DNA from: Cyclobacteriaceae bacterium
GTDB taxonomy: Bacteria; Bacteroidota; Bacteroidia; Cytophagales; Cyclobacteriaceae
Direction of reading: 5' to 3'
Assembly: GCA_019638355.1 (NCBI GenBank)
Contig: JAHBTY010000004.1
Coordinates: 310,001 to 374,000, forward strand
Length of the DNA: 64,000 bases
Shown: positions 1 through 64,000 of the stretch, in pieces
How positions within the stretch are numbered: position 1 is the first letter of the stretch
Layout of the letters: every line of letters starts with the position of its first letter
The notes under the pieces: generated by a model
What the model was told of the DNA's origin: nothing
What the model saw: only the letters and a program-made list of their open reading frames with translations
Databases searched by the model: none
Made by a program: the position numbers and the translations under genes

Positions 1-159
1 TACCTTGCTGGTTTCGGCATTTATTAAACTGGTTTTAACCGTAAGGTTATTTTGTAGTGCGTAATCAACACACTCGCGCAGTGTCCACACTTTTCTGTTT
101 TGCGCTTGTGCTGTCCATCCACTTATTACCAGGCAACACAACAGTAACTTTTTCATCAT
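1..159 (-). CDS. TolC-family outer membrane protein, N-terminal fragment
   Basis: Only the first 53 codons lie in the window; the gene continues beyond base 1. The reading begins MMKKLLLCCLVISGWTAQAQ, a typical signal peptide ending in an AQAQ-like cleavage site. It is followed by VWTLRECVDYALQNNLTVK, the usual opening helix of TolC/OEP efflux-channel proteins (first OEP repeat). By family, the protein would be a trimeric outer membrane channel working with an RND or ABC exporter. There are two adjacent ATG codons (157-159 and 154-156) and either could be used. It lies 6 nt downstream of the serine dehydratase gene on the same strand. The rest of the gene cannot be seen, so the exporter partner is unknown. 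Confidence 0.75.
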   Translation of the reverse strand, partial: MMKKLLLCCLVISGWTAQAQNRKVWTLRECVDYALQNNLTVKTSLINAETSKV

Positions 160-165
160 AGGTTT

Positions 166-843
166 TTATAAAACAATATCCGGTATATAAATCACTTCTT
201 TTACCCAACTTAGACTCCGCAAGTACTCAAATGTTACAGGTTTAATGCCCGAGTCCATTTCTATTACCAAACAAGCCTGGTCATTTTTGCCTTTGCGCGA
301 AACGGACATGGTTGCAATGTTGCAGTCGTCATGCGCTAATACATTCGCTATAAAGGCAATGCTCCCCTTTTTATCATCGGCAAAAATAATTAGAGTATGT
401 AGTGCCGCACTGAAGTCGGCCCTAAAGCCATTAACCTCAGCAATATTAATTACACCACCACCTTTGCTTTCGCCCAACACTTCAACCGATTTTTTTCCAT
501 GTTTCAACTTAAGCCTGATGGAGTTTGGATGCAAGGCCGAGGCATTTCCTACCGACCTAAATGTATAGTTAAGTCCGTTTGCCTGTGCTATTTCCAAGGA
601 GTCGCGAATGCGCTTGTCATCAGTTCCAAAGTCCATTAAACCGGCAATAATAGCCCGATCGCTGCCATGGCCCTCATAGGTACGGGCAAATGAGTTGTAA
701 AAAGTAATCTCACATTGATCAGGAATTGCACCCAAAATTTTGATAGCGGCCCGCGCTATGCGCACCACACCGGCTGTATGCGAGCTGGACGGACCGATCA
801 TAACAGGGCCGATCATATCAAAAATGCTACTCTTTTCAGCCAT
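166..843 (-). CDS. sdaAB: L-serine dehydratase (ammonia-lyase), beta subunit
   Basis: 225 residues. The N-terminal motif GPVMIGPSSSHTAG (about residues 12-25) is the signature of the beta domain of iron-sulfur L-serine ammonia-lyases. The C-terminal part (about 147-225, beginning FSAALHTLIIFADDKKGSIAFI) has the pattern of an ACT domain, normally a regulatory amino-acid-binding module. The family enzyme deaminates L-serine to pyruvate and ammonia in the cytosol. The alpha subunit, which carries the [4Fe-4S] cysteines, is not in this window, so it must be elsewhere if the enzyme is of the two-subunit kind. The ATG at 841-843 gives the expected N-terminus. A TolC-like gene follows after 6 nt; that pairing may be chance. 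Confidence 0.9.
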   Translation of the reverse strand: MAEKSSIFDMIGPVMIGPSSSHTAGVVRIARAAIKILGAIPDQCEITFYNSFARTYEGHGSDRAIIAGLMDFGTDDKRIRDSLEIAQANGLNYTFRSVGNASALHPNSIRLKLKHGKKSVEVLGESKGGGVINIAEVNGFRADFSAALHTLIIFADDKKGSIAFIANVLAHDDCNIATMSVSRKGKNDQACLVIEMDSGIKPVTFEYLRSLSWVKEVIYIPDIVL

Positions 844-962
844 ACGCGGTAACTAACGGAAACTTTGTGAAAAGGGTTGATTTTAAAGGTATTTTATACT
901 TCCGAATAGGGTAATTTTTTCAGAAGCGGCAAAAATAGGGCTTCACACTGGCACTGCAAACC

Positions 963-3227
963 TCAAACATTAAACCAATAGGTAATTTTTAGTACCAACG
1001 CTCTGTTTTTAGGCGTAAAGTTGGTAGTGCCGGCACTTTCAAAACTGTAATAGTAATTATCGGTATAAACAACAAACAGATCGGATACCGGTTTGAAGCG
1101 CCACTGAAACCGTGAATTGATATTTACATTTTTATATTGACTGTTATACTGAAAAAATGTTGTAAAAAATACTGCCCGCGTAACCGTTAAATCAAACCTT
1201 GGTCCCAACAAGTAAATATCAGCGCTCTTATATGGGGCAGGCAATCTAATCTGGTTATAACTGGCATCGAGCGAGAGTACACCATACGGTTGTATCCGGT
1301 AATTAACTAACCCGGTAATGGATTTTCGTGTTCCATTAAAATATTCGCCAGCAACACCACTTACAGTATAGGTTAAAAGCTTTCGCGGATTGGAAATAAA
1401 ACTGGCTTGCATCCAGGTATATTGGTAGTCGCTTCCTTCGGGCAGTTTTGTTGCTTGTTCTTCCGCAGGCGAATTAGTTGGATCAAAATTACGGAACAGG
1501 TAAGTATAGAAATCTTTTACCTGCAGCAGCAATGTGGCTTGATTTTGAAAGGCTACTGAATACCCGGCTGTATATTCATGATCGGTATAACCAAAAACAT
1601 CATCCCAGGTTAAAGCAATATCAACCATAGGCCCATGGTTATTTATAACCTTCGATTGCGGGTAAAAAGTATAGCCGCCAGAAGGTGAAATACGCTTGTA
1701 GCCATTGCGTGGAACATAACCCAACGCGGGGGCATACCCGCCTCCGATGATCTGATGAAACCAATTAAAGTTAACTGCCTGTGTGTTGTAAACTAAACTG
1801 TATCCATGGGCAAAGGGTGCTTCCTGTTCATGCTCGGTAAACTGCCGGTGATAAAAAATATTACCAGTCCACTTGTTGTTTAAAAAATTATAATTGTAAT
1901 CTAACCCGGCTACCCGGTTGTACTGGTAGCCTGCAACCCGAAAAGGCAACGTATCATTACCAAATACTTGTTGATTGATAAGGATTGCCCTAACATTCGA
2001 ATTAGTTCCCACCCTTCTTTGCAGGGTAGCAACTGTGTTATTAAACGATGGAGTTTCAGCCTGGGCATCGGCAGCGGTTTGCATATTTAAGAATCCGATG
2101 CGCCACAACTTATTTAAATTACCGCTTAACCGGGCGCCAAAGTATATCTTATTTTGAATGTTTTGCCCTGTAGTTTGATCGCGTGTTATACCCAGTCGCC
2201 TGGAAAAGAAAGGCCTTGCCCGTAAATGTCCATACGAAGCAAACAAGTCAGCATTCTCCAGAAAGAATTGCCTGCGTTCCGGAAAAAATAACTCGAACCG
2301 ATCCAGGTTGGTTACTTGCCTGTCCACTTCAACTTGCGAGAAGTCAGGGTTAACAGTAAGATCCAGATTTAAAGAAGGAGTAATGGCCATTTTGGCATCG
2401 CCACCAAATTGCGCCTGTTCCTTTTGTGGTTCGTTAGTTTGAAAATTCTGCGATGTACGCGCTGCCGCATAGGGAATTATTGAAATATTGGAACCCGGAT
2501 TTTGAAGTGGTTTGTCCCATACCATTTCTGCGGTGTAATTCAGGTTGCCGGGCTCAAAAAAACGAGGTGTCCACGGCCAGATGGTACGTTCATTTTCTTT
2601 ACTATCAATGCGGTATAATTTTATATTCCAGGCCTTTGTTCCCGCCTTAAACCGAAGCGTTTTAAAAGGAATTGCAATCTCGGCTATCCAATAGCCTTCG
2701 TAAATACGCGCACCCGAAAACCATTTGTTATCCCACGATAGATCTAAATCTTCACTTACCAAAAAACCATTTGATATGAGCCCCTCGCGTTGTACCCCCA
2801 TTGGACTGAGCCCAAAAAAGAATCCGTTGGTGAGGTCTTGAAAAGGATCTATCACTACCGATACTCCATCAAGCCCCGGCCCACGGTAATCTCTTCGCAG
2901 CGAAGAAATTACATAGTCGCCAGCCCTATTATCGTACGAAATAGCACTTACATACAAAAAATCATCATCGTAGGTAAGCCTGAATTCGGTTTTAGCTTTT
3001 GCTGCGAGTGTATCGTACGGAAATTGTTGTTGCAGATCGGATATCACACTTGCATTTATCCAAGCCGCTTCGTCCACAACTCCATCTAACACAATGGGGC
3101 TTTCCGTTTTTTGAATAACAAACGAAGGCCTGCTTTGGGCCGGCAACTGGCCTACTTTAAAAGCGAGCAGCGAAAAAAAAACAAAAAAAAGATAGAGGAG
3201 TTTCAAAGTAACAAAACTAAACGGCAA
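963..3227 (-). CDS. DUF5916 outer membrane protein with CBM9-like N-terminal domain
   Basis: 754 residues. A hydrophobic signal peptide (about 1-31, ending LPAQS) is followed by a CBM9-like beta-sandwich (about 38-235, opening with [16 protein letters not shown], the usual start of this domain). A long region rich in aromatic and alternating residues follows, ending in KITYWFNV, as expected for the DUF5916 outer-membrane beta-barrel; the final aromatic-containing strand fits BAM recognition. These proteins are common in Bacteroidota and are suspected to bind or take up glycans, but the substrate is not known. The start codon lies inside the 3' end of thyA (11-nt overlap), so its translation may be coupled to thyA. 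Internal features look intact. Confidence 0.8.
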
Positions 3228-4011
3228 TAGGTGCTTTAATTACGGGGTGAGCCTGGTAGTTTACAATTTCAAAATCTTCGAAGTTGTATTCAAAAATTGA
3301 ATTTGGTTTTCTGCGAATTACCAGTTGAGGTAGTGGAAAAGGTTTTCGTGTAAGCTGAAGTTGAGCTTGCTCCAGGTGATTGGAATACAAATGTACATCG
3401 CCACCTGTCCATACAAACTCACCTGGTTCAAGGTTGGTTTGTTGAGCAAACATGTGTGTAAGCAATGCATAGCTGGCAATATTAAAAGGCACGCCTAAAA
3501 AATAATCGGCACTGCGCTGGTAAAGCTGGCACGACAACTTGCCTTCGGCCACATAGAACTGAAAAAGCGCATGGCAAGGTGGCAAGGCCATTTGATCAAC
3601 TTCCGCTGGATTCCAGGCCGACACAATGTGCCTGCGAGAATCTGGTTTTTGTTTAATTTGATTTAATACCTGGGTGATCTGGTCAATTCTTCGGCCATCG
3701 GGTGCAGGCCAACTGCGCCACTGGCTTCCGTACACGGGCCCCAGATTTCCGTTTTCATCAGCCCATTCATCCCAAATGCTTACGCCATTATCTTTCAAAT
3801 ACTTTATGTTCGTGTCGCCTTTTAAAAACCAAAGCAACTCGTAAATGATTGAGCGAAGATGAAGCTTTTTAGTGGTTACCAATGGGAAGCCTTCCGCAAG
3901 ATTAAATCGCAACTGCCTGCCAAAGACCGAACGGGTTCCGGTACCTGTGCGATCTGTTTTCATTGCACCATTATCTATTATATCCTGAAGTAAGGTAAGG
4001 TATTGTTGCAT
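3217..4011 (-). CDS. thyA: Thymidylate synthase
   Basis: 264 residues, the same length as the classic E. coli enzyme. It converts dUMP to dTMP using 5,10-methylenetetrahydrofolate as both one-carbon donor and reductant. The nucleophilic cysteine is in [11 protein letters not shown], where counting gives Cys146, matching E. coli numbering. The phosphate-binding arginine region ([12 protein letters not shown], about 20-31) and the [16 protein letters not shown] segment (126-141) are present, as is [15 protein letters not shown]. The C-terminus ends APIAV, the conserved tail that closes over the active site. Dihydrofolate reductase, often downstream, is absent here; a DUF5916 gene overlaps the 3' end instead. 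Confidence 0.98.
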
Positions 4012-4046
4012 AGCAAATTTTATTGCAATTACGCCTAACCTAACAA

Positions 4047-4083
4047 CAAAAAAAAGCCTGGGTCAGACTAACCACAGGCTTTT
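4047..4083 (-). terminator. Intrinsic terminator after the lipoprotein gene
   Basis: A 9-bp perfect inverted repeat (AAAAGCCTG at 4052-4060, CAGGCTTTT at 4075-4083). Read on the minus strand it is followed by a run of eight T. It lies 23 nt past the stop of the lipoprotein gene (4106-5005) and before thyA, so it should separate the two transcripts. Confidence 0.85.
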
Positions 4084-4105
4084 AACAAGTGCACCCCACA
4101 TGCAC

Positions 4106-5005
4106 TTACTCTCCTCTTACCAGTACCGAGCGCGACTGGCCGTTGATGGTTATAGTTACAAGACGATCGCACTCACCGGTTCCATAATCCAGTGTAATTA
4201 CCTGGCCGCCATCAACCGTTAAAACTTTTGTCCCTTCCACCGCCATAAATACCCGGTTGCTTGCTGCACAACTGCGTTTATATACCAGTGTTTTGCTTAT
4301 CTCTACCTGATAGAGCGTTCCGTTCCGATTTGATCCGGTTGCCGAGCCGGTAACCTGCCATTGATCGTTAATTGGGTTGGTAGCTCGTATCCATTCACGG
4401 GTATGGCTTCCTTCGCGGGTAGCAAAAGTTTCGTCTGGCCATGTAGCACGACCATCTTCCAATTCAATTTGAAATTTAGGGGCAGCGGTAGTACTACCTG
4501 TTATGTTAGTTACGGTGCGCGTGCCTTCTATTTTTATGTTATTGATATAATAATCACTAAAGGTGGTTATAATTTTTGAACCCGATAAAAATCGTTTGCC
4601 CTTAAACTCAACCCGTATTATTCCTTTGCGTACGTTACCTCTTGCATCGGTACAACCTTCGCCAAAATTAATGGTAATGTAACCGTGAGGATTGCCCGGT
4701 TGCGTGTCGGCTGCCATTTCGAGGGTTACCGTAACGCAATTGCCTTCAAAGCGAAAATCAGTGGGCTTGGTTCCTTCAACTTTACCATTAAAAGCCAAGC
4801 GGCCACCTTCGGTTGCCGGCTCAACAGCTACTACCAAAGCCGACATATCTTCTGCGTCTTCAAAATAGCTGTCGGTTACAGCTTCATTCTCAATGTTTTG
4901 GCTGTCCCGATCGGAAAGTTCAAACTTATCATCTAAACAGGAGGAAAGAAATACAAGCGAGATTAAAGCAAAAGCTAAAAGACCGTTTCTGAAAATCGTT
5001 TTCAT
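4106..5005 (-). CDS. Hypothetical lipoprotein
   Basis: 299 residues. It has an N-terminal lipoprotein signal (lipobox LSSC, lipid-modified Cys23) followed by LDDKFE, an acidic flanking region compatible with outer-membrane or surface sorting in Bacteroidota. The rest is beta-rich with many Thr, Gly and Asn residues and short repeats of the kind GxITINFGEGCTD. Two cysteine pairs (CVTVT / GEGCTD and RSCAASN / GECDR) could form disulfides in the periplasm. No family was recognised. It appears to be a single-gene transcript, ending at a strong terminator (4047-4083). Confidence 0.7.
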   Translation of the reverse strand: MKTIFRNGLLAFALISLVFLSSCLDDKFELSDRDSQNIENEAVTDSYFEDAEDMSALVVAVEPATEGGRLAFNGKVEGTKPTDFRFEGNCVTVTLEMAADTQPGNPHGYITINFGEGCTDARGNVRKGIIRVEFKGKRFLSGSKIITTFSDYYINNIKIEGTRTVTNITGSTTAAPKFQIELEDGRATWPDETFATREGSHTREWIRATNPINDQWQVTGSATGSNRNGTLYQVEISKTLVYKRSCAASNRVFMAVEGTKVLTVDGGQVITLDYGTGECDRLVTITINGQSRSVLVRGE

Positions 5006-5094
5006 GTGTTTATTATTTTAAAACATGGCTTAGAAACTTACATCGGTGAAAGGTTTAATCGGTAACCCAAAATTATTTTCTGCCGTTTGTTAGC

Positions 5095-5102
5095 TATATT
5101 TG
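5095..5102 (+). promoter_or_regulatory. Possible -7 promoter element of the interrupted barrel gene
   Basis: TATATTTG matches the Bacteroidota -7 consensus TAnnTTTG and sits 21 bp before the ATG at 5124. The matching -33 element is not clear, so this is only a partial match. Confidence 0.4.
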
Positions 5103-5123
5103 AGTTAAACAAACCTACTTCAC

Positions 5124-5486
5124 ATGAAAAAAAACCTAGTTATTGCCCTGGTGGCACTTTTTGCGGTTGGTGTATTCACATCTGCCCAAGCGCAAGAAAA
5201 TGTTTTTAAAATCAATATTTTCAGCCCCATTGTAAAAACGTTTAATGCCGCTTACGAAAGAAAACTTAGTGCCAACAGTAGTTTTCAGTTGGGTGTATTT
5301 TATACTTCTTACAATCCGGCATCGACTAAATTTTCAGGACTTGGTTTAACCCCGGAGTATCGGTTCTATTTATCAGAATCTGAAGCACCGGCAGGAGTTT
5401 ACCTGGCTCCGTTTGTGCGTTATCAAAATTTTAAATTAACAGAAGAAACTACCGCATCGAAATATGGGGGGTATTCATATAATTAA
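5124..5486 (+). pseudogene. Outer membrane beta-barrel protein, 5' part, split by the Mu-like element
   Basis: The open reading gives 120 residues with a clear signal peptide (MKKNLVIALVALFAVGVFTSAQAQ) and then barrel strands (FNAAYERKLSANSSFQLGVF, LTPEYRFYL). Translation runs only a few bases into foreign DNA and stops at 5484-5486. The missing C-terminal half is found 10.5 kb away at 16000-16204. Joining base 5479 to 16000 restores the phase and a total of about 186 residues, a normal length for DUF3575-like small barrels. I infer that the gene was inactivated by transposition of the element. A truncated exported product may still be made but lacks the closing strands. Confidence 0.88.
5474..5479. 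repeat. Left target-site duplication (TTCATA)
   Basis: TTCATA occurs here at the junction of host gene and element, and again at 15994-15999 at the other junction. Mu-type transposition normally duplicates 5 bp; the sixth matching base may be chance or may belong to an element end. Confidence 0.75.
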
Positions 5487-5586
5487 ACATTATAGTACAG
5501 TATAAAAAGTGCAAAAAACGCACAGGAATAACCAAAAAAGCAGATTTTAGCCTCTACAGGAGAGGGGATGCAATGGCACGATAAAA
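5480..5586. other. Left end of the element (non-coding)
   Basis: AT-rich end region. It holds AAAAAGTGC followed by a GTGC/GCAC dyad (5510-5523), and a small hairpin CCTCT/AGAGG (5551-5565). AAAAAGTGC resembles the right-end sequence in inverted orientation, as expected for sites bound by a MuA-type transposase. Confidence 0.5.
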
Positions 5587-5616
5587 TTAAAAATCTTCCG
5601 ACTGATTCCGGTCGGA
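5587..5616 (-). terminator. Intrinsic terminator of the repressor gene
   Basis: Inverted repeat TCCGAC (5597-5602) / GTCGGA (5611-5616). On the minus strand it is followed by AGATTTTTAATTTTA. It lies 41 nt past the stop codon of the repressor gene. Confidence 0.75.
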
Positions 5617-5656
5617 TTCCATCTCAAATAAGGGTTAAAAGAATTGGGGCAGGGTT

Positions 5657-6286
5657 TTACTTCTTGGGTATCGGAAAATTACCGCTATCAATTAATTTCT
5701 TCAATGCCTCCACTGCTGGTTTTATCGAGCTGGCAAGCTTCATTGAGTCCTCTAATATGCTGATAGCTTTAGATTTATAACTATTGTATGAGTTATCTGT
5801 AAGTAAGTCCAGTTTATCAAGAATAGGTTTGAAGTAAGCCTTATCCAACTCTGGAAGCTCGTTTGCAAATCTTCCAATTTGCGCAAATAAGGTTATTAAC
5901 TCGGCTAATTCAGGGCGTTCTTGTTTGAGTTCGTCATTGAAAAGTATCCAGTATCCTGAATTGGATTTCTTTGCTCTTTCTAAATCATTTAAAGCATTTT
6001 TAAGCCACTCTTTTCGACCTTTCCCTGTATAATCACCTGTATTAATTCCCTGTATTTTAAAGTTTTTGTCATTTGATGTTTTTCCGCTACCTGCCAGTAG
6101 CCAGGTGCGATTTATATTAAATTTCTCAACAACGAGGTCAATAATTTTTTCACTAATCCCTATTCTCCCCCTTTCAATATCTGATAAACTGCCTTGTTTT
6201 ATGGATATTATATCTGCGAACTCCTTCTGAGTCAAATTCAATTGTCTCCTCAACTGCCTTAATCTTTGGTTTGATGTCTCCGACAT
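5657..6286 (-). CDS. XRE-family (Cro/CI-like) repressor of the Mu-like element
   Basis: 209 residues. Residues about 8-62 form a classic XRE helix-turn-helix (LRQLRRQLNLTQKEFADI, then QGSLSDIERGR as recognition helix, then EKIIDLVVEKFNINRTWLLAG). The remaining 140 residues are helical and show no S24/LexA-type protease motif, so control by RecA-stimulated self-cleavage is not supported. It is divergent from the transposition operon, with 82 bp between the start codons holding several dyads. By position it is the functional equivalent of the Mu repressor c: it should silence the early promoter and keep the element dormant. Codon and base use are AT-rich like the rest of the element. Confidence 0.85.
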   Translation of the reverse strand: MSETSNQRLRQLRRQLNLTQKEFADIISIKQGSLSDIERGRIGISEKIIDLVVEKFNINRTWLLAGSGKTSNDKNFKIQGINTGDYTGKGRKEWLKNALNDLERAKKSNSGYWILFNDELKQERPELAELITLFAQIGRFANELPELDKAYFKPILDKLDLLTDNSYNSYKSKAISILEDSMKLASSIKPAVEALKKLIDSGNFPIPKK

Positions 6287-6368
6287 AAAAAAGTTACTTA
6301 AACTTTAAAATATAGTTAAAAACTATTATAATTGTCTTAAAATTCAGACTATCAAAAATAGAGAATTT
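6287..6368. promoter_or_regulatory. Divergent operator/promoter region of the element
   Basis: The 82 bp between the repressor and the small HTH gene contain three dyads: AAGTT-5-AACTT (6291-6305), ATAGTT-3-AACTAT (6312-6326, perfect), and GTCT-8-AGAC (about 6333-6348). The first two share AGTT...AACT half-sites. This is the expected place for the lytic/lysogenic switch operators. Confidence 0.6.
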
Positions 6369-6575
6369 ATGGCGAAGATGACAAGAAAAAAAATGAAAGG
6401 GATGATACCTCAAGGCTACTGTAAAGTAATTGCTCAAAAGGCTGGGGTTTCAAGAAAATCAGTCTCGGATTTTCTTCATGGAAGAACAGATAGTCATAAG
6501 GTTGAAATGGCAGCACTTGAAGTAATAGCCGACCTCACAAGACAAAAGGCAATTTTAATTAGGGATATTCTATAA
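6369..6575 (+). CDS. Small helix-turn-helix protein (Ner/Cro-like)
   Basis: 68 residues, strongly basic at the N-terminus (MAKMTRKKMKG). The stretch YCKVIAQKAGVSRKSVSDFLHGRTDSHKVEMAALEVI reads as a helix-turn-helix similar to phage Cro or LacI-type recognition segments (AGVSRKSVSDFLHG being turn plus recognition helix). It is the first gene of the rightward operon, only 10 nt before the transposase, and faces the repressor. In phage Mu this position is taken by Ner, a negative regulator of early transcription. I infer the same role here; direct homology to Ner is not shown. Confidence 0.7.
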   Translation: MAKMTRKKMKGMIPQGYCKVIAQKAGVSRKSVSDFLHGRTDSHKVEMAALEVIADLTRQKAILIRDIL

Positions 6576-6585
6576 CGAGGCGTTT

Positions 6586-8613
6586 ATGCTGCTCGACTTT
6601 TGTGGTAATCTTTATCTTTCATATACCTTTCTTAGAACTTATGTTTCTCAGAAAACCATAGAGGATTGGAAACAGCGGAAGGTCGGAAAGAGACGCTATT
6701 CTGACGGTCAAGCATTCATTGAATATCATTCCATCCCGAAAAAAACTCGGTCTAAACTTCCTCCAGAACCTTCTCTAAAAGCCACACTAAAGAGTCAGAA
6801 TTACAATCAGGAGGCCGACCACTACTTTCATCTGCTGGAGAAAGCTTTTATAAATGACTTCTCAAAATACATTCCACACTATAAACAAGACAAGCGACTC
6901 ACAACTTCTCAAATTACTCATTGTGCGAAGCTCCGTGCAGTGTGGGAAAAAATATTTCAATTCAATAACGGATACGAACGTGGTTTGAATGAACACCTAT
7001 TTAATGCATTCAATAGACTATTTGACAAGAAGTATTCAACACTCGGAGCATTTAATGTTGTTAAGAGCAAAGCAAAAAAAGAAATTGACACGGTTGTAAT
7101 CGATACCAGGTGGTTCCGTGAACAACACTCGGATGTTGATCCGAGAATTCAGTTATTGACAAAGACCCTTTGCAGCGATGGCGTTAATCACACAGCCACC
7201 TATATTCACGCTAAAGTCATTCAATATTGCATTCAAGAGAAATTAAAGGCTCCATCCTACTCATGGGTAAAGAAACAGGTTCGTATATACGAGCTTAATC
7301 CTGAAATCTATGCTTCGCGCTTTGGTAAAGACAAAGCATTTGCAAAAGTTCAACCATACGCTAAAATTATTTCGGCCCTTAATGCCGGAACGCAATGGCA
7401 AATTGATGGCTGGCATTTGCCCTTTTACTATCAAGGCATCTATAAAGGCAAATTAACTTCATACTTAAGGCTTGTTTTGGTTGCGGTAAGAGATGCGCAC
7501 AGCAAGAAAATAGTTGGGTATTCAATTGCAGAAAGTGAGGACACACAAAGTATTATTAATGCGATTCAGGATGCAGTTAAGAATACTGGTTTTCTACCTC
7601 ATGAAATTGTATCGGATAACCACAGTTTTAATAAGACAAGCGAAGCTAAATACTTCAAAGCCGCAATTGACAGTTTAGGAGTTACCTGGAATGTAGACCA
7701 CAACCCACAAAGAAAATCTATTGCCGAAAGATATTTCCGTCATCTTGGAGAAAAACATTGTAAGGAATACTCAGGGTACATTGGACAAGGCATTAAATCA
7801 AAAGAAAAAAGTGCAAGGCCATCTCAAGAGTATCAAGATGCACACACAAAATCCAGTTCATGGTTAACCAAAGAGGAAATTCAACTTATTGGTGTAGCTG
7901 TAGTTTCAAAATTCAATCAAGTACCATTAAAATCATTGGGGTATCGTTCGCCTGATCACGTTCACCGTGATAGCGAAAAACCCTATGTGATTCCCGTTGA
8001 TCTTGAAGATCGTTTGCGCCTTTTCACAAAGACAACGGATATTAAAGTTACACGTGGACAAATCAACTTAATACGAGGTGGAGTTACTTATGAATATCAG
8101 TTGAATGCAGAGTTGATAAGCAAATTAAACGGGCAGGTTGTAACTGTTAGATATGAAGATTTTAGCACCATCTATTTATTTGATAAGAAGGACAGATCAA
8201 TAGGCTCTGTAAAACAGAAGGTTGGTATTCATGGTGCGATAGCCGATCAAACTGAAAACGATGTAAAGAGACTGCAACAGAATAAAGGGCGATTAAACGG
8301 TGTAAAAACAAGAGCGAGAAGAGAGAATGAGCAACTAAGAAATAAGGTTGAAGCTATGCACCCGAATGCTTTGGAAGCTCTTAACAAAATAACAACTCCA
8401 AAGGATGTTTTAGAGGAGGTTAATCAAAACTACGAATTAGCACAGCGAGCCGCTGAGTTAGGAGTTGATCTTGAAAGGGTTGAAGTAGGGAACAAGCCGA
8501 AGGCTCTTATTCCTGATTCATTAATGGCCAATGAGCGTAAATCCAACAAACCTTTTTCAGTACGAGAGACACACAAGGTTGGACTTATAAATTTTGAAGA
8601 TGAAACCGAATAA
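6586..8613 (+). CDS. MuA-like DDE transposase
   Basis: 675 residues. It should bind the element ends, nick them and join them to target DNA with the MuB-like partner. The N-terminal 60 residues hold a DNA-binding motif (VSQKTIEDWKQRKVGKRRYSDG). The catalytic rve core has WQIDGWHL (Asp274), IVSDNHSF (Asp344) and KSIAERYFRHLGEKH (Glu381), a DDE triad with spacing close to Mu transposase (269/336/392). A Mu-transposase C-terminal barrel follows at about 480-550 (TRGQINLIRGGVTYEYQLN). The tail (570-640) is charged and helical and could contact the ATPase. It is 10 nt after the small HTH gene, in one operon. The reading frame is intact, so the enzyme may still be active. Confidence 0.93.
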   Translation: MLLDFCGNLYLSYTFLRTYVSQKTIEDWKQRKVGKRRYSDGQAFIEYHSIPKKTRSKLPPEPSLKATLKSQNYNQEADHYFHLLEKAFINDFSKYIPHYKQDKRLTTSQITHCAKLRAVWEKIFQFNNGYERGLNEHLFNAFNRLFDKKYSTLGAFNVVKSKAKKEIDTVVIDTRWFREQHSDVDPRIQLLTKTLCSDGVNHTATYIHAKVIQYCIQEKLKAPSYSWVKKQVRIYELNPEIYASRFGKDKAFAKVQPYAKIISALNAGTQWQIDGWHLPFYYQGIYKGKLTSYLRLVLVAVRDAHSKKIVGYSIAESEDTQSIINAIQDAVKNTGFLPHEIVSDNHSFNKTSEAKYFKAAIDSLGVTWNVDHNPQRKSIAERYFRHLGEKHCKEYSGYIGQGIKSKEKSARPSQEYQDAHTKSSSWLTKEEIQLIGVAVVSKFNQVPLKSLGYRSPDHVHRDSEKPYVIPVDLEDRLRLFTKTTDIKVTRGQINLIRGGVTYEYQLNAELISKLNGQVVTVRYEDFSTIYLFDKKDRSIGSVKQKVGIHGAIADQTENDVKRLQQNKGRLNGVKTRARRENEQLRNKVEAMHPNALEALNKITTPKDVLEEVNQNYELAQRAAELGVDLERVEVGNKPKALIPDSLMANERKSNKPFSVRETHKVGLINFEDETE

Positions 8614-8626
8614 CCAAAAATAAAAA

Positions 8627-8663
8627 GTGCCCCATGCTTCTGGTAAAAGCAAAAGTGGGGCAC
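8627..8663. promoter_or_regulatory. Hairpin between transposase and ATPase genes
   Basis: GTGCCCCA (8627-8634) pairs perfectly with TGGGGCAC (8656-8663); inside, TGCTT (8635-8639) pairs with AAGCA (8647-8651). The T-run of a terminator is missing. The left arm is preceded by AAAAA, recreating the AAAAAGTGC word of the left end. It could tune expression between the two genes or be an internal transposase site. Confidence 0.5.
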
Positions 8664-8685
8664 AGTTACAAAAAACAAATTTTCA

Positions 8686-9531
8686 ATGACAAAAGTAAAC
8701 CAGAATGCCGGATTAGACAAGGAGCTTATCCGGAATGCAATACAAGAGTATTGCAAATCAAAAAACCAAAGCCAGACAGAACTTGCTCCCCAGGCAGGTG
8801 TAAGCTCGGCCACCATTAGCAAAATGGTAAAGGGCAATTGGGATGACATCCGTGACGGGCTATGGAGGAAAGTTTGGATAGTTGTTAGTGATGGTATTGA
8901 CGTGTTAATCAACACCAGTGATCATGCAGCTATCAGAAAACTATGCAAACGCGCAAGAAATCAAAAGCTAATGATAGGCTTAACCGGAGATACTGGCATG
9001 GGAAAGACCACGAGCCTTAAGGTAATAAGCCGAAGCCCTAACACCTACTTTGTATCATTTGATAAGACTATGAGGGCTCGTCAATTTTTTGCAGAGATAT
9101 TGAGAGAGATGGCAATACCATTTGAAGGTAACTTAAACGATATGGTTTCAAAGATTGCCGGAGAACTAAATATGCAAGCTGACCCGTTGCTGATAATTGA
9201 CGAAGCAGGAAAGCTAACTCATAACCTGATACTATATCTGCATGTATTGAGAGATAAGACAAAAAAGAATGTGGGTATAGTCCTTGCAGGGATGCCATAC
9301 TTCAAGAGCAACCTGGTAAAATTCAGCAACAAACAAAAAGAGGGTTATGCAGAATTCTACCGGAGGGTTAACCTCTGGCATGAAATGGAAGGACTTACCA
9401 GACAAGAGGCAGAATTCATTTGCACTCAAAATGGAATTACTGAACCTGACCAGGTTAAAGAATTGTCCAGGAAGAAAAAGTTTGGTGATCTGGCTAATGA
9501 AATTTTATTGTATCGCGAACAACAATCTTAA
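8686..9531 (+). CDS. MuB-like AAA ATPase (target-selection protein)
   Basis: 281 residues. An N-terminal helix-turn-helix (about 15-55, SQTELAPQAGVSSATISKMVKG) precedes an AAA+ ATPase domain. The Walker A motif is GDTGMGKTT (101-109) and Walker B is LLIIDEAGK (168-176, Asp172-Glu173); LRDKTKKNVGIVLAGMP contributes the sensor region. This architecture is the same as phage Mu B and the related TniB/IstB-type proteins. MuB coats target DNA, stimulates the transposase and gives target immunity. The ATG at 8686 directly precedes the HTH; the 72-nt gap from the transposase holds a strong hairpin. All key residues are intact. Confidence 0.9.
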   Translation: MTKVNQNAGLDKELIRNAIQEYCKSKNQSQTELAPQAGVSSATISKMVKGNWDDIRDGLWRKVWIVVSDGIDVLINTSDHAAIRKLCKRARNQKLMIGLTGDTGMGKTTSLKVISRSPNTYFVSFDKTMRARQFFAEILREMAIPFEGNLNDMVSKIAGELNMQADPLLIIDEAGKLTHNLILYLHVLRDKTKKNVGIVLAGMPYFKSNLVKFSNKQKEGYAEFYRRVNLWHEMEGLTRQEAEFICTQNGITEPDQVKELSRKKKFGDLANEILLYREQQS

Positions 9532-9545
9532 AATCTGAAATCAAT

Positions 9546-9863
9546 ATGAGTAAGAATCAAATAATCTCGAATCGAATTGAGTGCTCAAAGGAGAACATCA
9601 TTTCAATAATTGTATTTTTTTACCTGATTGATGGCACCAAAAAAGAATATGAATACCTGTTTCAGGATGGGATACATCCCAACACCGATGAACTTGCTGC
9701 CGAGTGTTACCGGGATGCAGTGAGAAAGGTTAATGAATTTCAATTGGTTCTCACGCATAGGAAGATCAAGCTCAACGTTGGCGGAAAGTGGATTGATCAC
9801 TCATTCAAATACCTCCCTATGTTAAAAACTGAAAGAGGTTGGATACCGATAGATGTTTATTAA
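9546..9863 (+). CDS. Hypothetical element protein (105 aa)
   Basis: 105 residues, not recognised. It starts 14 nt after the ATPase gene, so it is probably in the early operon. The sequence has an N-terminal beta-rich part (IISIIVFFYLIDGTKKEYEYLF) followed by a short helix (AAECYRDAVRKVNEFQLVLT) and a GGKWIDHSF turn. No signal peptide, membrane segment or catalytic motif is visible. In Mu the equivalent stretch holds semi-essential early genes of varied function. Confidence 0.6.
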   Translation: MSKNQIISNRIECSKENIISIIVFFYLIDGTKKEYEYLFQDGIHPNTDELAAECYRDAVRKVNEFQLVLTHRKIKLNVGGKWIDHSFKYLPMLKTERGWIPIDVY

Positions 9864-9899
9864 ACTAATTTGATTTAACACACTTAAAATCTTTAACCT

Positions 9900-10439
9900 A
9901 TGAAAACTAAAAATTGGACTTTACCAAACGCGAAGCACAGCGAACCACTTGATGTTAATAGCAATTTCGCATTTGAGAATCACGAATACATTTTTGAACT
10001 TCTTACAAAAGTTTCACCGTCCAGCGCAAGAGAGCTAATTATTCAATTCATTGATGACTATTTATTCCTGAAGAAAGGCCAGATGAAGGAATTGGGGTAT
10101 AACGGACGACATTTTCCGTTTGATATTCAAAACTCTCTTGAGTATTTAAAGTCTATGGCCGAAGCTCTGATGAAGATAACCGTGGTTAAGGAGAACGATG
10201 GTTTTGTGTTTGATAACTACAAACCATTTTTGGAGATTATCTCTGACAATGGGTTTTGTGAGAACATTAGTAATGAATTAAATCTGATTCTGTTAGACTA
10301 TACTATTTTAAAAATAAGGGAACTGAGTGTTGAGCCAAATAGACACAGAGCTCAGTCGGCTTTTGACAATGCAGCTTTCATGAGCGCATTGACGGACGGA
10401 GTGAGCAAAATTAGGTTTATTCCGACTCTTGATGCTTAA
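9900..10439 (+). CDS. Hypothetical element protein (179 aa)
   Basis: 179 residues, mostly helical, acidic and without recognisable motifs, signal or membrane segments. It is separated by 36 nt from the preceding gene and followed by about 100 nt containing three phased CGCTTAAA repeats. The position in the early region suggests a regulatory or host-interaction role, but no function can be assigned from sequence alone. Confidence 0.55.
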   Translation: MKTKNWTLPNAKHSEPLDVNSNFAFENHEYIFELLTKVSPSSARELIIQFIDDYLFLKKGQMKELGYNGRHFPFDIQNSLEYLKSMAEALMKITVVKENDGFVFDNYKPFLEIISDNGFCENISNELNLILLDYTILKIRELSVEPNRHRAQSAFDNAAFMSALTDGVSKIRFIPTLDA

Positions 10440-10463
10440 AAAGAATCAGGTGCCGAGAATTAC

Positions 10464-10492
10464 CGCTTAAAACCCGCTTAAAGTCGCTTAAA
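10464..10492. repeat. Three helically phased direct repeats (CGCTTAAA)
   Basis: CGCTTAAA occurs at 10464-10471, 10475-10482 and 10485-10492, spaced 11 and 10 bp apart, i.e. one copy per turn on the same face of the helix. They lie 49 bp upstream of the next gene. This is the pattern of a cooperative protein-binding site. Confidence 0.7.
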
Positions 10493-10540
10493 ACGGAACG
10501 TAATCAAAAAATCAACACAGTATTCATAAACACCACAGCC

Positions 10541-11017
10541 ATGAACACAAAGCAAGGAATTACGAGTAAGCAATTAGGCATGTTGCATGCACTTTTGACG
10601 GAGACCGGACAAATGGACAACAAACAAGACTTAATCTACGAAGTAACCAATGGGAGAACGACCAGTAGCAAAGAATTGAGCTATCAGGAAGTAAAAAGGC
10701 TATTCAATTATTTAAAGGGTTTTATCCAGGTTGATGACAACGACCGGATAAAAGGTAAAATTTTTGCACTCGCTTACGAGACTGGACTAATCTACGGCCA
10801 AACTACGGAGGACAAAAAAATGAATGCCGCTAAACTGAACAACTTTCTTAATACCAGAGGGGCCGTGCGCAAAGCTTTGAACGATATGAACAGAGCAGAG
10901 CTTGTAAAGACATTGAATCAATTTGCTGCTATGGCTAAACGTAACGAGTTAAGTAAACACAGTAAGGAGGTAAAGCACTTGTTAAGTGATTTGAATATAG
11001 AGGTTCAAGTGCATTGA
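10541..11017 (+). CDS. Mu gp16/GemA-like phage regulatory protein (tentative)
   Basis: 158 residues. The N-terminus (GITSKQLGMLHALLTETGQMDNKQDLIYEVTNGRTTSSKELSYQEVKRLFNYLKG, quoted here in its key parts ITSKQLGMLHALL and SKELSYQEVKRLFNYL) has the arrangement of the DUF1018/GemA proteins of Mu-like phages: a helix that starts the protein, a 'T/S-SKELS' linker and a second amphipathic helix. The C-terminal half (AAKLNNFLNTRGAVRKALNDMNRAELVKTLNQF) is helical and basic, consistent with nucleic-acid binding. GemA of Mu affects host gene expression and DNA relaxation. The assignment rests on position and pattern, so it is moderate. Confidence 0.5.
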   Translation: MNTKQGITSKQLGMLHALLTETGQMDNKQDLIYEVTNGRTTSSKELSYQEVKRLFNYLKGFIQVDDNDRIKGKIFALAYETGLIYGQTTEDKKMNAAKLNNFLNTRGAVRKALNDMNRAELVKTLNQFAAMAKRNELSKHSKEVKHLLSDLNIEVQVH

Positions 11018-11038
11018 TCTAATTTGTTGGGGGACATC

Positions 11039-11305
11039 ATGTCACAAGCATGCAGTCGGTTCAATGTTAATAGCAACATTATAAGTTACTTTACGATGGC
11101 AAGAGATAAAAGCTTAATTGAGAGAAGGAATACAGACTTGTACCAGCGGTTTCTGAAACTCTACGGTTCAAAGAAACAGTATGAAGATGTTGTGAGGCGG
11201 TTAGCTTATGAGTTTTATCTCAACCCTGAGACAGTCTTTCGGATTATACCGAGGATCGCCAAAGAATATGAAAAAAGAAAGATTGGTGATGTAAGCAAAG
11301 ATTGA
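11039..11305 (+). CDS. Small HTH protein, possible Mor-like activator
   Basis: 88 residues from the ATG at 11039 (another in-frame ATG at 11096 would give 69). The core RRNTDLYQRFLKLYGSKKQYEDVVRRLAYEFYLNPETVFRII contains a helix-turn-helix pattern in VVRRLAYEFYLNPETVFRII. The same arrangement is found in the 104-residue protein at 14176-14490, so the two look like distant paralogues. It is the last gene before a strong terminator, the position of Mor at the end of the Mu early transcript. I infer that it activates the downstream operon; Mor homology is not proven. Confidence 0.6.
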   Translation: MSQACSRFNVNSNIISYFTMARDKSLIERRNTDLYQRFLKLYGSKKQYEDVVRRLAYEFYLNPETVFRIIPRIAKEYEKRKIGDVSKD

Positions 11306-11307
11306 AC

Positions 11308-11339
11308 GGGGGCCTAAATAGGCCCCCTTCTTTCTTTTT
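11308..11339 (+). terminator. Strong intrinsic terminator ending the early operon
   Basis: Perfect 8-bp stem GGGGGCCT (11308-11315) / AGGCCCCC (11320-11327) with a 4-nt loop, followed by TTCTTTCTTTTT. It starts 3 nt past the stop codon of the small HTH gene and divides the element into two transcription units. Confidence 0.92.
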
Positions 11340-11347
11340 AAGACCTA

Positions 11348-11389
11348 ACAGATAGCACAAAATTGAAAGGCGTTTTTTTCGCTATCAGT
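11348..11389. promoter_or_regulatory. Wide dyad upstream of the second operon
   Basis: ACAGATAGC (11348-11356) and GCTATCAGT (11381-11389) form an inverted repeat matching at 8 of 9 positions with 24 bp between. It lies between the early terminator and the first gene of the second operon (11481), where an activator site or late promoter would be expected. Confidence 0.45.
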
Positions 11390-11480
11390 TTGATTATCAA
11401 TTAAAAGAGGTGGGTTTACTATCAAAAAAAAGTCCAAAACCAGCCTTTTACTCTAAGAAAAGTAGCAAACCAAACCAAAT

Positions 11481-12176
11481 ATGAAAACACGAGTACTACT
11501 ATCATCGAACAAAGAAAGGGAGCAAGCCCAACGGGTATTTAATGAAATCGCTCTTGAGAAGCTCGATAAAATCAGAACAATCTTCTTGTCATTGAAAATA
11601 GGTGAGTTATCACTTGCAGACATTGACTTGATTTATGAAGGTAATACTCGCTCTATCATTAGAGGAAAACTGGCCAGTAAAATTAAAGATACACAGGTTG
11701 CAGGTTTCCCTTTAAAAGCAGAGAGGGCTTTGGACTTAATCGATCTGGAAACATCGGAATTTGAATTTGTCGTTTCAGAGTTCTCCAATTGGTGTAAATC
11801 CGAAATCAATGCTGGTGGGCATAGTGGCATTCCTGTTGAATTGAATAAGAAGTTTTTCAAAGTAGTGAATAGTCAATTCTCGATTGATGAAGATCAAGTT
11901 CTAAAATGGGTTGAAGAAAAGTGTAAGCGATACACCAACAACCCCACTCAATTGAAGGTGCATGAGTTAACAAGTAAGTTATGCGACACCTTGAACGAAT
12001 TATTAACCCTTAAAGCTGATCCCTCAACAAGCAGGGAGAACTTCTCAAGCAAAGACACAACGGAAAAAATTAAACAGAATCCATCTGTACTATTTGAAGA
12101 AGAGGGCCTATCGCAGTTAGTCAGTCTTCGCCAGGGCAAATTCGTTGTGTCCGAAAATTTCATATTGAATCATTAA
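11481..12176 (+). CDS. Hypothetical element protein (231 aa)
   Basis: 231 residues, first gene of the second operon. It is soluble and mainly helical, with a Lys/Glu-rich character (KEREQAQRVFNEIALEKLDKIRTIF) and a Ser/Thr-rich linker near 180-195. No signal peptide, membrane segment or known domain is recognised. It lies 10 nt before a tiny gene and the tape measure gene. A role in tail assembly is possible by context only. Confidence 0.6.
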   Translation: MKTRVLLSSNKEREQAQRVFNEIALEKLDKIRTIFLSLKIGELSLADIDLIYEGNTRSIIRGKLASKIKDTQVAGFPLKAERALDLIDLETSEFEFVVSEFSNWCKSEINAGGHSGIPVELNKKFFKVVNSQFSIDEDQVLKWVEEKCKRYTNNPTQLKVHELTSKLCDTLNELLTLKADPSTSRENFSSKDTTEKIKQNPSVLFEEEGLSQLVSLRQGKFVVSENFILNH

Positions 12177-12186
12177 ATAGTTTTTT

Positions 12187-12378
12187 ATGGCGGCATCAGA
12201 GAAAGAGATTGCAACAAAAAAGAAAATCGGGGAGCTTCTTAAAATTGATTACACTTTAAGCGATGAGAAGTTTATGCAAAAGGTGCTACACGCCACGAAG
12301 GACAAAAAGAACAAGGAAGCTCTTGAGAAAGTATTGATTGAAATAGATTCAATTTTGAATACAAACAAAATTAATTAA
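12187..12378 (+). CDS. Small helical protein upstream of the tape measure gene
   Basis: 63 residues, highly charged (MAASEKEIATKKKIGELLKIDY and a KDKKNKEALEKVLIEI helix). It ends one base before the tape measure start, so translation is probably coupled. In many tailed phages small tail-assembly chaperones occupy this place. That role is inferred from position; the sequence itself is too short to assign. Confidence 0.6.
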   Translation: MAASEKEIATKKKIGELLKIDYTLSDEKFMQKVLHATKDKKNKEALEKVLIEIDSILNTNKIN

Positions 12379-12379
12379 G

Positions 12380-14155
12380 ATGAATCTCGAGTTTTTTATA
12401 AGATTGAGGGATATGATGAGTAGCGGCCTGGTAAAGATGGCCGGTACCGCGCAAAAGACATCTGCAAGCATACGTGGTGTAAACGGTACTCTAGCCCAGA
12501 GCTATGATAATATCCGAACAAAAGTTAATCAGCTTGAAAATTCTATTGCGCGCAGCACAAGCATTAATCACATACGCACCATGCGCAGAGAGCTTGACCA
12601 GCTTAATCGTATGGCAGCACGCGCACCAGGAAACTTAGCTGCGGGTGGTGGTGGATTTTTTGCTGGCGGATTTCGTCAATTATTACCAGCTCTTGGCTTT
12701 GCTGGAGCAATGGCGATGGGCGGTAGTGTAATCCGATCAGGATTAGAAGCCCAGGCGCGACAAGCATCTTTTGAGGTTATGGCTGGCAAGGAACAAGGAA
12801 CAATCCTTAATAAAGATTTAACCAAATACGCGCAAGACAGCATCTATGGAAACGAGGTATTTCAACACGCTCAAACTATGATGGCTTTTGGAATTGACTC
12901 CAAACAAGTGATGGGAGACATGCGTATGTTGGGTGATGTTGCTCAGGGAAATAAAGATCGCATGGGCAGACTTGCGCTCGCCTATGCACAAGTTAAAGCA
13001 GCAGGGAAACTGATGGGGCAAGACTTGATTCAGTTCGTTAATGCAGGGTTTAATCCGCTCAATATTATGGCTGAAAAGACAGGCATATCTATGGCCGTTT
13101 TACGAGACAGAGCCTCAGAAGGTCAAATAACTTTCGAGCACGTTAAGGCTGCGTTTGAGGCTGCTACTTCGGCTGGTGGCGATTTTTATAAAATGACGGA
13201 AAAAATACAAAACACAGACTTTGGTAAGTGGGAAGCATTTAAAGGCCAGATGCAAGGTCTTGCGGTTCAAGTGGGTGAAATGCTTGCTCCTGCGTTCGGC
13301 AATTTGATCAGCAACTACCTGGCACCATTTGTTACATGGATGAGCGAGTCTGCAAAGTGGATACAAGAAAACTGGAGCTGGATTGGTATGCTCACATCAG
13401 TTATTGGTTCATTAGTAATTGGCTATCAAATCTGGTTAGCGTATCAAAACGCACTAAACATATCAATGTACTTAAATCCAATTGGCTTACTGGTTGCGGG
13501 GATAGCGGCATTAGTTGCTGGCATTTGGTGGGCATGGAATCACTTTGAAGGCTTCCGTAAAACCATACACAGTGTGTGGGAAGTAATGAAAGTTTTGTGG
13601 GAATATGTAGGAGTAGTAGTGAAGCCGATAATTGGATACTGGATTTTTCAATTGCAAATATTGAAGATGTTGTTTACCGGATTATGGGAAGCTGTGAAGT
13701 GGGCCTTCGATAAAATCAAAGATTACTTCATGGTTGTGTTCGGGCCGATTATCGAAGCCATTAAATGGATTTGGAATAAAGTTGCTGAGAGCGACTTCGG
13801 TACCAAGATAGCTGCCGCATGGAACAAAGGCCAGATGAATATGGGTATGAGCAGCGAAGAAGCTTCTAACGCACTTGGTATAAACAGCATTACACCCGTA
13901 ACGGCAACCGGTGGCGGTGGATTGAGCGACATCTGGTCGAGCATGAAGAACAATGGTGGAACGCCTGCTGAAGACGGTGGTGTAAGCCGTGGCATTGCCG
14001 GTGGCGGGCCGCGCATCATCAACATTACCATTCATAAAATGGTAGAGAAGATTGAAGTTACTGCCATGAGTGTGGATGAAGGTATTGACCGGATAAGCGA
14101 ACACGTTGAGGAAGCATTTTTAAGGGTACTGAATAGTGGAGCTTCCGTACAATAA
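12380..14155 (+). CDS. Phage tail tape measure protein (short)
   Basis: 591 residues. The N-terminal tape-measure domain is visible at about 115-310 (EVMAGKEQGTILNKDLTKYA, MMAFGIDSKQVMGDMRMLGDVAQGNKDRMGRLALAYAQVKAAGKLMGQDL, FNPLNIMAEKTGISMAVLRD, quoted in part). It is followed by a hydrophobic stretch (about 333-385, IGMLTSVIGSLVIGYQIW, YLNPIGLLVAGIAALVAGIWW) typical of the membrane-inserting part. A Gly-rich linker (about 505-545) precedes the C-terminus. In phages this protein sets tail length and helps DNA entry. The length is modest, so a tail built on it would be short. No tail tube or sheath gene accompanies it, which is odd. Confidence 0.88.
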   Translation: MNLEFFIRLRDMMSSGLVKMAGTAQKTSASIRGVNGTLAQSYDNIRTKVNQLENSIARSTSINHIRTMRRELDQLNRMAARAPGNLAAGGGGFFAGGFRQLLPALGFAGAMAMGGSVIRSGLEAQARQASFEVMAGKEQGTILNKDLTKYAQDSIYGNEVFQHAQTMMAFGIDSKQVMGDMRMLGDVAQGNKDRMGRLALAYAQVKAAGKLMGQDLIQFVNAGFNPLNIMAEKTGISMAVLRDRASEGQITFEHVKAAFEAATSAGGDFYKMTEKIQNTDFGKWEAFKGQMQGLAVQVGEMLAPAFGNLISNYLAPFVTWMSESAKWIQENWSWIGMLTSVIGSLVIGYQIWLAYQNALNISMYLNPIGLLVAGIAALVAGIWWAWNHFEGFRKTIHSVWEVMKVLWEYVGVVVKPIIGYWIFQLQILKMLFTGLWEAVKWAFDKIKDYFMVVFGPIIEAIKWIWNKVAESDFGTKIAAAWNKGQMNMGMSSEEASNALGINSITPVTATGGGGLSDIWSSMKNNGGTPAEDGGVSRGIAGGGPRIINITIHKMVEKIEVTAMSVDEGIDRISEHVEEAFLRVLNSGASVQ

Positions 14156-14175
14156 GCTAGTTATAGGAATTAATT

Positions 14176-14490
14176 ATGAAGGGAGCAAGATTGTTGGCGG
14201 TTTCAAAGTCGGATAAGATGGCTTCAAAAAGAGGTCGTAGCACCGATTTAATTGATAAGCGTAATAGAATGATCTTCTTAATGTTCAATTTTTATAAGAA
14301 CAGCGATTTAAAGTATGAAGCAATACTCAAGAGGTTAAGTCAGGTTTTTTTTATTAGCGAGGTTACATTGAGTGATATTTTGTTTTCAAACCAGGACACC
14401 ATAAAGAAATTGCAATCAGAGCGGATTGATTTAGAAAAAGAGTATCCTCAAATCAAATGGAAAATATTGTATGAAGAGCCAAGAAATTGA
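14176..14490 (+). CDS. Small HTH-like protein, paralogue of the 11039 gene
   Basis: 104 residues with a basic N-terminus (MASKRGRSTDLIDKRNRMIF from the second methionine). The segment EAILKRLSQVFFISEVTLSDILF mirrors the helix-turn-helix pattern of the protein at 11039-11305 (DVVRRLAYEFYLNPETVFRII), with the same RN-x-hydrophobic lead. In Mu two related activators, Mor and C, control middle and late genes; this could be the second such protein. Its 3' end overlaps the portal gene by 20 nt, suggesting coupling. Confidence 0.55.
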   Translation: MKGARLLAVSKSDKMASKRGRSTDLIDKRNRMIFLMFNFYKNSDLKYEAILKRLSQVFFISEVTLSDILFSNQDTIKKLQSERIDLEKEYPQIKWKILYEEPRN

Positions 14491-15907
14491 AGGTACTGAA
14501 TTGGTAGTAAACCAGATAAACGTTGTAAGCGCAAATCGTACCAGCAAAGATATTGGCACTTTTAAGACAGCCATTAATTCTGCTGAGAGTGTAGCCTTCC
14601 CTAATCGGGTTTTATTGTATGACATTTACGATCAAATTCTTATTGATGGCCATCTTTGTGGTGTTACTCAAAAAAGAATTTCTAACACTCTCAACAAGGA
14701 ACTTCATTTTGTTGACAATGGAGGCCATCGTATCAAAGAATTGGATTCAACAATTAACTCCAATGAATTTAGAGAAGTCATAAGAGCAATTTTAGAATCA
14801 ATTTTTTGGGGAGTAAGTGGCTTAGAATTTATTCCTGGAGAAAAGCTGAAATTTAAGGTTATCCCTCGTAAGCATATAAAGCCTGAAAGCAGAACCATTG
14901 CAACTAATCAATATGACTCGATTGGAACAATCAATTATGAATATCTGTCCCACGTATGGGTAATTGGTGAATCAAATAACTTGGGATTGCTATTAATGGC
15001 CGCTCCTTACATTATCTATAAGAACAACTGTTACGGAGACTGGGCACAGTACATTGAGATATTCGGCCAACCGGTTCGTGTTATCTATTACGATGCACAT
15101 GATAAGAAAACTAAAATGGAGCTTCGCGAAGTACTTGATGAATCAGGAAGCTCGCTCGCATTGATGATTCCGAAACAGGCAGAGTTCAAACTATTTGACG
15201 GAAAGGAGTCAAATGCTGATGGTGAACTTTACAGTAAGTTCATTAAATCATGTAATCAGGATGTTTCAGTACTCATATTAGGTAACACCGAAACAACATC
15301 GAGCAGTTCAAAAAGTGGTCTCGCCCAAGCTCAAGAGCACAATAAACAGCAAGTAGAAATAATCAAAAGCGATCTTCACTTTGTTGAAGCAATGCTCAAT
15401 TCAAATAGGTTTAAAGCTATTTTGAAAAGCTACGGACTTCCAGTTGACCAGGGCAGATTTAAGTTCTGCTTAGATATAGACCTTGAGTCCTTGCGAGAAC
15501 GAATTGACATTGATACCAAGGTGAACAATATGGTACCAATTGATCCTGATTATTTTTACCGAACCTATGGCATTCCAAAACCAAAAAATTTTGATGCATT
15601 AATGCGAGAGAGGAACGAGCTCATAAGAGAAGTTGAGGATGAGTTAATCTCCCAGGAGCTTAGTCTTATGGAACGTGTACTTAAATTTTACAGGAATGCA
15701 ATTGAGTCCATCAAACCAATAAACAAACGTTCGAAGGATATGACAGAAATCAACCACATAAAAGTACAAGAGAACTCTGAGAAACTATTGAAATCGATGG
15801 GTAGCCCAAACGAGACTAAACTCAATATGATCGCTAATGACAAATCGGGCCTAAAGATATTTACAGAGTGGCTTAGTGGCTCACGGGTGTTGAACATTTT
15901 TAAGTAA
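14471..15907 (+). CDS. DUF935 portal protein (Mu gp29-like)
   Basis: 478 residues. The protein follows the DUF935 portal pattern: early SLCGVTQKRISN-type segment (IDGHLCGVTQKRISNTLNKE), a central WGVSGLEFIPGEKLKFKVIPRKHIKPE region, then GLLLMAAPYIIYKNNCYGDWAQYIEIFGQPVRVIYYDA (key residues only) and LILGNTETTSSSSKSGLAQAQEH, all characteristic of this family. In tailed phages the portal is the dodecameric ring through which DNA is packaged. Without terminase or capsid genes in the element it cannot function alone; it could act with a helper phage, have another role, or be a leftover. It ends just before a terminator and the right end. Confidence 0.85.
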   Translation: MKSQEIEGTELVVNQINVVSANRTSKDIGTFKTAINSAESVAFPNRVLLYDIYDQILIDGHLCGVTQKRISNTLNKELHFVDNGGHRIKELDSTINSNEFREVIRAILESIFWGVSGLEFIPGEKLKFKVIPRKHIKPESRTIATNQYDSIGTINYEYLSHVWVIGESNNLGLLLMAAPYIIYKNNCYGDWAQYIEIFGQPVRVIYYDAHDKKTKMELREVLDESGSSLALMIPKQAEFKLFDGKESNADGELYSKFIKSCNQDVSVLILGNTETTSSSSKSGLAQAQEHNKQQVEIIKSDLHFVEAMLNSNRFKAILKSYGLPVDQGRFKFCLDIDLESLRERIDIDTKVNNMVPIDPDYFYRTYGIPKPKNFDALMRERNELIREVEDELISQELSLMERVLKFYRNAIESIKPINKRSKDMTEINHIKVQENSEKLLKSMGSPNETKLNMIANDKSGLKIFTEWLSGSRVLNIFK

Positions 15908-15916
15908 AACAATAAA

Positions 15917-15940
15917 GGGGCTATAAAAGCCCCATTTTTA
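15917..15940 (+). terminator. Intrinsic terminator after the portal gene
   Basis: GGGGCT (15917-15922) / AGCCCC (15928-15933) with a 5-nt loop, followed by ATTTTTA. It ends the second operon of the element 10 nt after the portal stop. Confidence 0.85.
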
Positions 15941-15993
15941 TGGGTAGAATCTTTAATTTTATGCGTGCCACTTTTTTAATTTTAATTTTGCCG
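15941..15993. other. Right end of the element (non-coding)
   Basis: AT-rich end. Read inwards it gives CGGCAAAATTAAAATT then AAAAAAGTGGCACGC (15977 to 15963), similar to the left-end AAAAAGTGC motif. No gene is visible. Confidence 0.55.
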
Positions 15994-15999
15994 TTCATA
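15994..15999. repeat. Right target-site duplication (TTCATA)
   Basis: Identical to 5474-5479 and in the same codon phase of the interrupted gene (TCA codon at 5475-5477 and at 15995-15997). Confidence 0.75.
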
Positions 16000-16204
16000 G
16001 AAAGGCACATTCACAACCTTTGGCGGTGGTTTAGTTATTGGAAAACAATGGATTTTTAAAGAGAAAATTTCTTTAGACATTTTCCTGGGGCCACAGTACT
16101 CGAGCGGAAATGTTAAAGTTACCAGTGGTTCAGATAGTTTTGACACGGATGTTTTTGATGGCTTTGGAATTCGTACCGGTTTAACATTAGGCTTTGCCTT
16201 CTAA
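16000..16204 (+). pseudogene. Outer membrane beta-barrel protein, 3' part, split by the Mu-like element
   Basis: There is no usable start. Read from 16001 the frame gives KGTFTTFGGGLVIGKQWIFK, then barrel strands (ISLDIFLGPQYSSG, GFGIRTGLTLGFAF) and a stop at 16202-16204. The ending in alternating residues and a terminal Phe is the normal C-terminus of an outer-membrane barrel. It completes the gene that begins at 5124. The junction codon formed by 5478-5479 and 16000 is TAG; it was probably a Tyr codon before the insertion, and one base has since changed. Confidence 0.88.
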
Positions 16205-16231
16205 AGAAAATTATTTCAACATAAAAATTAT

Positions 16232-16265
16232 ACGGTTGCCAACTGGCAGCCGTTTTTTATTTTTA
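16232..16265 (+). terminator. Terminator of the interrupted barrel gene
   Basis: ACGGTTGCC (16232-16240) / GGCAGCCGT (16245-16253), a 9-bp stem with one wobble pair, followed by TTTTTATTTTTAA. It belonged to the intact barrel gene. Confidence 0.85.
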
Positions 16266-16269
16266 AGGT

Positions 16270-16920
16270 ATGCGATTGATCTTTCTTCTTTTTATGCTTG
16301 GGTTAATTGAACTGCAAGCTCAACCTGCCATTAAAATAGCCAAACTTAAATACAATGGTGGTGGCGATTGGTACGCCAACAAAACTGCGTTGCCTAATCT
16401 GGTTGAGTTTTGTAATAAAGAATTGGGTACAACCATTCAGGTTGAAGACGAAGTTGCTGAAGCCGGAAGTTCCGATATATTCAACTATCCCTACATCTAT
16501 ATGACGGGCCATGGCAATGTGGTTTTTTCGACAAGCGAAGCTCAGAATCTTAGAAACTACCTTATTGGTGGTGGTTTTTTACATGTGGATGATAATTATG
16601 GCTTGGATAAGTTTGTTCGCCTTGAACTCAAAAAGGTTTTTCCAGAGTTAGAGTTAACAGAAGTACCCTACTCCCACTCCATCTATCATCAAAAATTTAA
16701 CTTCCCCAATGGGCTTCCCAAAATTCATGAACACGATGGCAAACCCGCACAAGGTTTTGGACTTTTTTACGAAGGCCGGTTGGTGGTTTTTTACTCCTAC
16801 GAATGCGATTTAGGCAATGGCTGGGAAGACCAGCGAATTCATAATGTGCCAACCGAAAAACGCCAGCAAGCCTTGCAGATGGGTGCAAACATCCTAGCCT
16901 ATTGTTTCACAACTAATTGA
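16270..16920 (+). CDS. DUF4159 domain-containing exported protein
   Basis: 216 residues. A short signal peptide (MRLIFLLFMLGLIELQAQ) is followed by a DUF4159 domain covering nearly the whole protein. It includes KIAKLKYNGGGDWYANKTALPNL, YPYIYMTGHGNVVFS, NYLIGGGFLHVDDNYG and FGLFYEGRLVVFYSYECDLGNGWED (key parts). The fold is related to the class-I glutamine-amidotransferase/ThuA-like flavodoxin type, in which a GG-hydrophobic turn is common. The function is unknown; it is often found near MoxR/BatA-type genes in Bacteroidota, but none is next to it here. It starts just after the terminator of the interrupted gene. Confidence 0.82.
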   Translation: MRLIFLLFMLGLIELQAQPAIKIAKLKYNGGGDWYANKTALPNLVEFCNKELGTTIQVEDEVAEAGSSDIFNYPYIYMTGHGNVVFSTSEAQNLRNYLIGGGFLHVDDNYGLDKFVRLELKKVFPELELTEVPYSHSIYHQKFNFPNGLPKIHEHDGKPAQGFGLFYEGRLVVFYSYECDLGNGWEDQRIHNVPTEKRQQALQMGANILAYCFTTN

Positions 16921-16966
16921 TTATTAATTTCTTAAAACTAATTGCGGGCTTTCATTTGCATTTAAT

Positions 16967-16982
16967 AACTAAATACTTAGTT
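16967..16982. promoter_or_regulatory. Probable BlaI operator
   Basis: Perfect dyad AACTAA (16967-16972) / TTAGTT (16977-16982) with a 4-bp centre, 22 bp before the ATG of the BlaI-type gene. An ACTA...TAGT palindrome in front of the regulator's own gene fits BlaI/MecI autoregulation. Confidence 0.65.
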
Positions 16983-17004
16983 TTGAAACGAAATTGATAG
17001 TTAA

Positions 17005-17376
17005 ATGAAAGAACTTACCAAAGCTGAGGATCAGATCATGCAAATCCTATGGACGATTAAAAAGGGATTTGTGAAGGATATAATAGAACAACTGCCAGAA
17101 CCCAAACCGGCATACAACACGGTATCTACCATTGTAAGGATTTTGGAGAAGAAAGGTTTTGTTGGGTACAAAGCTTACGGCAAAACGCATGAATACTTTC
17201 CGCTCATAGCGAAAGAAAATTACACCCGCTTTTACCTCAACAACATGGTAAAAGGTTACTTCAACGGTTCGTTTCAAAACCTGGTATCATTCTTTGCCAA
17301 GGAGAACAATCTTAATGTGGGCGATATTGATAAACTGATGAACGAGTTACAAAACCTCAAAAGCAAAAAGCCATGA
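17005..17376 (+). CDS. BlaI/MecI/CopY-family transcriptional repressor
   Basis: 123 residues. The winged-helix motif is at the start: LTKAEDQIMQILWTIKKGFVKDI, PKPAYNTVSTIVRILEKKGFV (first 20: PKPAYNTVSTIVRILEKKGF), then YKAYGKTHEYFPLI for the wing. The C-terminal helix (SFQNLVSFFAKENNLNVGDIDKLMNEL) is the dimerisation part. In this family the repressor is released when the partner M56 membrane protease senses a signal. It overlaps the M56 gene by 4 nt (ATGA), a tight two-gene unit. A perfect dyad lies upstream. Confidence 0.95.
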   Translation: MKELTKAEDQIMQILWTIKKGFVKDIIEQLPEPKPAYNTVSTIVRILEKKGFVGYKAYGKTHEYFPLIAKENYTRFYLNNMVKGYFNGSFQNLVSFFAKENNLNVGDIDKLMNELQNLKSKKP

Positions 17377-18941
17377 ATACAATCGTGAACTACCTGTTTG
17401 AGCTTAACCTGGGGCTAATCTTTTTCTATGCAGTATATATTTTATTGCTGCGCAAAGAAACTCAGTTTACCAGCAAGCGTTGGTTTTTGCTTGTTGCAAT
17501 GATGTGCTCGGTTGTATTTCCACTCATTACTATATCGGGTGGGCAAAATACCTTCATCCCTACCCTCAGTAATTCCGCTATGGCTACGTGGTTACCCGAA
17601 ATTGTGATTGTAGGCAATGGAACTGCATCTGCCCCAGTAACTCCAACCAACTACTGGAGCTTGGTCATTCCTGCTTACCTGATAGTGGCCGTAGTTCTTC
17701 TAGTGTTGTTGTTTATTCGCATGGGTCGCATTGTTATGTTTTTCTATCAGGCAAAGCGTTATCAATGGCAAACGTATACTATCGCTGAATCAACTGATGT
17801 GCAAGGCATCTTCTCGTTCTTCAATTACATATTTATTCCCGGTAAAGATTCGATTGATGAGGCAGAGAAAGAAGCGATTCTGCAACACGAAGCAGTGCAT
17901 ATCAAAAAAGGTCATTCATTTGATATTGTATTCGTACATGTATTGCAAGCAGTATGTTGGTTTAATCCAATTATTTGGTTTTATAAAACATCCCTGGTAC
18001 AGGTTCATGAATTTGAAGCCGATGCGCGCTCGGCCGAAAGCATGGATGTGGACCGGTATTGCGGCCTGCTGGCGAAGGTTGCTTTACAACAAAACGGGTT
18101 TGTACTCGCCAATCATTTTACCAATTCCTTCACCTTAAAACGAATTAACATGATGAAAACTGTTCGAAGAAAAATAAGTCAGTGGAAGATAGCTACTGCT
18201 ATTTTAATGCTGGCAACCTATTTTGTTGCAGTGGCCTGTCAGGATCAACTACTTGAAAATGTAAAAGAAGTTGCTGATAACTCAACAATGGCCCTATCCT
18301 ATCCGCAAGAAGTTCAACTTGAATTAGAAAAAGCCAGGCAGGGTATGCCCGGTACTGAATTCTATGTACTTGAAATGAACGATGACGGAAAGCGGAAAAT
18401 GGATGAGATAATGAAGGAGCTAAAAATCAGCAGCTTAGAGGGAAGACCAGTGATTGTGAAGGAAGGTAATGAGATTCGAAATTTTTTTATCTATAGTAAG
18501 AATGGACAAGCTAAACAAATTAACACCTTAACCTTGAGCGCTGATGGGATACATACTATTGTTGAACATTCGGCTGAACCTAACGGTGGTATGCCCGAAT
18601 TTTACAAGCACATAGCTGCCAACATGCGGTACCCAGCCGAAGCCAGACGCAAGGGAGTTGAGGGCAAGGTATTTATTGAATTTGTTATTAATGAAGATGG
18701 TTCCATATCGAATGCCAAACCAATAAAAGGTATTGGTGCTGGTTGCGATGAGGAAGCATTGCGGGTTGTTGCTAATTCCCCAGCATGGATTCCTGCGAAG
18801 CAAGATGGAAAAACTGTAAAGCAACGTATGGTTGTACCTATTGTGTTTAGTTTAGGTAATACAGCCTTAAAATTAGATGTACCAAAAGAAAATGGAACTA
18901 TGGAAGAAATGGTTGTAATTGGTCAGCCCACAAAGAATTAA
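17373..18941 (+). CDS. BlaR1-like M56 metallopeptidase fused to a TonB C-terminal domain
   Basis: 522 residues. Membrane segments are at about 8-26, 37-54, 97-116 and 271-288. The M56 zinc site is HEAVH (172-176), with FNPIIWFYK and HEFEADARSAE (about 213-223) giving the usual third ligand. The C-terminal region (about 412-505) is an energy-transducer TonB domain: FYKHIAANMRYPAEARRKGV, then GKVFIEFVINEDGSISNAK and AWIPAKQDGKTVKQRMVVPI. By family it is the sensor protease that inactivates the BlaI-type repressor encoded just upstream; the TonB domain suggests sensing or energising an outer-membrane partner. No beta-lactamase is next to it, so the inducer need not be a beta-lactam. Confidence 0.9.
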   Translation: MNTIVNYLFELNLGLIFFYAVYILLLRKETQFTSKRWFLLVAMMCSVVFPLITISGGQNTFIPTLSNSAMATWLPEIVIVGNGTASAPVTPTNYWSLVIPAYLIVAVVLLVLLFIRMGRIVMFFYQAKRYQWQTYTIAESTDVQGIFSFFNYIFIPGKDSIDEAEKEAILQHEAVHIKKGHSFDIVFVHVLQAVCWFNPIIWFYKTSLVQVHEFEADARSAESMDVDRYCGLLAKVALQQNGFVLANHFTNSFTLKRINMMKTVRRKISQWKIATAILMLATYFVAVACQDQLLENVKEVADNSTMALSYPQEVQLELEKARQGMPGTEFYVLEMNDDGKRKMDEIMKELKISSLEGRPVIVKEGNEIRNFFIYSKNGQAKQINTLTLSADGIHTIVEHSAEPNGGMPEFYKHIAANMRYPAEARRKGVEGKVFIEFVINEDGSISNAKPIKGIGAGCDEEALRVVANSPAWIPAKQDGKTVKQRMVVPIVFSLGNTALKLDVPKENGTMEEMVVIGQPTKN

Positions 18942-18950
18942 TGGATCAAC

Positions 18951-18991
18951 AAAAGAAATGAGGTTGAATTCGCATCAGCTTCATTTCTTTT
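18951..18991. terminator. Bidirectional terminator
   Basis: AAAAGAAATGA (18951-18961) / TCATTTCTTTT (18981-18991), an 11-bp perfect inverted repeat between convergent genes, with T-rich tails in both directions. Confidence 0.8.
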
Positions 18992-20113
18992 TTAAATCCC
19001 ACCCAACACTTCTTCCAGCTTCTTATGCAAAGCAAGGCCCCGTAAATTCTTGGCAATAATCTTTCCTTGCGGATCGATCAGTATTGAAAACGGAATAGCG
19101 TTGATATTATAGATTTGGGCCGCTTGCGATTCGAAGTATTTCAAATCCGAAACCTGGGTCCACACCAAACCATCTTCGGCAATTGCCTGCAACCAATCTT
19201 CTTTGGTGCGATCTAATGAAACGCCAAATACTTCAAAGCCTTTATCCTTAAACTTATGGTAAGCGCTTACCACATTAGGGTTTTCTCTACGACATGGGCC
19301 GCACCACTTTGCCCAGAAATCAATCAGCACATATTTACCACGCAGCGAGGATAACTTGGTAGGTAAGCCCTCTGTATTAGGTAAATCTATTTCGGGTGCT
19401 GTTTGGCCTATGGCCGTTACCTTCATCTTGTCCACCATTTCAGTAAGTTCTTTTGTGTAGCGCGAATCAGGCCATTCTTTTTTGAATTTATCTGCAGTAC
19501 TCACATACAAATCGAAAAACTTATCTTTATCCAACACATTTTGTTGCAACAGATTCATAACAGCCAATGAAGCGGGTTCTTCGCGAATAATATCCGCTAC
19601 CTGAACATAGCCACGATCCATCAAGTCTAAATATTGTTGTTGCAACTCCTCCACCTTTGCCTGGTTGTTTTGGGCAGAAGCTTGTGCAAACTCCATTTCC
19701 AGTTGCGACATCTGAGGCGAGGTTTGAAGGTTGCCCAACATTTGTTGCACTTTGGCAATCAGATCCTGATCGGGCGATCCTTTAACCTCCACAAAACCAT
19801 CGGGTCGGTTTCCATCCACATTAATAGTTACGTTACTCTTATCGAGAATTACTGTTACAACTTGTTTGTTGTAAAAGTTAATTTGGTAATAACCGGGTTC
19901 AGTAAGCCTTAACTTTTTGGCATAGGAGTAATCAGCTTTTAGTTTTATTGTATCGTTTACGCCAGTATTATCCTGCTTCAACTCTTTAATTGAAATTTCG
20001 CCTGCTTGCGGAAATCCAACTTTCCCTGAAAGGGTAATTTCCCAGCCGGCTTTCTTTTCGCCACATGCTAACAAAACCAACACCATCAAGACACTGCTCC
20101 CAATCTTTTTCAT
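18992..20113 (-). CDS. TlpA-like thioredoxin lipoprotein with DUF4369 domain
   Basis: 373 residues. Lipobox VLLAC (Cys17). A DUF4369-like beta domain (about 25-110) is followed by a helical linker and a TlpA/AhpC-type thioredoxin domain. The redox motif is FWAKWCGPCRREN (Cys271, Cys274), preceded by GKYVLIDFW and followed by GFEVFGVSLDRTKEDW and NINAIPFSILID with the cis-proline. These proteins are periplasm-facing disulfide reductases, for example in cytochrome maturation or oxidative protection. It is 5 nt upstream of... the gatB gene start lies beyond it on the same strand (gatB ends at 20119), so the two are probably co-transcribed with gatB first. Confidence 0.9.
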   Translation of the reverse strand: MKKIGSSVLMVLVLLACGEKKAGWEITLSGKVGFPQAGEISIKELKQDNTGVNDTIKLKADYSYAKKLRLTEPGYYQINFYNKQVVTVILDKSNVTINVDGNRPDGFVEVKGSPDQDLIAKVQQMLGNLQTSPQMSQLEMEFAQASAQNNQAKVEELQQQYLDLMDRGYVQVADIIREEPASLAVMNLLQQNVLDKDKFFDLYVSTADKFKKEWPDSRYTKELTEMVDKMKVTAIGQTAPEIDLPNTEGLPTKLSSLRGKYVLIDFWAKWCGPCRRENPNVVSAYHKFKDKGFEVFGVSLDRTKEDWLQAIAEDGLVWTQVSDLKYFESQAAQIYNINAIPFSILIDPQGKIIAKNLRGLALHKKLEEVLGGI

Positions 20114-20118
20114 ATTTC

Positions 20119-21564
20119 TTAATTCAATTTTTTTAAAAACAACTCGTTTATAATCTTTGGATCTGCTTTGCCTTTGGTACGTTTCATAGCTTCGCCCATA
20201 AACATAGTAAGAATTGCCTTACGTCCACTCTTATATTCCTCAACTTTTAATGGATACTCTTTTAATATTTGTTCCACAACCGGTAGTAACGAATCCTGGT
20301 TACTATCTTGTATCAGGTTGAGTTTTTTTGCAAGCGCAACTGGTTCAAATTGTGGATTATTGATTAATTCCAAAAATAACTTTTGAGAAGCCGCTGCATA
20401 GCTTACTTTGCCAGCATCTACCAATTCAATTATTTGTGCCATTGTAGAAGGCCTAACGGGTAACTTATCAGCTTCAATTGCATGTTCGTTCAAATAAGAT
20501 TTTACCGGGCCCATTAGCCAATTAGAAACAGCTTTAAAGTTAGCCGTGAAAGAACAAGCCGCTTCAAAGTATTGCGCCAACTCTTTTGATTGCGTTAATA
20601 CATTGGCATCGTATGCCGGCAATTTATAGGTGGTAATAAATTTTTCTTTTAACTCACGTGGTAATGAAGGCATTGATGCTTTAATCGCAGTTAGCCATTC
20701 ATCAGAAACATGTAATGGACTAAGATCGGGATCAGGAAAATACCGATAGTCGTTTAGTTCTTCTTTGGTGCGCATGCCGTATGTTTCTCCGGTGTTGGCA
20801 TCAAAGGTTCGCGTTTCCGAAACAACCTGGCCTCCACTTTCCAGGATCGCCATCTGGCGTTCCACTTCAAAATCTACCGCGCGTTGTAAATGGCGCATGG
20901 AGTTCATGTTTTTGATCTCCACTTTCTTACCATATTCTTTTGCATCTTTCAGCATGAGCGATACGTTGGCATCGCAACGCAACGAACCTTCTTCCATGTT
21001 GCCATCACAAATATCCAGGTAGCGTACCAATCTTCTTACTTCGGCCAGCAACGCAGCTGCTTCCTCTGAACTTCGTAGTGCGGGCTCCGTTACGATTTCA
21101 ATCAACGGAACACCGGCCCGGTTAAAATCTACCAATGTATCGGCCTCATTTTCCAGGTGAAGAGATTTGCCTGCATCCTCTTCTATGTGGATGCGATTGA
21201 GCGGAATAGTTTGTTCGCCTGCTTTGGTGGTGATGGTAATATGCCCGCCTTTGCAGATGGGCGTACGATCCTGCGTAAGCTGATAACCTTTGGGCAGATC
21301 GGGATAGAAATAATTTTTACGATCAAAGATCTGGTAGCGCGAAATTTCGGAGTTGCACGCCAGCCCCATCTTCATGGCATACTCAGCTGCCTTACGATTA
21401 AGTTTTGGCAATGTACCCGGATGAGCCAGTGTAATTACACTTACGTGTGAATTGGGTGCACCACCATACGCAGCCGAATCGGAATTATAAATTTTGCTTT
21501 GCGTTTGCAGTTGTGCATGAACTTCAAGGCCGATTACAATGGTATATTTATCTGTTAAAGACAT
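20119..21564 (-). CDS. gatB: Asp/Glu-tRNA(Asn/Gln) amidotransferase subunit B
   Basis: 481 residues, the usual length. It is the kinase-like subunit of GatCAB, which activates misacylated Glu-tRNA(Gln) or Asp-tRNA(Asn) for transamidation. Signature segments: VIGLEVHAQLQTQSKIYNSD at the N-terminus, HPGTLPKLNRKAAEYAMKMGLA, RKNYFYPDLPKGYQLTQ, IHIEEDAGKSLH and DFNRAGVPLIEIVTEP. The C-terminal GatB/YqeY helical domain (about 330-480) ends with GEAMKRTKGKADPKIINELF, which binds the tRNA. GatA and GatC are not in the window. It follows a toxin-antitoxin pair on the same strand with only 8 nt between, so it may share its transcript. Confidence 0.98.
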   Translation of the reverse strand: MSLTDKYTIVIGLEVHAQLQTQSKIYNSDSAAYGGAPNSHVSVITLAHPGTLPKLNRKAAEYAMKMGLACNSEISRYQIFDRKNYFYPDLPKGYQLTQDRTPICKGGHITITTKAGEQTIPLNRIHIEEDAGKSLHLENEADTLVDFNRAGVPLIEIVTEPALRSSEEAAALLAEVRRLVRYLDICDGNMEEGSLRCDANVSLMLKDAKEYGKKVEIKNMNSMRHLQRAVDFEVERQMAILESGGQVVSETRTFDANTGETYGMRTKEELNDYRYFPDPDLSPLHVSDEWLTAIKASMPSLPRELKEKFITTYKLPAYDANVLTQSKELAQYFEAACSFTANFKAVSNWLMGPVKSYLNEHAIEADKLPVRPSTMAQIIELVDAGKVSYAAASQKLFLELINNPQFEPVALAKKLNLIQDSNQDSLLPVVEQILKEYPLKVEEYKSGRKAILTMFMGEAMKRTKGKADPKIINELFLKKLN

Positions 21565-21572
21565 GAACCCGT

Positions 21573-21950
21573 CTAAAGTTTATATGGATTCAAATGATTT
21601 AAGGCTTTGATCTTGCTGAAATCCACCGTATTTCTCGAGAGAAGGATTAAATCAAGCGTGAGTGCAGTAGCAGCAATGACAGAATCTGGTAGTTTAATTT
21701 TGTATTGTTTTCTAATCTGAATGGTCTGGTTAACAATCTCATCAGTTAATCCAACTACCAACGAAGTGCTAACCAAATCCTTCACCTCGGTTGTGACCAA
21801 CGGGTAACCTAAAAGCTCAATTTTAGTAATTACTGAAATGATGGGCTCTTCATCAAAGCAAATTGAAAGTAACGAACTTCCTTTTTTGGGAATCAGATTG
21901 GCTGAGAAATCAATAATAACATTTGTATCAATTAAATATCTCTTTGCCAT
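21573..21950 (-). CDS. PIN-domain toxin (VapC-type)
   Basis: 125 residues, a complete PIN-domain ribonuclease. The acidic residues expected for metal binding are in YLIDTNVIIDF (Asp8), ITKIELLGYP (Glu45), KLPDSVIAATAL (Asp90) and SRNTVDFSKI (Asp111). VapC toxins cleave specific RNAs, often tRNA, and are neutralised by the partner antitoxin. The gene overlaps the antitoxin gene by 19 nt, the normal order (antitoxin first). It is immediately upstream of gatB. Confidence 0.9.
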   Translation of the reverse strand: MAKRYLIDTNVIIDFSANLIPKKGSSLLSICFDEEPIISVITKIELLGYPLVTTEVKDLVSTSLVVGLTDEIVNQTIQIRKQYKIKLPDSVIAATALTLDLILLSRNTVDFSKIKALNHLNPYKL

Positions 21951-22147
21951 TCCCCTCTCATTTTTTCTAATTCTTTATTCCAAGCTTTTGCCTGCAAGGG
22001 GGATAGGCTACCCGCCAATCGCTCTGATAACTTCTTTTTATTAGTCTTTTCTTTCCCTTTCAAAACCCGAATCAATTTCATAGACTCTAAATCTTCTATC
22101 AGTTTTAAAGTCTTTTTATCAATTATTTCAATTGTCAGTTGCGTCAT
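21932..22147 (-). CDS. Antitoxin partner of the PIN toxin
   Basis: 71 residues, charged (QLTIEIIDKKTLKLIEDLESMKLIRVL, then KKLSERLAGSLSPLQAKAWNKEL). The first part looks like a short strand-helix DNA-binding or dimerisation unit; the C-terminal helix (AKAWNKELEKMRGEW) would wrap around the toxin. It is small, precedes the PIN gene and overlaps it, which is the classic arrangement. No named antitoxin family was recognised with certainty. Confidence 0.8.
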   Translation of the reverse strand: MTQLTIEIIDKKTLKLIEDLESMKLIRVLKGKEKTNKKKLSERLAGSLSPLQAKAWNKELEKMRGEWQRDI

Positions 22148-22220
22148 ATCAAGCTCATTGTTTTACAAAATAACAATAAAAATTTAAAGCAGGCTAACCC
22201 AATATTTATGTACTAATTCT

Positions 22221-22802
22221 TTAATCAACCTTCAAATCGAGTATTTCTTTCGGGATAAACTTTTCGAGCATGGGAATAAGTTGCTCGCTATCAATCGTTA
22301 CAAACTTCCAGTCTTTCTTTTCAACCGAAGTGGCGATAACAGGTTTAACTGCTGTTACACTAAAGAATCGGGTAGTATTATCATAAGCCACGTTTGCTTC
22401 GCCAAACTGCGCAGCCAAACCTTGCTTTACCTGGTTAATAGCAGCCTCACCTTCGCCTATTGCCTGAGTGCTGAAACGCATCTTTACAATATTCTTGCTG
22501 ATGAATTTTAGGTAGTGTGTATTCTCAATTTTTTTAATGGCACTTATTCCTTGCACTTCGGGCATCGACATCTCAACCTCCATCATGTCGTTGTTCAAGG
22601 TCTGCTCCAGAATTGCCTTCATCTGCTCGCGAGGCGCGATTTCAAAAATTCCTTCATGCACATGATCCAATGCTTTATCAAATTGCTTGTCCAGCACCAA
22701 TTGCGAGTAATTATTAAATTGCTTTATTGCCTCCTTCGAGCTCTGGGCATAGGTAGTAATGAGCAACAGACAAGCTACCCACACCAGTAAGAGTTTTTTC
22801 AT
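22221..22802 (-). CDS. Hypothetical exported protein (193 aa)
   Basis: 193 residues with a signal peptide (MKKLLLVWVACLLLITTYAQ). The mature part is alpha/beta with no cysteine and no recognisable catalytic motif; AIKQFNNYSQLVLDKQFDKALDHVH and QVKQGLAAQFGEANVAYDN suggest an NTF2-like or cone-shaped fold, but this is only an impression. It begins 7 nt after the stop of alaS on the same strand, so it is probably transcribed with it. Confidence 0.7.
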   Translation of the reverse strand: MKKLLLVWVACLLLITTYAQSSKEAIKQFNNYSQLVLDKQFDKALDHVHEGIFEIAPREQMKAILEQTLNNDMMEVEMSMPEVQGISAIKKIENTHYLKFISKNIVKMRFSTQAIGEGEAAINQVKQGLAAQFGEANVAYDNTTRFFSVTAVKPVIATSVEKKDWKFVTIDSEQLIPMLEKFIPKEILDLKVD

Positions 22803-22809
22803 TTATAGT

Positions 22810-25443
22810 TTAGATTAATTGTTTTGCTTTTACCAATACGCTATCCAGGCCTTCTAATTTTTTACCACCAGCTGTTGCAAAGAACGGTTGACCGCCTCCA
22901 CCACCATCAATTTCTTTGGCCAGTTCTTTTACCATATTGCCGGCATGATATTTTTTAGTAGCCTCCAGTTTTTCGCCTAACATAACTGCCACTTGTGGTT
23001 TACCATCTACATCGGCAGCCAGTATCAGCAGCAAATCATCAAACTGATTTCGCAAGGCGTAGGCAATGTTCTTCAGCGAATCGGCATTGGGTACACTTAT
23101 CTTCTCTGAAATTAAAGTGCAGCCATTCCATTTGGTGGCCTTACCCGCCAGTTCATCTTTCAACACGTTGGCTTGTTGCTGGTACATAACCTCCAGTTTT
23201 TTCTCAAGCGCGTGCTTCTCTTCCATTAGCAACTTTGCTGAAGTAAGAATATCCTTCGGATTTTTCAGTATGGATTTAACTTCATTCAATAATCGAAGGT
23301 TATCGTTCAGATACTCCTGCGCACCTTCGGCTGTTACGGCTTCAATCCTGCGCACACCAGCCGCCACCGAACTCTCTGATACAATTTTCAATAACCCGAT
23401 ATTCCCGGTAAACGGAACGTGTGTACCACCACAAAGTTCTACTGAAAATTTGGGATCGAATGTAATCACGCGTACAAACTCGCCATACTTTTCGCCAAAC
23501 AAAGCCATGGCGCCCAACGACTTAGCTTTTTCCAGTGGAACATTACGCTGTTCGTTCAAGGCTATGTTTTCGCGGATCTTTTGATTCACAATGGTTTCTA
23601 CTTTCGCTAACTCAGCATCAGTCATAGCTGCAAAGTGCGAGAAATCGAAACGTAAAATCTTATCGTTAACCAACGAACCTTTTTGTTCTACATGTTTACC
23701 CAACACCTGGCGCAAGGCTGCATGCAGCAAGTGCGTGGCCGAGTGGTTATTCATGGTTTGCCTGCGCTTGCTTTCGTTTACAGAAACAAAATAGGTAGCC
23801 GTCAAATTTTCAGGCAAGGTTTCGGTGTAGTGAACGATCAGTTCGTTTTCTTTTTTGGTATCAATTACTGCAATCTTTTCATTTACGGTTTCAAGAACAC
23901 CAGTATCACCTACCTGCCCACCACTTTCGGCATAAAATGGAGTTTTATCCAATACAATTTGAAACAACTCTTTAATCTTTTGTTTCACCCTGCGGTACTT
24001 CACAATTTTTGCTTCCGCAGAAAGATGTTCGTACCCGATAAACTCAGTCTTTACATCATCGCCAACCAAAATCCAATCGCCTGTTTCTTTGGTGGCATCG
24101 GCTTTGGAGCGGGATTTTTGTTTGGCCATTTCTTCGTGGAAACCTTTTTCATCAACGGAGAAACCGCGCTCACGGGCGATCAATGAAGTTAAGTCGAAAG
24201 GGAAACCGAAGGTGTCGTAGAGTTCGAAGGCTTGTGAACCGGTGATGTTTCCGTTAAAGTTTTCAAAGCGCTTTAAGCCACGCTCCAACGTCCTCAAAAA
24301 CGAAATCTCTTCTTCCAACACTACGCGTGTTACATAATCCAACTGTTGTTGCAACTCCGGGAAAACATCTTTGAACTGGCTTGCAAGAACTGGTACTAAC
24401 TTATGAAAGAATGGCTCTTTGAAATTCAGATAAGAGAATCCATAACGAACCGCTCTTCTTAAAATTCTTCGGATCACATAGCCTGCTCCGGTATTCGAAG
24501 GAAGTTGTCCATCGGCAATCGTAAATGCAACTGCACGAATGTGATCGGCAATTACCCGGATAGCGATGTCGGTTTTGACCTCACCCCCCTGCCCCCTCTC
24601 CACAGGCGAGGGGGTGGTTGCAGTGTAAACAATACCTGCTTCTTTCGCAATGAAGTTTATCAATGGTGTAAACACATCGGTATCATAATTGGAAGTCTTG
24701 CCTTGAATAGCCATGCACAACCGTTCGAAGCCCATGCCGGTGTCAACGTGTTTATCGGGCAGTGGTTCCAATACACCTGATGCCAGGCGATTAAACTGAA
24801 TGAATACAAGATTCCATATCTCCACCACTTGGGGATGGTCGCTGTTCACTAACTCTTTACCGGGCTTTTGCTTCACTTCCGCCTCGGGGCGTAAGTCAAT
24901 GTGAATTTCTGAACAGGGTCCGCATGGGCCTTGGTCACCCATCTCCCAAAAATTATCTTTCTTAATGCCGTGGATGATGCGGTCTTCACTTACAAATTGT
25001 TTCCACAACTCTTTTGCTTCCTCATCTACCGGAAGGTTATCGTTCTTATCGCCACCAAAAACGGTAACATAAAGTCTTTCTTTCGGTAGTTTGTATTCTT
25101 CCGTTAACAACTCCCACGCCCAGGCAATTGCTTCCTTCTTAAAGTAATCGCCAAAGCTCCAGTTACCCAACATCTCGAACATGGTATGATGGTAGGTATC
25201 GAGCCCTACATCTTCCAGGTCGTTATGCTTACCGCTTACGCGTAAACATTTTTGGGTATCGGCAATGCGGTTATATTTCGATACGCTGTTGCCCAAAAAG
25301 TAATCTTTAAACTGCACCATGCCCGAGTTGGTGAAGAGCAAAGTGGGATCGTTTTTGAGTACGAGCGGGGCCGAAGGCACGATCTTATGACCCTTATTTT
25401 CAAAAAAATCGAGGAATTTCCGTCTGATTGAAGCTGAATCCAT
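22810..25443 (-). CDS. alaS: Alanyl-tRNA synthetase (with in-frame repeat insertion)
   Basis: 877 residues. Class II catalytic core: SIRRKFLDFFENKGHKIVPS at the N-terminus, TLLFTNSGMVQFKDYFLG and GDQGPCGPCSEIH. The middle tRNA-binding domain has VIADHIRAVAFTIADGQLPS and RRILRRAVRYG. The editing domain carries HSATHLLHAALRQVLG and VELCGGTHVPFTGNIG, whose His and Cys residues bind zinc. The C-terminal DHHA1 domain has GGGGGQPFFATAGG. It charges tRNA(Ala) and clears mischarged Ser/Gly. Unusual: around residues 277-290 the segment TTPSPVERGQGGEV interrupts the conserved region just before the IRVIADHIR block; it is encoded by a palindromic DNA repeat (24592-24614). The frame is kept, so the enzyme should still work. 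Confidence 0.98.
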   Translation of the reverse strand: MDSASIRRKFLDFFENKGHKIVPSAPLVLKNDPTLLFTNSGMVQFKDYFLGNSVSKYNRIADTQKCLRVSGKHNDLEDVGLDTYHHTMFEMLGNWSFGDYFKKEAIAWAWELLTEEYKLPKERLYVTVFGGDKNDNLPVDEEAKELWKQFVSEDRIIHGIKKDNFWEMGDQGPCGPCSEIHIDLRPEAEVKQKPGKELVNSDHPQVVEIWNLVFIQFNRLASGVLEPLPDKHVDTGMGFERLCMAIQGKTSNYDTDVFTPLINFIAKEAGIVYTATTPSPVERGQGGEVKTDIAIRVIADHIRAVAFTIADGQLPSNTGAGYVIRRILRRAVRYGFSYLNFKEPFFHKLVPVLASQFKDVFPELQQQLDYVTRVVLEEEISFLRTLERGLKRFENFNGNITGSQAFELYDTFGFPFDLTSLIARERGFSVDEKGFHEEMAKQKSRSKADATKETGDWILVGDDVKTEFIGYEHLSAEAKIVKYRRVKQKIKELFQIVLDKTPFYAESGGQVGDTGVLETVNEKIAVIDTKKENELIVHYTETLPENLTATYFVSVNESKRRQTMNNHSATHLLHAALRQVLGKHVEQKGSLVNDKILRFDFSHFAAMTDAELAKVETIVNQKIRENIALNEQRNVPLEKAKSLGAMALFGEKYGEFVRVITFDPKFSVELCGGTHVPFTGNIGLLKIVSESSVAAGVRRIEAVTAEGAQEYLNDNLRLLNEVKSILKNPKDILTSAKLLMEEKHALEKKLEVMYQQQANVLKDELAGKATKWNGCTLISEKISVPNADSLKNIAYALRNQFDDLLLILAADVDGKPQVAVMLGEKLEATKKYHAGNMVKELAKEIDGGGGGQPFFATAGGKKLEGLDSVLVKAKQLI
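24578..24619. repeat. Palindromic GC-rich repeat inside alaS
   Basis: CCCCCTCTCC (24592-24601) pairs with GGCGAGGGGG (24605-24614) around a 3-nt loop, with one mismatch; flanking bases extend it slightly. The C/G-tract composition is unlike the surrounding coding sequence. Similar 'CCCCTCTCC' hairpins are found dispersed in many Bacteroidota genomes, mostly between genes. Confidence 0.8.
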
Positions 25444-25618
25444 TAATTCTAAGTCCGTTTTAACTTTTGCAAGTGGTGTTTTTCTCTATATTTATGGGTT
25501 TTTAACCCGGATAAGCCACAAAATTAACCCGCTTGGGCTCATTTTGAAATGAAAGGTTGATTTTCGAGTGTTGGGATAAAGGTTAATCCGGATAACGATT
25601 ATGGTGTTAACCCCACGC

Positions 25619-26590
25619 ATGGCGCGAACAAAATTTTATTACAACCCCAAAACGTTACGGTACGAACGCGCCCGATTTACGGTAGTGCGATTTGCCATGG
25701 CCATTGTAGGCTACCTGGTTTTTGGTGTTGTATTTTTTGCTGCGCTCCTCTTTCTTCAAAACCTGATCATTGAAACTCCTCACGAAAAACAATTGCGAGC
25801 CGAAAACCGGGCATTGAAAGAGCATAAGGTTATACTCTCTTCCTTATTGTCAGAATCGAATCAAAAACTTAACGAATTAAAAAAGCACGATCTTTCGCTT
25901 TACCAGCGCTTGTTTGAAACACAAGCACCCTATGCCACCAACCAGGTGCTACCCGAACGCGAAGAAATTCTTGAATTGAATGCATCCGAATTTAATGAAT
26001 CTGTTTCGCAACTTGGAAACCGGTTTTCTGAGTTGGTACAAGTAGCCCGTACCGGCAACCGGTTTTTTGGATTGAAGGCCCGGGTTGTGCGCAACGATAT
26101 ACCTGCGTTAATTACTACTCCTTCCATAGCCCCCGTGCAAAATTTTGAAATCGAAAAATTGGTATCGGGTTTTGGTACTCGCATAAACCCTTTCCATAAA
26201 GGTAAATACCAACACGATGGAGTGGACATAGCAACCCCACGAGGTTCGGCTGTGGTAGCAACCGCCCCCGGCAGGGTGTTAATTACCAAAAAGAGCGATT
26301 TGGTTGCTGGTTACGGTAACTACCTTGAAATTGATCATGGTAACGGATATATAACCCGGTATGCACACCTGGAAGACATTGCAGTGCGCACCGGCCAAAA
26401 AATAGAAAAAGGACAAGTAATTGCCGCCATTGGAAGCACCGGAGGCTCCATTGCGCCACACCTGCACTACGAAGTTATTAAGAATGGAGTTAGCCTTGAT
26501 CCGATCAAATTTTTTATGGAGGGAATTTCTTCCGCTCAATATAAAGTGCTTGTAAGTCTTTCGAAGAAACAAAACCAATCGTTGGACTAA
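25619..26590 (+). CDS. M23 family metallopeptidase (first of two)
   Basis: 323 residues from the ATG at 25619 (MARTKFYYNPKTLRYERARF), which matches the start of the downstream paralogue (MNRMRYIYNEETCKYEPVIV); an upstream ATG at 25601 would add six residues. One membrane segment (about 22-45), a coiled-coil stretch (EKQLRAENRALKEHKVILSSL), then a LytM/M23 domain at the C-terminus: HDGVDIATPRGSAVVAT (zinc His and Asp) and HLHYEVIKNG. Such enzymes cut peptidoglycan cross-bridges or regulate those that do; being membrane-anchored and coiled-coil it may work in cell division like EnvC. It is next to alaS, divergent from it. Confidence 0.92.
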   Translation: MARTKFYYNPKTLRYERARFTVVRFAMAIVGYLVFGVVFFAALLFLQNLIIETPHEKQLRAENRALKEHKVILSSLLSESNQKLNELKKHDLSLYQRLFETQAPYATNQVLPEREEILELNASEFNESVSQLGNRFSELVQVARTGNRFFGLKARVVRNDIPALITTPSIAPVQNFEIEKLVSGFGTRINPFHKGKYQHDGVDIATPRGSAVVATAPGRVLITKKSDLVAGYGNYLEIDHGNGYITRYAHLEDIAVRTGQKIEKGQVIAAIGSTGGSIAPHLHYEVIKNGVSLDPIKFFMEGISSAQYKVLVSLSKKQNQSLD

Positions 26591-26591
26591 C

Positions 26592-27551
26592 ATGAACCGG
26601 ATGCGATACATATACAACGAAGAAACCTGCAAATATGAGCCGGTAATTGTATCGCCTAAAGATGCAGCAAAAAAACTGTTCCGGTTTTTAGGAGTATCAT
26701 TTTTGTTAGGTGTTGCCGGAATGCTTTATTTTAATTCGCACTACCCACACCTGGACGAAACGTTACAAGCTCAAACTAACCAAGGCTTAAAAGCAGAATG
26801 GAACGTTGTGTACAAACAGTTAGATCGTACTTCAACCCAGTTAAGTGCTTTGGAACATAATGATGATCACAACTATCGGGTAATTCTTGATTTAGAACCG
26901 CTTGATCAATCGCAACGCGAAGCCGGAGTAGGTGGTCGTGAAAAACTAAGTGAGGCTATTATCTACCCTTTAGTGCGAAACGCCTATGAGCAAGCCGAAA
27001 AACTAAAGAACCGCCTTGAGATTGAAGCCCAATCATTGCAGCAACTTAAAGAAGAACTTGAGAAAAAAGAAAAGATGTGGGCTTCGCGCCCTGCCATACA
27101 GCCCGTAAGCAATAAAGACCTTAAACAATTACATACACTTTTTGGATTGCGTTTGCACCCACTGCTTGGTTATGTAAGGCCCCACAATGGGTTGGATTTT
27201 ACCGCACCAACAGGCGCACCCATTTATTCAACAGGCGATGGTACCGTAAGCTTAGCCCAGTATTCCGAATCATTAGGCAATATGGTTTTTATCGATCACG
27301 GTTTCGGTTTTCAAACACGCTATGGCCACATGACCAGGTTTATTGTATATGCGGGTGAAAAAGTAAAACGCGGCCAGGTTATTGGTTATGTAGGAAATAC
27401 CGGCTTATCAGTAGCCGCCCATTTGCATTACGAGGTTTTATACCAGGGTACTTACTTAAACCCTATTAACTTCTTTCAGCGCGATTTGAATAATAAAGAA
27501 TATGAAAAGCTGATTGAGATTGGCAGCCAGTCTGTTACATCACTGGACTAA
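26592..27551 (+). CDS. M23 family metallopeptidase (second of two)
   Basis: 319 residues, 1 nt after the first M23 gene and in the same layout: YIYNEETCKYE at the N-terminus, one membrane segment (about 31-48), a coiled-coil (EQAEKLKNRLEIEAQSLQQL), and a LytM domain with RPHNGLDFTAPTGAPIYST, DHGFGFQTRYGHM and HLHYEVLYQGTYLNPINFF. The zinc-site His and Asp residues are kept, so activity is likely. The two proteins are clear paralogues from a tandem duplication and share a transcript. Confidence 0.92.
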   Translation: MNRMRYIYNEETCKYEPVIVSPKDAAKKLFRFLGVSFLLGVAGMLYFNSHYPHLDETLQAQTNQGLKAEWNVVYKQLDRTSTQLSALEHNDDHNYRVILDLEPLDQSQREAGVGGREKLSEAIIYPLVRNAYEQAEKLKNRLEIEAQSLQQLKEELEKKEKMWASRPAIQPVSNKDLKQLHTLFGLRLHPLLGYVRPHNGLDFTAPTGAPIYSTGDGTVSLAQYSESLGNMVFIDHGFGFQTRYGHMTRFIVYAGEKVKRGQVIGYVGNTGLSVAAHLHYEVLYQGTYLNPINFFQRDLNNKEYEKLIEIGSQSVTSLD

Positions 27552-27565
27552 GGGTTGCAAAGACT

Positions 27566-27603
27566 TTTCAGGTCTTTATAACAAAATAGTAAAAGACCTG
27601 GAA
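27566..27603. repeat. Inverted repeat after the M23 genes
   Basis: TTTCAGGTCTTT (27566-27577) / AAAGACCTGGAA (27592-27603), 12-bp arms with one mismatch and a 14-nt loop. A competing small hairpin (AAGAC/GTCTT, 27560-27576) overlaps the left arm. It may end the M23 transcript or be a dispersed repeat. Confidence 0.55.
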
Positions 27604-27630
27604 GGTATCCATGAATAAACCTGTAACTCT

Positions 27631-27638
27631 TATATTTG
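27631..27638 (+). promoter_or_regulatory. Possible -7 promoter element of the CapA-like gene
   Basis: TATATTTG fits TAnnTTTG and lies 20 bp before the start codon at 27658. No good -33 element is seen. Confidence 0.45.
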
Positions 27639-27657
27639 CGGCCTTTGAATTGTACCT

Positions 27658-28698
27658 ATGCGCAGCATTTGTTTCGTTATTTTAATTATTGGATCATTAA
27701 ATCTATCGGCTCAAAAAAAGGATACGGTAACTGTAATTGGTGTAGGCGATATTATGATGGGCACCAACTATCCTGATAAGGGCGGGCTTCCTCCCAACGA
27801 TGGCATCGATCTCTTTAAAGAAGTAGCGTCCGTTTTGCAAAATGCCGATGTTACAATGGGCAACCTGGAGGGCGTATTGTTAGATGAAGGCGGCACCGCT
27901 AAAACATGTCGCGATCCTAAGGTATGTTATGTTTTTCGAAGCCCCGTTAAGTATGCACACAATCTGGCTGCTGCCGGATTTGATATTATGAGCCTGGCAA
28001 ACAACCATGCCGGAGATTTTGGTGATGCCGGCAGGCGCAGCAGCATGAAAGCGCTGGATGATGTGGGAATAAAACATGCCGGCCTTACAACCACACCATA
28101 TGTTGTATTTGAAAAGAATGGCGTGCGTTACGGTTTTACTGCTTTTGCCCCCAACAGCGGTTGCCTGAGTTTGAATGATTTAGTTGCCGCTAAAGCCATT
28201 GTTCAAAAGCTAGATTCGCTAAGTGATGTAGTAATCGTCTCCTTTCATGGTGGTGCCGAAGGGCCACAACATCAGCACGTGCCCCGCAAAAACGAAATTT
28301 TTTATGGAGAAGACCGGGGCAATGTGTATGCATTTGCTCACGGGTTGATCGATTCCGGTGCTGACATCATTTTTGGACATGGGCCGCACGTTACCCGCGC
28401 CATCGAAGTATATAAAAACAGGTTTATTGCCTATAGCCTGGGAAACTTCTGCACGTATAGCGGCATAAATGTAAATGGTGTAAACGGTCTTGCACCTATA
28501 ATTAAGGTCTATGCGACCCCGCAAGGTCAATTTTTGAAAGCCAAAATTACCGCTACTAACCAAACCTTCCGGGCACCTGTAAAAATAGATTCACAACAGC
28601 AAGTGCTTAAGCGTATTCAGCAGCTTACGCGCGAGGATTTTCCAGAGAGCACTCTGAAAATCAACGATGATGGTTGGGTTTTGCCATCCACAAAATGA
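27658..28698 (+). CDS. CapA-family exported protein (metallophosphatase fold)
   Basis: 346 residues. Signal peptide MRSICFVILIIGSLNLSAQ. The PGA_cap/CapA pattern follows in order: GVGDIMMGTNYP (metal-binding Asp), GNLEGVLLDEG, SLANNHAGDFGDAGRRSS, VIVSFHGGAEG, GADIIFGHGPHVTRA and YSLGNFC. These motifs are shared with poly-gamma-glutamate CapA and with calcineurin-like phosphoesterases. It is probably a periplasmic hydrolase or part of an extracellular polymer system; the substrate is unknown. No other capsule gene is near. Confidence 0.9.
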   Translation: MRSICFVILIIGSLNLSAQKKDTVTVIGVGDIMMGTNYPDKGGLPPNDGIDLFKEVASVLQNADVTMGNLEGVLLDEGGTAKTCRDPKVCYVFRSPVKYAHNLAAAGFDIMSLANNHAGDFGDAGRRSSMKALDDVGIKHAGLTTTPYVVFEKNGVRYGFTAFAPNSGCLSLNDLVAAKAIVQKLDSLSDVVIVSFHGGAEGPQHQHVPRKNEIFYGEDRGNVYAFAHGLIDSGADIIFGHGPHVTRAIEVYKNRFIAYSLGNFCTYSGINVNGVNGLAPIIKVYATPQGQFLKAKITATNQTFRAPVKIDSQQQVLKRIQQLTREDFPESTLKINDDGWVLPSTK

Positions 28699-28813
28699 TG
28701 TGCATAGCTTGTCGATAAAAAAAAGTTACCGCGTTGCTTCAAGTTTAAAGAATTGTTACTTTGCACAGAGTTCGCGAAAAGATTGCAGCTCAACCAGGCC
28801 CCTTTAGTCCCTC

Positions 28814-29149
28814 ATGGCGTATAAAGAAAAAGAAATTGAGAAGATATATTACTCAATCGGTGAAGTAGCCGAGATGTTTAATGTAGCCCCCTCCCTTATT
28901 CGCTTCTGGGAATCTGAGTTCGACCTTATTCAGCCCAAGAAAAACCGAAAAGGCAATCGTCAGTTTACCAAGGAAGACATTGATCACGTCCGCACCATTT
29001 ACCACCTCGTAAAAGAGAAAGGCTTTACGTTGCAGGGTGCGAAGGAAATGCTGAAAAACGATACCCAGGCTGTACGTGATAAAATGGATCTGCTCGATTC
29101 GTTAAAAAAGGTTCGACAGTTCCTGGTGCAGGTGCGCGAAAAATTATAA
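28814..29149 (+). CDS. MerR-family transcriptional regulator
   Basis: 111 residues. The MerR HTH is at residues about 11-80: YSIGEVAEMFNVAPSLIRFW, ESEFDLIQPKKNRKGNRQFT and EDIDHVRTIYHLVKEKGFTL. The usual effector-binding C-terminus is very short (LLDSLKKVRQFLVQVREKL), so no metal or drug site is visible. MerR-dprA adjacency is frequent in Bacteroidota and is found here too (38 nt before dprA), possibly one transcript. Confidence 0.93.
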   Translation: MAYKEKEIEKIYYSIGEVAEMFNVAPSLIRFWESEFDLIQPKKNRKGNRQFTKEDIDHVRTIYHLVKEKGFTLQGAKEMLKNDTQAVRDKMDLLDSLKKVRQFLVQVREKL

Positions 29150-29187
29150 TCCTCAACTTTTAGTTACTTAAATTCCGGTCTCAACGC

Positions 29188-30288
29188 ATGGATCAGGAAC
29201 GACTTTCATTTTTAGCCTTACATTTTACACCGGGTATTGGTGATTTTCTACTGAAGCAAGTTGTAAGTTATTGCGGTTCGGCCGAACAGGTTTTCAAAAC
29301 ACCAAAAGGTAAACTCCTGAAGATACCCGGTGTGGGCGAAGTTTCTGCAGAAGCCATTAAACACGGTAATACTTTTCAGCAAGCTGAAAAAGAATTGAAG
29401 AAAGCGGAGCGCGAGGAAGTTGAACTTATTCTTTATACCGATAAAAAATATCCGGTGCGCCTGAAAGCAATTGAAGATGCTCCGGCTCTACTCTATTATA
29501 AAGGCAATCAAAACCTGAATGTGCCCAAGGCAGTTGGTATTGTAGGTACACGACAGGCCACCGAATATGGTAAAGAAATGGTAGAGCGTATTTGCCAGGA
29601 ACTCGTTCCGCATCATGCATTGATTATTAGTGGCCTTGCGTACGGAATTGATATTGCTGCACACAAAGCAGCATTAAAAAATAATTTGCCGACTATTGGT
29701 GTAATGGGCAGTGGCATGGATGTGATTTATCCGGCAGCACATAAGGAAACCGCGAAGAAGATGCAGAACCTTGGTGCCCTGATTACGGAGAACCGCTTTG
29801 GTACCAAACCCGATGCCCACAATTTTCCGGCTCGCAACCGCATTATTGCCGGCATGTGCGATGCATTAATTGTAGTAGAAGCAGCCGAGAAAGGTGGCGC
29901 TTTAATTACAGCCGACATTGCCAACAGTTATAACAAAGATGTGTTTGCAGTGCCGGGCAACCTGATCCAGAGTTATTCAGAGGGCTGCAACAAGTTGATT
30001 AAAACCAATCGTGCTAATTTATATTCATCCGTAAAAGACCTGGAGTATATCATGAACTGGTCGGCCGAAACCACGGCCGTTGCGCAACCGGTTTTGGATT
30101 TGAGCGCGTTTGATGTTGATGAACAAACCGTAATTCGCATACTGAAAGAACGTAACGCGCCCGTAATGATTGATGAGTTGAGTTTCAAATCATCAATCTC
30201 ACCCAGCAAACTTGCTTCACTATTGCTTACATTGGAATTTAAGAATGTGGTGAAGTCGCTACCGGGAAAGATGTTTACTCTGAAATAG
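29188..30288 (+). CDS. dprA: DNA-processing protein DprA
   Basis: 366 residues. N-terminal HhH-type helical part (LLKIPGVGEVSAEAI), then the Rossmann-type DprA/Smf core: GIVGTRQATEYGKEMVERI, IISGLAYGIDIAAHKAAL, TIGVMGSGMDVIYPAAHKE, LITENRFGTKPDAHNFPARN and VVEAAEKGGALITADIAN (key parts). A C-terminal winged-helix (about 310-366, VMIDELSFKSSISPSKLASL) completes the protein. DprA loads RecA on incoming single-stranded DNA during natural transformation. It lies behind the MerR gene. Confidence 0.97.
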   Translation: MDQERLSFLALHFTPGIGDFLLKQVVSYCGSAEQVFKTPKGKLLKIPGVGEVSAEAIKHGNTFQQAEKELKKAEREEVELILYTDKKYPVRLKAIEDAPALLYYKGNQNLNVPKAVGIVGTRQATEYGKEMVERICQELVPHHALIISGLAYGIDIAAHKAALKNNLPTIGVMGSGMDVIYPAAHKETAKKMQNLGALITENRFGTKPDAHNFPARNRIIAGMCDALIVVEAAEKGGALITADIANSYNKDVFAVPGNLIQSYSEGCNKLIKTNRANLYSSVKDLEYIMNWSAETTAVAQPVLDLSAFDVDEQTVIRILKERNAPVMIDELSFKSSISPSKLASLLLTLEFKNVVKSLPGKMFTLK

Positions 30289-30382
30289 TTGCTGGTTGCT
30301 TGTCTCTGGTTTCTGGTTGATCAGAGTAACCTTACGAAGATACTGATTAATGTTCACCGAATTCTGACTACTGATTACTGAC
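30289..30382. other. Low-complexity intergenic spacer between convergent genes
   Basis: Contains near-repeats of the kind TTGCTGGTTGCTTG and TACTGATTACTGACTTACTG. It has no gene, hairpin terminator or promoter that I can support. Such spacers are common in Bacteroidota. Confidence 0.5.
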
Positions 30383-31225
30383 TTACTGAAATACCCCGTT
30401 CGCCATTATTAACGCCTTATTAAATTCTTCCTTATTCAGTTTTAAATCAACTTTTGATTCTAAAACAGAAACAATAGTCTCTGTTGCCATATTCCCAACC
30501 AACTCATCTTTCGCCATCGGGCAACCGCCATAGCCTTTGAGGGCGCCATCAAATCGTTGACAACCCGAACTAAAAGCCGCTTCAATTTTTTCTATACTTG
30601 TTTTAGGATTAGAATGGAGGTGTGCACCAAACTCGATAGTTGGAAATTTTTTGATAAGCGATTTAAAAAGATATTCTATTTGTGCTGGCTCAGAAACGCC
30701 AATCGTATCGGCCAACGAAATAATCTTTACCCCAAGTGTAGCCAGTATATCTGCAAACTGCTCTACAATCTCAACATCATATGGATCGTTATACGGATTG
30801 CCAAACCCCATGCTTATATAGACAACCTGTTGCTTGTTATACTTTTCACACAACTCCTGAATTTCGCTCACCACATTCAAGGCTTCGCTAATCGATTTGT
30901 TGGTATTCCGCTGTTGAAAAGTTTCTGAGATCGAAAGCGGAAACCCCAGATAACGAATGGCTTGGAACGTACAGGCATCTTCTGCTCCGCGTACATTGGC
31001 CACAATGGCCAGTAGTTTAGATGATGTGTTTGCTAAATTGAGTGCTGCCAACACCTCAGCAGTATCGCGCATTTGCGGAATGGCCTTGGGTGAAACAAAA
31101 CTTCCAAAATCAATCGTATCGAAACCAACCATTAGCAACTGGTTGAGATAGGCAACTTTTTTTTCAGTCGGGATAAACTCTTGTAGCCCTTGCATGGCAT
31201 CGCGCGGGCACTCAATAATCTTCAT
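30383..31225 (-). CDS. Hydroxymethylglutaryl-CoA lyase
   Basis: 280 residues, TIM-barrel DRE-type family. Key segments: IECPRDAMQGLQEFIPTEKK at the N-terminus (the Arg-Asp pair of the active site), FGSFVSPKAIPQMRDTAEVL, ISLADTIGVSEP, FGAHLHSNPKTSIEKIEAAF (metal-binding His pair) and GYGGCPMAKDELVGNMATE (the catalytic cysteine loop). The enzyme splits HMG-CoA into acetyl-CoA and acetoacetate in leucine catabolism. Slightly shorter than the mitochondrial form, normal for bacteria. No other leucine-degradation gene is in the window. Confidence 0.93.
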   Translation of the reverse strand: MKIIECPRDAMQGLQEFIPTEKKVAYLNQLLMVGFDTIDFGSFVSPKAIPQMRDTAEVLAALNLANTSSKLLAIVANVRGAEDACTFQAIRYLGFPLSISETFQQRNTNKSISEALNVVSEIQELCEKYNKQQVVYISMGFGNPYNDPYDVEIVEQFADILATLGVKIISLADTIGVSEPAQIEYLFKSLIKKFPTIEFGAHLHSNPKTSIEKIEAAFSSGCQRFDGALKGYGGCPMAKDELVGNMATETIVSVLESKVDLKLNKEEFNKALIMANGVFQ

Positions 31226-31396
31226 GCGATTAAGGTACTGTTAACTTTTTGTTCCGGCAACAATCCTTTTAAAATACGGTAAGCACATATACTCGAATTT
31301 TTTCGGGTAGTAATCGGAAGTATTGTCTATTTAACTGAAAAACCTGTCGTATCTTCGTTCTCAAAGAATTAATTTACGATGTGATATAAAATTGCT

Positions 31397-33172
31397 ATGC
31401 CATTACCTTCATTTGCCGGAACCTTAGGTTATAAAAGAGCCGCACACTTGTTACATCGGGCTACCTTCGGACCAACCAAGTTACAGATTGATTCATTTGC
31501 AACTCTTAATGCTAACCAGGCAGTAGCCTTGCTGTTTCAACAACCGCTGCCCGATCCTGTTTTACCACTCGATCCACAAACCGGTACCGAATGGGTGCTT
31601 ACCGGCTCCACCCCGGCTAACAGTGGCGACCCGGAACTACAAGAAATCTTTAAAGGTTGGTTCATGGGACAGATGCTGGCATTGGGAGTTCCGCCCAGCA
31701 GCCAATTAGCCTACTCCACACGCGAAAAAATTGTTTTCTTTTTACACACCGTACTTACAACCATTCAATCGAAAGTAGATAACAGCCGGTCGCTTTATTT
31801 TCAGAATCAACTCTTTCGAAAGTTTGCCTTCGATAAAACATTACCTATCGAATTCAATTTTAAAGAACTCACCAAAAAAATAAGTGTTGACAACGCTATG
31901 CTGCGCCTGTTGGATGGAAACCTGAATGTGCGCGGCAGTGTAAATGAAAACTACGCCCGCGAACTGTTGGAGCTTTACTCCATCGGAAGGGGGTTGGAAG
32001 GTACCTTACCTGCCGCCACCACGCCAGGCGATTACTTTAACTTTACCGAGCAGGATGTGCGTGCAGCAGCCGCAGTACTTTCCGGTTGGGAACTGGATAC
32101 CACTTTCGCTACGCTTGATGAAGATGTTGATCTTTATACAACCGGAGCACAAAAACTTCCACGCGGTAAAGTGCGGGGAAGTGCCACCAACGCCAGTGCG
32201 CATGATAATACTGTAAAACAATTCAGCGATCGGTTTGGTAATGCAACCATTCAACCCGATCCGCTTTTACTAAACGGAACCAATGCTACTGAAGCAAGTG
32301 CGTTAGATGAAATCAGTCAATTAATTGAATTAATTTATGCCCAACCTGAAACAGCACGAAACTTTTGCAGGCGGGTGTATCGCTATTTTGTGTACCACGA
32401 AATAACTCAAAGTACAGACGATACCATTATTGCCGAAATGGCCAACACCTTTATCAGTAGCGGCTATAAAATTCAACCCGTGCTGGAAGATCTATTTCAG
32501 AGCCAGCATTTTTACGAAGCTGCAGCCGGAGTGAATGATGACAACTTTGGTGGAATCATTAAATCGCCTCTTGATTTAATGATTGGTACCCTGCGCTTAT
32601 TTAACGTTCAACTACCCGACCCAACCGCAAATGCTGGTGCCTATTACGAGCAAACAGGAGAATTGATTCGGGCACTTACCAACATGGGTATGCATTTTTA
32701 CGAACCGTTTGATGTAGCCGGTTACGATGCTTATCATCAATACCCCATCTACCACCGCAGTTGGATAAGTACCAACTACCTGGTAAGCCGGTACGAGTTT
32801 ATTCGCAATTTAGTATCTGACAGCCAGATGGGCGGCATGATGAAGATTGATCCTGTTACATTTGTGCAAACCAATATCAGTAATGCAGTTGCCTCCAATG
32901 CCCGTAACCTGATCATTGAGTTAGCCCGGTACTTTTTACCATTAGCGGATAACCTCACATTCGATCCTGCTGCCGATGATAATGCCGGACTTACCGCAGA
33001 ACGATTGAATTATTTCCTTACAGCATTTTTGAAATCGCCCCAGATTGATGCCGACCCGGAAGGTGCATGGACATTCCGGTGGAATAACCCGGTAGATATG
33101 GAGGTAGTAAGGCGGCAATTAGAAAGTTTATTTAATGCCATGTTGCAATCGCCCGAATATCAACTTTATTGA
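31397..33172 (+). CDS. DUF1800 family protein
   Basis: 591 residues. Opens with YKRAAHLLHRATFGPTKLQI, the signature of DUF1800, and contains SVNENYARELLELYSIGRG, FTEQDVRAAAAVLSGWEL, FCRRVYRYFVYHEI and IKSPLDLMIGTLRLF. No classical signal peptide is seen. DUF1800 genes are nearly always followed by DUF1501 genes, as here (9 nt). Their function is not known; they are thought to be exported or surface-associated proteins, perhaps involved in handling polymeric substrates. Confidence 0.88.
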   Translation: MPLPSFAGTLGYKRAAHLLHRATFGPTKLQIDSFATLNANQAVALLFQQPLPDPVLPLDPQTGTEWVLTGSTPANSGDPELQEIFKGWFMGQMLALGVPPSSQLAYSTREKIVFFLHTVLTTIQSKVDNSRSLYFQNQLFRKFAFDKTLPIEFNFKELTKKISVDNAMLRLLDGNLNVRGSVNENYARELLELYSIGRGLEGTLPAATTPGDYFNFTEQDVRAAAAVLSGWELDTTFATLDEDVDLYTTGAQKLPRGKVRGSATNASAHDNTVKQFSDRFGNATIQPDPLLLNGTNATEASALDEISQLIELIYAQPETARNFCRRVYRYFVYHEITQSTDDTIIAEMANTFISSGYKIQPVLEDLFQSQHFYEAAAGVNDDNFGGIIKSPLDLMIGTLRLFNVQLPDPTANAGAYYEQTGELIRALTNMGMHFYEPFDVAGYDAYHQYPIYHRSWISTNYLVSRYEFIRNLVSDSQMGGMMKIDPVTFVQTNISNAVASNARNLIIELARYFLPLADNLTFDPAADDNAGLTAERLNYFLTAFLKSPQIDADPEGAWTFRWNNPVDMEVVRRQLESLFNAMLQSPEYQLY

Positions 33173-33181
33173 TTCAAGAAA

Positions 33182-34900
33182 ATGAAACGCAGAAACTTTA
33201 TAAAGAAATTATCGCTTGCAGCTGTTCCATTTACGTTGGGTGGCATTCCGGTAAAATTAATGGCCGAAAATTCGCTTACGCGGATGGCCAGTCAAAGCAC
33301 AAACGATCGCGTGTTGATTATACTTCAATTGCATGGCGGTAACGATGGTTTGAATAGCATTATTCCGGTTGAAGCCTACGATGAGTACTATCGCTGGCGT
33401 GCCAACATTGCCATCCCCGCCAAGAATAGCGCGCGTAAAATGATTTTATTGGATAACACGTTACCCGCTAATGCGCAAGTAGGTTTGCATCCGGATATGC
33501 TAGCCATGAAAGATTTGTATGATCGTGGAAGAATGACCGTAGTACAGGGTGTATCCTATAAAAATAATAATGGTTCACACTTCCGTGGAAGAGATATTTC
33601 ATTTATGGGCGGTGGCTTCGATGATTACTTCTCATCGGGTTGGGTAGGTCGCTACCTGCAACAGGAGTTTGCGCCCAAACAATACCCCGATGAATTTCCG
33701 AATTCTGAAATGGAAGATCCATTGGCCATTGAAATGGGCAGCGATGTATCACTCATTTTTCATCAACAAGGAAACATCCCTACATCAATCTCCATCAACA
33801 ATCCCGAAAGCTTTGCACGCCTGGTTAGCGAACTGGAAGGATTTACCGACCAAGGCATTGATCCACGCGGCAAGCCACCTGTGGCTTTAGACAATTCACC
33901 TTACGGTAAAGAATTAAACTGGATATTAGGGTTAGAAAATAAATCGCAGGATTATGCCGAACGGTTGAACGAAATCTATCAGCGCGCTCCGGTTTCATCC
34001 GTTACTTACCCCGAAAAATATCCCTTTAATGCACCACGCGGTAGCATGCGCAACGGACTTACACCCCAGTTGCAATTAATTGCCCGCCTGCTGGATGGTG
34101 GCGGTGCGGGGTTGGGTGTAAAAACAAAAGTGTTTCTTGTAAAACTTGGTGGCTTTGATACCCATGCCGAACAAGTTGAAAGTTACGATCCAACCATGGG
34201 GCAACATGCCGCACTTATGTACCACATCGCTTCGGCTATGAAAGCCTTTCAGGATGATTTGAAAGCACGCGGCCTTGAAGACCGGGTACTAACCGTTACT
34301 ACTTCAGAATTTGGCAGACGGGTACGCGCCAACGGAAGTTATGGAACCGACCATGGTACCGGTGCCCCGGTTATGATTTTTGGTAAAGGGGTGCAACCCG
34401 GTGTGGTAGGTAAAGTTCCCGATATGAGTTTACAGAATGTGGAAATGCAATACGATTACAGGCAGATTTATGCTAACCTGCTGCGCGATTGGATGCTGGT
34501 GGATGAAACCAAAATCAATAACGATATTTTCTTTAAGGATTTTTTAAATGGACCGAAAGAAGAAGGAGCTGGAAATTATGAACCCCTGCCCTTGGCACAA
34601 CAAGTAATTTCAGGTGTAACCGATAATTTCATCAGCACCAGGTTTAACCTGGAAAATTGTTATCCTAATCCGGTCAATGAAACCACCATTATCAAATTTA
34701 CCATTAACACAACCCAACTGGTTTATCTAAATTTAAAAGATATTCAGGGAAGAACCATTAAAACATTAGTGGCCGAAGAAAAGCCGGCAGGCACGCACGA
34801 AGTTGTTGTAAATGTTACTTCTTTGCCACCGGGTACGTATTTTTATCAACTTAAAACCGGTTTTCTACAAGAAACCAAAAAACTTATTGTTACACGGTAG
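33182..34900 (+). CDS. DUF1501 protein with Tat-like signal and T9SS sorting domain
   Basis: 572 residues. The N-terminus MKRRNFIKKLSLAAVPFTLG has a twin-arginine look. The DUF1501 body (alkaline-phosphatase/sulfatase-like fold) shows LIILQLHGGNDGLNSIIPVE, FRGRDISFMGGG and KLGGFDTHAEQVESYDPTMG, with TVTTSEFGRRVRANGSYGTD and HGTGAPVMIFGKGV near the end. The last 85 residues (ENCYPNPVNETTIIKFTI ... GTYFYQLKTGFLQETKKLIV) form a type A T9SS C-terminal sorting domain. So it is probably exported across the inner membrane and then across the outer membrane. It is coupled to DUF1800 upstream; its reaction is not known. Confidence 0.9.
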   Translation: MKRRNFIKKLSLAAVPFTLGGIPVKLMAENSLTRMASQSTNDRVLIILQLHGGNDGLNSIIPVEAYDEYYRWRANIAIPAKNSARKMILLDNTLPANAQVGLHPDMLAMKDLYDRGRMTVVQGVSYKNNNGSHFRGRDISFMGGGFDDYFSSGWVGRYLQQEFAPKQYPDEFPNSEMEDPLAIEMGSDVSLIFHQQGNIPTSISINNPESFARLVSELEGFTDQGIDPRGKPPVALDNSPYGKELNWILGLENKSQDYAERLNEIYQRAPVSSVTYPEKYPFNAPRGSMRNGLTPQLQLIARLLDGGGAGLGVKTKVFLVKLGGFDTHAEQVESYDPTMGQHAALMYHIASAMKAFQDDLKARGLEDRVLTVTTSEFGRRVRANGSYGTDHGTGAPVMIFGKGVQPGVVGKVPDMSLQNVEMQYDYRQIYANLLRDWMLVDETKINNDIFFKDFLNGPKEEGAGNYEPLPLAQQVISGVTDNFISTRFNLENCYPNPVNETTIIKFTINTTQLVYLNLKDIQGRTIKTLVAEEKPAGTHEVVVNVTSLPPGTYFYQLKTGFLQETKKLIVTR

Positions 34901-34903
34901 CTT

Positions 34904-35782
34904 ATGAAAATTATTCTAACGCTCATCCTGGCAGTTCTTATCAGTGCCACTGGCTTTAGTCAGTTTAAAAGAAAGTCAAACAACTTGCTTCCAAAACCAA
35001 AACCCACGCAACAAAATAAATTTTTAGAAAAACAATGGTGGCTTGGGTTTAAAGCGGGTACCAACTTCGCGCAAGCCAAGCCGATCAAATCCTACACAGT
35101 AATGGTGCCAACCAACTATGCCGCTGAGCTTAATGTAAAATCTTACGATTCATTTTTAAAAACCGGAAGCCAGGCAACATTAGAGGCCACCTTTTACTTC
35201 AAAGGATTTTCGTTTAGTTTGCAACCGACCTACCGGCATACACGATTTACCTACTTCAACCAGTTTAGGTGGTACAATGCTGAGAATAGCGCTGAAACTT
35301 TGGAGTTACGATACGATCAGGAACAAAAACTTGATTATGCCGATTTTCCATTCTTTATAAAATACGATATTCTACGAAATAAACTTCGTCCCTATGTACA
35401 AGTGGGTATTGTTTATTCCATGCTGATTAACGCCAACAAAGCGGTAAGCATAACAGGCACCGATTATGCATCGGGCGGCACCAACCAATTTGCAAATGAA
35501 ACCATCATAGTAGGCGCTAAAGATTTATTCGAAAACTACTGGGGGCTTGTAGCCGGAGTAGGTTTGGATTACAACCTTGGTAACGTGCGTGTTGTACTGG
35601 AAGGATCATATCTAAAAGGGATGAGTAACATAAGCCATACTAAAAACAGGTTCAGTAATGATCGGTTAGCGGGTATTGGCGATGCACAAGATGATTTGAA
35701 GCTTAATAATATCGTTATTTCAGCCGGAGTTTTATTCCCGATGCGTTTTCTCAGCAGTAATTTCAAAACATTAGATCGTTAA
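34904..35782 (+). CDS. Outer membrane beta-barrel protein
   Basis: 292 residues. Signal peptide (MKIILTLILAVLISATGFSQ), a short basic linker (KRKSNNLLPKPKPTQQNKF), then barrel strands: WWLGFKAGTNFAQAK, FSFSLQPTYRHTRFTY, DFPFFIKYDILRNKLRPYVQ and WGLVAGVGLDYNLGNVRVVLEG. It resembles PorT/OmpW-type barrels of Bacteroidota. It is 3 nt after the DUF1501 gene and 4 nt before a lipoprotein gene, so it belongs to the same operon and may receive or retain a partner protein at the outer membrane. Confidence 0.8.
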   Translation: MKIILTLILAVLISATGFSQFKRKSNNLLPKPKPTQQNKFLEKQWWLGFKAGTNFAQAKPIKSYTVMVPTNYAAELNVKSYDSFLKTGSQATLEATFYFKGFSFSLQPTYRHTRFTYFNQFRWYNAENSAETLELRYDQEQKLDYADFPFFIKYDILRNKLRPYVQVGIVYSMLINANKAVSITGTDYASGGTNQFANETIIVGAKDLFENYWGLVAGVGLDYNLGNVRVVLEGSYLKGMSNISHTKNRFSNDRLAGIGDAQDDLKLNNIVISAGVLFPMRFLSSNFKTLDR

Positions 35783-35786
35783 TACA

Positions 35787-36965
35787 ATGCGTTACATTTC
35801 TATCATCGGATTCCTCATTTTGGCCGCATGCTCAAACGAATCAGATCCTGCAGCTGATAAAGCCAGTTTTACTCGTATCTACGATAATAATAAATTTAAC
35901 GCCACCTACTACCCCATTGATATTAAGCAAACACCCGATGGTGGCTATTTAATTTTAGGGGGACGCAAATTAAATAACTCTAATTTTTCAGGTATTTATT
36001 TACTTAAAGTAGATGAACTGGGCGGCTTTGTAACTGAAATTGAAGTTACAGACGAACTTGTGGCACCCGTAGGCCCCCTGTTGATTGCCAATGATAGCTA
36101 TTATTTCTTTTGCATGACCAACGTAGGTTTGCAAACACAACTTATAAAATTAGATGCTGATGGAAATGTGGATGGTCAATTTAACGTTGCCGGTAATTAT
36201 CCGGCTGCAGCCGCACAAGACGGCAATAATTTTTTATTGTTAAGTTACGATAATCAAGATAAAGAAAGTGTGGTATCGGTTGTAACACCAAGTGGCTCCG
36301 TTAATTCCAGTAAATCATTTTCGATTGGCGCTGGCGATGCCGTTGAGGAACCAATTATTAACCATTATTTGCGCACGGGCCGGCAGTTGCCCTTTTTGGT
36401 GGGTCGTTTACCGGGAGGCAACTTTTACTTCAATGGATTTTATAACTATACACTTTCGCTGGCCTTTACCAATTTAGTAGCCGATGAACCACAAGGAATA
36501 GTGCAAGGGCAACAGGATGATGGTGGGCTAAGCCAGGTTGTACCCTTGGATGGTGGCAAATTTGCCGTTGCCCGATTTAACTATGGCGATAACTATTTTC
36601 TGCCTTCCGCAACACTTAACGCAACTGGTATTAGCTCCAGTACCGATTTAGGCGGTAATGCCATGCCCGAATTAATTCCCAATGCATCGGTAAAAATAGT
36701 ACGAACAACAAACAACGCACGTAAGGTTGTTTTATATGCAAGTACTACACGCAGCAAACAGATTGCTTTAGTAGGATACGATGAAACCACCGGTGCTTTA
36801 GTGGGTAGTAAATACCTGGGTTTCTCAAACCCCTTTGAAGTTGCTTCGCTCGCTCCAACAACCGATGGGGGCCTGGTGGTTTGTGGAACTACGTATGTTG
36901 CCGGACGTTTTGCACGAATTTGTATTTTTAAATTATCGGCAAAGGAATTAACAGCAGCTTTTTAA
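35787..36965 (+). CDS. Hypothetical lipoprotein, last gene of the DUF1800/DUF1501 operon
   Basis: 392 residues. Lipobox LAAC (Cys15). The protein contains repeated blade-like segments (TPDGGYLILGGRK near the start, TTDGGLVVCGTTYVAG near the end) of the type seen in beta-propeller or delta-60-repeat-like proteins. No catalytic motif. It is translationally close to the barrel gene (4 nt). Confidence 0.72.
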   Translation: MRYISIIGFLILAACSNESDPAADKASFTRIYDNNKFNATYYPIDIKQTPDGGYLILGGRKLNNSNFSGIYLLKVDELGGFVTEIEVTDELVAPVGPLLIANDSYYFFCMTNVGLQTQLIKLDADGNVDGQFNVAGNYPAAAAQDGNNFLLLSYDNQDKESVVSVVTPSGSVNSSKSFSIGAGDAVEEPIINHYLRTGRQLPFLVGRLPGGNFYFNGFYNYTLSLAFTNLVADEPQGIVQGQQDDGGLSQVVPLDGGKFAVARFNYGDNYFLPSATLNATGISSSTDLGGNAMPELIPNASVKIVRTTNNARKVVLYASTTRSKQIALVGYDETTGALVGSKYLGFSNPFEVASLAPTTDGGLVVCGTTYVAGRFARICIFKLSAKELTAAF

Positions 36966-37134
36966 GGAATTTTAAAAATGCTTACAATTTTGTACCCGGT
37001 CCGCGGAATACCAAAAGCCGGAAATGTAAAATAAACCACGCTCCACACGCCTTCGTTTCAATAAAGAATAAAGTTGCGCAATCGCACATTTTAATATCTC
37101 GTTCGTTTTTTCTTCCTTGTTGGTAATTTAGATT

Positions 37135-38157
37135 ATGATCAACATTGAAGAAAACAAAGACCTGAAGCCTTTGAATACGTTTGGCGTAAAAGCTAATGCG
37201 CGTTACTTCTGCACCGTAACCACCCGTAATGAATTAAATGAACTAATGCGGCATCCTGTTTACCAAAACAACAGATGCCTGATACTTGGTAGTGGTAGTA
37301 ATATACTTTTTACTACCCATTATAACGGCCTTGTTATTCAAAACGCATTAAAGGGTATTTCAATCAAACAAGAAACCGATACTTCAGTTGACATTGAAGT
37401 AATGGCTGGCGAAAACTGGCACAACCTGGTGTTGTATTGTGTACAACAAAACTGGGGTGGTATTGAAAACCTATCGCTTATACCTGGAACAGTGGGCGCA
37501 GCTCCTATTCAAAACATAGGTGCCTATGGTGTAGAAGTAAAAGAAGTAATTCAATCAGTAACAGGAGTTGATCTTCAAACAGGTTTTACTACTACATGGT
37601 TGAATCATGAATGTAACTTTGGCTACCGCGATAGCATCTTCAAAAACGAACTCAAAGAAAAAATTTTCATTTCAAGTGTTACTTTAACTCTCAGTAAAAA
37701 AACACATCGTATTAACACAAGCTATGGAGCAATAAACGAAATACTAAAACAACAACACATTAGTGAACCAACTATACAACAAATAAGTGATGCCGTTAGT
37801 GAAATAAGAAAAAGTAAGTTACCTGATCCTACACTAATTGGTAATGCAGGTAGCTTCTTTAAAAATCCAACCATTGCTATTTCCCATTATCAACAATTAC
37901 AAAAGTTATTTCCAGGCATACCCGGTTATTATTCTGCTAATCAAGAAGTTAAAGTACCAGCCGCATGGCTTATTGAACAGTGCGGATGGAAAGGAAAACG
38001 AATAGGAGATGCGGGTGTACATACACAACAAGCATTGGTGTTAGTTAACTATGCAAATGCAAGCGGCACCGAAATTTTTTCGCTGGCCTTGGATATCATT
38101 TCATCTGTTAAAGAAAAATTCAACATCGAGTTACTGCATGAAGTAAACATAAGATGA
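37135..38157 (+). CDS. murB: UDP-N-acetylenolpyruvoylglucosamine reductase
   Basis: 340 residues, E. coli-type (type I) MurB. FAD-binding domain: NTFGVKANARYFCTV, CLILGSGSNILFTTHYNGLV, LSLIPGTVGAAPIQNIGAYGVE. Substrate domain: FGYRDSIFKNELKEK, then GNAGSFFKNP, the loop carrying the catalytic serine, and the C-terminal LLHEVNIR with the acid glutamate. It makes UDP-MurNAc in the cytosol for cell-wall synthesis. It appears to be a single-gene unit. Confidence 0.98.
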   Translation: MINIEENKDLKPLNTFGVKANARYFCTVTTRNELNELMRHPVYQNNRCLILGSGSNILFTTHYNGLVIQNALKGISIKQETDTSVDIEVMAGENWHNLVLYCVQQNWGGIENLSLIPGTVGAAPIQNIGAYGVEVKEVIQSVTGVDLQTGFTTTWLNHECNFGYRDSIFKNELKEKIFISSVTLTLSKKTHRINTSYGAINEILKQQHISEPTIQQISDAVSEIRKSKLPDPTLIGNAGSFFKNPTIAISHYQQLQKLFPGIPGYYSANQEVKVPAAWLIEQCGWKGKRIGDAGVHTQQALVLVNYANASGTEIFSLALDIISSVKEKFNIELLHEVNIR

Positions 38158-38247
38158 ACATTGTAATGAGCGTTGAGTTATGATGACGCATCAATAAAAA
38201 AGTGACTATAGTTTTTAACGACATCCAAAAATTTTTTCTGCAAAATT

Positions 38248-38277
38248 TTTGTGAATTAATTTTTTATTATACCTTTC
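38248..38277 (+). promoter_or_regulatory. Promoter of the small basic protein gene
   Basis: TTTG (38248-38251), 18-bp spacer, then TACCTTTC (38270-38277), close to the TTTG-N17-23-TAnnTTTG Bacteroidota consensus, 32 bp before the start codon at 38309. Confidence 0.6.
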
Positions 38278-38308
38278 GTACAGTTTTAACTAAAAACATT
38301 AAAACGTT

Positions 38309-38401
38309 ATGGCAAAAAAACCCGCTAAGAAAGCAGCTAAGAAAAAAGTAGCCAAGAAGGCTGCTAAGAAAGCTAAGAAAGCTGCTAAGAAGAAGAAGTA
38401 A
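38309..38401 (+). CDS. 30-residue Lys/Ala-rich histone H1-like peptide
   Basis: 30 residues made only of Met, Ala, Lys, Pro and Val: MAKKPAKKAAKKKVAKKAAK, then a KAKKAAKKKK end. Start (ATG 38309) has a promoter-like element 32 bp upstream and a strong terminator 25 bp downstream, so it is a real transcription unit. The composition (over half Lys) resembles histone-H1/Hc1-type or AlgP-like tails that bind DNA. No other domain exists. It is too short for standard gene callers and easy to miss. Confidence 0.75.
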   Translation: MAKKPAKKAAKKKVAKKAAKKAKKAAKKKK

Positions 38402-38425
38402 TCAAGCTAAGCTTGATGCTTTTAC

Positions 38426-38460
38426 AAAGAGAAGTGATCCAGGATCACTTCTCTTTTGTT
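38426..38460 (+). terminator. Intrinsic terminator of the small basic protein gene
   Basis: AAAGAGAAGTGATCC (38426-38440) and GGATCACTTCTCTTT (38442-38456) are perfect 15-base complements around one central base. The innermost pairs form the loop, leaving a stem of about 13 bp, followed by TGTTTTA. Confidence 0.9.
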
Positions 38461-38920
38461 TTATATCAAGATTGTTCAAGCTGCTAACAACTAATTTTCA
38501 TATTCTTTTATTAAAGTGTAATAACATATCATTCAAAACATATGGAATAGAATTGTATTTAAGTTACTGCACTGCTAACCAACTTATACATTACTAAAAC
38601 TTGTCTGACTTAAATCCGGTGTACCTGCTTTTGCATTCTTTGGATTTTTTTATTCATTTCATTTTTAGAAACGAACAATTCAAAATATTGTCTTGAGTTT
38701 AAACAAGTGTGCGATAAAGTATCAGATATTAAAATCAACAATACTAAAAAATTACAAACACGGGGTTTTTAAGAATAATTGCCTGCCAACTACGACCATC
38801 TTATTTCTATCAGTAGTAAAACCACTTCTATTGTAATAATTAAGGCATTTAGTATTCACGCAAAGCATTGAAATTCATTTAATTAATCATACGATTGCAT
38901 AAATTTAATCGCCCAAATGC
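38461..38920. other. AT-rich intergenic stretch (about 460 bp)
   Basis: No open frame of useful length, hairpin, repeat or RNA gene was recognised. The region is AT-rich and without obvious conserved structure until the promoter-like element that begins at 38921. Confidence 0.5.
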
Positions 38921-38952
38921 TTGTTTCCCGTTAAAAAGGCCACTTAACTTTG
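38921..38952 (+). promoter_or_regulatory. Promoter of the 102-residue protein gene
   Basis: TTG at 38921-38923 and TAACTTTG at 38945-38952 (perfect TAnnTTTG), 21 bp apart, 27 bp before the ATG at 38980. Confidence 0.6.
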
Positions 38953-38979
38953 CATTATCAAATTCAAACAGGATTACCA

Positions 38980-39288
38980 ATGGCTAAAGCAACTTCAAAA
39001 CCAGTAACTGAAAAGAAACCCACTAAAAAGGTAGCTTCCAAAGCCAAATTATATACAATTGAGACTGCTTCAGAGGCTATTCTGGAAAAACTAAAAGCCT
39101 TATCTATTGAACCCCAGTTACAAGCTGATTTAGAATGGTGCTTGGGTAGTTACCGCTACGATGGAAATCCTGTTGGACTGGCAGATGCAATAACGCGTGC
39201 AATTGGCATATTGAAAGCGGAACAGGCTAAAAAAACCAAAGGTGTAACCGCATCGTTTATCACCAGCCTGGAAAAGGTTTTGAGTTAG
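38980..39288 (+). CDS. Hypothetical small protein with basic N-terminal tail
   Basis: 102 residues. Its ATG at 38980 directly starts MAKATSKPVTEKKPTKKVAS, a Lys/Pro/Ser/Thr-rich tail resembling the small Lys/Ala peptide 0.6 kb upstream. The rest (IETASEAILEKLKALSIEPQ, then DLEWCLGSYRYDGNPVGLADAITRAIGIL) is a compact helical domain. No function known. A leftward minus-strand gene follows after 43 nt. Confidence 0.7.
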   Translation: MAKATSKPVTEKKPTKKVASKAKLYTIETASEAILEKLKALSIEPQLQADLEWCLGSYRYDGNPVGLADAITRAIGILKAEQAKKTKGVTASFITSLEKVLS

Positions 39289-39331
39289 TAGTGAGGGTGC
39301 ACCCTTCAAAACGAAATTGAATTTTAGTTAG

Positions 39332-40924
39332 TTACTCATACACAACACGCTTCAGGTAAAAACCTGTAGGGTCAACCTGTGGCAGCGTTTTACTTTCAAT
39401 TATAACGGGTGCCTTATCCAGTTTTAGTATCGTATGTACTCCATCCAAAACTATTTCAACAGGAAGCTGCATTCCTTCAAAATTCACAATTCTAACAGCA
39501 TACTTACCCTCACCTGTTTGCTTTACATTTATTTCTAGTTTATGAGTGGTACGCAAATAGAAATCGAATAATGGTTTAAGGTTCATGTTTGAACTGAAAC
39601 TGAATAATGCTTCCACATCTTGCGTAGAAACAAAGTTGTGATATGTATAGCGCGCATCGGTAGCCAGTTTTTTCAAAGTTGGGAAGAATATACTATCACC
39701 AATAACATAGCGCAGTGTGTGCATGAACAATGCGCCTTTTCCATAAATATCGCTGTGATAGGTATCATCTGAATCTACCACCTCGCCTTGCACAATCGGT
39801 TTTTTGTTTTGTGCATTTTGAGCATTTCGTCTCATTACGCGTTGATAGGCTTCTTCTCCTTCCATTTCCCGCACATACAGTGCATCACCATACGTGCAAA
39901 TGCCTTCCTGAATCCACATGTGTGCCCAATCAATGTTGGTAACTTTATTAGCCCACCATTCATGACCAAATTCATGTGTAAGCAACCAATCAAAATCCTG
40001 GCCACCTACTTGCGTGTATTTAAACTGGTTTCCGTAAGCATTCATAGACTGATGTTCCATACCGAGGTGTGGTGTTTCAGCAATTCCTATTTTTTCTTTA
40101 GCCCAGGGATATTCTCCAAAATACTTTTCTAAAACACGACATGTTTGAGCCAGTAATTCAAGATGATGTGGCCCCTTATCAACGTTTTCTTCCAGCACAT
40201 AAAACTCCATGGGTATTTTAGTGCCCAGCACAGAAGTGTATGTACTAGTAACTTTGCTGTATTTACCAATATTGAACACCAGGCAATAATTGCTAATGGT
40301 GTAGGTTGTTTTCCAATGCCATGTAGAAGTTGTTGTTGTATGCGTAACTTTTTGAAGTAAACCAGGTCCGGCCACGGAAAGTCCTTTTGGAACAGTAATG
40401 ATCAGATCAGCGCCTTCATTTGGTTCATCACTTGGATGGTCTTTACATGGAAAAAAAATTTTACCGCCTTCGGCCTGGCAGGTTATGGCTACCCAGGGAT
40501 TTCCTTTTGAATCTTTACTCCAGGTAAAGCCACCATCCCACGGTGCTCGTAGGGCCACACCGGGAGTGCCTCCATAAGCAACTTTTATTTTTTGCTTTCC
40601 AGCCACAAATGGTTTTGCGCCTGTAATGGTGAGCAGATCGTTTTGTGTGTGGGCAAATTCTTCTTTACGGCCATTTACCCAAATTTGCGTTACTGTTAAC
40701 CCATGCCATAAATCCAGAACCAGTACAGGCGAAGTTGTTGAAAGATTTATTTCAATTTCGGTATAGCCTTTAATTGTTTTGGCAGCCGGATCAACCTGCA
40801 AGGCAATTGTATAATGCCGTATATCCATTATTGCCTGCTCGGGTTTAAGTGGCCCCCCTGAGCGAAGGTTTTGACCGGTTGCAAAAATGGGTATGAGCAA
40901 TAATAGCGTTAAACAACTTTTCAT
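39332..40924 (-). CDS. M1-family aminopeptidase (exported)
   Basis: 530 residues. Signal peptide MKSCLTLLLLIPIFATGQ. Gluzincin site: HEFGHEWW (His317, Glu318, His321) with the third ligand in MWIQEGICTYG (Glu340). The exopeptidase loop is GMEHQSMNAYGNQ instead of the usual GAMEN. N-terminal beta-domain (about 30-240) is normal for M1; the C-terminal helical domain is short, so this is a compact two/three-domain form. It should release N-terminal amino acids from peptides in the periplasm. It is upstream-independent from the neighbouring transporter gene (54 nt apart). Confidence 0.92.
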   Translation of the reverse strand: MKSCLTLLLLIPIFATGQNLRSGGPLKPEQAIMDIRHYTIALQVDPAAKTIKGYTEIEINLSTTSPVLVLDLWHGLTVTQIWVNGRKEEFAHTQNDLLTITGAKPFVAGKQKIKVAYGGTPGVALRAPWDGGFTWSKDSKGNPWVAITCQAEGGKIFFPCKDHPSDEPNEGADLIITVPKGLSVAGPGLLQKVTHTTTTSTWHWKTTYTISNYCLVFNIGKYSKVTSTYTSVLGTKIPMEFYVLEENVDKGPHHLELLAQTCRVLEKYFGEYPWAKEKIGIAETPHLGMEHQSMNAYGNQFKYTQVGGQDFDWLLTHEFGHEWWANKVTNIDWAHMWIQEGICTYGDALYVREMEGEEAYQRVMRRNAQNAQNKKPIVQGEVVDSDDTYHSDIYGKGALFMHTLRYVIGDSIFFPTLKKLATDARYTYHNFVSTQDVEALFSFSSNMNLKPLFDFYLRTTHKLEINVKQTGEGKYAVRIVNFEGMQLPVEIVLDGVHTILKLDKAPVIIESKTLPQVDPTGFYLKRVVYE

Positions 40925-40978
40925 GGTAAAAAATTAAAGTATTACACCTGCTATAAATTAACAATAATGAAAGTACAA

Positions 40979-42268
40979 TTACATTTTCACTCGTTCCATT
41001 TTTGGAGCCAGTAAATGCATGAGCAACCACGCAAACAAGTAGGCAAAGCCACAGATCAGAAACAAGATATTGTAACCGGTGGTAATATTACCCAGTAGTT
41101 TGTAATGATTAAGTAGGTGGCCAACCACCAATGGAAATAAGAACGAACCAATGGAGCCAGCCATACCACCAATACCTACTACCGAACTAACGGCTTTCTT
41201 CGGAAACATGTCGGATGTGGTTGTAAAAATATTAGCACTCCAGGCTTGGTGTGCCGCTACAGCCAAACTCATAAGCGCTACTGCACCCCAAATGTTATCA
41301 ACAAAGCGGGCGGTCATTATAGGCATAACACTGAAAGCAAATAACAGCATTGAAGTTTTTCGGGCTTTAAATACAGGCCAACCTTTCTTAATTAACCAGG
41401 AAGAAAGATAACCACCTCCAATACTGCCAATAGTGCAAGCTGTATAAATAACAGCCAGTTGAAGGTTGGGTTTCCTGAAATCAACACCATATACTTCGGT
41501 AAAATACGATGGCAGCCAAAACAAAAGAAACCACCACACCGGATCGCTAAAGAATTTACCCAGAATAAACGCCCATGTTTGTCTTATTCCCAAAAGCTTT
41601 ACCCACTTAATTGGTGTAGATTCTTCTTGTTGTTCGTCTTCATCGCTGTGAATGTATTTATATTCCTCAGGTGATAATCGTTTTTGCCGGGAAGGAATCT
41701 CATAAAAAATGAACCAAAAGATCAACCACACAAAACCTACCAACCCTGTCCAGATAAATGCTTCTTCCCAACCGTATGCACCGAGTATCCACGGCACCAA
41801 TAATGGTGCTACCACCGCACCAATGTTAGTTCCTGAATTAAAGATACCCGCAGCCAAAGCCCGTTCACGTTTTGGAAACCACTCGGCAGTGGCCTTTATA
41901 GCCGTTGGAAAATTCCCGGCTTCACTAATTCCTAAAAATGCACGCATAAAACCAAAGCCGGCAGTGGTGCGAACAAAGGCATGCCCAATAGCAGCAATAC
42001 TCCAGAAAAACACCGAGACAGCATACCCCATTTTTGTTCCCACCCAATCCACAACCCTACCAAAAACCAAATACCCCAACGCATACGCGGCACTAAAAGC
42101 CATTACAATGTTGCTGTAGTCTATTTCGCTCCAATTAAATTCTTTTTCGAGTACAGGTTTGAGTAAACTCAACACCTGGCGGTCGATATAATTTATAGTA
42201 GTTGCTGCAAACAGTAATGCACATACTACCCAGCGATAGTTAGACCAAGGTTTATCAGTTTTATTCAA
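40979..42268 (-). CDS. MFS transporter, hexuronate (ExuT)-type
   Basis: 429 residues with about 12 membrane segments. The N-terminus INYIDRQVLSLLKPVLEKEF, GRVVDWVGTKMGYAVSVFFW and FPTAIKATAEWFPKRERALA, plus FNSGTNIGAVVAPLLVPWIL, are typical of the anion:cation symporter family that imports hexuronates such as glucuronate or galacturonate. It precedes... the SDR gene of the same strand starts at 43224 and ends at 42400, so the SDR is transcribed first. A pathway of hexuronate uptake and reduction is plausible. Confidence 0.9.
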   Translation of the reverse strand: MNKTDKPWSNYRWVVCALLFAATTINYIDRQVLSLLKPVLEKEFNWSEIDYSNIVMAFSAAYALGYLVFGRVVDWVGTKMGYAVSVFFWSIAAIGHAFVRTTAGFGFMRAFLGISEAGNFPTAIKATAEWFPKRERALAAGIFNSGTNIGAVVAPLLVPWILGAYGWEEAFIWTGLVGFVWLIFWFIFYEIPSRQKRLSPEEYKYIHSDEDEQQEESTPIKWVKLLGIRQTWAFILGKFFSDPVWWFLLFWLPSYFTEVYGVDFRKPNLQLAVIYTACTIGSIGGGYLSSWLIKKGWPVFKARKTSMLLFAFSVMPIMTARFVDNIWGAVALMSLAVAAHQAWSANIFTTTSDMFPKKAVSSVVGIGGMAGSIGSFLFPLVVGHLLNHYKLLGNITTGYNILFLICGFAYLFAWLLMHLLAPKMERVKM

Positions 42269-42399
42269 TGTTGATAATAGTTAATGGATAATACCTTATT
42301 TATACTGTTTGCCTATGTTTATTTGAAGCTACCCTGCTTGGCTAAATACATAAACCATTTACTAAGGACTAAGGACTAACAACTACGGACTAATTATAT

Positions 42400-43224
42400 T
42401 TAAACGCCACCATAGGCACTAAATGCACCATCAACAGGTACTACAATCCCGGAAACAAATTTCGAGGCATCTGAACAAAGCCAAAGTAATGTACCGCTTA
42501 ATTCATCCGGTTCACCAAAACGACCGAAGGGAGTTCCGCGAATAATCAATTGGCCACGCTCGGTCAGGCTACCATCTGCGTTGGTTAGCAGATTGCGATT
42601 TTGCTCCGTGAGAAAAAATCCTGGAGCTATAGCATTAACACGAATACCTTCACCAAATTTTTTTGCCATCTCAACCGCCAGCCATTGCGTAAAGTTACTG
42701 ATAGCCGCCTTTGCCGCTCCATATCCCAACACACGCGTAAGTGGACGAATGGCTGTCATGGATGAAATATTGATAATAACTCCTTGTTTTGATTCCGAAA
42801 GGGGTTTACCAAAAATCTGTGTGGGCAATAGTGAACCTGTAAGGTTAAGGTCAACCACACTCCTGAAATCATCTATCTTTAAATCGAAGATGGTTTTATC
42901 CGGCATTACCACGGCCCCGGGCATATTGCCGCCAGCGGCATTTATCAGAATATCGATCTTACCAAATTGTTTCAACACAATTTCTCTGGCCGTAATCAGT
43001 TGTTCAGTAGATAATACATCGGCCGAAATACCCATAGCCCTACCTCCGCTACTATGGATAGCGGAAGCTAATTGATCGGCAGCGTCTTTTCTCCTTCCGA
43101 TTATTACAACAACAGCACCGGCATTTGCCAACGCTTTGCACATAGCATTTCCCAATACTCCGGTACCACCTGTAACAACAGCAACTTTTGACTTGAGTGA
43201 AAATAAACTCTCCAGATACGACAT
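42400..43224 (-). CDS. SDR-family oxidoreductase, D-mannonate oxidoreductase type
   Basis: 274 residues. NAD(P)-binding motif VVTGGTGVLGNAM (16-28), NAAGG (95-99), catalytic Ser near 154-155, Tyr168 and Lys172 (GYGAAKAAISNF). The sequence opens SYLESLFSLKSKVAVVTGGT, which is characteristic of the SDR enzymes annotated as D-mannonate oxidoreductase (fructuronate reductase) in Bacteroidota. It would interconvert D-fructuronate and D-mannonate in hexuronate breakdown. The next gene is the ExuT-type transporter. UxuA is not in this window. Confidence 0.85.
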   Translation of the reverse strand: MSYLESLFSLKSKVAVVTGGTGVLGNAMCKALANAGAVVVIIGRRKDAADQLASAIHSSGGRAMGISADVLSTEQLITAREIVLKQFGKIDILINAAGGNMPGAVVMPDKTIFDLKIDDFRSVVDLNLTGSLLPTQIFGKPLSESKQGVIINISSMTAIRPLTRVLGYGAAKAAISNFTQWLAVEMAKKFGEGIRVNAIAPGFFLTEQNRNLLTNADGSLTERGQLIIRGTPFGRFGEPDELSGTLLWLCSDASKFVSGIVVPVDGAFSAYGGV

Positions 43225-43384
43225 TGGAATACGATTAATTTAGATTTTGTAAAAATTTAGACCTACAAGGTGTAAAAATGTTCTACAAAATTTGCGTATT
43301 CACCGATTTATTTTGGCAAACTCTTTTGAAGTACACGGCTTGCCCTTTAACTTTATTGCCTTAGGATTGACTAACGGTGGGCGC

Positions 43385-46300
43385 ATGCAGAAACTTTTAC
43401 TAACGTACTTATTTTTATTTCCAATTTACGCTTTCAGCCAGTTAACTATTTCTGGTAAAATTACAGCCTCAACCGACCCCACAGGATTACCCGGTGTAAA
43501 TGTTACTATTAAAGGAACCACACAAGGCACCATCAGCGATATAGAAGGACAATATTCGATTGTTGCACCGGCTGATGCAATTCTGGTATTTTCATTTGTG
43601 GGCTACAGAACACAAGAAATTTCCATATCCGGAAAAATCAGGATTGATGTTTTATTAGAAGAAAATACGCAACAACTCAGCGAGGTAATAGTTACCGGAT
43701 ATGCTACGGTTTCAAAGCGGGATTTAACCGGCTCAATAGCTTCTATTAAAGCCGACAAGTTCAAAGAGATTTCTATAAATGGTGTTGACCAGGCGTTGCA
43801 AGGTCAGGTTGCCGGAGTTCAGGTAACGCAATCAAGCGGTACACCTGGTGGTGGTATTGCAGTGCGAATAAGAGGATCTACCTCCATTAGCGCTGGCAAT
43901 AGGCCCTTGTTTGTAGTAGATGGAATTCCGGTTGAAACCGGAAGTTTATCGGCCCGCAATTTTGGTGGACAAACCGATAACGCATTAGCGATGATTAATC
44001 CTAACGACATTGAATCGATGCAAGTGTTGAAAGATGCCTCAGCTAAAGCCATGTATGGATCAAGAGCTTCGAATGGTGTAGTAATTATTACAACCAAGCG
44101 TGGTTCAAAAAATACAAACACAAAAATTTCATTGGATGTGCAACGCGGTGTTATCGACCCTGTAAACACACTTAAATTATTAAACTCAACTCAATTACTT
44201 GAACTGCAACGCGAAGCAGCCACCAATGCGGGTGAAAACCCAGAGGCACTGGGATTAATACCAGGTATTACCAACGGCATAAGTACCGATTGGCAAGACG
44301 AAGTTTTAAGAAGGGGCATCATGCAGCAATATCAGGTAGCTGTAAGCGGTGGCGATAACAACACCACTTTTTATGTAAGTGCCAACTATCGTAACGAAGA
44401 AGGTGTACAGCTAAACAATAGCTTTGAACGCATGGGTGCTACATTGAATTTTGATCAGCAAGTTTCCCGAAAAATAAATATTGGAACTAACCTAACATTA
44501 TCGCGCACGCTTAATAATCGTGTAAAAGGCGATAATTTTTTAGATGGCGTTTATTCGGGTGCCATTAAAAGTTTACCCTATTATGTGCCGTACGATGAAA
44601 ACGGCAAGTTGATTGGCCCCGGTTCGGGTATGTATGCCGGGTTTCCCAATTTTAACCCGGTAGCACAAGCGTTGTTACCACGCTTTGAAACACTTACACT
44701 TAAACTTATTGGCGGATTAAACGCTACCTACGAAATTAAACCTAACCTTCGGTTGAAGGGCCAGGTAAGTGTTGACTATAACGATATAACGGAAGACCAG
44801 TACGAATCATCTCAAACTGCCATTGGTGGCTTTTTACCCAGCGTAGGCGGACAAGGTTATGGTGTATTTATTGCCCAGGCGGCAACAAACATGGTTTCAA
44901 ACCTTACATTATCGTACAATAAAAAAAATTCTGACAAGCATGCATTTAGTGCATTTATTGGTACCGAAGTTTTTAGAACATTCTATAATGGTGGCAGTGT
45001 GCAGGGGCGCATATTCCCCAGCGATGATTTTACTTATATAACTTCGGCCGGAATAGTGGATGCCGGCTCTTCATCCAAGTCGCCACCCGGAGGTCTGTTT
45101 TCAATTTTTGCAGAAGGTAGATATGATTTTGACGACCGGTTTTTAGTTACCGTGGGTATGCGTACCGATGGCTCATCTAATTTCGGGCCCAACTACCGGT
45201 TTGGTTATTTTCCGGCTATATCAGCAGGGTGGCGCATTTCACAAGAAGATTTTTTCAATTCACAAGCTATTACCGATCTGAAATTAAGAGGCAGTTATGG
45301 CTTTACCGGCAATGAACGGATTGCTGCGTTTCAGTTTCTGGGCTTATGGAGTGCTGCTACCTATAATGGCAATTCAGGAGTAGTACCGTCCAGTACGGCC
45401 AATCCAAACATCAAATGGGAATCGACCCGCGAAATAAATTTGGGTGCTGACCTTGAACTTTGGCAAGGCCGATTACAAACTTCATTGGAAATTTATCACA
45501 ATAAAACATCCGATCTTTTACTAAACCGACCCTACCCTTTTACCACCGGTTTTGGAGGCATACCCGATAACATTGGCGATATGGAAAACAAAGGCCTGGA
45601 ATGGAGTGCTACTTCCGTAAACATTGACAAAGCCGTACGGTGGACAACCACTATTAATCTCTCTAAAAATTTAAATAAAGTACTTTACCTGGCTGACTCT
45701 ATTCCGTTATACCGGGGTTATTCTGCCGAAGGTGTGGACGCAACCAACATAATTAAAGAGGGACATCCGTTAGGTACATTTTGGGGATTAAATTACCTCG
45801 GTGTAAACCCGGCAACCGGCAATGCTATTTATGAAGACCGAAATGGTGATGGACTAATCAATAATTCGGATGCCATGGTTATTGGAAATGCGCAACCTAA
45901 ATGGATAGGCGGCATTACCAACACAATTAACTATAAACGATTTGATGCCTCCATCTTTTTTCAGTTTTCGTACGGAAATAAAGTGTTGAACTTTACGAAG
46001 GCAACATTGGTAAACATGGGGGCCGATTTGCAGAGCAATCAATCAATAGAGGCGTTGCGCAGGTGGCGCAAACCAGGTGATATTACCGATGTACCCCGTT
46101 ATGAATTAAACAGTACGCTCAACAACTTGCATAGTAACCGGTTGTTGGAAGATGCCTCCTACCTACGGTTAAAAAATTTAAGCCTCGGTTACTCTTTACC
46201 ACCTAAGCTGACACAACGCTGGATGATTGACCAGGCCCGCATTTACATAACAGCAACCAATTTATGGACACTGACGAAATACACCGGCTCCGATCCTGAA

Positions 46301-46402
46301 GTAAGTACGCTGGACGGCTCCACCGCTGCACAAGGAATTGACTTTTTTACACTGCCACAGGTACGCACAATTTCGATGGGCTTAAACATTACATTGCGAT
46401 GA
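43385..46402 (+). CDS. SusC/RagA-family TonB-linked outer membrane protein
   Basis: 1005 residues from the ATG at 43385, where a signal peptide begins (MQKLLLTYLFLFPIYAFSQL); an upstream in-frame opening to 43292 lacks a signal and is rejected. CarboxypepD_reg-like domain (about 20-105), plug (about 115-230, with GVDQALQGQVAGVQVTQSSG, IRIRGSTSISAGNRPLFVVD-like segment and YGSRASNGVVIITTKRGSKN), then a 22-strand-type barrel ending in RTISMGLNITLR. It works with the SusD lipoprotein encoded next (4-nt overlap) as a substrate import complex driven by TonB. The presence of peptidase rather than glycosidase genes around it suggests a protein/peptide substrate. Confidence 0.96.
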   Translation: MQKLLLTYLFLFPIYAFSQLTISGKITASTDPTGLPGVNVTIKGTTQGTISDIEGQYSIVAPADAILVFSFVGYRTQEISISGKIRIDVLLEENTQQLSEVIVTGYATVSKRDLTGSIASIKADKFKEISINGVDQALQGQVAGVQVTQSSGTPGGGIAVRIRGSTSISAGNRPLFVVDGIPVETGSLSARNFGGQTDNALAMINPNDIESMQVLKDASAKAMYGSRASNGVVIITTKRGSKNTNTKISLDVQRGVIDPVNTLKLLNSTQLLELQREAATNAGENPEALGLIPGITNGISTDWQDEVLRRGIMQQYQVAVSGGDNNTTFYVSANYRNEEGVQLNNSFERMGATLNFDQQVSRKINIGTNLTLSRTLNNRVKGDNFLDGVYSGAIKSLPYYVPYDENGKLIGPGSGMYAGFPNFNPVAQALLPRFETLTLKLIGGLNATYEIKPNLRLKGQVSVDYNDITEDQYESSQTAIGGFLPSVGGQGYGVFIAQAATNMVSNLTLSYNKKNSDKHAFSAFIGTEVFRTFYNGGSVQGRIFPSDDFTYITSAGIVDAGSSSKSPPGGLFSIFAEGRYDFDDRFLVTVGMRTDGSSNFGPNYRFGYFPAISAGWRISQEDFFNSQAITDLKLRGSYGFTGNERIAAFQFLGLWSAATYNGNSGVVPSSTANPNIKWESTREINLGADLELWQGRLQTSLEIYHNKTSDLLLNRPYPFTTGFGGIPDNIGDMENKGLEWSATSVNIDKAVRWTTTINLSKNLNKVLYLADSIPLYRGYSAEGVDATNIIKEGHPLGTFWGLNYLGVNPATGNAIYEDRNGDGLINNSDAMVIGNAQPKWIGGITNTINYKRFDASIFFQFSYGNKVLNFTKATLVNMGADLQSNQSIEALRRWRKPGDITDVPRYELNSTLNNLHSNRLLEDASYLRLKNLSLGYSLPPKLTQRWMIDQARIYITATNLWTLTKYTGSDPEVSTLDGSTAAQGIDFFTLPQVRTISMGLNITLR

Positions 46403-47781
46403 GACAAACCCATACAACCAACACACAACTTCATCGGTTTATCTGCTTAATAATAGTTACAACCGTACTATCCTGCAATTCCATACTGGAGCCAGAACCA
46501 ATCGATTTACTAATTGATGATATTGTACTGAACGAAGCCAAAGATGTACCATTGGTTGAGATTGGCATGTACAGTGCCTTCCGGCCTATTATCCCATCGG
46601 TAGTAATTGCAGGTGATTTTACAGCCGATATGTTAGTGCACAACGGTACCTTTTCGCAATACCGCGAATTAGGAACCAAGCAAATCACTTCAGCCAATGC
46701 ATCTGCTACTGCGTTATGGGGTTCGATCTATAACTTAATTTACCTCACCAACTTTGTAATAGAACGATTACCCGAAGTACCAGGAGTTAGGTCGGTAGAT
46801 CGTAACCGGGTTATGGCTACGGCACATTTATTAAGAGGCTACACTTACTTTATTGCCTTGCAAACTTATGGTGGAGTTCCGCTGGTAACCGGAACTTCTA
46901 TAGAGTTGAACCGCAATGTGCCCCGTGCAACCGAAACCGAAATTTTACAATTGATCGAATCTGATTTTACTGCTGCACAAGATAAACTTCCGGATGCGCC
47001 CGTAAATGCAGGTTTTGCTGGTAAGCAAGCCTTACATGCTGCATGGGCAAAGTTCCATATTTACCAGGGCAATTGGACGGAGGCTGCTGCCTTTGCAACT
47101 AACGTTATTAACTCCGGGCTTTATCAGTTGGAAACTAATTTTAGCACACTTGTAACTACTGATTTTACCCGCGAGGCGATTTTTGAAATGGGTTACACGC
47201 TGAACGATGATCCCGGCACAAGTACTACCATCGGATTGAACAACTTATTTGTTGGCCGAAGGGAAATCATTCCATCTAACCAAACCGTGTTGGCCCTTGC
47301 CTCGGCCGAATCGGGTGATCGGTTTGTTTCTATAAAATTTGATGCAAACAATCTGAAAGGAAACGATAATGGCTGGTCAGTTGCTAAATACGGTACAGCC
47401 GATGAAAACAATAACAACGTGATTGTATTTCGGTTAGCCGAAATGTACCTGATACGGGCCGAAGCCCGCGCCCGAATAGGAAACGTGAGTGGCGCCAACA
47501 GTGCTACAACTGATTTAAATGTTTTGCGAACGCGCGCCAATGCACCAACCATAGGCACTGTTACACAAAGTCAAATGTTAACACTTATTGAAAATGAGCG
47601 CGTGTATGAATTAGCTTACGAAGGCCACCGGTGGTACGATTTAGTGCGCACCGGGCGCGTAGCCGTTGTAATGCCAGCCTTTAATAGTAATTGGCGCACG
47701 GCCTACGAACGTTGGCCTATTCCGCAGCGCGAAATACAATCCAATCCGGCATTAGTTGGTAACCAAAACCCCGGCTACTAA
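46399..47781 (+). CDS. SusD/RagB-family substrate-binding lipoprotein
   Basis: 460 residues. Lipobox LSC (Cys26). SusD helices: LWGSIYNLIYLTNFVIERL, ATAHLLRGYTYFIALQTYGG (a TPR-like pair), AWAKFHIYQGNWTEAAAF and the C-terminal RLAEMYLIRAEARARIGN and ERVYELAYEGHRWYDLVRTG. It caps the SusC barrel at the cell surface and opens to load substrate. It overlaps susC by 4 nt and the following lipoprotein gene by 1 nt. Confidence 0.97.
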   Translation: MRQTHTTNTQLHRFICLIIVTTVLSCNSILEPEPIDLLIDDIVLNEAKDVPLVEIGMYSAFRPIIPSVVIAGDFTADMLVHNGTFSQYRELGTKQITSANASATALWGSIYNLIYLTNFVIERLPEVPGVRSVDRNRVMATAHLLRGYTYFIALQTYGGVPLVTGTSIELNRNVPRATETEILQLIESDFTAAQDKLPDAPVNAGFAGKQALHAAWAKFHIYQGNWTEAAAFATNVINSGLYQLETNFSTLVTTDFTREAIFEMGYTLNDDPGTSTTIGLNNLFVGRREIIPSNQTVLALASAESGDRFVSIKFDANNLKGNDNGWSVAKYGTADENNNNVIVFRLAEMYLIRAEARARIGNVSGANSATTDLNVLRTRANAPTIGTVTQSQMLTLIENERVYELAYEGHRWYDLVRTGRVAVVMPAFNSNWRTAYERWPIPQREIQSNPALVGNQNPGY

Positions 47782-48566
47782 TGAGCAAGCTTTACACCAT
47801 ACTAAGTTTGTTGATAGCAGCTGTGCTTTTACAAGGCTGCGAAACTGAACCCATTCTTTTTAAAGGCCCCTATCATGTTAGGTTTACCAACGCCACCGAA
47901 ACACAACGCGAAAGTTTTAGTAAAACTATTAAACTTGAAGTGCACCTTGCTGCACCGGCACGCGAGCAAGACATAACCGTTCAATACTCTATTGGAGGCT
48001 CGGCACGCGAAAATGTAGATTACAGAATTATGGGAACCCGCGGCTCATTAACCATTCCCAAAGGTCAATACTTTGGTTATCTCGAACTGCAGCTGATTAA
48101 TAACGCAAATAATATTCTACGCTCTCAAGATGTAGTGTTTACGATTACCGCTGTTAGTGATAATGAACTTGCCGTTGGGCAAGGATTAGCCGGTATTGGT
48201 AAATCATTTACATATACCATTTTAGATGATTGTGTACTGGGTGGTTTCTACTATGGCACTCGTGGTACGTTTACAATACCTGTGCGCGACATAACCATAA
48301 CAAGTTCAGACTGCGAAAACTACCGGTTATCAAACTGGAATATTGACATTTTCGATTTTTCAGATCCTCTTTCGCTTCAGTTTACCGATAACTTTGACAA
48401 TACAATAACAATACCCGAACAGGAACAACCCGACTTTCCACCTACCTTAGCCACCATCAGGGGTACTGGCATTGTTAACCCGATTTCGCGTCAAATTACG
48501 TTTACGGTTGTGCTGGTGGATTTTACAGGACAACCAACCATTACGTTTAACCTCTTCCCCGATTAA
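47781..48566 (+). CDS. Calx-beta-like surface lipoprotein of the SusCD operon
   Basis: 261 residues. Lipobox LQGC (Cys20). The mature part has a Calx-beta-like beta-sandwich (KTIKLEVHLAAPAREQDITV, then YSIGGSARENVDYRIMGTRG and SLTIPKGQYFGYLELQLIN, then RSQDVVFTITAV) followed by a second beta domain. Cell-surface binding of the operon's substrate is a reasonable inference by position. It overlaps SusD by one base. Confidence 0.72.
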   Translation: MSKLYTILSLLIAAVLLQGCETEPILFKGPYHVRFTNATETQRESFSKTIKLEVHLAAPAREQDITVQYSIGGSARENVDYRIMGTRGSLTIPKGQYFGYLELQLINNANNILRSQDVVFTITAVSDNELAVGQGLAGIGKSFTYTILDDCVLGGFYYGTRGTFTIPVRDITITSSDCENYRLSNWNIDIFDFSDPLSLQFTDNFDNTITIPEQEQPDFPPTLATIRGTGIVNPISRQITFTVVLVDFTGQPTITFNLFPD

Positions 48567-48568
48567 GT

Positions 48569-49090
48569 ATGAAAACAGTAAAGTACATAGTAACAATATT
48601 GGTGCGAGAATTAAACCCTGTACTTACATTTTCGCTTATCGTCATAACCGTATTAGTTATTGGTTGCTCCGAAGAAATTAAACCTTCGCCCTATACCTAT
48701 TCGCAGCTTTTCTCAGGAAAGAATCAAAAGACGTGGGCATTTAAAAGCATTGTACTATGGGAAAAGGGTAAGTCCGATACAAACCTTTCCCTGATTAGCT
48801 GCATCAGTGATGACCTTTATATTTTTTATGCCGATGCAGAAAAGAAATATGAAATAACCAATGGTGCCACCAAATGCGCAGCTGACGAGCCTGACATTGT
48901 TCTTACTGATACCTGGTCATTTGTAAACGGTGGCGCAACACTTAACATCGTAATTCCTTTTTTAAGCGACCTGACTTTGCCCTATATAGTACGCGAGGTA
49001 AGCGCTTCCAATATGGTGCTGGAAATCTTTATAAATGAATCCAATACCCAAAGTTATCGCATGGCGTTTCAATCAACCAGTGAAAATTAA
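48569..49090 (+). CDS. Hypothetical lipoprotein of the SusCD operon
   Basis: 173 residues. Lipoprotein-type N-terminus with VIGCSEE (Cys33); the hydrophobic stretch before it is long (about 18-32) and the first 17 residues are polar. The mature domain (QLFSGKNQKTWAFKSIVLWE, and later WSFVNGGATLNIVIPFLSDL) is lipocalin-like in pattern. Two cysteines (SCISDD, TKCAADE) may pair. It is 2 nt from the gene before and 6 nt from the M43 peptidase gene after it. Confidence 0.65.
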   Translation: MKTVKYIVTILVRELNPVLTFSLIVITVLVIGCSEEIKPSPYTYSQLFSGKNQKTWAFKSIVLWEKGKSDTNLSLISCISDDLYIFYADAEKKYEITNGATKCAADEPDIVLTDTWSFVNGGATLNIVIPFLSDLTLPYIVREVSASNMVLEIFINESNTQSYRMAFQSTSEN

Positions 49091-49096
49091 ACTGAT

Positions 49097-51460
49097 ATGC
49101 GTGGACGTATACTAATAGCCTGCCTTATCGTTTCATGTTCTGCACTTGCACAACAACTTCCTGTTACCGAGCCCTGTGGCACCATGGAAGAAGACCGAAA
49201 AAACCGGGCCCGGTTTCCGGAACGAGGTTCACTAGATGATCTTGAAATTGTTATTCAGAAAAAGATAAAAGAAATTGAATTGGCTCGTACCCAAGGTCGT
49301 ACGGAAAATGTGGTACTTACTATTCCCATAATTGTACATGTTGTACACAATGGTGAAGCAATTGGCACCGGTACCAATATCAGCCAGGCTCAGGTACAAG
49401 CACAAATTGAAGTTCTCAATGAAGATTTCAGACGTAAGCCGGGCACACCTGGATTTAACTCCAATCCGGTTGGAGCCGATATTGAATTAGAGTTTTGCCT
49501 TTCACCTGTTGATGAGAATGGAAATGCCATGAGCGAACCGGGCATTCATCGGTATAATGGCAGCCGGGCAGATTGGTCGCGCGATCAAATTGAAAACTTG
49601 CTGAAGCCAACCACCATTTGGAACCCTAACTTGTTTTATAACATTTGGACCGTGCGGTTTGCATCAAGCGATGCCAACCTGATAGGATACGCTCAGTTTC
49701 CCGATCAATCGGGACTGGCCGGTTTACCCACCAGCGGTTCTGCTACTACCGATGGTGTTGTAGTTCGCTTTCAATCTTTTGGCTCAACTGATAAGGGAAA
49801 CTTTCCGGTTATGGTAGCCCCCTATAATAAAGGCCGCACCTTAACCCATGAAACCGGTCATTGGTTAGGGTTGCGACACATCTGGGGCGATGGTGGTTGC
49901 AGTGCCGATGATTTCGTTACTGACACACCCAATGCGGATGGCCCCAGTTCAGGTTGCCCCATCGGGCGCATCAGTTGTTCGGCTGTTAACATGGTTGAAA
50001 ACTACATGGACTATACCAACGATGCCTGCATGAATATTTTTACACAAGGGCAGAAAACCAGAATGATGGCTGTGTTGCAGGTTAGTCCAAGAAGAAAAAC
50101 ATTAGTAGAAAGTAACCTCTGCAGTCCGCTGGTAGCAGATGTACCCACACCAAATTTTCAGGTTAACAGTACCACCGTGCTATTGGGTGGCGATGCAACC
50201 TTTACCGATCTTTCATCAAATTTTCCCACCAGTTGGGCCTGGACTTTTGAAGGCGGCAATCCGTCATCATCCACTTCACGAAATCCGGTTATTAGGTATA
50301 ACACACCGGGTGTATATTCTGTAACCTTAGTGGCCACGAATTCGCTTGGCGCATCCGCACCGTTGGTTCGGCAAGGTTATATTGTAGTTTCGGAAGAAGG
50401 ATTATGTAATTACGAAAATAACTTCAAACAAACCGACACACCCACGCTTATTAAATTAGCTGCGTTTGGGGCACACACCGGCTACCTTACCGGCCACAAT
50501 AGCCGCAGGTATGCAGCTATTGCTGAGTATTTCAGCAACCCCCTGCGTTATCAATATATTAGCGGTGTAAACATCAACTTTGGTAAGGCAAAAATTGTAA
50601 ACGAAAGCGCTACTGTTGATGTAGTGGTTTGGAATGCACGAGGTGTTCAGAACGCACCGGGTTCAGTAATTGAACGTAAGTCTGTTTTATTAAAACAAAT
50701 TCAACAAGATGTTGCCGCCAATCGTGCAACTGCTATTTATTTCGATCGTGAAACTCCTGTTTTTGGAAGACCTTACCAGGTGGGAGTTGAACTGGTGTAT
50801 GCCGGTGATACCGTTGCTATCTACTCATCGGCTAATGGAGCCTCAACCAATGCAACTTCATGGCTTAAAACACAAGCAGGAACATGGACACCTTACACTA
50901 TTGAGTTAGGAGCTAATATTGCCATGGACATTGAACCGGTTGTAGGCATGAAACCTTCCGTGCAGGTATCAAGTTCTGCTTTGCTGATTAGCCCTGGTCA
51001 GCAAGTTATTCTAAATGGAAGAGGTGCCAGTATTTTTGTGTGGGATGCCGATGATGGATCGGTAACTAATTTTACTGGCCCCCAATTAATTGTTAGCCCG
51101 ATGCAAACCACCACCTATGTTACAACTGGTTCGGGCCTGGAGCTTTGTAACAACACAGCTACCACCACCATATTTGTAAGTGGAAATGTGGTGGGCGTAG
51201 CGGAAAAGCCAGAAGCAGTGCTTAGCGTGTTTCCTAACCCTGGTAACGAGTTAATTGTTTCGCTGCGGCACAGTTACTCAGGCCCAATAACAATAACGTT
51301 GCGTAACCTTGCTGGTACGCTTAACCGAAAAACAATTTTATTTAAAACTTCGGAAGAGTTGAGCTTCCCGGTTGATATTTCGGGTATTGCTGCCGGCATG
51401 TATCTTATCACGGTTGAAATAAATGGCAACACCATTCACAGCAAGTGGGTTAAGCAATAA
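49097..51460 (+). CDS. M43 (pappalysin-like) metalloprotease with PKD and T9SS domains
   Basis: 787 residues. Signal peptide MRGRILIACLIVSCSALAQQ. The catalytic metzincin site is HETGHWLGLRH (251-261), with the conserved CSADDFVTDTPNADGPSSGC and NMVENYMDYTNDACMNIFT (Met-turn) segments. A PKD domain (about 355-430, FQVNSTTVLLGGDATFTDLS) follows, then a second beta module. The last 75 residues (LSVFPNPGNELIVSLRHSYS ... AAGMYLITVEINGNTIHSKW) are a T9SS type A sorting domain. So it is secreted and cuts proteins outside the cell; it closes the SusCD operon. Confidence 0.93.
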   Translation: MRGRILIACLIVSCSALAQQLPVTEPCGTMEEDRKNRARFPERGSLDDLEIVIQKKIKEIELARTQGRTENVVLTIPIIVHVVHNGEAIGTGTNISQAQVQAQIEVLNEDFRRKPGTPGFNSNPVGADIELEFCLSPVDENGNAMSEPGIHRYNGSRADWSRDQIENLLKPTTIWNPNLFYNIWTVRFASSDANLIGYAQFPDQSGLAGLPTSGSATTDGVVVRFQSFGSTDKGNFPVMVAPYNKGRTLTHETGHWLGLRHIWGDGGCSADDFVTDTPNADGPSSGCPIGRISCSAVNMVENYMDYTNDACMNIFTQGQKTRMMAVLQVSPRRKTLVESNLCSPLVADVPTPNFQVNSTTVLLGGDATFTDLSSNFPTSWAWTFEGGNPSSSTSRNPVIRYNTPGVYSVTLVATNSLGASAPLVRQGYIVVSEEGLCNYENNFKQTDTPTLIKLAAFGAHTGYLTGHNSRRYAAIAEYFSNPLRYQYISGVNINFGKAKIVNESATVDVVVWNARGVQNAPGSVIERKSVLLKQIQQDVAANRATAIYFDRETPVFGRPYQVGVELVYAGDTVAIYSSANGASTNATSWLKTQAGTWTPYTIELGANIAMDIEPVVGMKPSVQVSSSALLISPGQQVILNGRGASIFVWDADDGSVTNFTGPQLIVSPMQTTTYVTTGSGLELCNNTATTTIFVSGNVVGVAEKPEAVLSVFPNPGNELIVSLRHSYSGPITITLRNLAGTLNRKTILFKTSEELSFPVDISGIAAGMYLITVEINGNTIHSKWVKQ

Positions 51461-51464
51461 AATA

Positions 51465-51493
51465 GCTACCTGAATCAGTAAGATTCAGGTAGC
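51465..51493. terminator. Hairpin between convergent genes
   Basis: GCTACCTGAATC (51465-51476) / GATTCAGGTAGC (51482-51493), a perfect 12-bp stem with a 5-nt loop, 4 nt after the M43 stop. The downstream T-run is weak, so it may act in either direction but not strongly. Confidence 0.6.
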
Positions 51494-51517
51494 CAGTGTA
51501 AAAAGTAGTTTGTTATT

Positions 51518-52594
51518 TTATCGTAACGACTGCGGCAACTCCACCATTTTTAACTTAAGGTTATTTAGTTTTATAGGTGCATTGCGATCAAACTTAAAGT
51601 CTGATGAGCCTATGCGGCTACCGGTAGCCGGAACAGTAATTTGCGAAATATTCGTGTACGCAACTCCATTCTTAACCATCGTTTGAACTACCAAAGGATC
51701 AATTTCGGTTTCAACATAATTATTAACATTTACAAGACCATAATTGGCTTCGAAAGCTAAAACATTTCCGACCGTTCCATTAAAGTAGGGATACGTTTTT
51801 CCATTTAACCGACCCCACATTAACGAAACAACATCTACATCGTCTGAAGTACCGGAGTAATAATTATAACTTACACCATAGGTGCCATTTGGAAAGCCTG
51901 CTGGTATAAATAATCCCTCGTAAGGACTTGTGCGGGTACCTGATGCGTTGTCGTAAGTTGAACTGTTTATGAGTTCTCCATCTAACCAAACAAATAAATC
52001 CATATCCACATCACCAAATCCATTGGTGCCATCTACATACCATTGGTGAATAATAATTGCATCATCCTCCTCAATGTTTAAAGTATAAGTATCGGCAAGG
52101 CCTAACTCGGCATTACCCGAAACCACAGAAGTAAGTTTAACAATTACGGTTTCAAGCGGACTATCATCATCATCATCTACTTCAAACGCAAAATCTTCAA
52201 AAACTGTAATACTAAAATTAGCTTCGGAGGCACCTTTTTCAAGGGTAATTTTATCCGTACCTACAATCGTGTTGAGTCCCTCTTTTAAAGCATAATCATT
52301 TACTGCGCTTCCGGTCGGATTGGTACGCACGGCAGTTCCTGTTAAAGAAAATTGAACAACGGTTGTTTCTGTTAATGGCCTATCTAAAACTATTTTAACC
52401 GTTATATCGCGGCCTACGCCCCCATTAACCAAATCGGGATGAAAGGAAGTTAATGTGCCATCTGATTCAAGTGTAGTGAAGGACTCTAATTCAAACGTAA
52501 TTCCGGTTTTAGGTGGCGGATCATCATCGCCACACGCACTAATGCCCAACAGGGCAAACAAGCCCATCGTACTCAACAGATATCGTAGTTTCAT
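51518..52594 (-). CDS. Calx-beta-like lipoprotein
   Basis: 358 residues from the ATG at 52592-52594; this gives a clean lipoprotein signal (MKLRYLLSTMGLFALLGISAC, Cys21 followed by GDDD). An upstream ATG would add seven residues that spoil it. The region about 30-175 is Calx-beta-like (GRDITVKIVLDRPLTETTVV, ITLEKGASEANFSITVFEDF). The rest has WYVDGTNGFGDVDMDLFVWL, a beta-sandwich of unknown function. An ATC microsatellite encodes a run of five Asp. Orientation is opposite to the M43 gene. Confidence 0.72.
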   Translation of the reverse strand: MKLRYLLSTMGLFALLGISACGDDDPPPKTGITFELESFTTLESDGTLTSFHPDLVNGGVGRDITVKIVLDRPLTETTVVQFSLTGTAVRTNPTGSAVNDYALKEGLNTIVGTDKITLEKGASEANFSITVFEDFAFEVDDDDDSPLETVIVKLTSVVSGNAELGLADTYTLNIEEDDAIIIHQWYVDGTNGFGDVDMDLFVWLDGELINSSTYDNASGTRTSPYEGLFIPAGFPNGTYGVSYNYYSGTSDDVDVVSLMWGRLNGKTYPYFNGTVGNVLAFEANYGLVNVNNYVETEIDPLVVQTMVKNGVAYTNISQITVPATGSRIGSSDFKFDRNAPIKLNNLKLKMVELPQSLR

Positions 52595-52723
52595 GCTTCT
52601 AAGATTTTGATACATCTAAATGTAGCAAATGATTATCTGAATTAAAAACCACGTTACTCGATGAGGCGAATCGTTTCTTAAGAGGGGTAAATTGAAATCG
52701 CCAGGTTGATTGACTTCGAATAA

Positions 52724-53770
52724 TTAAAGTTTAATGGCTCGCCTTTCGGTATTACTGTTATAGGCAGCTTCTATCAGGCGGATTACATCCCGTGCTTGTT
52801 CAGGTTTTACCTGCAAGGGTTTGCTTTCGCGAATAGCAGCATATAGGTTATCATAAAAGCCAAGGTAATTGCCGGGTATGGTTTCAATTCTTTTTTGTAT
52901 ATGCTCACCCGCTAAGGTGGTATTGAGTTTTCCCCAGGTTTCTTCGGGCATGGTACCCCATCCGGCACTACCCGGAATTTTCTTTTCCTTCAATGCCTGC
53001 TCTTGCGGGTCAACATTGCTGGCCGTTACAAACGATCCTTCGGTACCATGCAACTGATAGCGTGGCCCTTGCTCGCGAACCAGGTAACTTGATTTTACAA
53101 TTACATTCACACCCGGATAGGTTAATCTCAAATCATAAAAATCATCTACTTTACCACTGCTGCGTTGAATACCCATGCGGGCATCAATCCACTGAGGCAT
53201 TCCAAAAAGTACCAACACCTGATCGAGCATGTGCGAACCGAGGTTATATAAAATTCCTTTTCCAATTCCTGACTCTTCTTTCCAGGTACCAGGCTCTATA
53301 TAGTTGCGGAAGCGATCGTAGTGGGCTTCGAACTCTACTACTCTTCCCACCCACCCTTTTTCAAAAACGTGTTTCAAAGTAAGGAAGTCGCCATCCCAAC
53401 GTCTGTTTTGAAATGCTGTGAGAACGCGATTCTTTTCTTTCGCCAACTCAATCAATTGATCGGCTTCATGTACTGTAACCGTAAATGGTTTTTCTACCAC
53501 TACATGTTTACCAGCCAATATAGCCCGCGAAGCCTGGTTAAAATGAAGTTCGTTCGGTGTATTTACAATTACCAACTCAACAGCAGGATCGCTGATGGCC
53601 TCATCAACCGATCGTACAAGTTTACAGGTTGGGTAATGTTGTTGCGCAGTATCTTTTGATCGTTGTACAATGGTACTGATTTCAAAGCCCTGGTGTGCAT
53701 GAAGTAAAGGCGCATGAAACACCTCGCCCGACATACCGTAGGATAGAATGGCTGTTTTAATTGGCTTCAT
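52724..53770 (-). CDS. Gfo/Idh/MocA-family oxidoreductase (cytosolic)
   Basis: 348 residues, no export signal. The NAD(P)-binding Rossmann part opens AILSYGMSGEVFHAPLLHAH; VIVNTPNELHFNQASRAILA and GKHVVVEKPFTVTVHEADQL carry the family's EKP motif (Lys at the active site). The C-terminal alpha/beta domain has FEAHYDRFRNYIEPGTWKEE and LYNLGSHMLDQVLVLFG (catalytic His). Such enzymes oxidise sugars, often at C3. It is 1 nt downstream of a double DUF1080 gene on the same strand, a pairing that points to 3-keto-sugar chemistry. Confidence 0.92.
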   Translation of the reverse strand: MKPIKTAILSYGMSGEVFHAPLLHAHQGFEISTIVQRSKDTAQQHYPTCKLVRSVDEAISDPAVELVIVNTPNELHFNQASRAILAGKHVVVEKPFTVTVHEADQLIELAKEKNRVLTAFQNRRWDGDFLTLKHVFEKGWVGRVVEFEAHYDRFRNYIEPGTWKEESGIGKGILYNLGSHMLDQVLVLFGMPQWIDARMGIQRSSGKVDDFYDLRLTYPGVNVIVKSSYLVREQGPRYQLHGTEGSFVTASNVDPQEQALKEKKIPGSAGWGTMPEETWGKLNTTLAGEHIQKRIETIPGNYLGFYDNLYAAIRESKPLQVKPEQARDVIRLIEAAYNSNTERRAIKL

Positions 53771-53771
53771 C

Positions 53772-55115
53772 TTACTTCAGCTCCCGGATTTTAATGCTTC
53801 GAAACGAAACCGCATCGCCATGATCCTGCAAAAGGATATGGCCTTTTTCAGTCATCCCAAAACCATCCCAGTCTTTATACTTGCTGCGTGCTACCAGCGC
53901 ATAGAATATGGGAGTGCCGCGTTGGTATTCAACAATCTTTCTTCCATTTAGCCAATGTTCAATACGCCCATCCGGATATACACGAATGCGGCCTTCATTC
54001 CATACCCGTGGTATATCCTGAATTTTTAACGATGGAATTAAATCATACAACGATCCCAACGTGCGATTACCCACTACGCCTTCTTTCGCATCCGGATGTC
54101 GCGCATCATCTAAGATCTGGTACTCCAAACCAATGGCCGAACCCGTTGACAAATACTTTTCATCTACAAAATACTTTACGCCACTGTTGGCGCCTTCTGC
54201 AAATTTAAAATCGAACGTAAGTTCAAATGCACCAAATTTTTCAATGGTTATTATATCGCCACCATTAGTAGATTCGGCACCACCCGCAGGCAACACCGAT
54301 AGCACTCCGTCTTTTATTTCCCATCCTTTTTCAGGAAAAGTTTGTTTGTGAGCACCCCGCCAGCCGTTTGTGGTTTTGCCATCCCACAATAACCTAAAAC
54401 CTTGTTCTTTTTCGAGGGCGGTTAATGTATTTGGAACAAGATTTACAACTGGAATGTTGCTAATTGGCCGCGGTGTAAGGCTTTCTGTTTGAATGCGAAT
54501 GTTCTTCCAATAGGTTTTCTTGCCTACGCCCTCGGTATTATAAACAGAATGCACCTGCAACCCAATCATTCCTTTCAGCGATGCATCATCCACCAGGTAA
54601 ACAACCGGCACATCGTTTACCCACGTGCGAATGGTATTCCCAATACACTCAATCCGATACTTATTCCAATCGCTCCATTTGTAAGCCGCTTTCGCAGAAG
54701 GATTAAGTTCAACCGGGTACAACCAGCCTCTGCGGGCTTCATCGTAAATACCACCCGACCAACCGCGTTCGGGTCGATGATCTACTTCCATTTGATACCC
54801 GTGTAAACGACCATCACTTTCGCGTTGTAAACTTCTGAATTGGATGCCGGAGTTAATACCGGCATCAATCTTTACATCCACTTCCAGAATAAAATCACCA
54901 TACTCCTTTTCCGTTGCCAGAAATGAATTAGGGGAATCTTTTACACAAGTACCCACAATCATGCCGTTCACTACTTCGTAAGTGACGCTACCGTTTACCA
55001 GTTTCCAACCGGCAAGGTCTTTTCCATTAAAAAGTTTAATCCACTTTTCTTTTGGTTGAGCATAACTGGCCGCGCAAACAAAAAACAGTATCAGAGTTTT
55101 TATGAATAGTTTCAT
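53772..55115 (-). CDS. Exported double DUF1080 (3-keto-disaccharide hydrolase-type) protein
   Basis: 447 residues. Signal peptide MKLFIKTLILFFVCAASYAQ. Two DUF1080 (concanavalin-like) domains: one at about 24-210 (WIKLFNGKDLAGWKLVNGSV, DFILEVDVKIDAGINSGIQF, YQMEVDHRPERGWSGGIYDE), the second at about 235-446 (FRLLWDGKTTNGWRGAHKQT, FELTFDFKFAEGANSGVKYF, LEYQILDDARHPDAKEGVVG). Members of this family cleave 3-keto-glucosides in the periplasm. The tandem form and the flanking oxidoreductases support an oxidise-then-hydrolyse scheme. Confidence 0.92.
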   Translation of the reverse strand: MKLFIKTLILFFVCAASYAQPKEKWIKLFNGKDLAGWKLVNGSVTYEVVNGMIVGTCVKDSPNSFLATEKEYGDFILEVDVKIDAGINSGIQFRSLQRESDGRLHGYQMEVDHRPERGWSGGIYDEARRGWLYPVELNPSAKAAYKWSDWNKYRIECIGNTIRTWVNDVPVVYLVDDASLKGMIGLQVHSVYNTEGVGKKTYWKNIRIQTESLTPRPISNIPVVNLVPNTLTALEKEQGFRLLWDGKTTNGWRGAHKQTFPEKGWEIKDGVLSVLPAGGAESTNGGDIITIEKFGAFELTFDFKFAEGANSGVKYFVDEKYLSTGSAIGLEYQILDDARHPDAKEGVVGNRTLGSLYDLIPSLKIQDIPRVWNEGRIRVYPDGRIEHWLNGRKIVEYQRGTPIFYALVARSKYKDWDGFGMTEKGHILLQDHGDAVSFRSIKIRELK

Positions 55116-55154
55116 GTTATTTATGCATTAAAATAGTTGGTATCCTGTTTCGAG

Positions 55155-56483
55155 TCAAAGTTTCATTTCCCAACCTTTTTCATACTCGCGGCTCCACAAT
55201 TTGTTAGCGGCTTTATTATTTAGAATGCGACCGGTTGCGGCATCGCAATTTAATGTTTGTCCGGTTCGCCACGCTATGTTGCCCAATTGCGGCAGTAAAG
55301 TGGATTTATGGCCTTCGTGGATCGGTGAGGTATGATTGGCTTTTCCTTGCACCGCTTCAATGAAGTTTTTTAAATGCAGGCTGTCTAACTTTTCGCCCAT
55401 GCCCATGGTATTGGTTGCATCAACTTGTTGAATTTCTGTTTTTACTTCTTTCAGAAGTTTACCACCTAACTCATAAATTTTGTAATCATCGCCACCGGGT
55501 ATTACCATCGTACCTTTCTCGCCATAGAAAACAACTCCGCGCCCGCTCTTGAATTCATCGTAATCATTACAACTTCTTCCTTCCCATAGTATAGAAGTTT
55601 TGTTGGCAAACTCGTACGTAATTGTTTGGGTATCCGGAGTTTCCCAATCATCGTTAAATGCATAGCGGCCACCGGCTGATACAACTTTGGTGGGATAATC
55701 TACACCAAGTCCCCAACGCATAACGTCTAATTCGTGGGTGCCGTTATTCAACGCTTCGCCAGTACCCCAGTTCCAGAACCAATGCCAGTTGTAATGAATA
55801 AGATTGTCTTTGTATGGCATACGCGGAGCGGGCCCTTGCCACAATTCGTAATTGAGATGGGCAGGTACGGGAACAACTTTTCCACTACCAATAGATTTAC
55901 GGGCATTGGCATACCAACCTTTCGCAAAATAAACTCTGCCGATAACTCCACTATGCAGTTCGTTCATGGCCTGAATAATGTTGGGAAACGATCTGCGCTG
56001 ATTCCCCATTTGAATAATCTTGTTATACTTAGAAGCAGCGGCTACCAATACCTCACCCTCAGCCGGATTATGTGAACAAGGTTTTTCAACATATACATGT
56101 TTGCCAGCTTTTAATGCCATTAATGTAGCGGGTGCATGCCAATGATCGGGCGTAGCAATGGCAATGGCATCAAGCTCTTTTTCTTCGAGCAGCTTGCGCA
56201 CGTCAACAAATGCTTTAGGCTTTTTACCGGTAAGCTTTTCAATGTCGGCTATGGTACGCTCCAATACTTTGGCATCTACATCGCAGATAAAGCCCACTTC
56301 CACATGGGGCAATTGTGCGAACAAGCGTGCCAGGTAGTGGCCACGACTATTGGTACCCACCACACCTATTATTACTTTGTTGGCAAGCGATCGGCCATGT
56401 GCCATCCAGGGTGAATACAAAAAAACTCCGGCAGTGGCCAAAGCGCTACGCTTTATAAAATTTCTGCGATTGAAGTTTGCCAT
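55155..56483 (-). CDS. Gfo/Idh/MocA-family oxidoreductase with Tat signal
   Basis: 442 residues. The N-terminus MANFNRRNFIKRSALATAGV has a twin-arginine motif (RRNFIK), so it is exported folded with its NAD(P) cofactor. Rossmann part: VIIGVVGTNSRGHYLARLFA, DAIAIATPDHWHAPATLMAL, GKHVYVEKPCSHNPAEGEVL (EKP motif). C-terminal domain: WHWFWNWGTGEALNNGTHEL, MRWGLGVDYPTKVVSAGGRY. It probably oxidises a sugar in the periplasm with a tightly bound cofactor. It is upstream of the double DUF1080 gene on the same strand (39 nt) and is likely in one operon with it. Confidence 0.93.
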   Translation of the reverse strand: MANFNRRNFIKRSALATAGVFLYSPWMAHGRSLANKVIIGVVGTNSRGHYLARLFAQLPHVEVGFICDVDAKVLERTIADIEKLTGKKPKAFVDVRKLLEEKELDAIAIATPDHWHAPATLMALKAGKHVYVEKPCSHNPAEGEVLVAAASKYNKIIQMGNQRRSFPNIIQAMNELHSGVIGRVYFAKGWYANARKSIGSGKVVPVPAHLNYELWQGPAPRMPYKDNLIHYNWHWFWNWGTGEALNNGTHELDVMRWGLGVDYPTKVVSAGGRYAFNDDWETPDTQTITYEFANKTSILWEGRSCNDYDEFKSGRGVVFYGEKGTMVIPGGDDYKIYELGGKLLKEVKTEIQQVDATNTMGMGEKLDSLHLKNFIEAVQGKANHTSPIHEGHKSTLLPQLGNIAWRTGQTLNCDAATGRILNNKAANKLWSREYEKGWEMKL

Positions 56484-56575
56484 GCTTTAATAATATTGTG
56501 CTGCTTAAGTTGCTCACAATAATTGAATAATCATAGCGGTGATTATGCCAATGCCAGCATGGTTTTGCCAGTGGT

Positions 56576-58204
56576 TTATTGCCGCATGTATTTCCCTGAA
56601 AGTAACGGATCATTTCCGGGCTTTGCACGAAAATAATACAACCCCGAAGGCCAGGTTTGTGTTGGTATGGTGGCCTGATAAGTACCGCTTGTTGGCTGAG
56701 TTACCGAAATTTTATGAATCATCTTTCCGGAAGCATCGAACCATTCTACTTCAAATTTACCTGCTTGCAAAAGTGAATATTCCATATGCAACTCACTTAA
56801 AAACGGATTTGGAAAGACCTGTAATGTGGCACTACCTTCAGCAGCGGTTATTACCTGGGGCATATTTGCATCCAACCAATTCATTCTTTGGGTAACCCAA
56901 TTCTTCAACCAGTTTACTTCGTCTTGAAACGAGCTGCCTACGTAAAAATTTGGCCACACATATTGGCCCAACACGGGCCAGCGCGTAAAGTTGCGGGTGG
57001 CCGCTTCGGTATTCAAAACAGCATAAACAGAATCGATGTATGTATGTAAACGTGAGGTTTGTAATTTATCTGCGCGTAGCTCGGTCCACCGTGCTGCCAG
57101 TTTGCTGCGATAGTTTCCATCCTGGTAAAGTTTGCTCCACCAAAACGGAATTAACCAATAGTCGGTGGGGCAAATTGTATTAAAACTTGTTACCCAACCC
57201 GTGGGTGTGCCCGAAGTGCAATAATCGGCATTACCAAAGCCAAGATTAAAATCCCACACAGGGCCCATCACCAATTTGCCACCATCAGAATCGCGCTGCT
57301 TGTGCAAGAACGTGCTTAGTCGATAACCATCCACATTTTTTGATACTTCGTTCACGATAAAAAAATCGATAAACGAATCCACATCGATGTAGCGCGAATA
57401 TCCGGTTACCGGGTTATTGTAATTAGAACCGACCAATGCGGTTTCAAAATCGAGCATAAACTGGCGAATGTAGTTTTTTTGTGGTGCTGAAATATCCGCG
57501 GCTTTCGGATAATCGTATTGGTAATAGATGGTTTGTGAGCCACTTCGGTTAGGCGGGGTGTAAAGCGATGTCCATCCACCATTACCACTACCGGTTTCTT
57601 TATCAATTTTGATAATATAGCCGCCCGTCAGGTTATTGCCGGTGTTTTCATCCGGATCGAGTTTGTTAATATCAACCCGGTTTTTATCGCGTTTAATTTT
57701 CTCGATGAGTACATACACACCCTGATATTGACTGTTGAGTACCAATTCGCAATAACGGGTGCGGGGTGCATAGCGGCCCATATCGCGCCCGATTTTATAG
57801 GCCAACACATCGCGCATCAACGACTTATCGTTGTACGGAGCAAACAAAACCCAGTCTTCCTCGGCCGGCATACCCAGTAAAGGAGCACTTACATCTTCGC
57901 CTGCGGCATTTCGTAGCTCAATTGAATATTGCTTTTTAGGAAAGGATTGTGAAGATGAGCCCCGGATTTCAATGGCAATTTTTCCATTATAGTTATTAAA
58001 TGCATCAGTAACATTATTTCGCTGGCCAGGACCATTATCAATTATACCCATGTCGGCCACAATTTTTGGTTCATCAAAAATGGGAGCTCCACCGGTGTTG
58101 ATTACCACAATGGGTAAATTAGAAGAAGTAAAACTTTGGCTGTTGAGGGAAGTACTTGCCGCAACCGCTGAAATCATTAACACGAATCGGAACAAAGTTT
58201 TCAT
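56576..58204 (-). CDS. CotH-kinase-family protein with T9SS sorting domain
   Basis: 542 residues. Signal peptide MKTLFRFVLMISAVAASTSL. CotH kinase domain: IEIRGSSSQSFPKKQYSIEL, DWVLFAPYNDKSLMRDVLAY, RYCELVLNSQYQGVYVLIEK, IKRDKNRVDINKLDP, then FLHKQRDSDGGKLVMGPVWD-type metal-binding segment (DFNLGFGNADY). The C-terminal 80 residues (LQVFPNPFLSELHMEYSLLQ ... SGLYYFRAKPGNDPLLSGKY) form a T9SS sorting domain. Homologues in spore coats are protein kinases; the exported version may phosphorylate surface proteins, but its target here is unknown. Confidence 0.9.
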   Translation of the reverse strand: MKTLFRFVLMISAVAASTSLNSQSFTSSNLPIVVINTGGAPIFDEPKIVADMGIIDNGPGQRNNVTDAFNNYNGKIAIEIRGSSSQSFPKKQYSIELRNAAGEDVSAPLLGMPAEEDWVLFAPYNDKSLMRDVLAYKIGRDMGRYAPRTRYCELVLNSQYQGVYVLIEKIKRDKNRVDINKLDPDENTGNNLTGGYIIKIDKETGSGNGGWTSLYTPPNRSGSQTIYYQYDYPKAADISAPQKNYIRQFMLDFETALVGSNYNNPVTGYSRYIDVDSFIDFFIVNEVSKNVDGYRLSTFLHKQRDSDGGKLVMGPVWDFNLGFGNADYCTSGTPTGWVTSFNTICPTDYWLIPFWWSKLYQDGNYRSKLAARWTELRADKLQTSRLHTYIDSVYAVLNTEAATRNFTRWPVLGQYVWPNFYVGSSFQDEVNWLKNWVTQRMNWLDANMPQVITAAEGSATLQVFPNPFLSELHMEYSLLQAGKFEVEWFDASGKMIHKISVTQPTSGTYQATIPTQTWPSGLYYFRAKPGNDPLLSGKYMRQ

Positions 58205-58260
58205 TGCCTAAAGATGCACAAACAAATTGATGGAACGCAACCACTGGCGTAAATATCGGG

Positions 58261-58293
58261 TTTGATTATTACTAACCGATTACACTAACTTGC
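58261..58293 (+). promoter_or_regulatory. Promoter of the TonB receptor gene
   Basis: TTTG (58261-58264), 21-bp spacer, then TAACTTGC (58286-58293), near the Bacteroidota consensus, 20 bp before the start codon at 58313. Confidence 0.55.
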
Positions 58294-58312
58294 ACACACT
58301 TTTGCAAATTTT

Positions 58313-60115
58313 ATGACCCGTTACATTCTTATTTTACTAACCTTTTCAAGTTCAATTTTTGCACAACAAGATACCTCCCGTGTTTTGCAAGATGTAGTTA
58401 TTCACGGTAACCGCATTCAAACCGGCTTTGATGAAACGGCCGCCAGTATTATTGTGTTAAAAGAAGCAGAGTTAAAACAATTACCGGCACTTAGCGTAAG
58501 CGATTTATTACATTATGTAGCCGGTGTGGATATTCGCCAACGCGGAGCCAATGGCCTACAAGCCGATGCCGGCATTCGGGGCAGCACGTTCGATCAGGTT
58601 TTGATTTTAATTAACGGCATTAAGATAAGCGATGCACAAACCGGGCATCATTCGCTTAACCTGCCCATTGATATTGATAATATCGAGCACATTGAAATTT
58701 TGAAAGGCCCTGCGGCTCGTATCTTTGGACAAAACGCATTTGCCGGTGCCATCAACATCATCACCAAAAATCCGGATAAATCATTTGTTAAACTGCAGGC
58801 CGTGGGTGGCGATTTTGGTTTAGGTGGTTTCAGAATAAGTGCCGCTCAAACCAACGATAAAGTGAAACACTACCTTTCTGCTGCCCGCGATTTTTCTGAT
58901 GGTTATCAATACAACACAGCTTACGAAATCAATAATTTCTTTTATCAATCGCAGGTAAATACAACTGCGGGTAAACTGAGTTTATTGGCCGGATACACCA
59001 ATCGTGCGTTTGGTGCCAACGGGTTTTATGCCAGTCCTGCTTACCGCGATCAGTTTGAAGCCGTACAAACAAGTTTGGCTGCTATTACATTGCAGACTCA
59101 ACCCACCCAACGGCTGAGCATTAATCACAGAGTTTATTGGCGCAGGAATCAGGATGATTACATCTTTAATCGATTTAATCCTGCTGCCTATCGTAACTTT
59201 CATTTAAACAACACGATTGGCTACGAAGCGAATGCCACTATAAATAACCACCTTGGCACTACTGGATTAGGAGTAGATGTAAGCCAACTGTGGTTACGAA
59301 GTACCAACCTGGGTAATCGGGAACGAACAGTAGCTACTTTGTTTGCTGAACACCGATTTGAATTTTTGAGTACCAAGATTCACATAACACCCGGTGTTCA
59401 ACTTAACTACTATTCCGATTTTGGTACAAATTTATTTCCGGGTATCGATGCCGGGTTTGTATTAACTCCGCACCTGACACTATTTAGCAATGCAGGTTAT
59501 ACCTATCGCGTACCAACCTATACCGATTTGTATTATAGCGATCCGGCTAATTTGGGAAATCCAAATTTGCAACCCGAATATGCCATTTCGTATGAAGTTG
59601 GATTAAAGTTGATTAAAGCTAAAATGATTCAGGGGCAGGCTTCGTACTTTGTTCGAAATGGAAAGCGAATCATTGACTGGACCAAAGCGCAACAGAGCGA
59701 TCCGTGGAAACCCGATAACCTGATTGGGGTAAACATGCAAGGTATTGATGTTAACTTCACCTTTAAGCCAACTCGCTTTATTTCTTTAACCGGTGGCTAC
59801 ACATTTATTGATGCAGAACAAGTTTCTGATCTTGGTTTTTCAAAATATGCATTTGAAAATCTGAAGCATCAGGTACAAAGCGGAATAACAATAGTCTATA
59901 TAAAAACCATTTCACACACTATCAACTACCGGTATTGCGATCGCGCCAACTTGCCGGATTATCACATAGTGGATACACGCCTGATGTGGCAAGGAAAAAC
60001 AGTGGGCGCCTTTGCAGACGTAACCAACATTGGTGACGTTTCGTACAAAGAAACCAATCTGGTAACCATGCCTGGCCGTTGGTTTAAGTTGGGCGTGAGC
60101 TATCGATTTGAGTAA
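58313..60115 (+). CDS. TonB-dependent receptor (BtuB/CirA-like)
   Basis: 600 residues. Signal peptide MTRYILILLTFSSSIFAQ, then a TonB-box-like start (RVLQDVVIHGNRIQTGFDET). Plug domain: LPALSVSDLLHYVAGVDIRQ, RGANGLQADAGIRGSTFDQV, IEILKGPAARIFGQNAFAGA (the usual RIxGxNAxxGAI). A 22-strand-type barrel follows, ending GRWFKLGVSYRFE with a C-terminal aromatic. It imports a small ligand such as cobalamin, siderophore or sugar, energised by TonB; the ligand is not known. It lacks the N-terminal carboxypeptidase-like domain of SusC, so it is not part of a SusCD system. Confidence 0.92.
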   Translation: MTRYILILLTFSSSIFAQQDTSRVLQDVVIHGNRIQTGFDETAASIIVLKEAELKQLPALSVSDLLHYVAGVDIRQRGANGLQADAGIRGSTFDQVLILINGIKISDAQTGHHSLNLPIDIDNIEHIEILKGPAARIFGQNAFAGAINIITKNPDKSFVKLQAVGGDFGLGGFRISAAQTNDKVKHYLSAARDFSDGYQYNTAYEINNFFYQSQVNTTAGKLSLLAGYTNRAFGANGFYASPAYRDQFEAVQTSLAAITLQTQPTQRLSINHRVYWRRNQDDYIFNRFNPAAYRNFHLNNTIGYEANATINNHLGTTGLGVDVSQLWLRSTNLGNRERTVATLFAEHRFEFLSTKIHITPGVQLNYYSDFGTNLFPGIDAGFVLTPHLTLFSNAGYTYRVPTYTDLYYSDPANLGNPNLQPEYAISYEVGLKLIKAKMIQGQASYFVRNGKRIIDWTKAQQSDPWKPDNLIGVNMQGIDVNFTFKPTRFISLTGGYTFIDAEQVSDLGFSKYAFENLKHQVQSGITIVYIKTISHTINYRYCDRANLPDYHIVDTRLMWQGKTVGAFADVTNIGDVSYKETNLVTMPGRWFKLGVSYRFE

Positions 60116-60229
60116 TGTTAAACAACCGCAGAGACGCAAAGGCGACAAGAAGCCTTTGATATTTTTTTACCTATATGTTTCTTCGATCAATTCCATAATT
60201 GATCTTGTAATCATTTACTTATTATCTTT

Positions 60230-60249
60230 AGTCAGAAATAAATCTGACT
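60230..60249. promoter_or_regulatory. 20-bp palindrome abutting the GH127 start codon
   Basis: AGTCAGA (60230-60236) and TCTGACT (60243-60249) are perfect inverted repeats around AATAAA, ending right before the ATG at 60250. As DNA it is a good operator; as RNA it could hide the start site. Just upstream TATCTTTA (60223-60230) resembles a -7 element. Confidence 0.6.
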
Positions 60250-62211
60250 ATGATTAAGCCAACAGCCCTTTTTTTCTTTTTGTTGTTTGTGTTCTTCGCG
60301 CAGGCTCAACCTCCTACCCGCAAGTTTGAACCAGTCAACTTTTCAAAAGTTACCATTACCGATTCGTTTTGGAAACCCACCCTGGACAAAGTTGCTACAA
60401 CCACCCTGCAGGCTTGTATTTATCAAACGGAGGTAAAAACGCCTCGCATCCGAAACTTTGAAAAAGTTGCCCGCAATCAAAACGAAAAACACGAAGGTAT
60501 TTTTTACGATGATTCCGATGTATTCAAAGCCTTGGAAGCTATTGCCTATTCACTCAAAAATCATCCCGATCCAAAACTCGAACTAAAAGCTGACGAATGG
60601 ATTGATAAAATTGCCGCTGCCCAATTAGAAGATGGTTACATCAACACCTACTATTCTTTGGGTCGTATGAACGAACGTTGGTCGGACATGAGTATGCATG
60701 AAGATTACAACGGTGGCCATTTGATTGAAGCTGCCGTTGCCTACTACCAGGTTACCGGAAAACGTAAGCTTTTAGACGTTGCTATAAAATTTGCAGACCA
60801 CTTCGATGCACGCTTCGGACCCGGGAAACTGCACTGGGTTACCGGTCATCAGGAACTGGAACTTGCTTTGGTAAAACTCTATAACGTTACGCAGGACAAA
60901 AAATATCTTTCGCTTGCCCATTGGTTGCTGGAAGAACGTGGTCATAAACGCGCTAAAGGTTATACATGGACCGATTGGCGCGACACTGCCTATGCACAAG
61001 ATGTGGTGCCTGTACGCGAGCAAAAAGAAATTACCGGCCATGCCGTACGCGCCATGTACATGTACACAGGAGCTGCTGATGTGGCAGCCCTTACGGGCGA
61101 TGAAGGTTACATGAATGCCATGATAACGGTTTGGGAAGACGTTGTACATCGTAACATGTATGTAACCGGTGGCATTGGTTCATCGGGAAGTAACGAAGGC
61201 TTTAGTATTGATTACGATTTACCAAACGAACAAGCTTACTGCGAAACCTGCGCCTCGGTGGGAATGGTATTCTGGAATCAACGCATGAATTTATTAACCG
61301 GCAACAGTCAGTTTATCGATGTTTTGGAACGTAGTTTATACAATGGTGCCCGCGATGGTTTGTCTCTTTCGGGCGATCGGTTCTTCTATGGAAACCCATT
61401 GGCATCGGATGGCCGGCACTACCGAAGAGAATGGTTTGGTACAGCTTGTTGTCCCGCTAACATTGCTCGATTAGTAGCTTCGCTTGGTGATTATATTTAT
61501 GGTTATTCCGATGCCGGGCTGTGGGTAAATCTTTTTATTGGCAGCAACACATCGGTAAAGGTCGGTAAACAAGAAGTACCTATATCCATGACGACTAACT
61601 ACCCGTGGGATGGTAAGACTACACTTACACTCAATCCAAAAACAAAATTAAAATTTAAAGTAAGCCTGCGCATACCTGGTTGGCTTCGCGGTGAAGCAGT
61701 GCCCGGAGATTTGTTTGCGTTTGAAAACAAATCGCCCGATGCATTTACAATCCTTGTGAATGGCAAGCCAGCATCATATCAAATGGAAAATGGTTATGCT
61801 GTCATTAACCGCGAATGGAAAAATGGAGATGTTGTGGAATTGAATTTTGCGATGGAAGTAAAACGACTTACCTCACGCTCGGAAGTAAAGCAGAATGAAG
61901 GCCGTGTAGCGTTACAACGCGGCCCGCTGGTGTATTGCGTAGAAGGCGTAGATAATGGTGGCCAGGCCTGGAATTTTATTCTTCCCGATAAAGCCACATT
62001 TACCACACGCTATGTAAAAGACTTACTGGAGGGCATCACCATAGTTCAGTTTACAGCACCTACGTTACAAATCAATCCCGATGGCGAATCCATCACCACC
62101 GAAAACCGAAAGATCACAGCCATACCCTACTACGCCTGGTGTAACCGCGGCCAGAACCAGATGCAGGTTTGGTTGCCCCGAAGCATTAAGGATATAAAAG
62201 TGAACCGGTAG
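60250..62211 (+). CDS. GH127 glycoside hydrolase (beta-L-arabinofuranosidase type)
   Basis: 653 residues. Signal peptide MIKPTALFFFLLFVFFAQAQ. The (alpha/alpha)6 barrel core includes HEGIFYDDSDVFKALEAIAY, AAAQLEDGYINTYYSLGRM and ERWSDMSMHEDYNGGHLIEA. The zinc/nucleophile site of the family is present: YCETCASVG (Glu332, Cys334) and GTACCPANIARL (Cys400, Cys401). These enzymes remove beta-L-arabinofuranose from plant hydroxyproline-rich glycoproteins or pectin chains. C-terminal beta domains complete it. It stands alone behind a palindromic control site; no SusCD pair is next to it. Confidence 0.95.
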   Translation: MIKPTALFFFLLFVFFAQAQPPTRKFEPVNFSKVTITDSFWKPTLDKVATTTLQACIYQTEVKTPRIRNFEKVARNQNEKHEGIFYDDSDVFKALEAIAYSLKNHPDPKLELKADEWIDKIAAAQLEDGYINTYYSLGRMNERWSDMSMHEDYNGGHLIEAAVAYYQVTGKRKLLDVAIKFADHFDARFGPGKLHWVTGHQELELALVKLYNVTQDKKYLSLAHWLLEERGHKRAKGYTWTDWRDTAYAQDVVPVREQKEITGHAVRAMYMYTGAADVAALTGDEGYMNAMITVWEDVVHRNMYVTGGIGSSGSNEGFSIDYDLPNEQAYCETCASVGMVFWNQRMNLLTGNSQFIDVLERSLYNGARDGLSLSGDRFFYGNPLASDGRHYRREWFGTACCPANIARLVASLGDYIYGYSDAGLWVNLFIGSNTSVKVGKQEVPISMTTNYPWDGKTTLTLNPKTKLKFKVSLRIPGWLRGEAVPGDLFAFENKSPDAFTILVNGKPASYQMENGYAVINREWKNGDVVELNFAMEVKRLTSRSEVKQNEGRVALQRGPLVYCVEGVDNGGQAWNFILPDKATFTTRYVKDLLEGITIVQFTAPTLQINPDGESITTENRKITAIPYYAWCNRGQNQMQVWLPRSIKDIKVNR

Positions 62212-62271
62212 CTGTGCACCAAAATGAACATAAAATGGATATATGGATGCGAGCTTTCCGAAAAGACAATA

Positions 62272-62303
62272 AAAAAACGCCCTGATACCTCAGGGCGTTT
62301 TTT
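62272..62303. terminator. Bidirectional intrinsic terminator
   Basis: AAAAAACGCCCTGA (62272-62285) / TCAGGGCGTTTTTT (62290-62303), a perfect 14-bp stem with a 4-nt loop and T-runs on both strands. It serves the convergent GH127 and metalloprotease genes. Confidence 0.95.
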
Positions 62304-62325
62304 AGTTTAAGTAAAACTTTACAGA

Positions 62326-64000
62326 CTATTTCGGATCTAATGCCTGGTTAATTCTAACCAACACATCCTGCAAATGATATTTGCTTAGTTTATCAGCCGT
62401 GCGCGGAATGGCTGCGCCTACTTCACCACGCAAAGCCACTAAATGTGCACGCGCCAATGAAATTACATCGCTCTTCTTCGGATCGGCCACAGGCGATGCC
62501 GGTGATGCCGGAAAGAATGGACTTGAAAATCCAAATCCACCCGTTGGAGTGTTAGCCGGAGGACTTAGTAATGCAATCATCTTTTCAGCATGAACCTTTT
62601 GCAAATTTCTACGATACGTATCAATTGTTTTACCCGATGCCAGTTCAGACCAGATTCCCTTACGCAAATCAGTGAACATATCATCTAAGCTATAGGCATT
62701 CGCGTTAAGTGCACTGCTTTCAATTAACCGTTGCATACGACTGTAATCGTGCAGCGCATTAATTGTTGCTTCCTGCATCTGGCGCACTTGTTCAACACCG
62801 GAGCCTGGCCGTGTGTAACTTAACACCGAAGGATCAAGCATCCAATTTGGTGTTTCAAACAATTGTCTGTTCAAAAACAAAACGGCATCGCGTTGCAGGT
62901 TTTTAGGAGTTGGCTCATACACTACTCCGGCTTCATCATAAGTTTTAGGTGTTTCGTAAATACCACCCACATACTTGGTAACATGGCCCATGTACCTGCG
63001 GTACTGCCCTACTACCTGGTTGTACATTTCATCCAGCTTCTTATAATTCTCTGCATCTTCTTTATACCAGTCTTTTAAGCTTGGCAAAATTCGTTTCAGA
63101 TTTTTTATTCCATAATCGCTGGCAAGCATGGCATTGTTACCCAGGTCTTCGCTTTGCGAACGCGGATCATACGGATTAATCTCCGAGCCAAACCAATAAA
63201 TAGGGTCGCGGTGTTCCAACACCCACTTGTTCAGTATCTTTTTATCTTCTTCGGCTGATTGGGTATCGAAGATGGGCTTATAGCCCCATTGAATGGCCCA
63301 CTTATCATAAGCACCTACACCGGGAAATAAGTTTGTTACACCATCTTCGGGTTGCGCTACATAATTGAAGCGTGCGTAATCCATAATAGAAGGTGTATGG
63401 CCATGCTTGGCTTGATATTCTTTGTCGCGCAATTTTTCTACCGGGGTGCTATGGCTCGACCCAAAGTTATGGCGCAACCCCAGGGTGTGGCCCACTTCGT
63501 GTGCTGCTACAAAGCGAATTAATTCGCCCATCAGTTCATCATCGAACTTGCGTTTGCGGGCACGCGGATCAACCGCTGCGGTTTGAATGGTGTACCAGCT
63601 ATTCAGCAAACTCATTACGTTGTGATACCAGCCAATGTGGCTTTCTATAATTTCACCTGAACGCGGATCGTGTACGTTGGGTCCGTAGGCATTTTGAATA
63701 TCGGAAGCAAAATACCGGATAAATGAATAGCGTGCATCTTCGGTGCTGATGGTGCTATCACCCGCAGGTACTTCTTTGGCCAGGATTGCATTTTTAAAAC
63801 CTGCTTGCTCGAAAGCTTTTTGCCAATCTTGCACGCCCGCAATTAAATACTTACGCCACTTAACGGGTGTGGCCGGATCGATATAAAATACAATTGGCTT
63901 TTTGGGTTCAACCAATTCGCCCCGTTTCATTTTTTCAATATCACCAGCTTTGGGTTCGAGTGGCCAGCGCACTGCAAATACTTCTGTTTCGGATTTCTGG
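62326..64000 (-). CDS. Zinc metalloprotease (DUF5117/DUF4953-type), C-terminal part
   Basis: The gene runs off the window: the frame is open through base 64000 (upstream residues QKSETEVFAVRW continue the conserved domain), so the apparent GTG start at 63970-63972 is internal. 548 residues plus are seen. The metzincin site is AAHEVGHTLGLRHNFGSSHS (HExxHxxGxxH), followed by TPSIMDYARFNYVAQ as Met-turn. Before it are PIVFYIDPATPVKWRKYLIA, QDWQKAFEQAGFKNAI and the acid segment DPRSGEIIESHIGWYH, all typical of this Bacteroidota family of exported proteases. The tail includes a Gly/Pro/Ser-rich linker. The N-terminal half (signal, DUF5117/5118) is outside. Confidence 0.93.
   Translation of the reverse strand, partial: QKSETEVFAVRWPLEPKAGDIEKMKRGELVEPKKPIVFYIDPATPVKWRKYLIAGVQDWQKAFEQAGFKNAILAKEVPAGDSTISTEDARYSFIRYFASDIQNAYGPNVHDPRSGEIIESHIGWYHNVMSLLNSWYTIQTAAVDPRARKRKFDDELMGELIRFVAAHEVGHTLGLRHNFGSSHSTPVEKLRDKEYQAKHGHTPSIMDYARFNYVAQPEDGVTNLFPGVGAYDKWAIQWGYKPIFDTQSAEEDKKILNKWVLEHRDPIYWFGSEINPYDPRSQSEDLGNNAMLASDYGIKNLKRILPSLKDWYKEDAENYKKLDEMYNQVVGQYRRYMGHVTKYVGGIYETPKTYDEAGVVYEPTPKNLQRDAVLFLNRQLFETPNWMLDPSVLSYTRPGSGVEQVRQMQEATINALHDYSRMQRLIESSALNANAYSLDDMFTDLRKGIWSELASGKTIDTYRRNLQKVHAEKMIALLSPPANTPTGGFGFSSPFFPASPASPVADPKKSDVISLARAHLVALRGEVGAAIPRTADKLSKYHLQDVLVRINQALDPK

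What the first reader, a model, noticed from the sequence alone, without database searches (positions are those of the whole stretch)
5480..15993. Compact transposable element keeping only portal and tape measure of the virion genes
A repressor, Ner-like protein, MuA/MuB pair, and two operons with their own terminators are intact, yet terminase, protease, capsid, tube, sheath, baseplate and lysis genes are absent. Random decay would be expected to leave frameshifts and remnants; instead every gene is open and control sites are neat. It may be a satellite that uses a helper Mu-like phage (the portal and tape measure redirecting packaging or tail length), or a clean deletion derivative that still transposes.
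Basis: partly seen in the sequence, partly recalled or inferred. Interest (0 to 1): 0.8.

Follow-up and report, generated by a model that had tools for sequence, protein, structure and literature searches.

The report
Transposable phage satellite with borrowed virion genes
A 10.5-kb mobile element with the jumping genes of a Mu-type phage and only two phage particle genes turns out to be one of a recurring lineage of such compact elements, which look like parasites that put their own parts into the particles of larger phages; this has not yet been shown at the bench.

Summary
In detail: one element with repressor, Ner-like, MuA, MuB, tape measure (TMP) and Mu-type portal genes, and no terminase, capsid, sheath or lysis gene. 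Empty sites in same-genus relatives put its ends at 5463-15999 (10,537 bp, 4-bp duplication GAAA), not 5480-15993. A one-off deletion is unlikely. In a full-length relative (G403) portal and TMP lie on opposite strands, portal first; here both are on one strand, TMP first. Compact relatives recur: L247 (nearly the same genes, orf9 behind TMP, like right end, portal last), L250 (8,344 bp, duplication CATG), L248, G483, and G351 (two identical 15.6-kb copies, duplications CGTG and ATAG). Their MuB proteins form one clade (100/99) apart from 32 portal-bearing phage loci, yet they carry different small sets of virion genes; the window's portal groups with full-length phages. A new protein family (orf9) links five of them to integrase-type, satellite-like islands with a lone TMP or a small terminase. 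Best reading: a transposition-based phage satellite that puts its own TMP and portal into a helper's particles, as Vibrio PLE satellites do with TMP. Use of a helper is inferred; Pfam's Mu portal model finds no second portal in the own genome.

The parts
5459..5462 (.). left copy of the 4-bp target duplication (GAAA)
   Evidence: empty site in G523 and G751
5463..15999 (.). whole element, 10,537 bp, both ends begin 5'-TATG
   Evidence: similar end sequences in L250 (TATAGGGGGTATT / TATAATCGGCAAA)
5657..6286 (-). repressor, HTH_19
   Evidence: Pfam 3.7e-13
6369..6575 (+). Ner-like small HTH protein
   Evidence: weak Pfam LacI 0.0047; phmmer to the same-position gene of G351, 2.9e-10
6586..8613 (+). 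MuA-type transposase
   Evidence: phrog_310 1.1e-45; 59% to L247 over 542 columns
8686..9531 (+). MuB-type ATPase
   Evidence: phrog_296 1.2e-45; 70% to L247; compact clade 100/99
9546..9863 (+). orf5, unknown
   Evidence: no convincing family
9900..10439 (+). orf6, unknown, weakly similar to a gene of L247
   Evidence: phmmer 7.4e-6 in a set of 9 proteins
10541..11017 (+). GemA-like protein (weak name)
   Evidence: Pfam GemA 0.055; phrog_14123, unknown function, 6.6e-7; G351 2.4e-26, G483 1.6e-20
11024..11305 (+). orf8, small protein of phrog_17154, last gene of the early operon
   Evidence: 6.9e-4
11308..11327 (+). terminator-like hairpin between early and late operons
11481..12176 (+). orf9, new protein family shared by compact Mu-type elements and integrase-type islands
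   Evidence: found at 3.1e-19 by a profile of the 12 other members; no fold match
12187..12378 (+). orf10, 63 aa, directly upstream of TMP; possible tail assembly chaperone by position only
   Evidence: no convincing family; similarity to the 71-aa gene upstream of TMP in L247 is not significant (0.013 in a set of 9)
12380..14155 (+). tape measure protein, full length
   Evidence: TMP_3 7.3e-15, phrog_9959 4.5e-34; 47% over 613 columns to G403
14176..14490 (+). orf12, shares phrog_17154 with orf8; counterpart of the last early gene of full-length relatives
   Evidence: phrog_17154 5.4e-5; 40% over 96 columns to G291
14471..15907 (+). Mu-type portal protein, 478 aa, no fused MuF domain seen
   Evidence: Portal_Mu 1.9e-64; 55% to G292 over 375 columns
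15917..15933 (+). terminator-like hairpin closing the late operon
16000..16003 (.). right copy of the target duplication (GAAA)

Best explanation
The element is a phage satellite that moves by Mu-type transposition. Shown from sequence: it inserted as a unit (empty site, 4-bp duplication), it belongs to a lineage of compact elements that recurs with clean ends, and one such element (G351) sits at two places of one genome as identical copies with different duplications. Inferred: when a full-length Mu-like phage of the G403/G291/G292 type infects, the early operon (Ner-like, MuA, MuB, GemA-like) amplifies the element by transposition; the late operon (orf9, orf10, TMP, orf12, portal) supplies the satellite's own portal and tape measure, which enter helper procapsids and tails in place of the helper's proteins; the helper gives terminase, capsid, tube, sheath, baseplate and lysis. 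orf9, which recurs beside TMP or small terminase genes in satellite-like islands, probably helps the satellite's proteins win over the helper's. Because Mu fills the head from one end of the element (recalled, not tested), particles may also carry neighbouring host DNA, as laboratory mini-Mu elements do.
For: Recurrence: an IMG/VR scan with compact-type MuB matched 82 stretches, 4 of which encode a relative, and those 4 fall in the compact MuB clade. L247: MuA 59%, MuB 70%, GemA-like 58%, TMP 33%, orf9 27%, orf12 28%, portal 54% identity, portal last, 28 of 33 bases alike near the right end. L250: 8,344 bp, CATG duplication. L248: what look like host genes on both sides. G351: 15,564 bases 100% identical at two places, duplications CGTG and ATAG. 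MuB tree of 39 rows: 7 compact-type rows one clade, 100/99. Portal tree: window with G291, G292, G293, G403, SH-aLRT 100; G483's portal elsewhere. Full-length relatives have portal and TMP on opposite strands. The orf9 family joins these to islands with integrase and TMP (L080) or integrase and small terminase (L228, L229, L232). Precedent: PLE satellites encode TMP, chaperone and hub and make chimeric tails (PMC12987554, passages).
Against: No transfer, induction or particle was observed. Pfam's portal model finds one Mu portal in the own genome, this one, so no resident helper of this kind; a second match to the window's portal is weak (E 4.3e-4, 29% over about 105 residues). The compact type is rare: of 295 family genomes 3 have it by orf9, and orf9 is in 2 of 198 phylum genomes, own included. 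Phages here swap modules too (G293: portal near the window's, MuB far), so tree discordance alone proves no satellite. G483's MuB is a long branch that the tree tool flags as unsure. L249 is a 4.8-kb piece with protease and capsid genes and could come from a full-length phage of this MuB lineage. TMP is not shortened. orf9 has no known function or fold, and was not found in L249 or L250.
Confidence: 0.74

Rival explanations
1. A clean internal-deletion derivative of a full-length Mu-like prophage that may still transpose but is not a satellite.
For: All named genes are phage genes; portal and TMP are 37-55% identical to those of full-length phages; one copy of MuA and portal in this genome.
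Against: Order and strand would need an inversion and several deletions; L247 has nearly the same content and a like right end; with L247, six other compact-type elements or fragments share the MuB lineage, most with other gene sets.
Confidence: 0.1
2. A transposon lineage that uses phage virion genes as weapons: orf9, TMP and portal act as decoys that spoil the assembly of an infecting phage (tail-assembly interference), protecting the host; transfer in particles is not the point.
For: Tail-assembly inhibition systems occur in phages and satellites (PMC11364771, passages); PLE11 carries Rta, whose apparent target is the helper's TMP (PMC12987554); the G351 element also carries a PD-Lambda-2_B-like protein.
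Against: PADLOC finds nothing for orf5, orf6, orf8, orf9, orf10 or orf12 at E 0.01; portal and TMP align over most or all of their length with those of phages; other members carry capsid, protease or hub genes instead.
Confidence: 0.1
3. A decaying prophage caught early, with a chance rearrangement.
For: Most virion genes are missing.
Against: The 13 genes are open, ends and duplication are clean, and like forms recur.
Confidence: 0.04

Closest known systems
PLE satellites of Vibrio cholerae (PMC12987554, passages read)
   Same: satellite-encoded tape measure protein beside further tail genes; PLE makes chimeric tails with it
   Different: MuA/MuB, portal and an orf9-like gene are not mentioned for PLE in the passages read
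cf-PICI (capsid-forming phage-inducible islands; named in the legend of Extended Data Fig. 10 of PMC12987554, otherwise recalled)
   Same: satellites with some own virion genes, a sampling of them with putative tmp genes
   Different: integrase-based with own capsid and packaging genes (recalled); the window element has neither capsid nor terminase
Mu-like phages of Bacteroidota, such as Bacteroides phage p00 (BK010646) and Porphyromonas phage phage010a (PP754930)
   Same: MuA, MuB, portal and TMP genes
   Different: 43 and 33 kb, with terminase, protease, capsid and tail genes; portal on the opposite strand from TMP
mini-Mu (laboratory-made deletion forms of Mu; recalled)
   Same: ends plus transposition genes, packaged only with a helper
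   Different: natural, recurrent, carries a late operon with orf9, TMP and portal
PICI helped by a Mu-like phage in Pasteurella multocida (PMC6092414, one passage)
   Same: shows that a Mu-like phage can serve as helper
   Different: the satellite there is a PICI, not a Mu-type element

Membership tests
Mu-like phage (complete) | MuA/MuB transposition genes with a short target duplication | tested here: met
   4 bp here, 5 bp in Mu (recalled)
Mu-like phage (complete) | terminase, capsid, tail and lysis genes | tested here: not met
   portal and TMP only
phage satellite (general) | compact element lacking a full set of virion genes, recurrent as such | tested here: met
   L247, L248, L250, G351, G483
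phage satellite (general) | mobilised and packaged by a helper phage | not testable with these tools
   needs infection and sequencing of particle DNA; no second Mu portal by Pfam model in the own genome
PICI | integrase and site-specific att site (recalled) | tested here: not met
   no integrase among the 13 genes; four different 4-bp target sites GAAA, CATG, CGTG, ATAG in three elements
PICI | small terminase for packaging redirection (in many members, recalled) | tested here: not met
   none in the element; present in orf9-bearing islands L228, L229, L232, L235
PLE | satellite TMP with tail assembly chaperone | tested here: inconclusive
   TMP present; orf9 or orf10 lies in chaperone position but without convincing profile match, orf9 without fold match
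cf-PICI | own capsid and packaging genes | tested here: not met
   portal only; the related L250 has protease and major head protein

The most novel reading that the evidence does not exclude
A previously unnamed family of phage satellites that spread by Mu-type transposition: natural mini-Mu elements, each donating a different small set of particle parts (TMP and portal; protease, capsid and hub; orf9 and hub) to build chimeric helper particles, and exchanging an orf9-TMP cassette with integrase-type satellites of the same bacterial order.
Probability: 0.6. Interest if true: 0.88.

Novelty: new variant of a known kind. Interest (0 to 1): 0.8.

Why it matters
My paper searches found no satellite that moves by MuA/MuB (held open-licence library only). 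A transposing satellite would copy itself to many sites during infection and, if packaged like Mu, would carry host DNA along, making it a transduction vehicle. It would also extend the 2026 finding that Vibrio PLE satellites swap in their own tape measure to another group of bacteria (Bacteroidota, inferred from gene content), to the portal, and to another mobility system, and it gives a marker family (orf9) to find more.

Tried and rejected
Close relatives by single-protein scans: the window's MuA, portal and orf9, G483's orf9 and G351's MuA gave no confirmed relative; the window's TMP gave two 38-kb contigs, G351's TMP one distant locus. A Mu-type helper in the own genome: none by Pfam's portal model; the weak second match was only fetched (L082), not studied. 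orf9 by tblastn in 50,697 phage records: no match at E 0.1. orf9 fold: model with pLDDT 82, pTM 0.70, no match at E 0.001 in PDB or BFVD. G123 and G107 contigs of 10.8 and 11.2 kb: by eye G107 is a piece of an ordinary Mu-like phage; G123 is rearranged and was left. The TTCATA repeat as target duplication: rejected by the empty site. A 3-bp duplication for G351, my first reading, became 4 bp once ends were compared. Ends of L248 and G483: not resolved. A 94-aa gene of L247 like parts of a prohead protease: seen, not explained.

Rows dropped: of 41 sources with both MuB and portal (40 plus G403) the trees used 36 (out: L162, L153, L119 as near-duplicates; L151, L113 under 200 aa); the MuB trees also left out L098 and L134 (long branches). 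Of 14 genomes with an orf9 match at E 0.01 or less, contexts were read in 12; G034 (stops inside the match) and G162 (134-aa piece at a contig end) were left out. G649 (E 0.001) was not read.
Full report
OBSERVATION. The window holds one element with 13 ORFs that I take as genes. Pfam and PHROGs identify a repressor, MuA, MuB, a tape measure protein (TMP) and a Mu-type portal; the Ner-like and GemA-like names are weak. None of the 13 has a terminase, capsid, protease, tube, sheath, baseplate or lysis family as best match. The host gene at 5124 belongs to DUF3575 and is cut. It is found in 9 of 21 same-genus genomes, the own included (G523's copy has one stop). In G523 and G751 it runs on without the insert, and the alignment shows that host sequence stops after GAAA at 5462 and resumes with GAAA at 16000. 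The element is thus 5463-15999, 10,537 bp, with a 4-bp duplication, and both ends begin 5'-TATG.

WHAT FULL-LENGTH RELATIVES LOOK LIKE. IMG/VR contigs G291 and G292 (38 kb) and G293 (31 kb), and a prophage in G403 of the same family, carry some of the nearest TMPs and portals: portal 55% (G292), 52% (G403), 49% (G293), 47% (G291); TMP 47% (G403), 40% (G291), 37% (G292). With 26 proteins of G292 as queries (role names partly mine, by position and recall), 25 are found in G403 over about 31 kb, in the order MuA, MuB, GemA-like, orf12-like on one strand; tail terminator, gpG, MuF, portal, neck, TerL, TerS on the other; then protease, capsid, sheath, tube, chaperone, TMP and baseplate genes again on the first. 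The ends of the G403 prophage were not sought. The same queries find 5 in the window element: MuB 26%, GemA-like 30%, TMP 38%, orf12-like 33%, portal 55%. So TMP precedes the portal here, both on the strand of MuA, whereas in the phages the portal comes first and on the other strand. One deletion cannot give this.

RECURRENCE. A portal hit in G483 (27%) led to a second compact element: repressor- and Ner-like genes by position, MuA, MuB, GemA-like, portal, an orf9 homologue, a protease-like protein (phrog_80 9.7e-7) and a virion protein (phrog_15220, 2.5e-136), then what look like host genes. A profile of the two orf9 proteins found G351, where 15,564 aligned bases occur twice, 100% identical, with repressor, Ner-like, MuA, MuB, GemA-like, head maturation protease (1.4e-41), orf9, TMP (1.8e-54) and at the right a PD-Lambda-2_B-like protein (5.5e-21). 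The duplications are CGTG and ATAG. A scan of viral contigs with an alignment of the window's and G351's MuB matched 82 stretches, of which 4 encode a relative. L247 (8.9 kb, left part missing): MuA, MuB 70%, GemA-like, orf8, a 94-aa and a 71-aa gene, TMP, orf9 (here behind TMP), orf12, portal, all on one strand; near the right end 28 of 33 bases match the window's, and by eye the sequence then ends with TATG at the same spacing. L248: repressor to GemA-like, a small HTH protein with weak terminase matches (best 1.3e-4), orf9 (2e-22), baseplate hub (4.3e-45), orf12-like, and by eye host genes on both sides. L250: 8,344 bp with protease (2.4e-64), major head protein (2.6e-11) and hub (4.8e-18; in two frames), duplication CATG, in what looks like a glycerate kinase gene. 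L249: a 4.8-kb piece with protease and capsid.

ONE MOBILITY LINEAGE, MANY CARGOES. In a MuB tree of 39 rows the window, L247, L248, L249, L250, G351 and G483 form one clade with support 100/99; the other 32 rows come from portal-bearing phage or prophage loci, not each checked for completeness (dropped rows under Tried and rejected; G483 is flagged as a long branch). Before L247-L250 were known, window, G351 and G483 were already one clade among 35 rows, 100/99. In the portal tree of 36 rows (quick method, SH-aLRT only) the window lies with G291, G292, G293 and G403 (100), while G483's portal lies with G518 and G524 (100). So compact elements share transposition genes but took virion genes from different phages. 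Caution: G293 shows that phages also swap modules.

THE ORF9 FAMILY. Profiles of orf9 match 4 of 295 family genomes, 12 of 291 order genomes and 2 of 198 phylum genomes at E 0.01 or less, own genome included each time. Each of 13 members is found by a profile of the 12 others at 1.2e-8 to 3.1e-33. Among the ORFs of the loci then held, no other source reached E 0.1 except the piece in G162 and the locus of G649; the stretches held of G403, G291, G292, G293, p00 and PP754930 gave no hit. Of 14 genomes with a match contexts were read: MuA/MuB type in 3 (window, G483, G351); a Pfam tyrosine integrase in 6 (G237, G024, G055, G069, G265, G141); neither seen in 3 (G101, G185, G100). TMP is supported by PHROGs in 6 of 12 (window, G351, G069, G101, G185, G100) and small terminase in 4 of 12 (G237, G024, G055, G100), G100 having both; G185 also has a large terminase. 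G483 has a portal instead; G265 and G141 have neither. An 837-aa TMP-like protein in G055 had no PHROG match. The islands of G069 (integrase, replication protein, orf9, TMP) and G237 (integrase, replication protein, small terminase, orf9) have the build of known integrase-type satellites (recalled). AlphaFold2 gives orf9 a mostly helical model (pLDDT 82, pTM 0.70) without a match at E 0.001 in PDB or BFVD.

MECHANISM. Shown: insertion as a unit, recurrence, two identical copies of one relative. Inferred: amplification by transposition on helper infection, late expression of orf9-orf10-TMP-orf12-portal as an operon between two terminator-like sites, and use of the satellite's TMP and portal in helper particles. 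Precedent: PLE satellites encode TMP, chaperone and, in some, a baseplate hub; PLE11 puts its TMP into particles, and tmp deletions in PLE11, PLE1 and PLE4 cut transduction by 96-99.9%; the authors report putative tmp genes in PLE-like elements and a sampling of cf-PICIs (PMC12987554, passages and one legend). A Mu-like phage was taken as helper for a PICI (PMC6092414, one passage). That Mu fills heads from the element's end and that mini-Mu is packaged with host DNA is recalled, not tested.

KNOWN OR NEW. No paper holding 'mini-Mu' with 'phage satellite', or 'satellites', 'MuA', 'helper phage' and 'transposition', is in the held library. One search gave one paper, on Mu lysis (listing only). 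The listings showed no Mu-type satellite by title or start of abstract; PMC4936722, PMC12324425 and PMC11389934 were opened for passages only. Preprints outside PubMed Central and most subscription papers are not held. I file it as a new variant of a known kind, phage satellites; membership stays incomplete because helper dependence was not testable.

Noticed in passing
L212:13200-15003 (G351 element): The right part of the G351 element carries a protein matching PD-Lambda-2_B (5.5e-21) next to a 195-aa gene without a PADLOC match: possible anti-phage defence cargo.
   Followed up: partly
L247:3922-4206 and L231:88-591: Small proteins with a motif like parts of a prohead protease (L247, 2.4e-8) or similar by eye (L231, no PHROG match): possibly scaffold mimics.
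   Followed up: partly
window 11024-11305 and 14176-14490: orf8 and orf12 both match phrog_17154 and sit at the end of the early region and before the portal; in full-length relatives the orf12 counterpart is the last early gene, so it may be a late-gene regulator.
   Followed up: partly
L229:8758-10180: Two orf9 genes in tandem in one integrase-type island (G024).
   Followed up: no
L234 (G185): About 17 kb with orf9, a large terminase and a 1392-aa TMP; no capsid, portal or integrase recognised by eye among the ORFs listed.
   Followed up: partly
L073 (G123:C180): Contig where a portal and, by eye, a MuF-like gene lie upstream of a repressor-like gene and a transposase-like gene, an unusual order for a Mu-like phage.
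   Followed up: no
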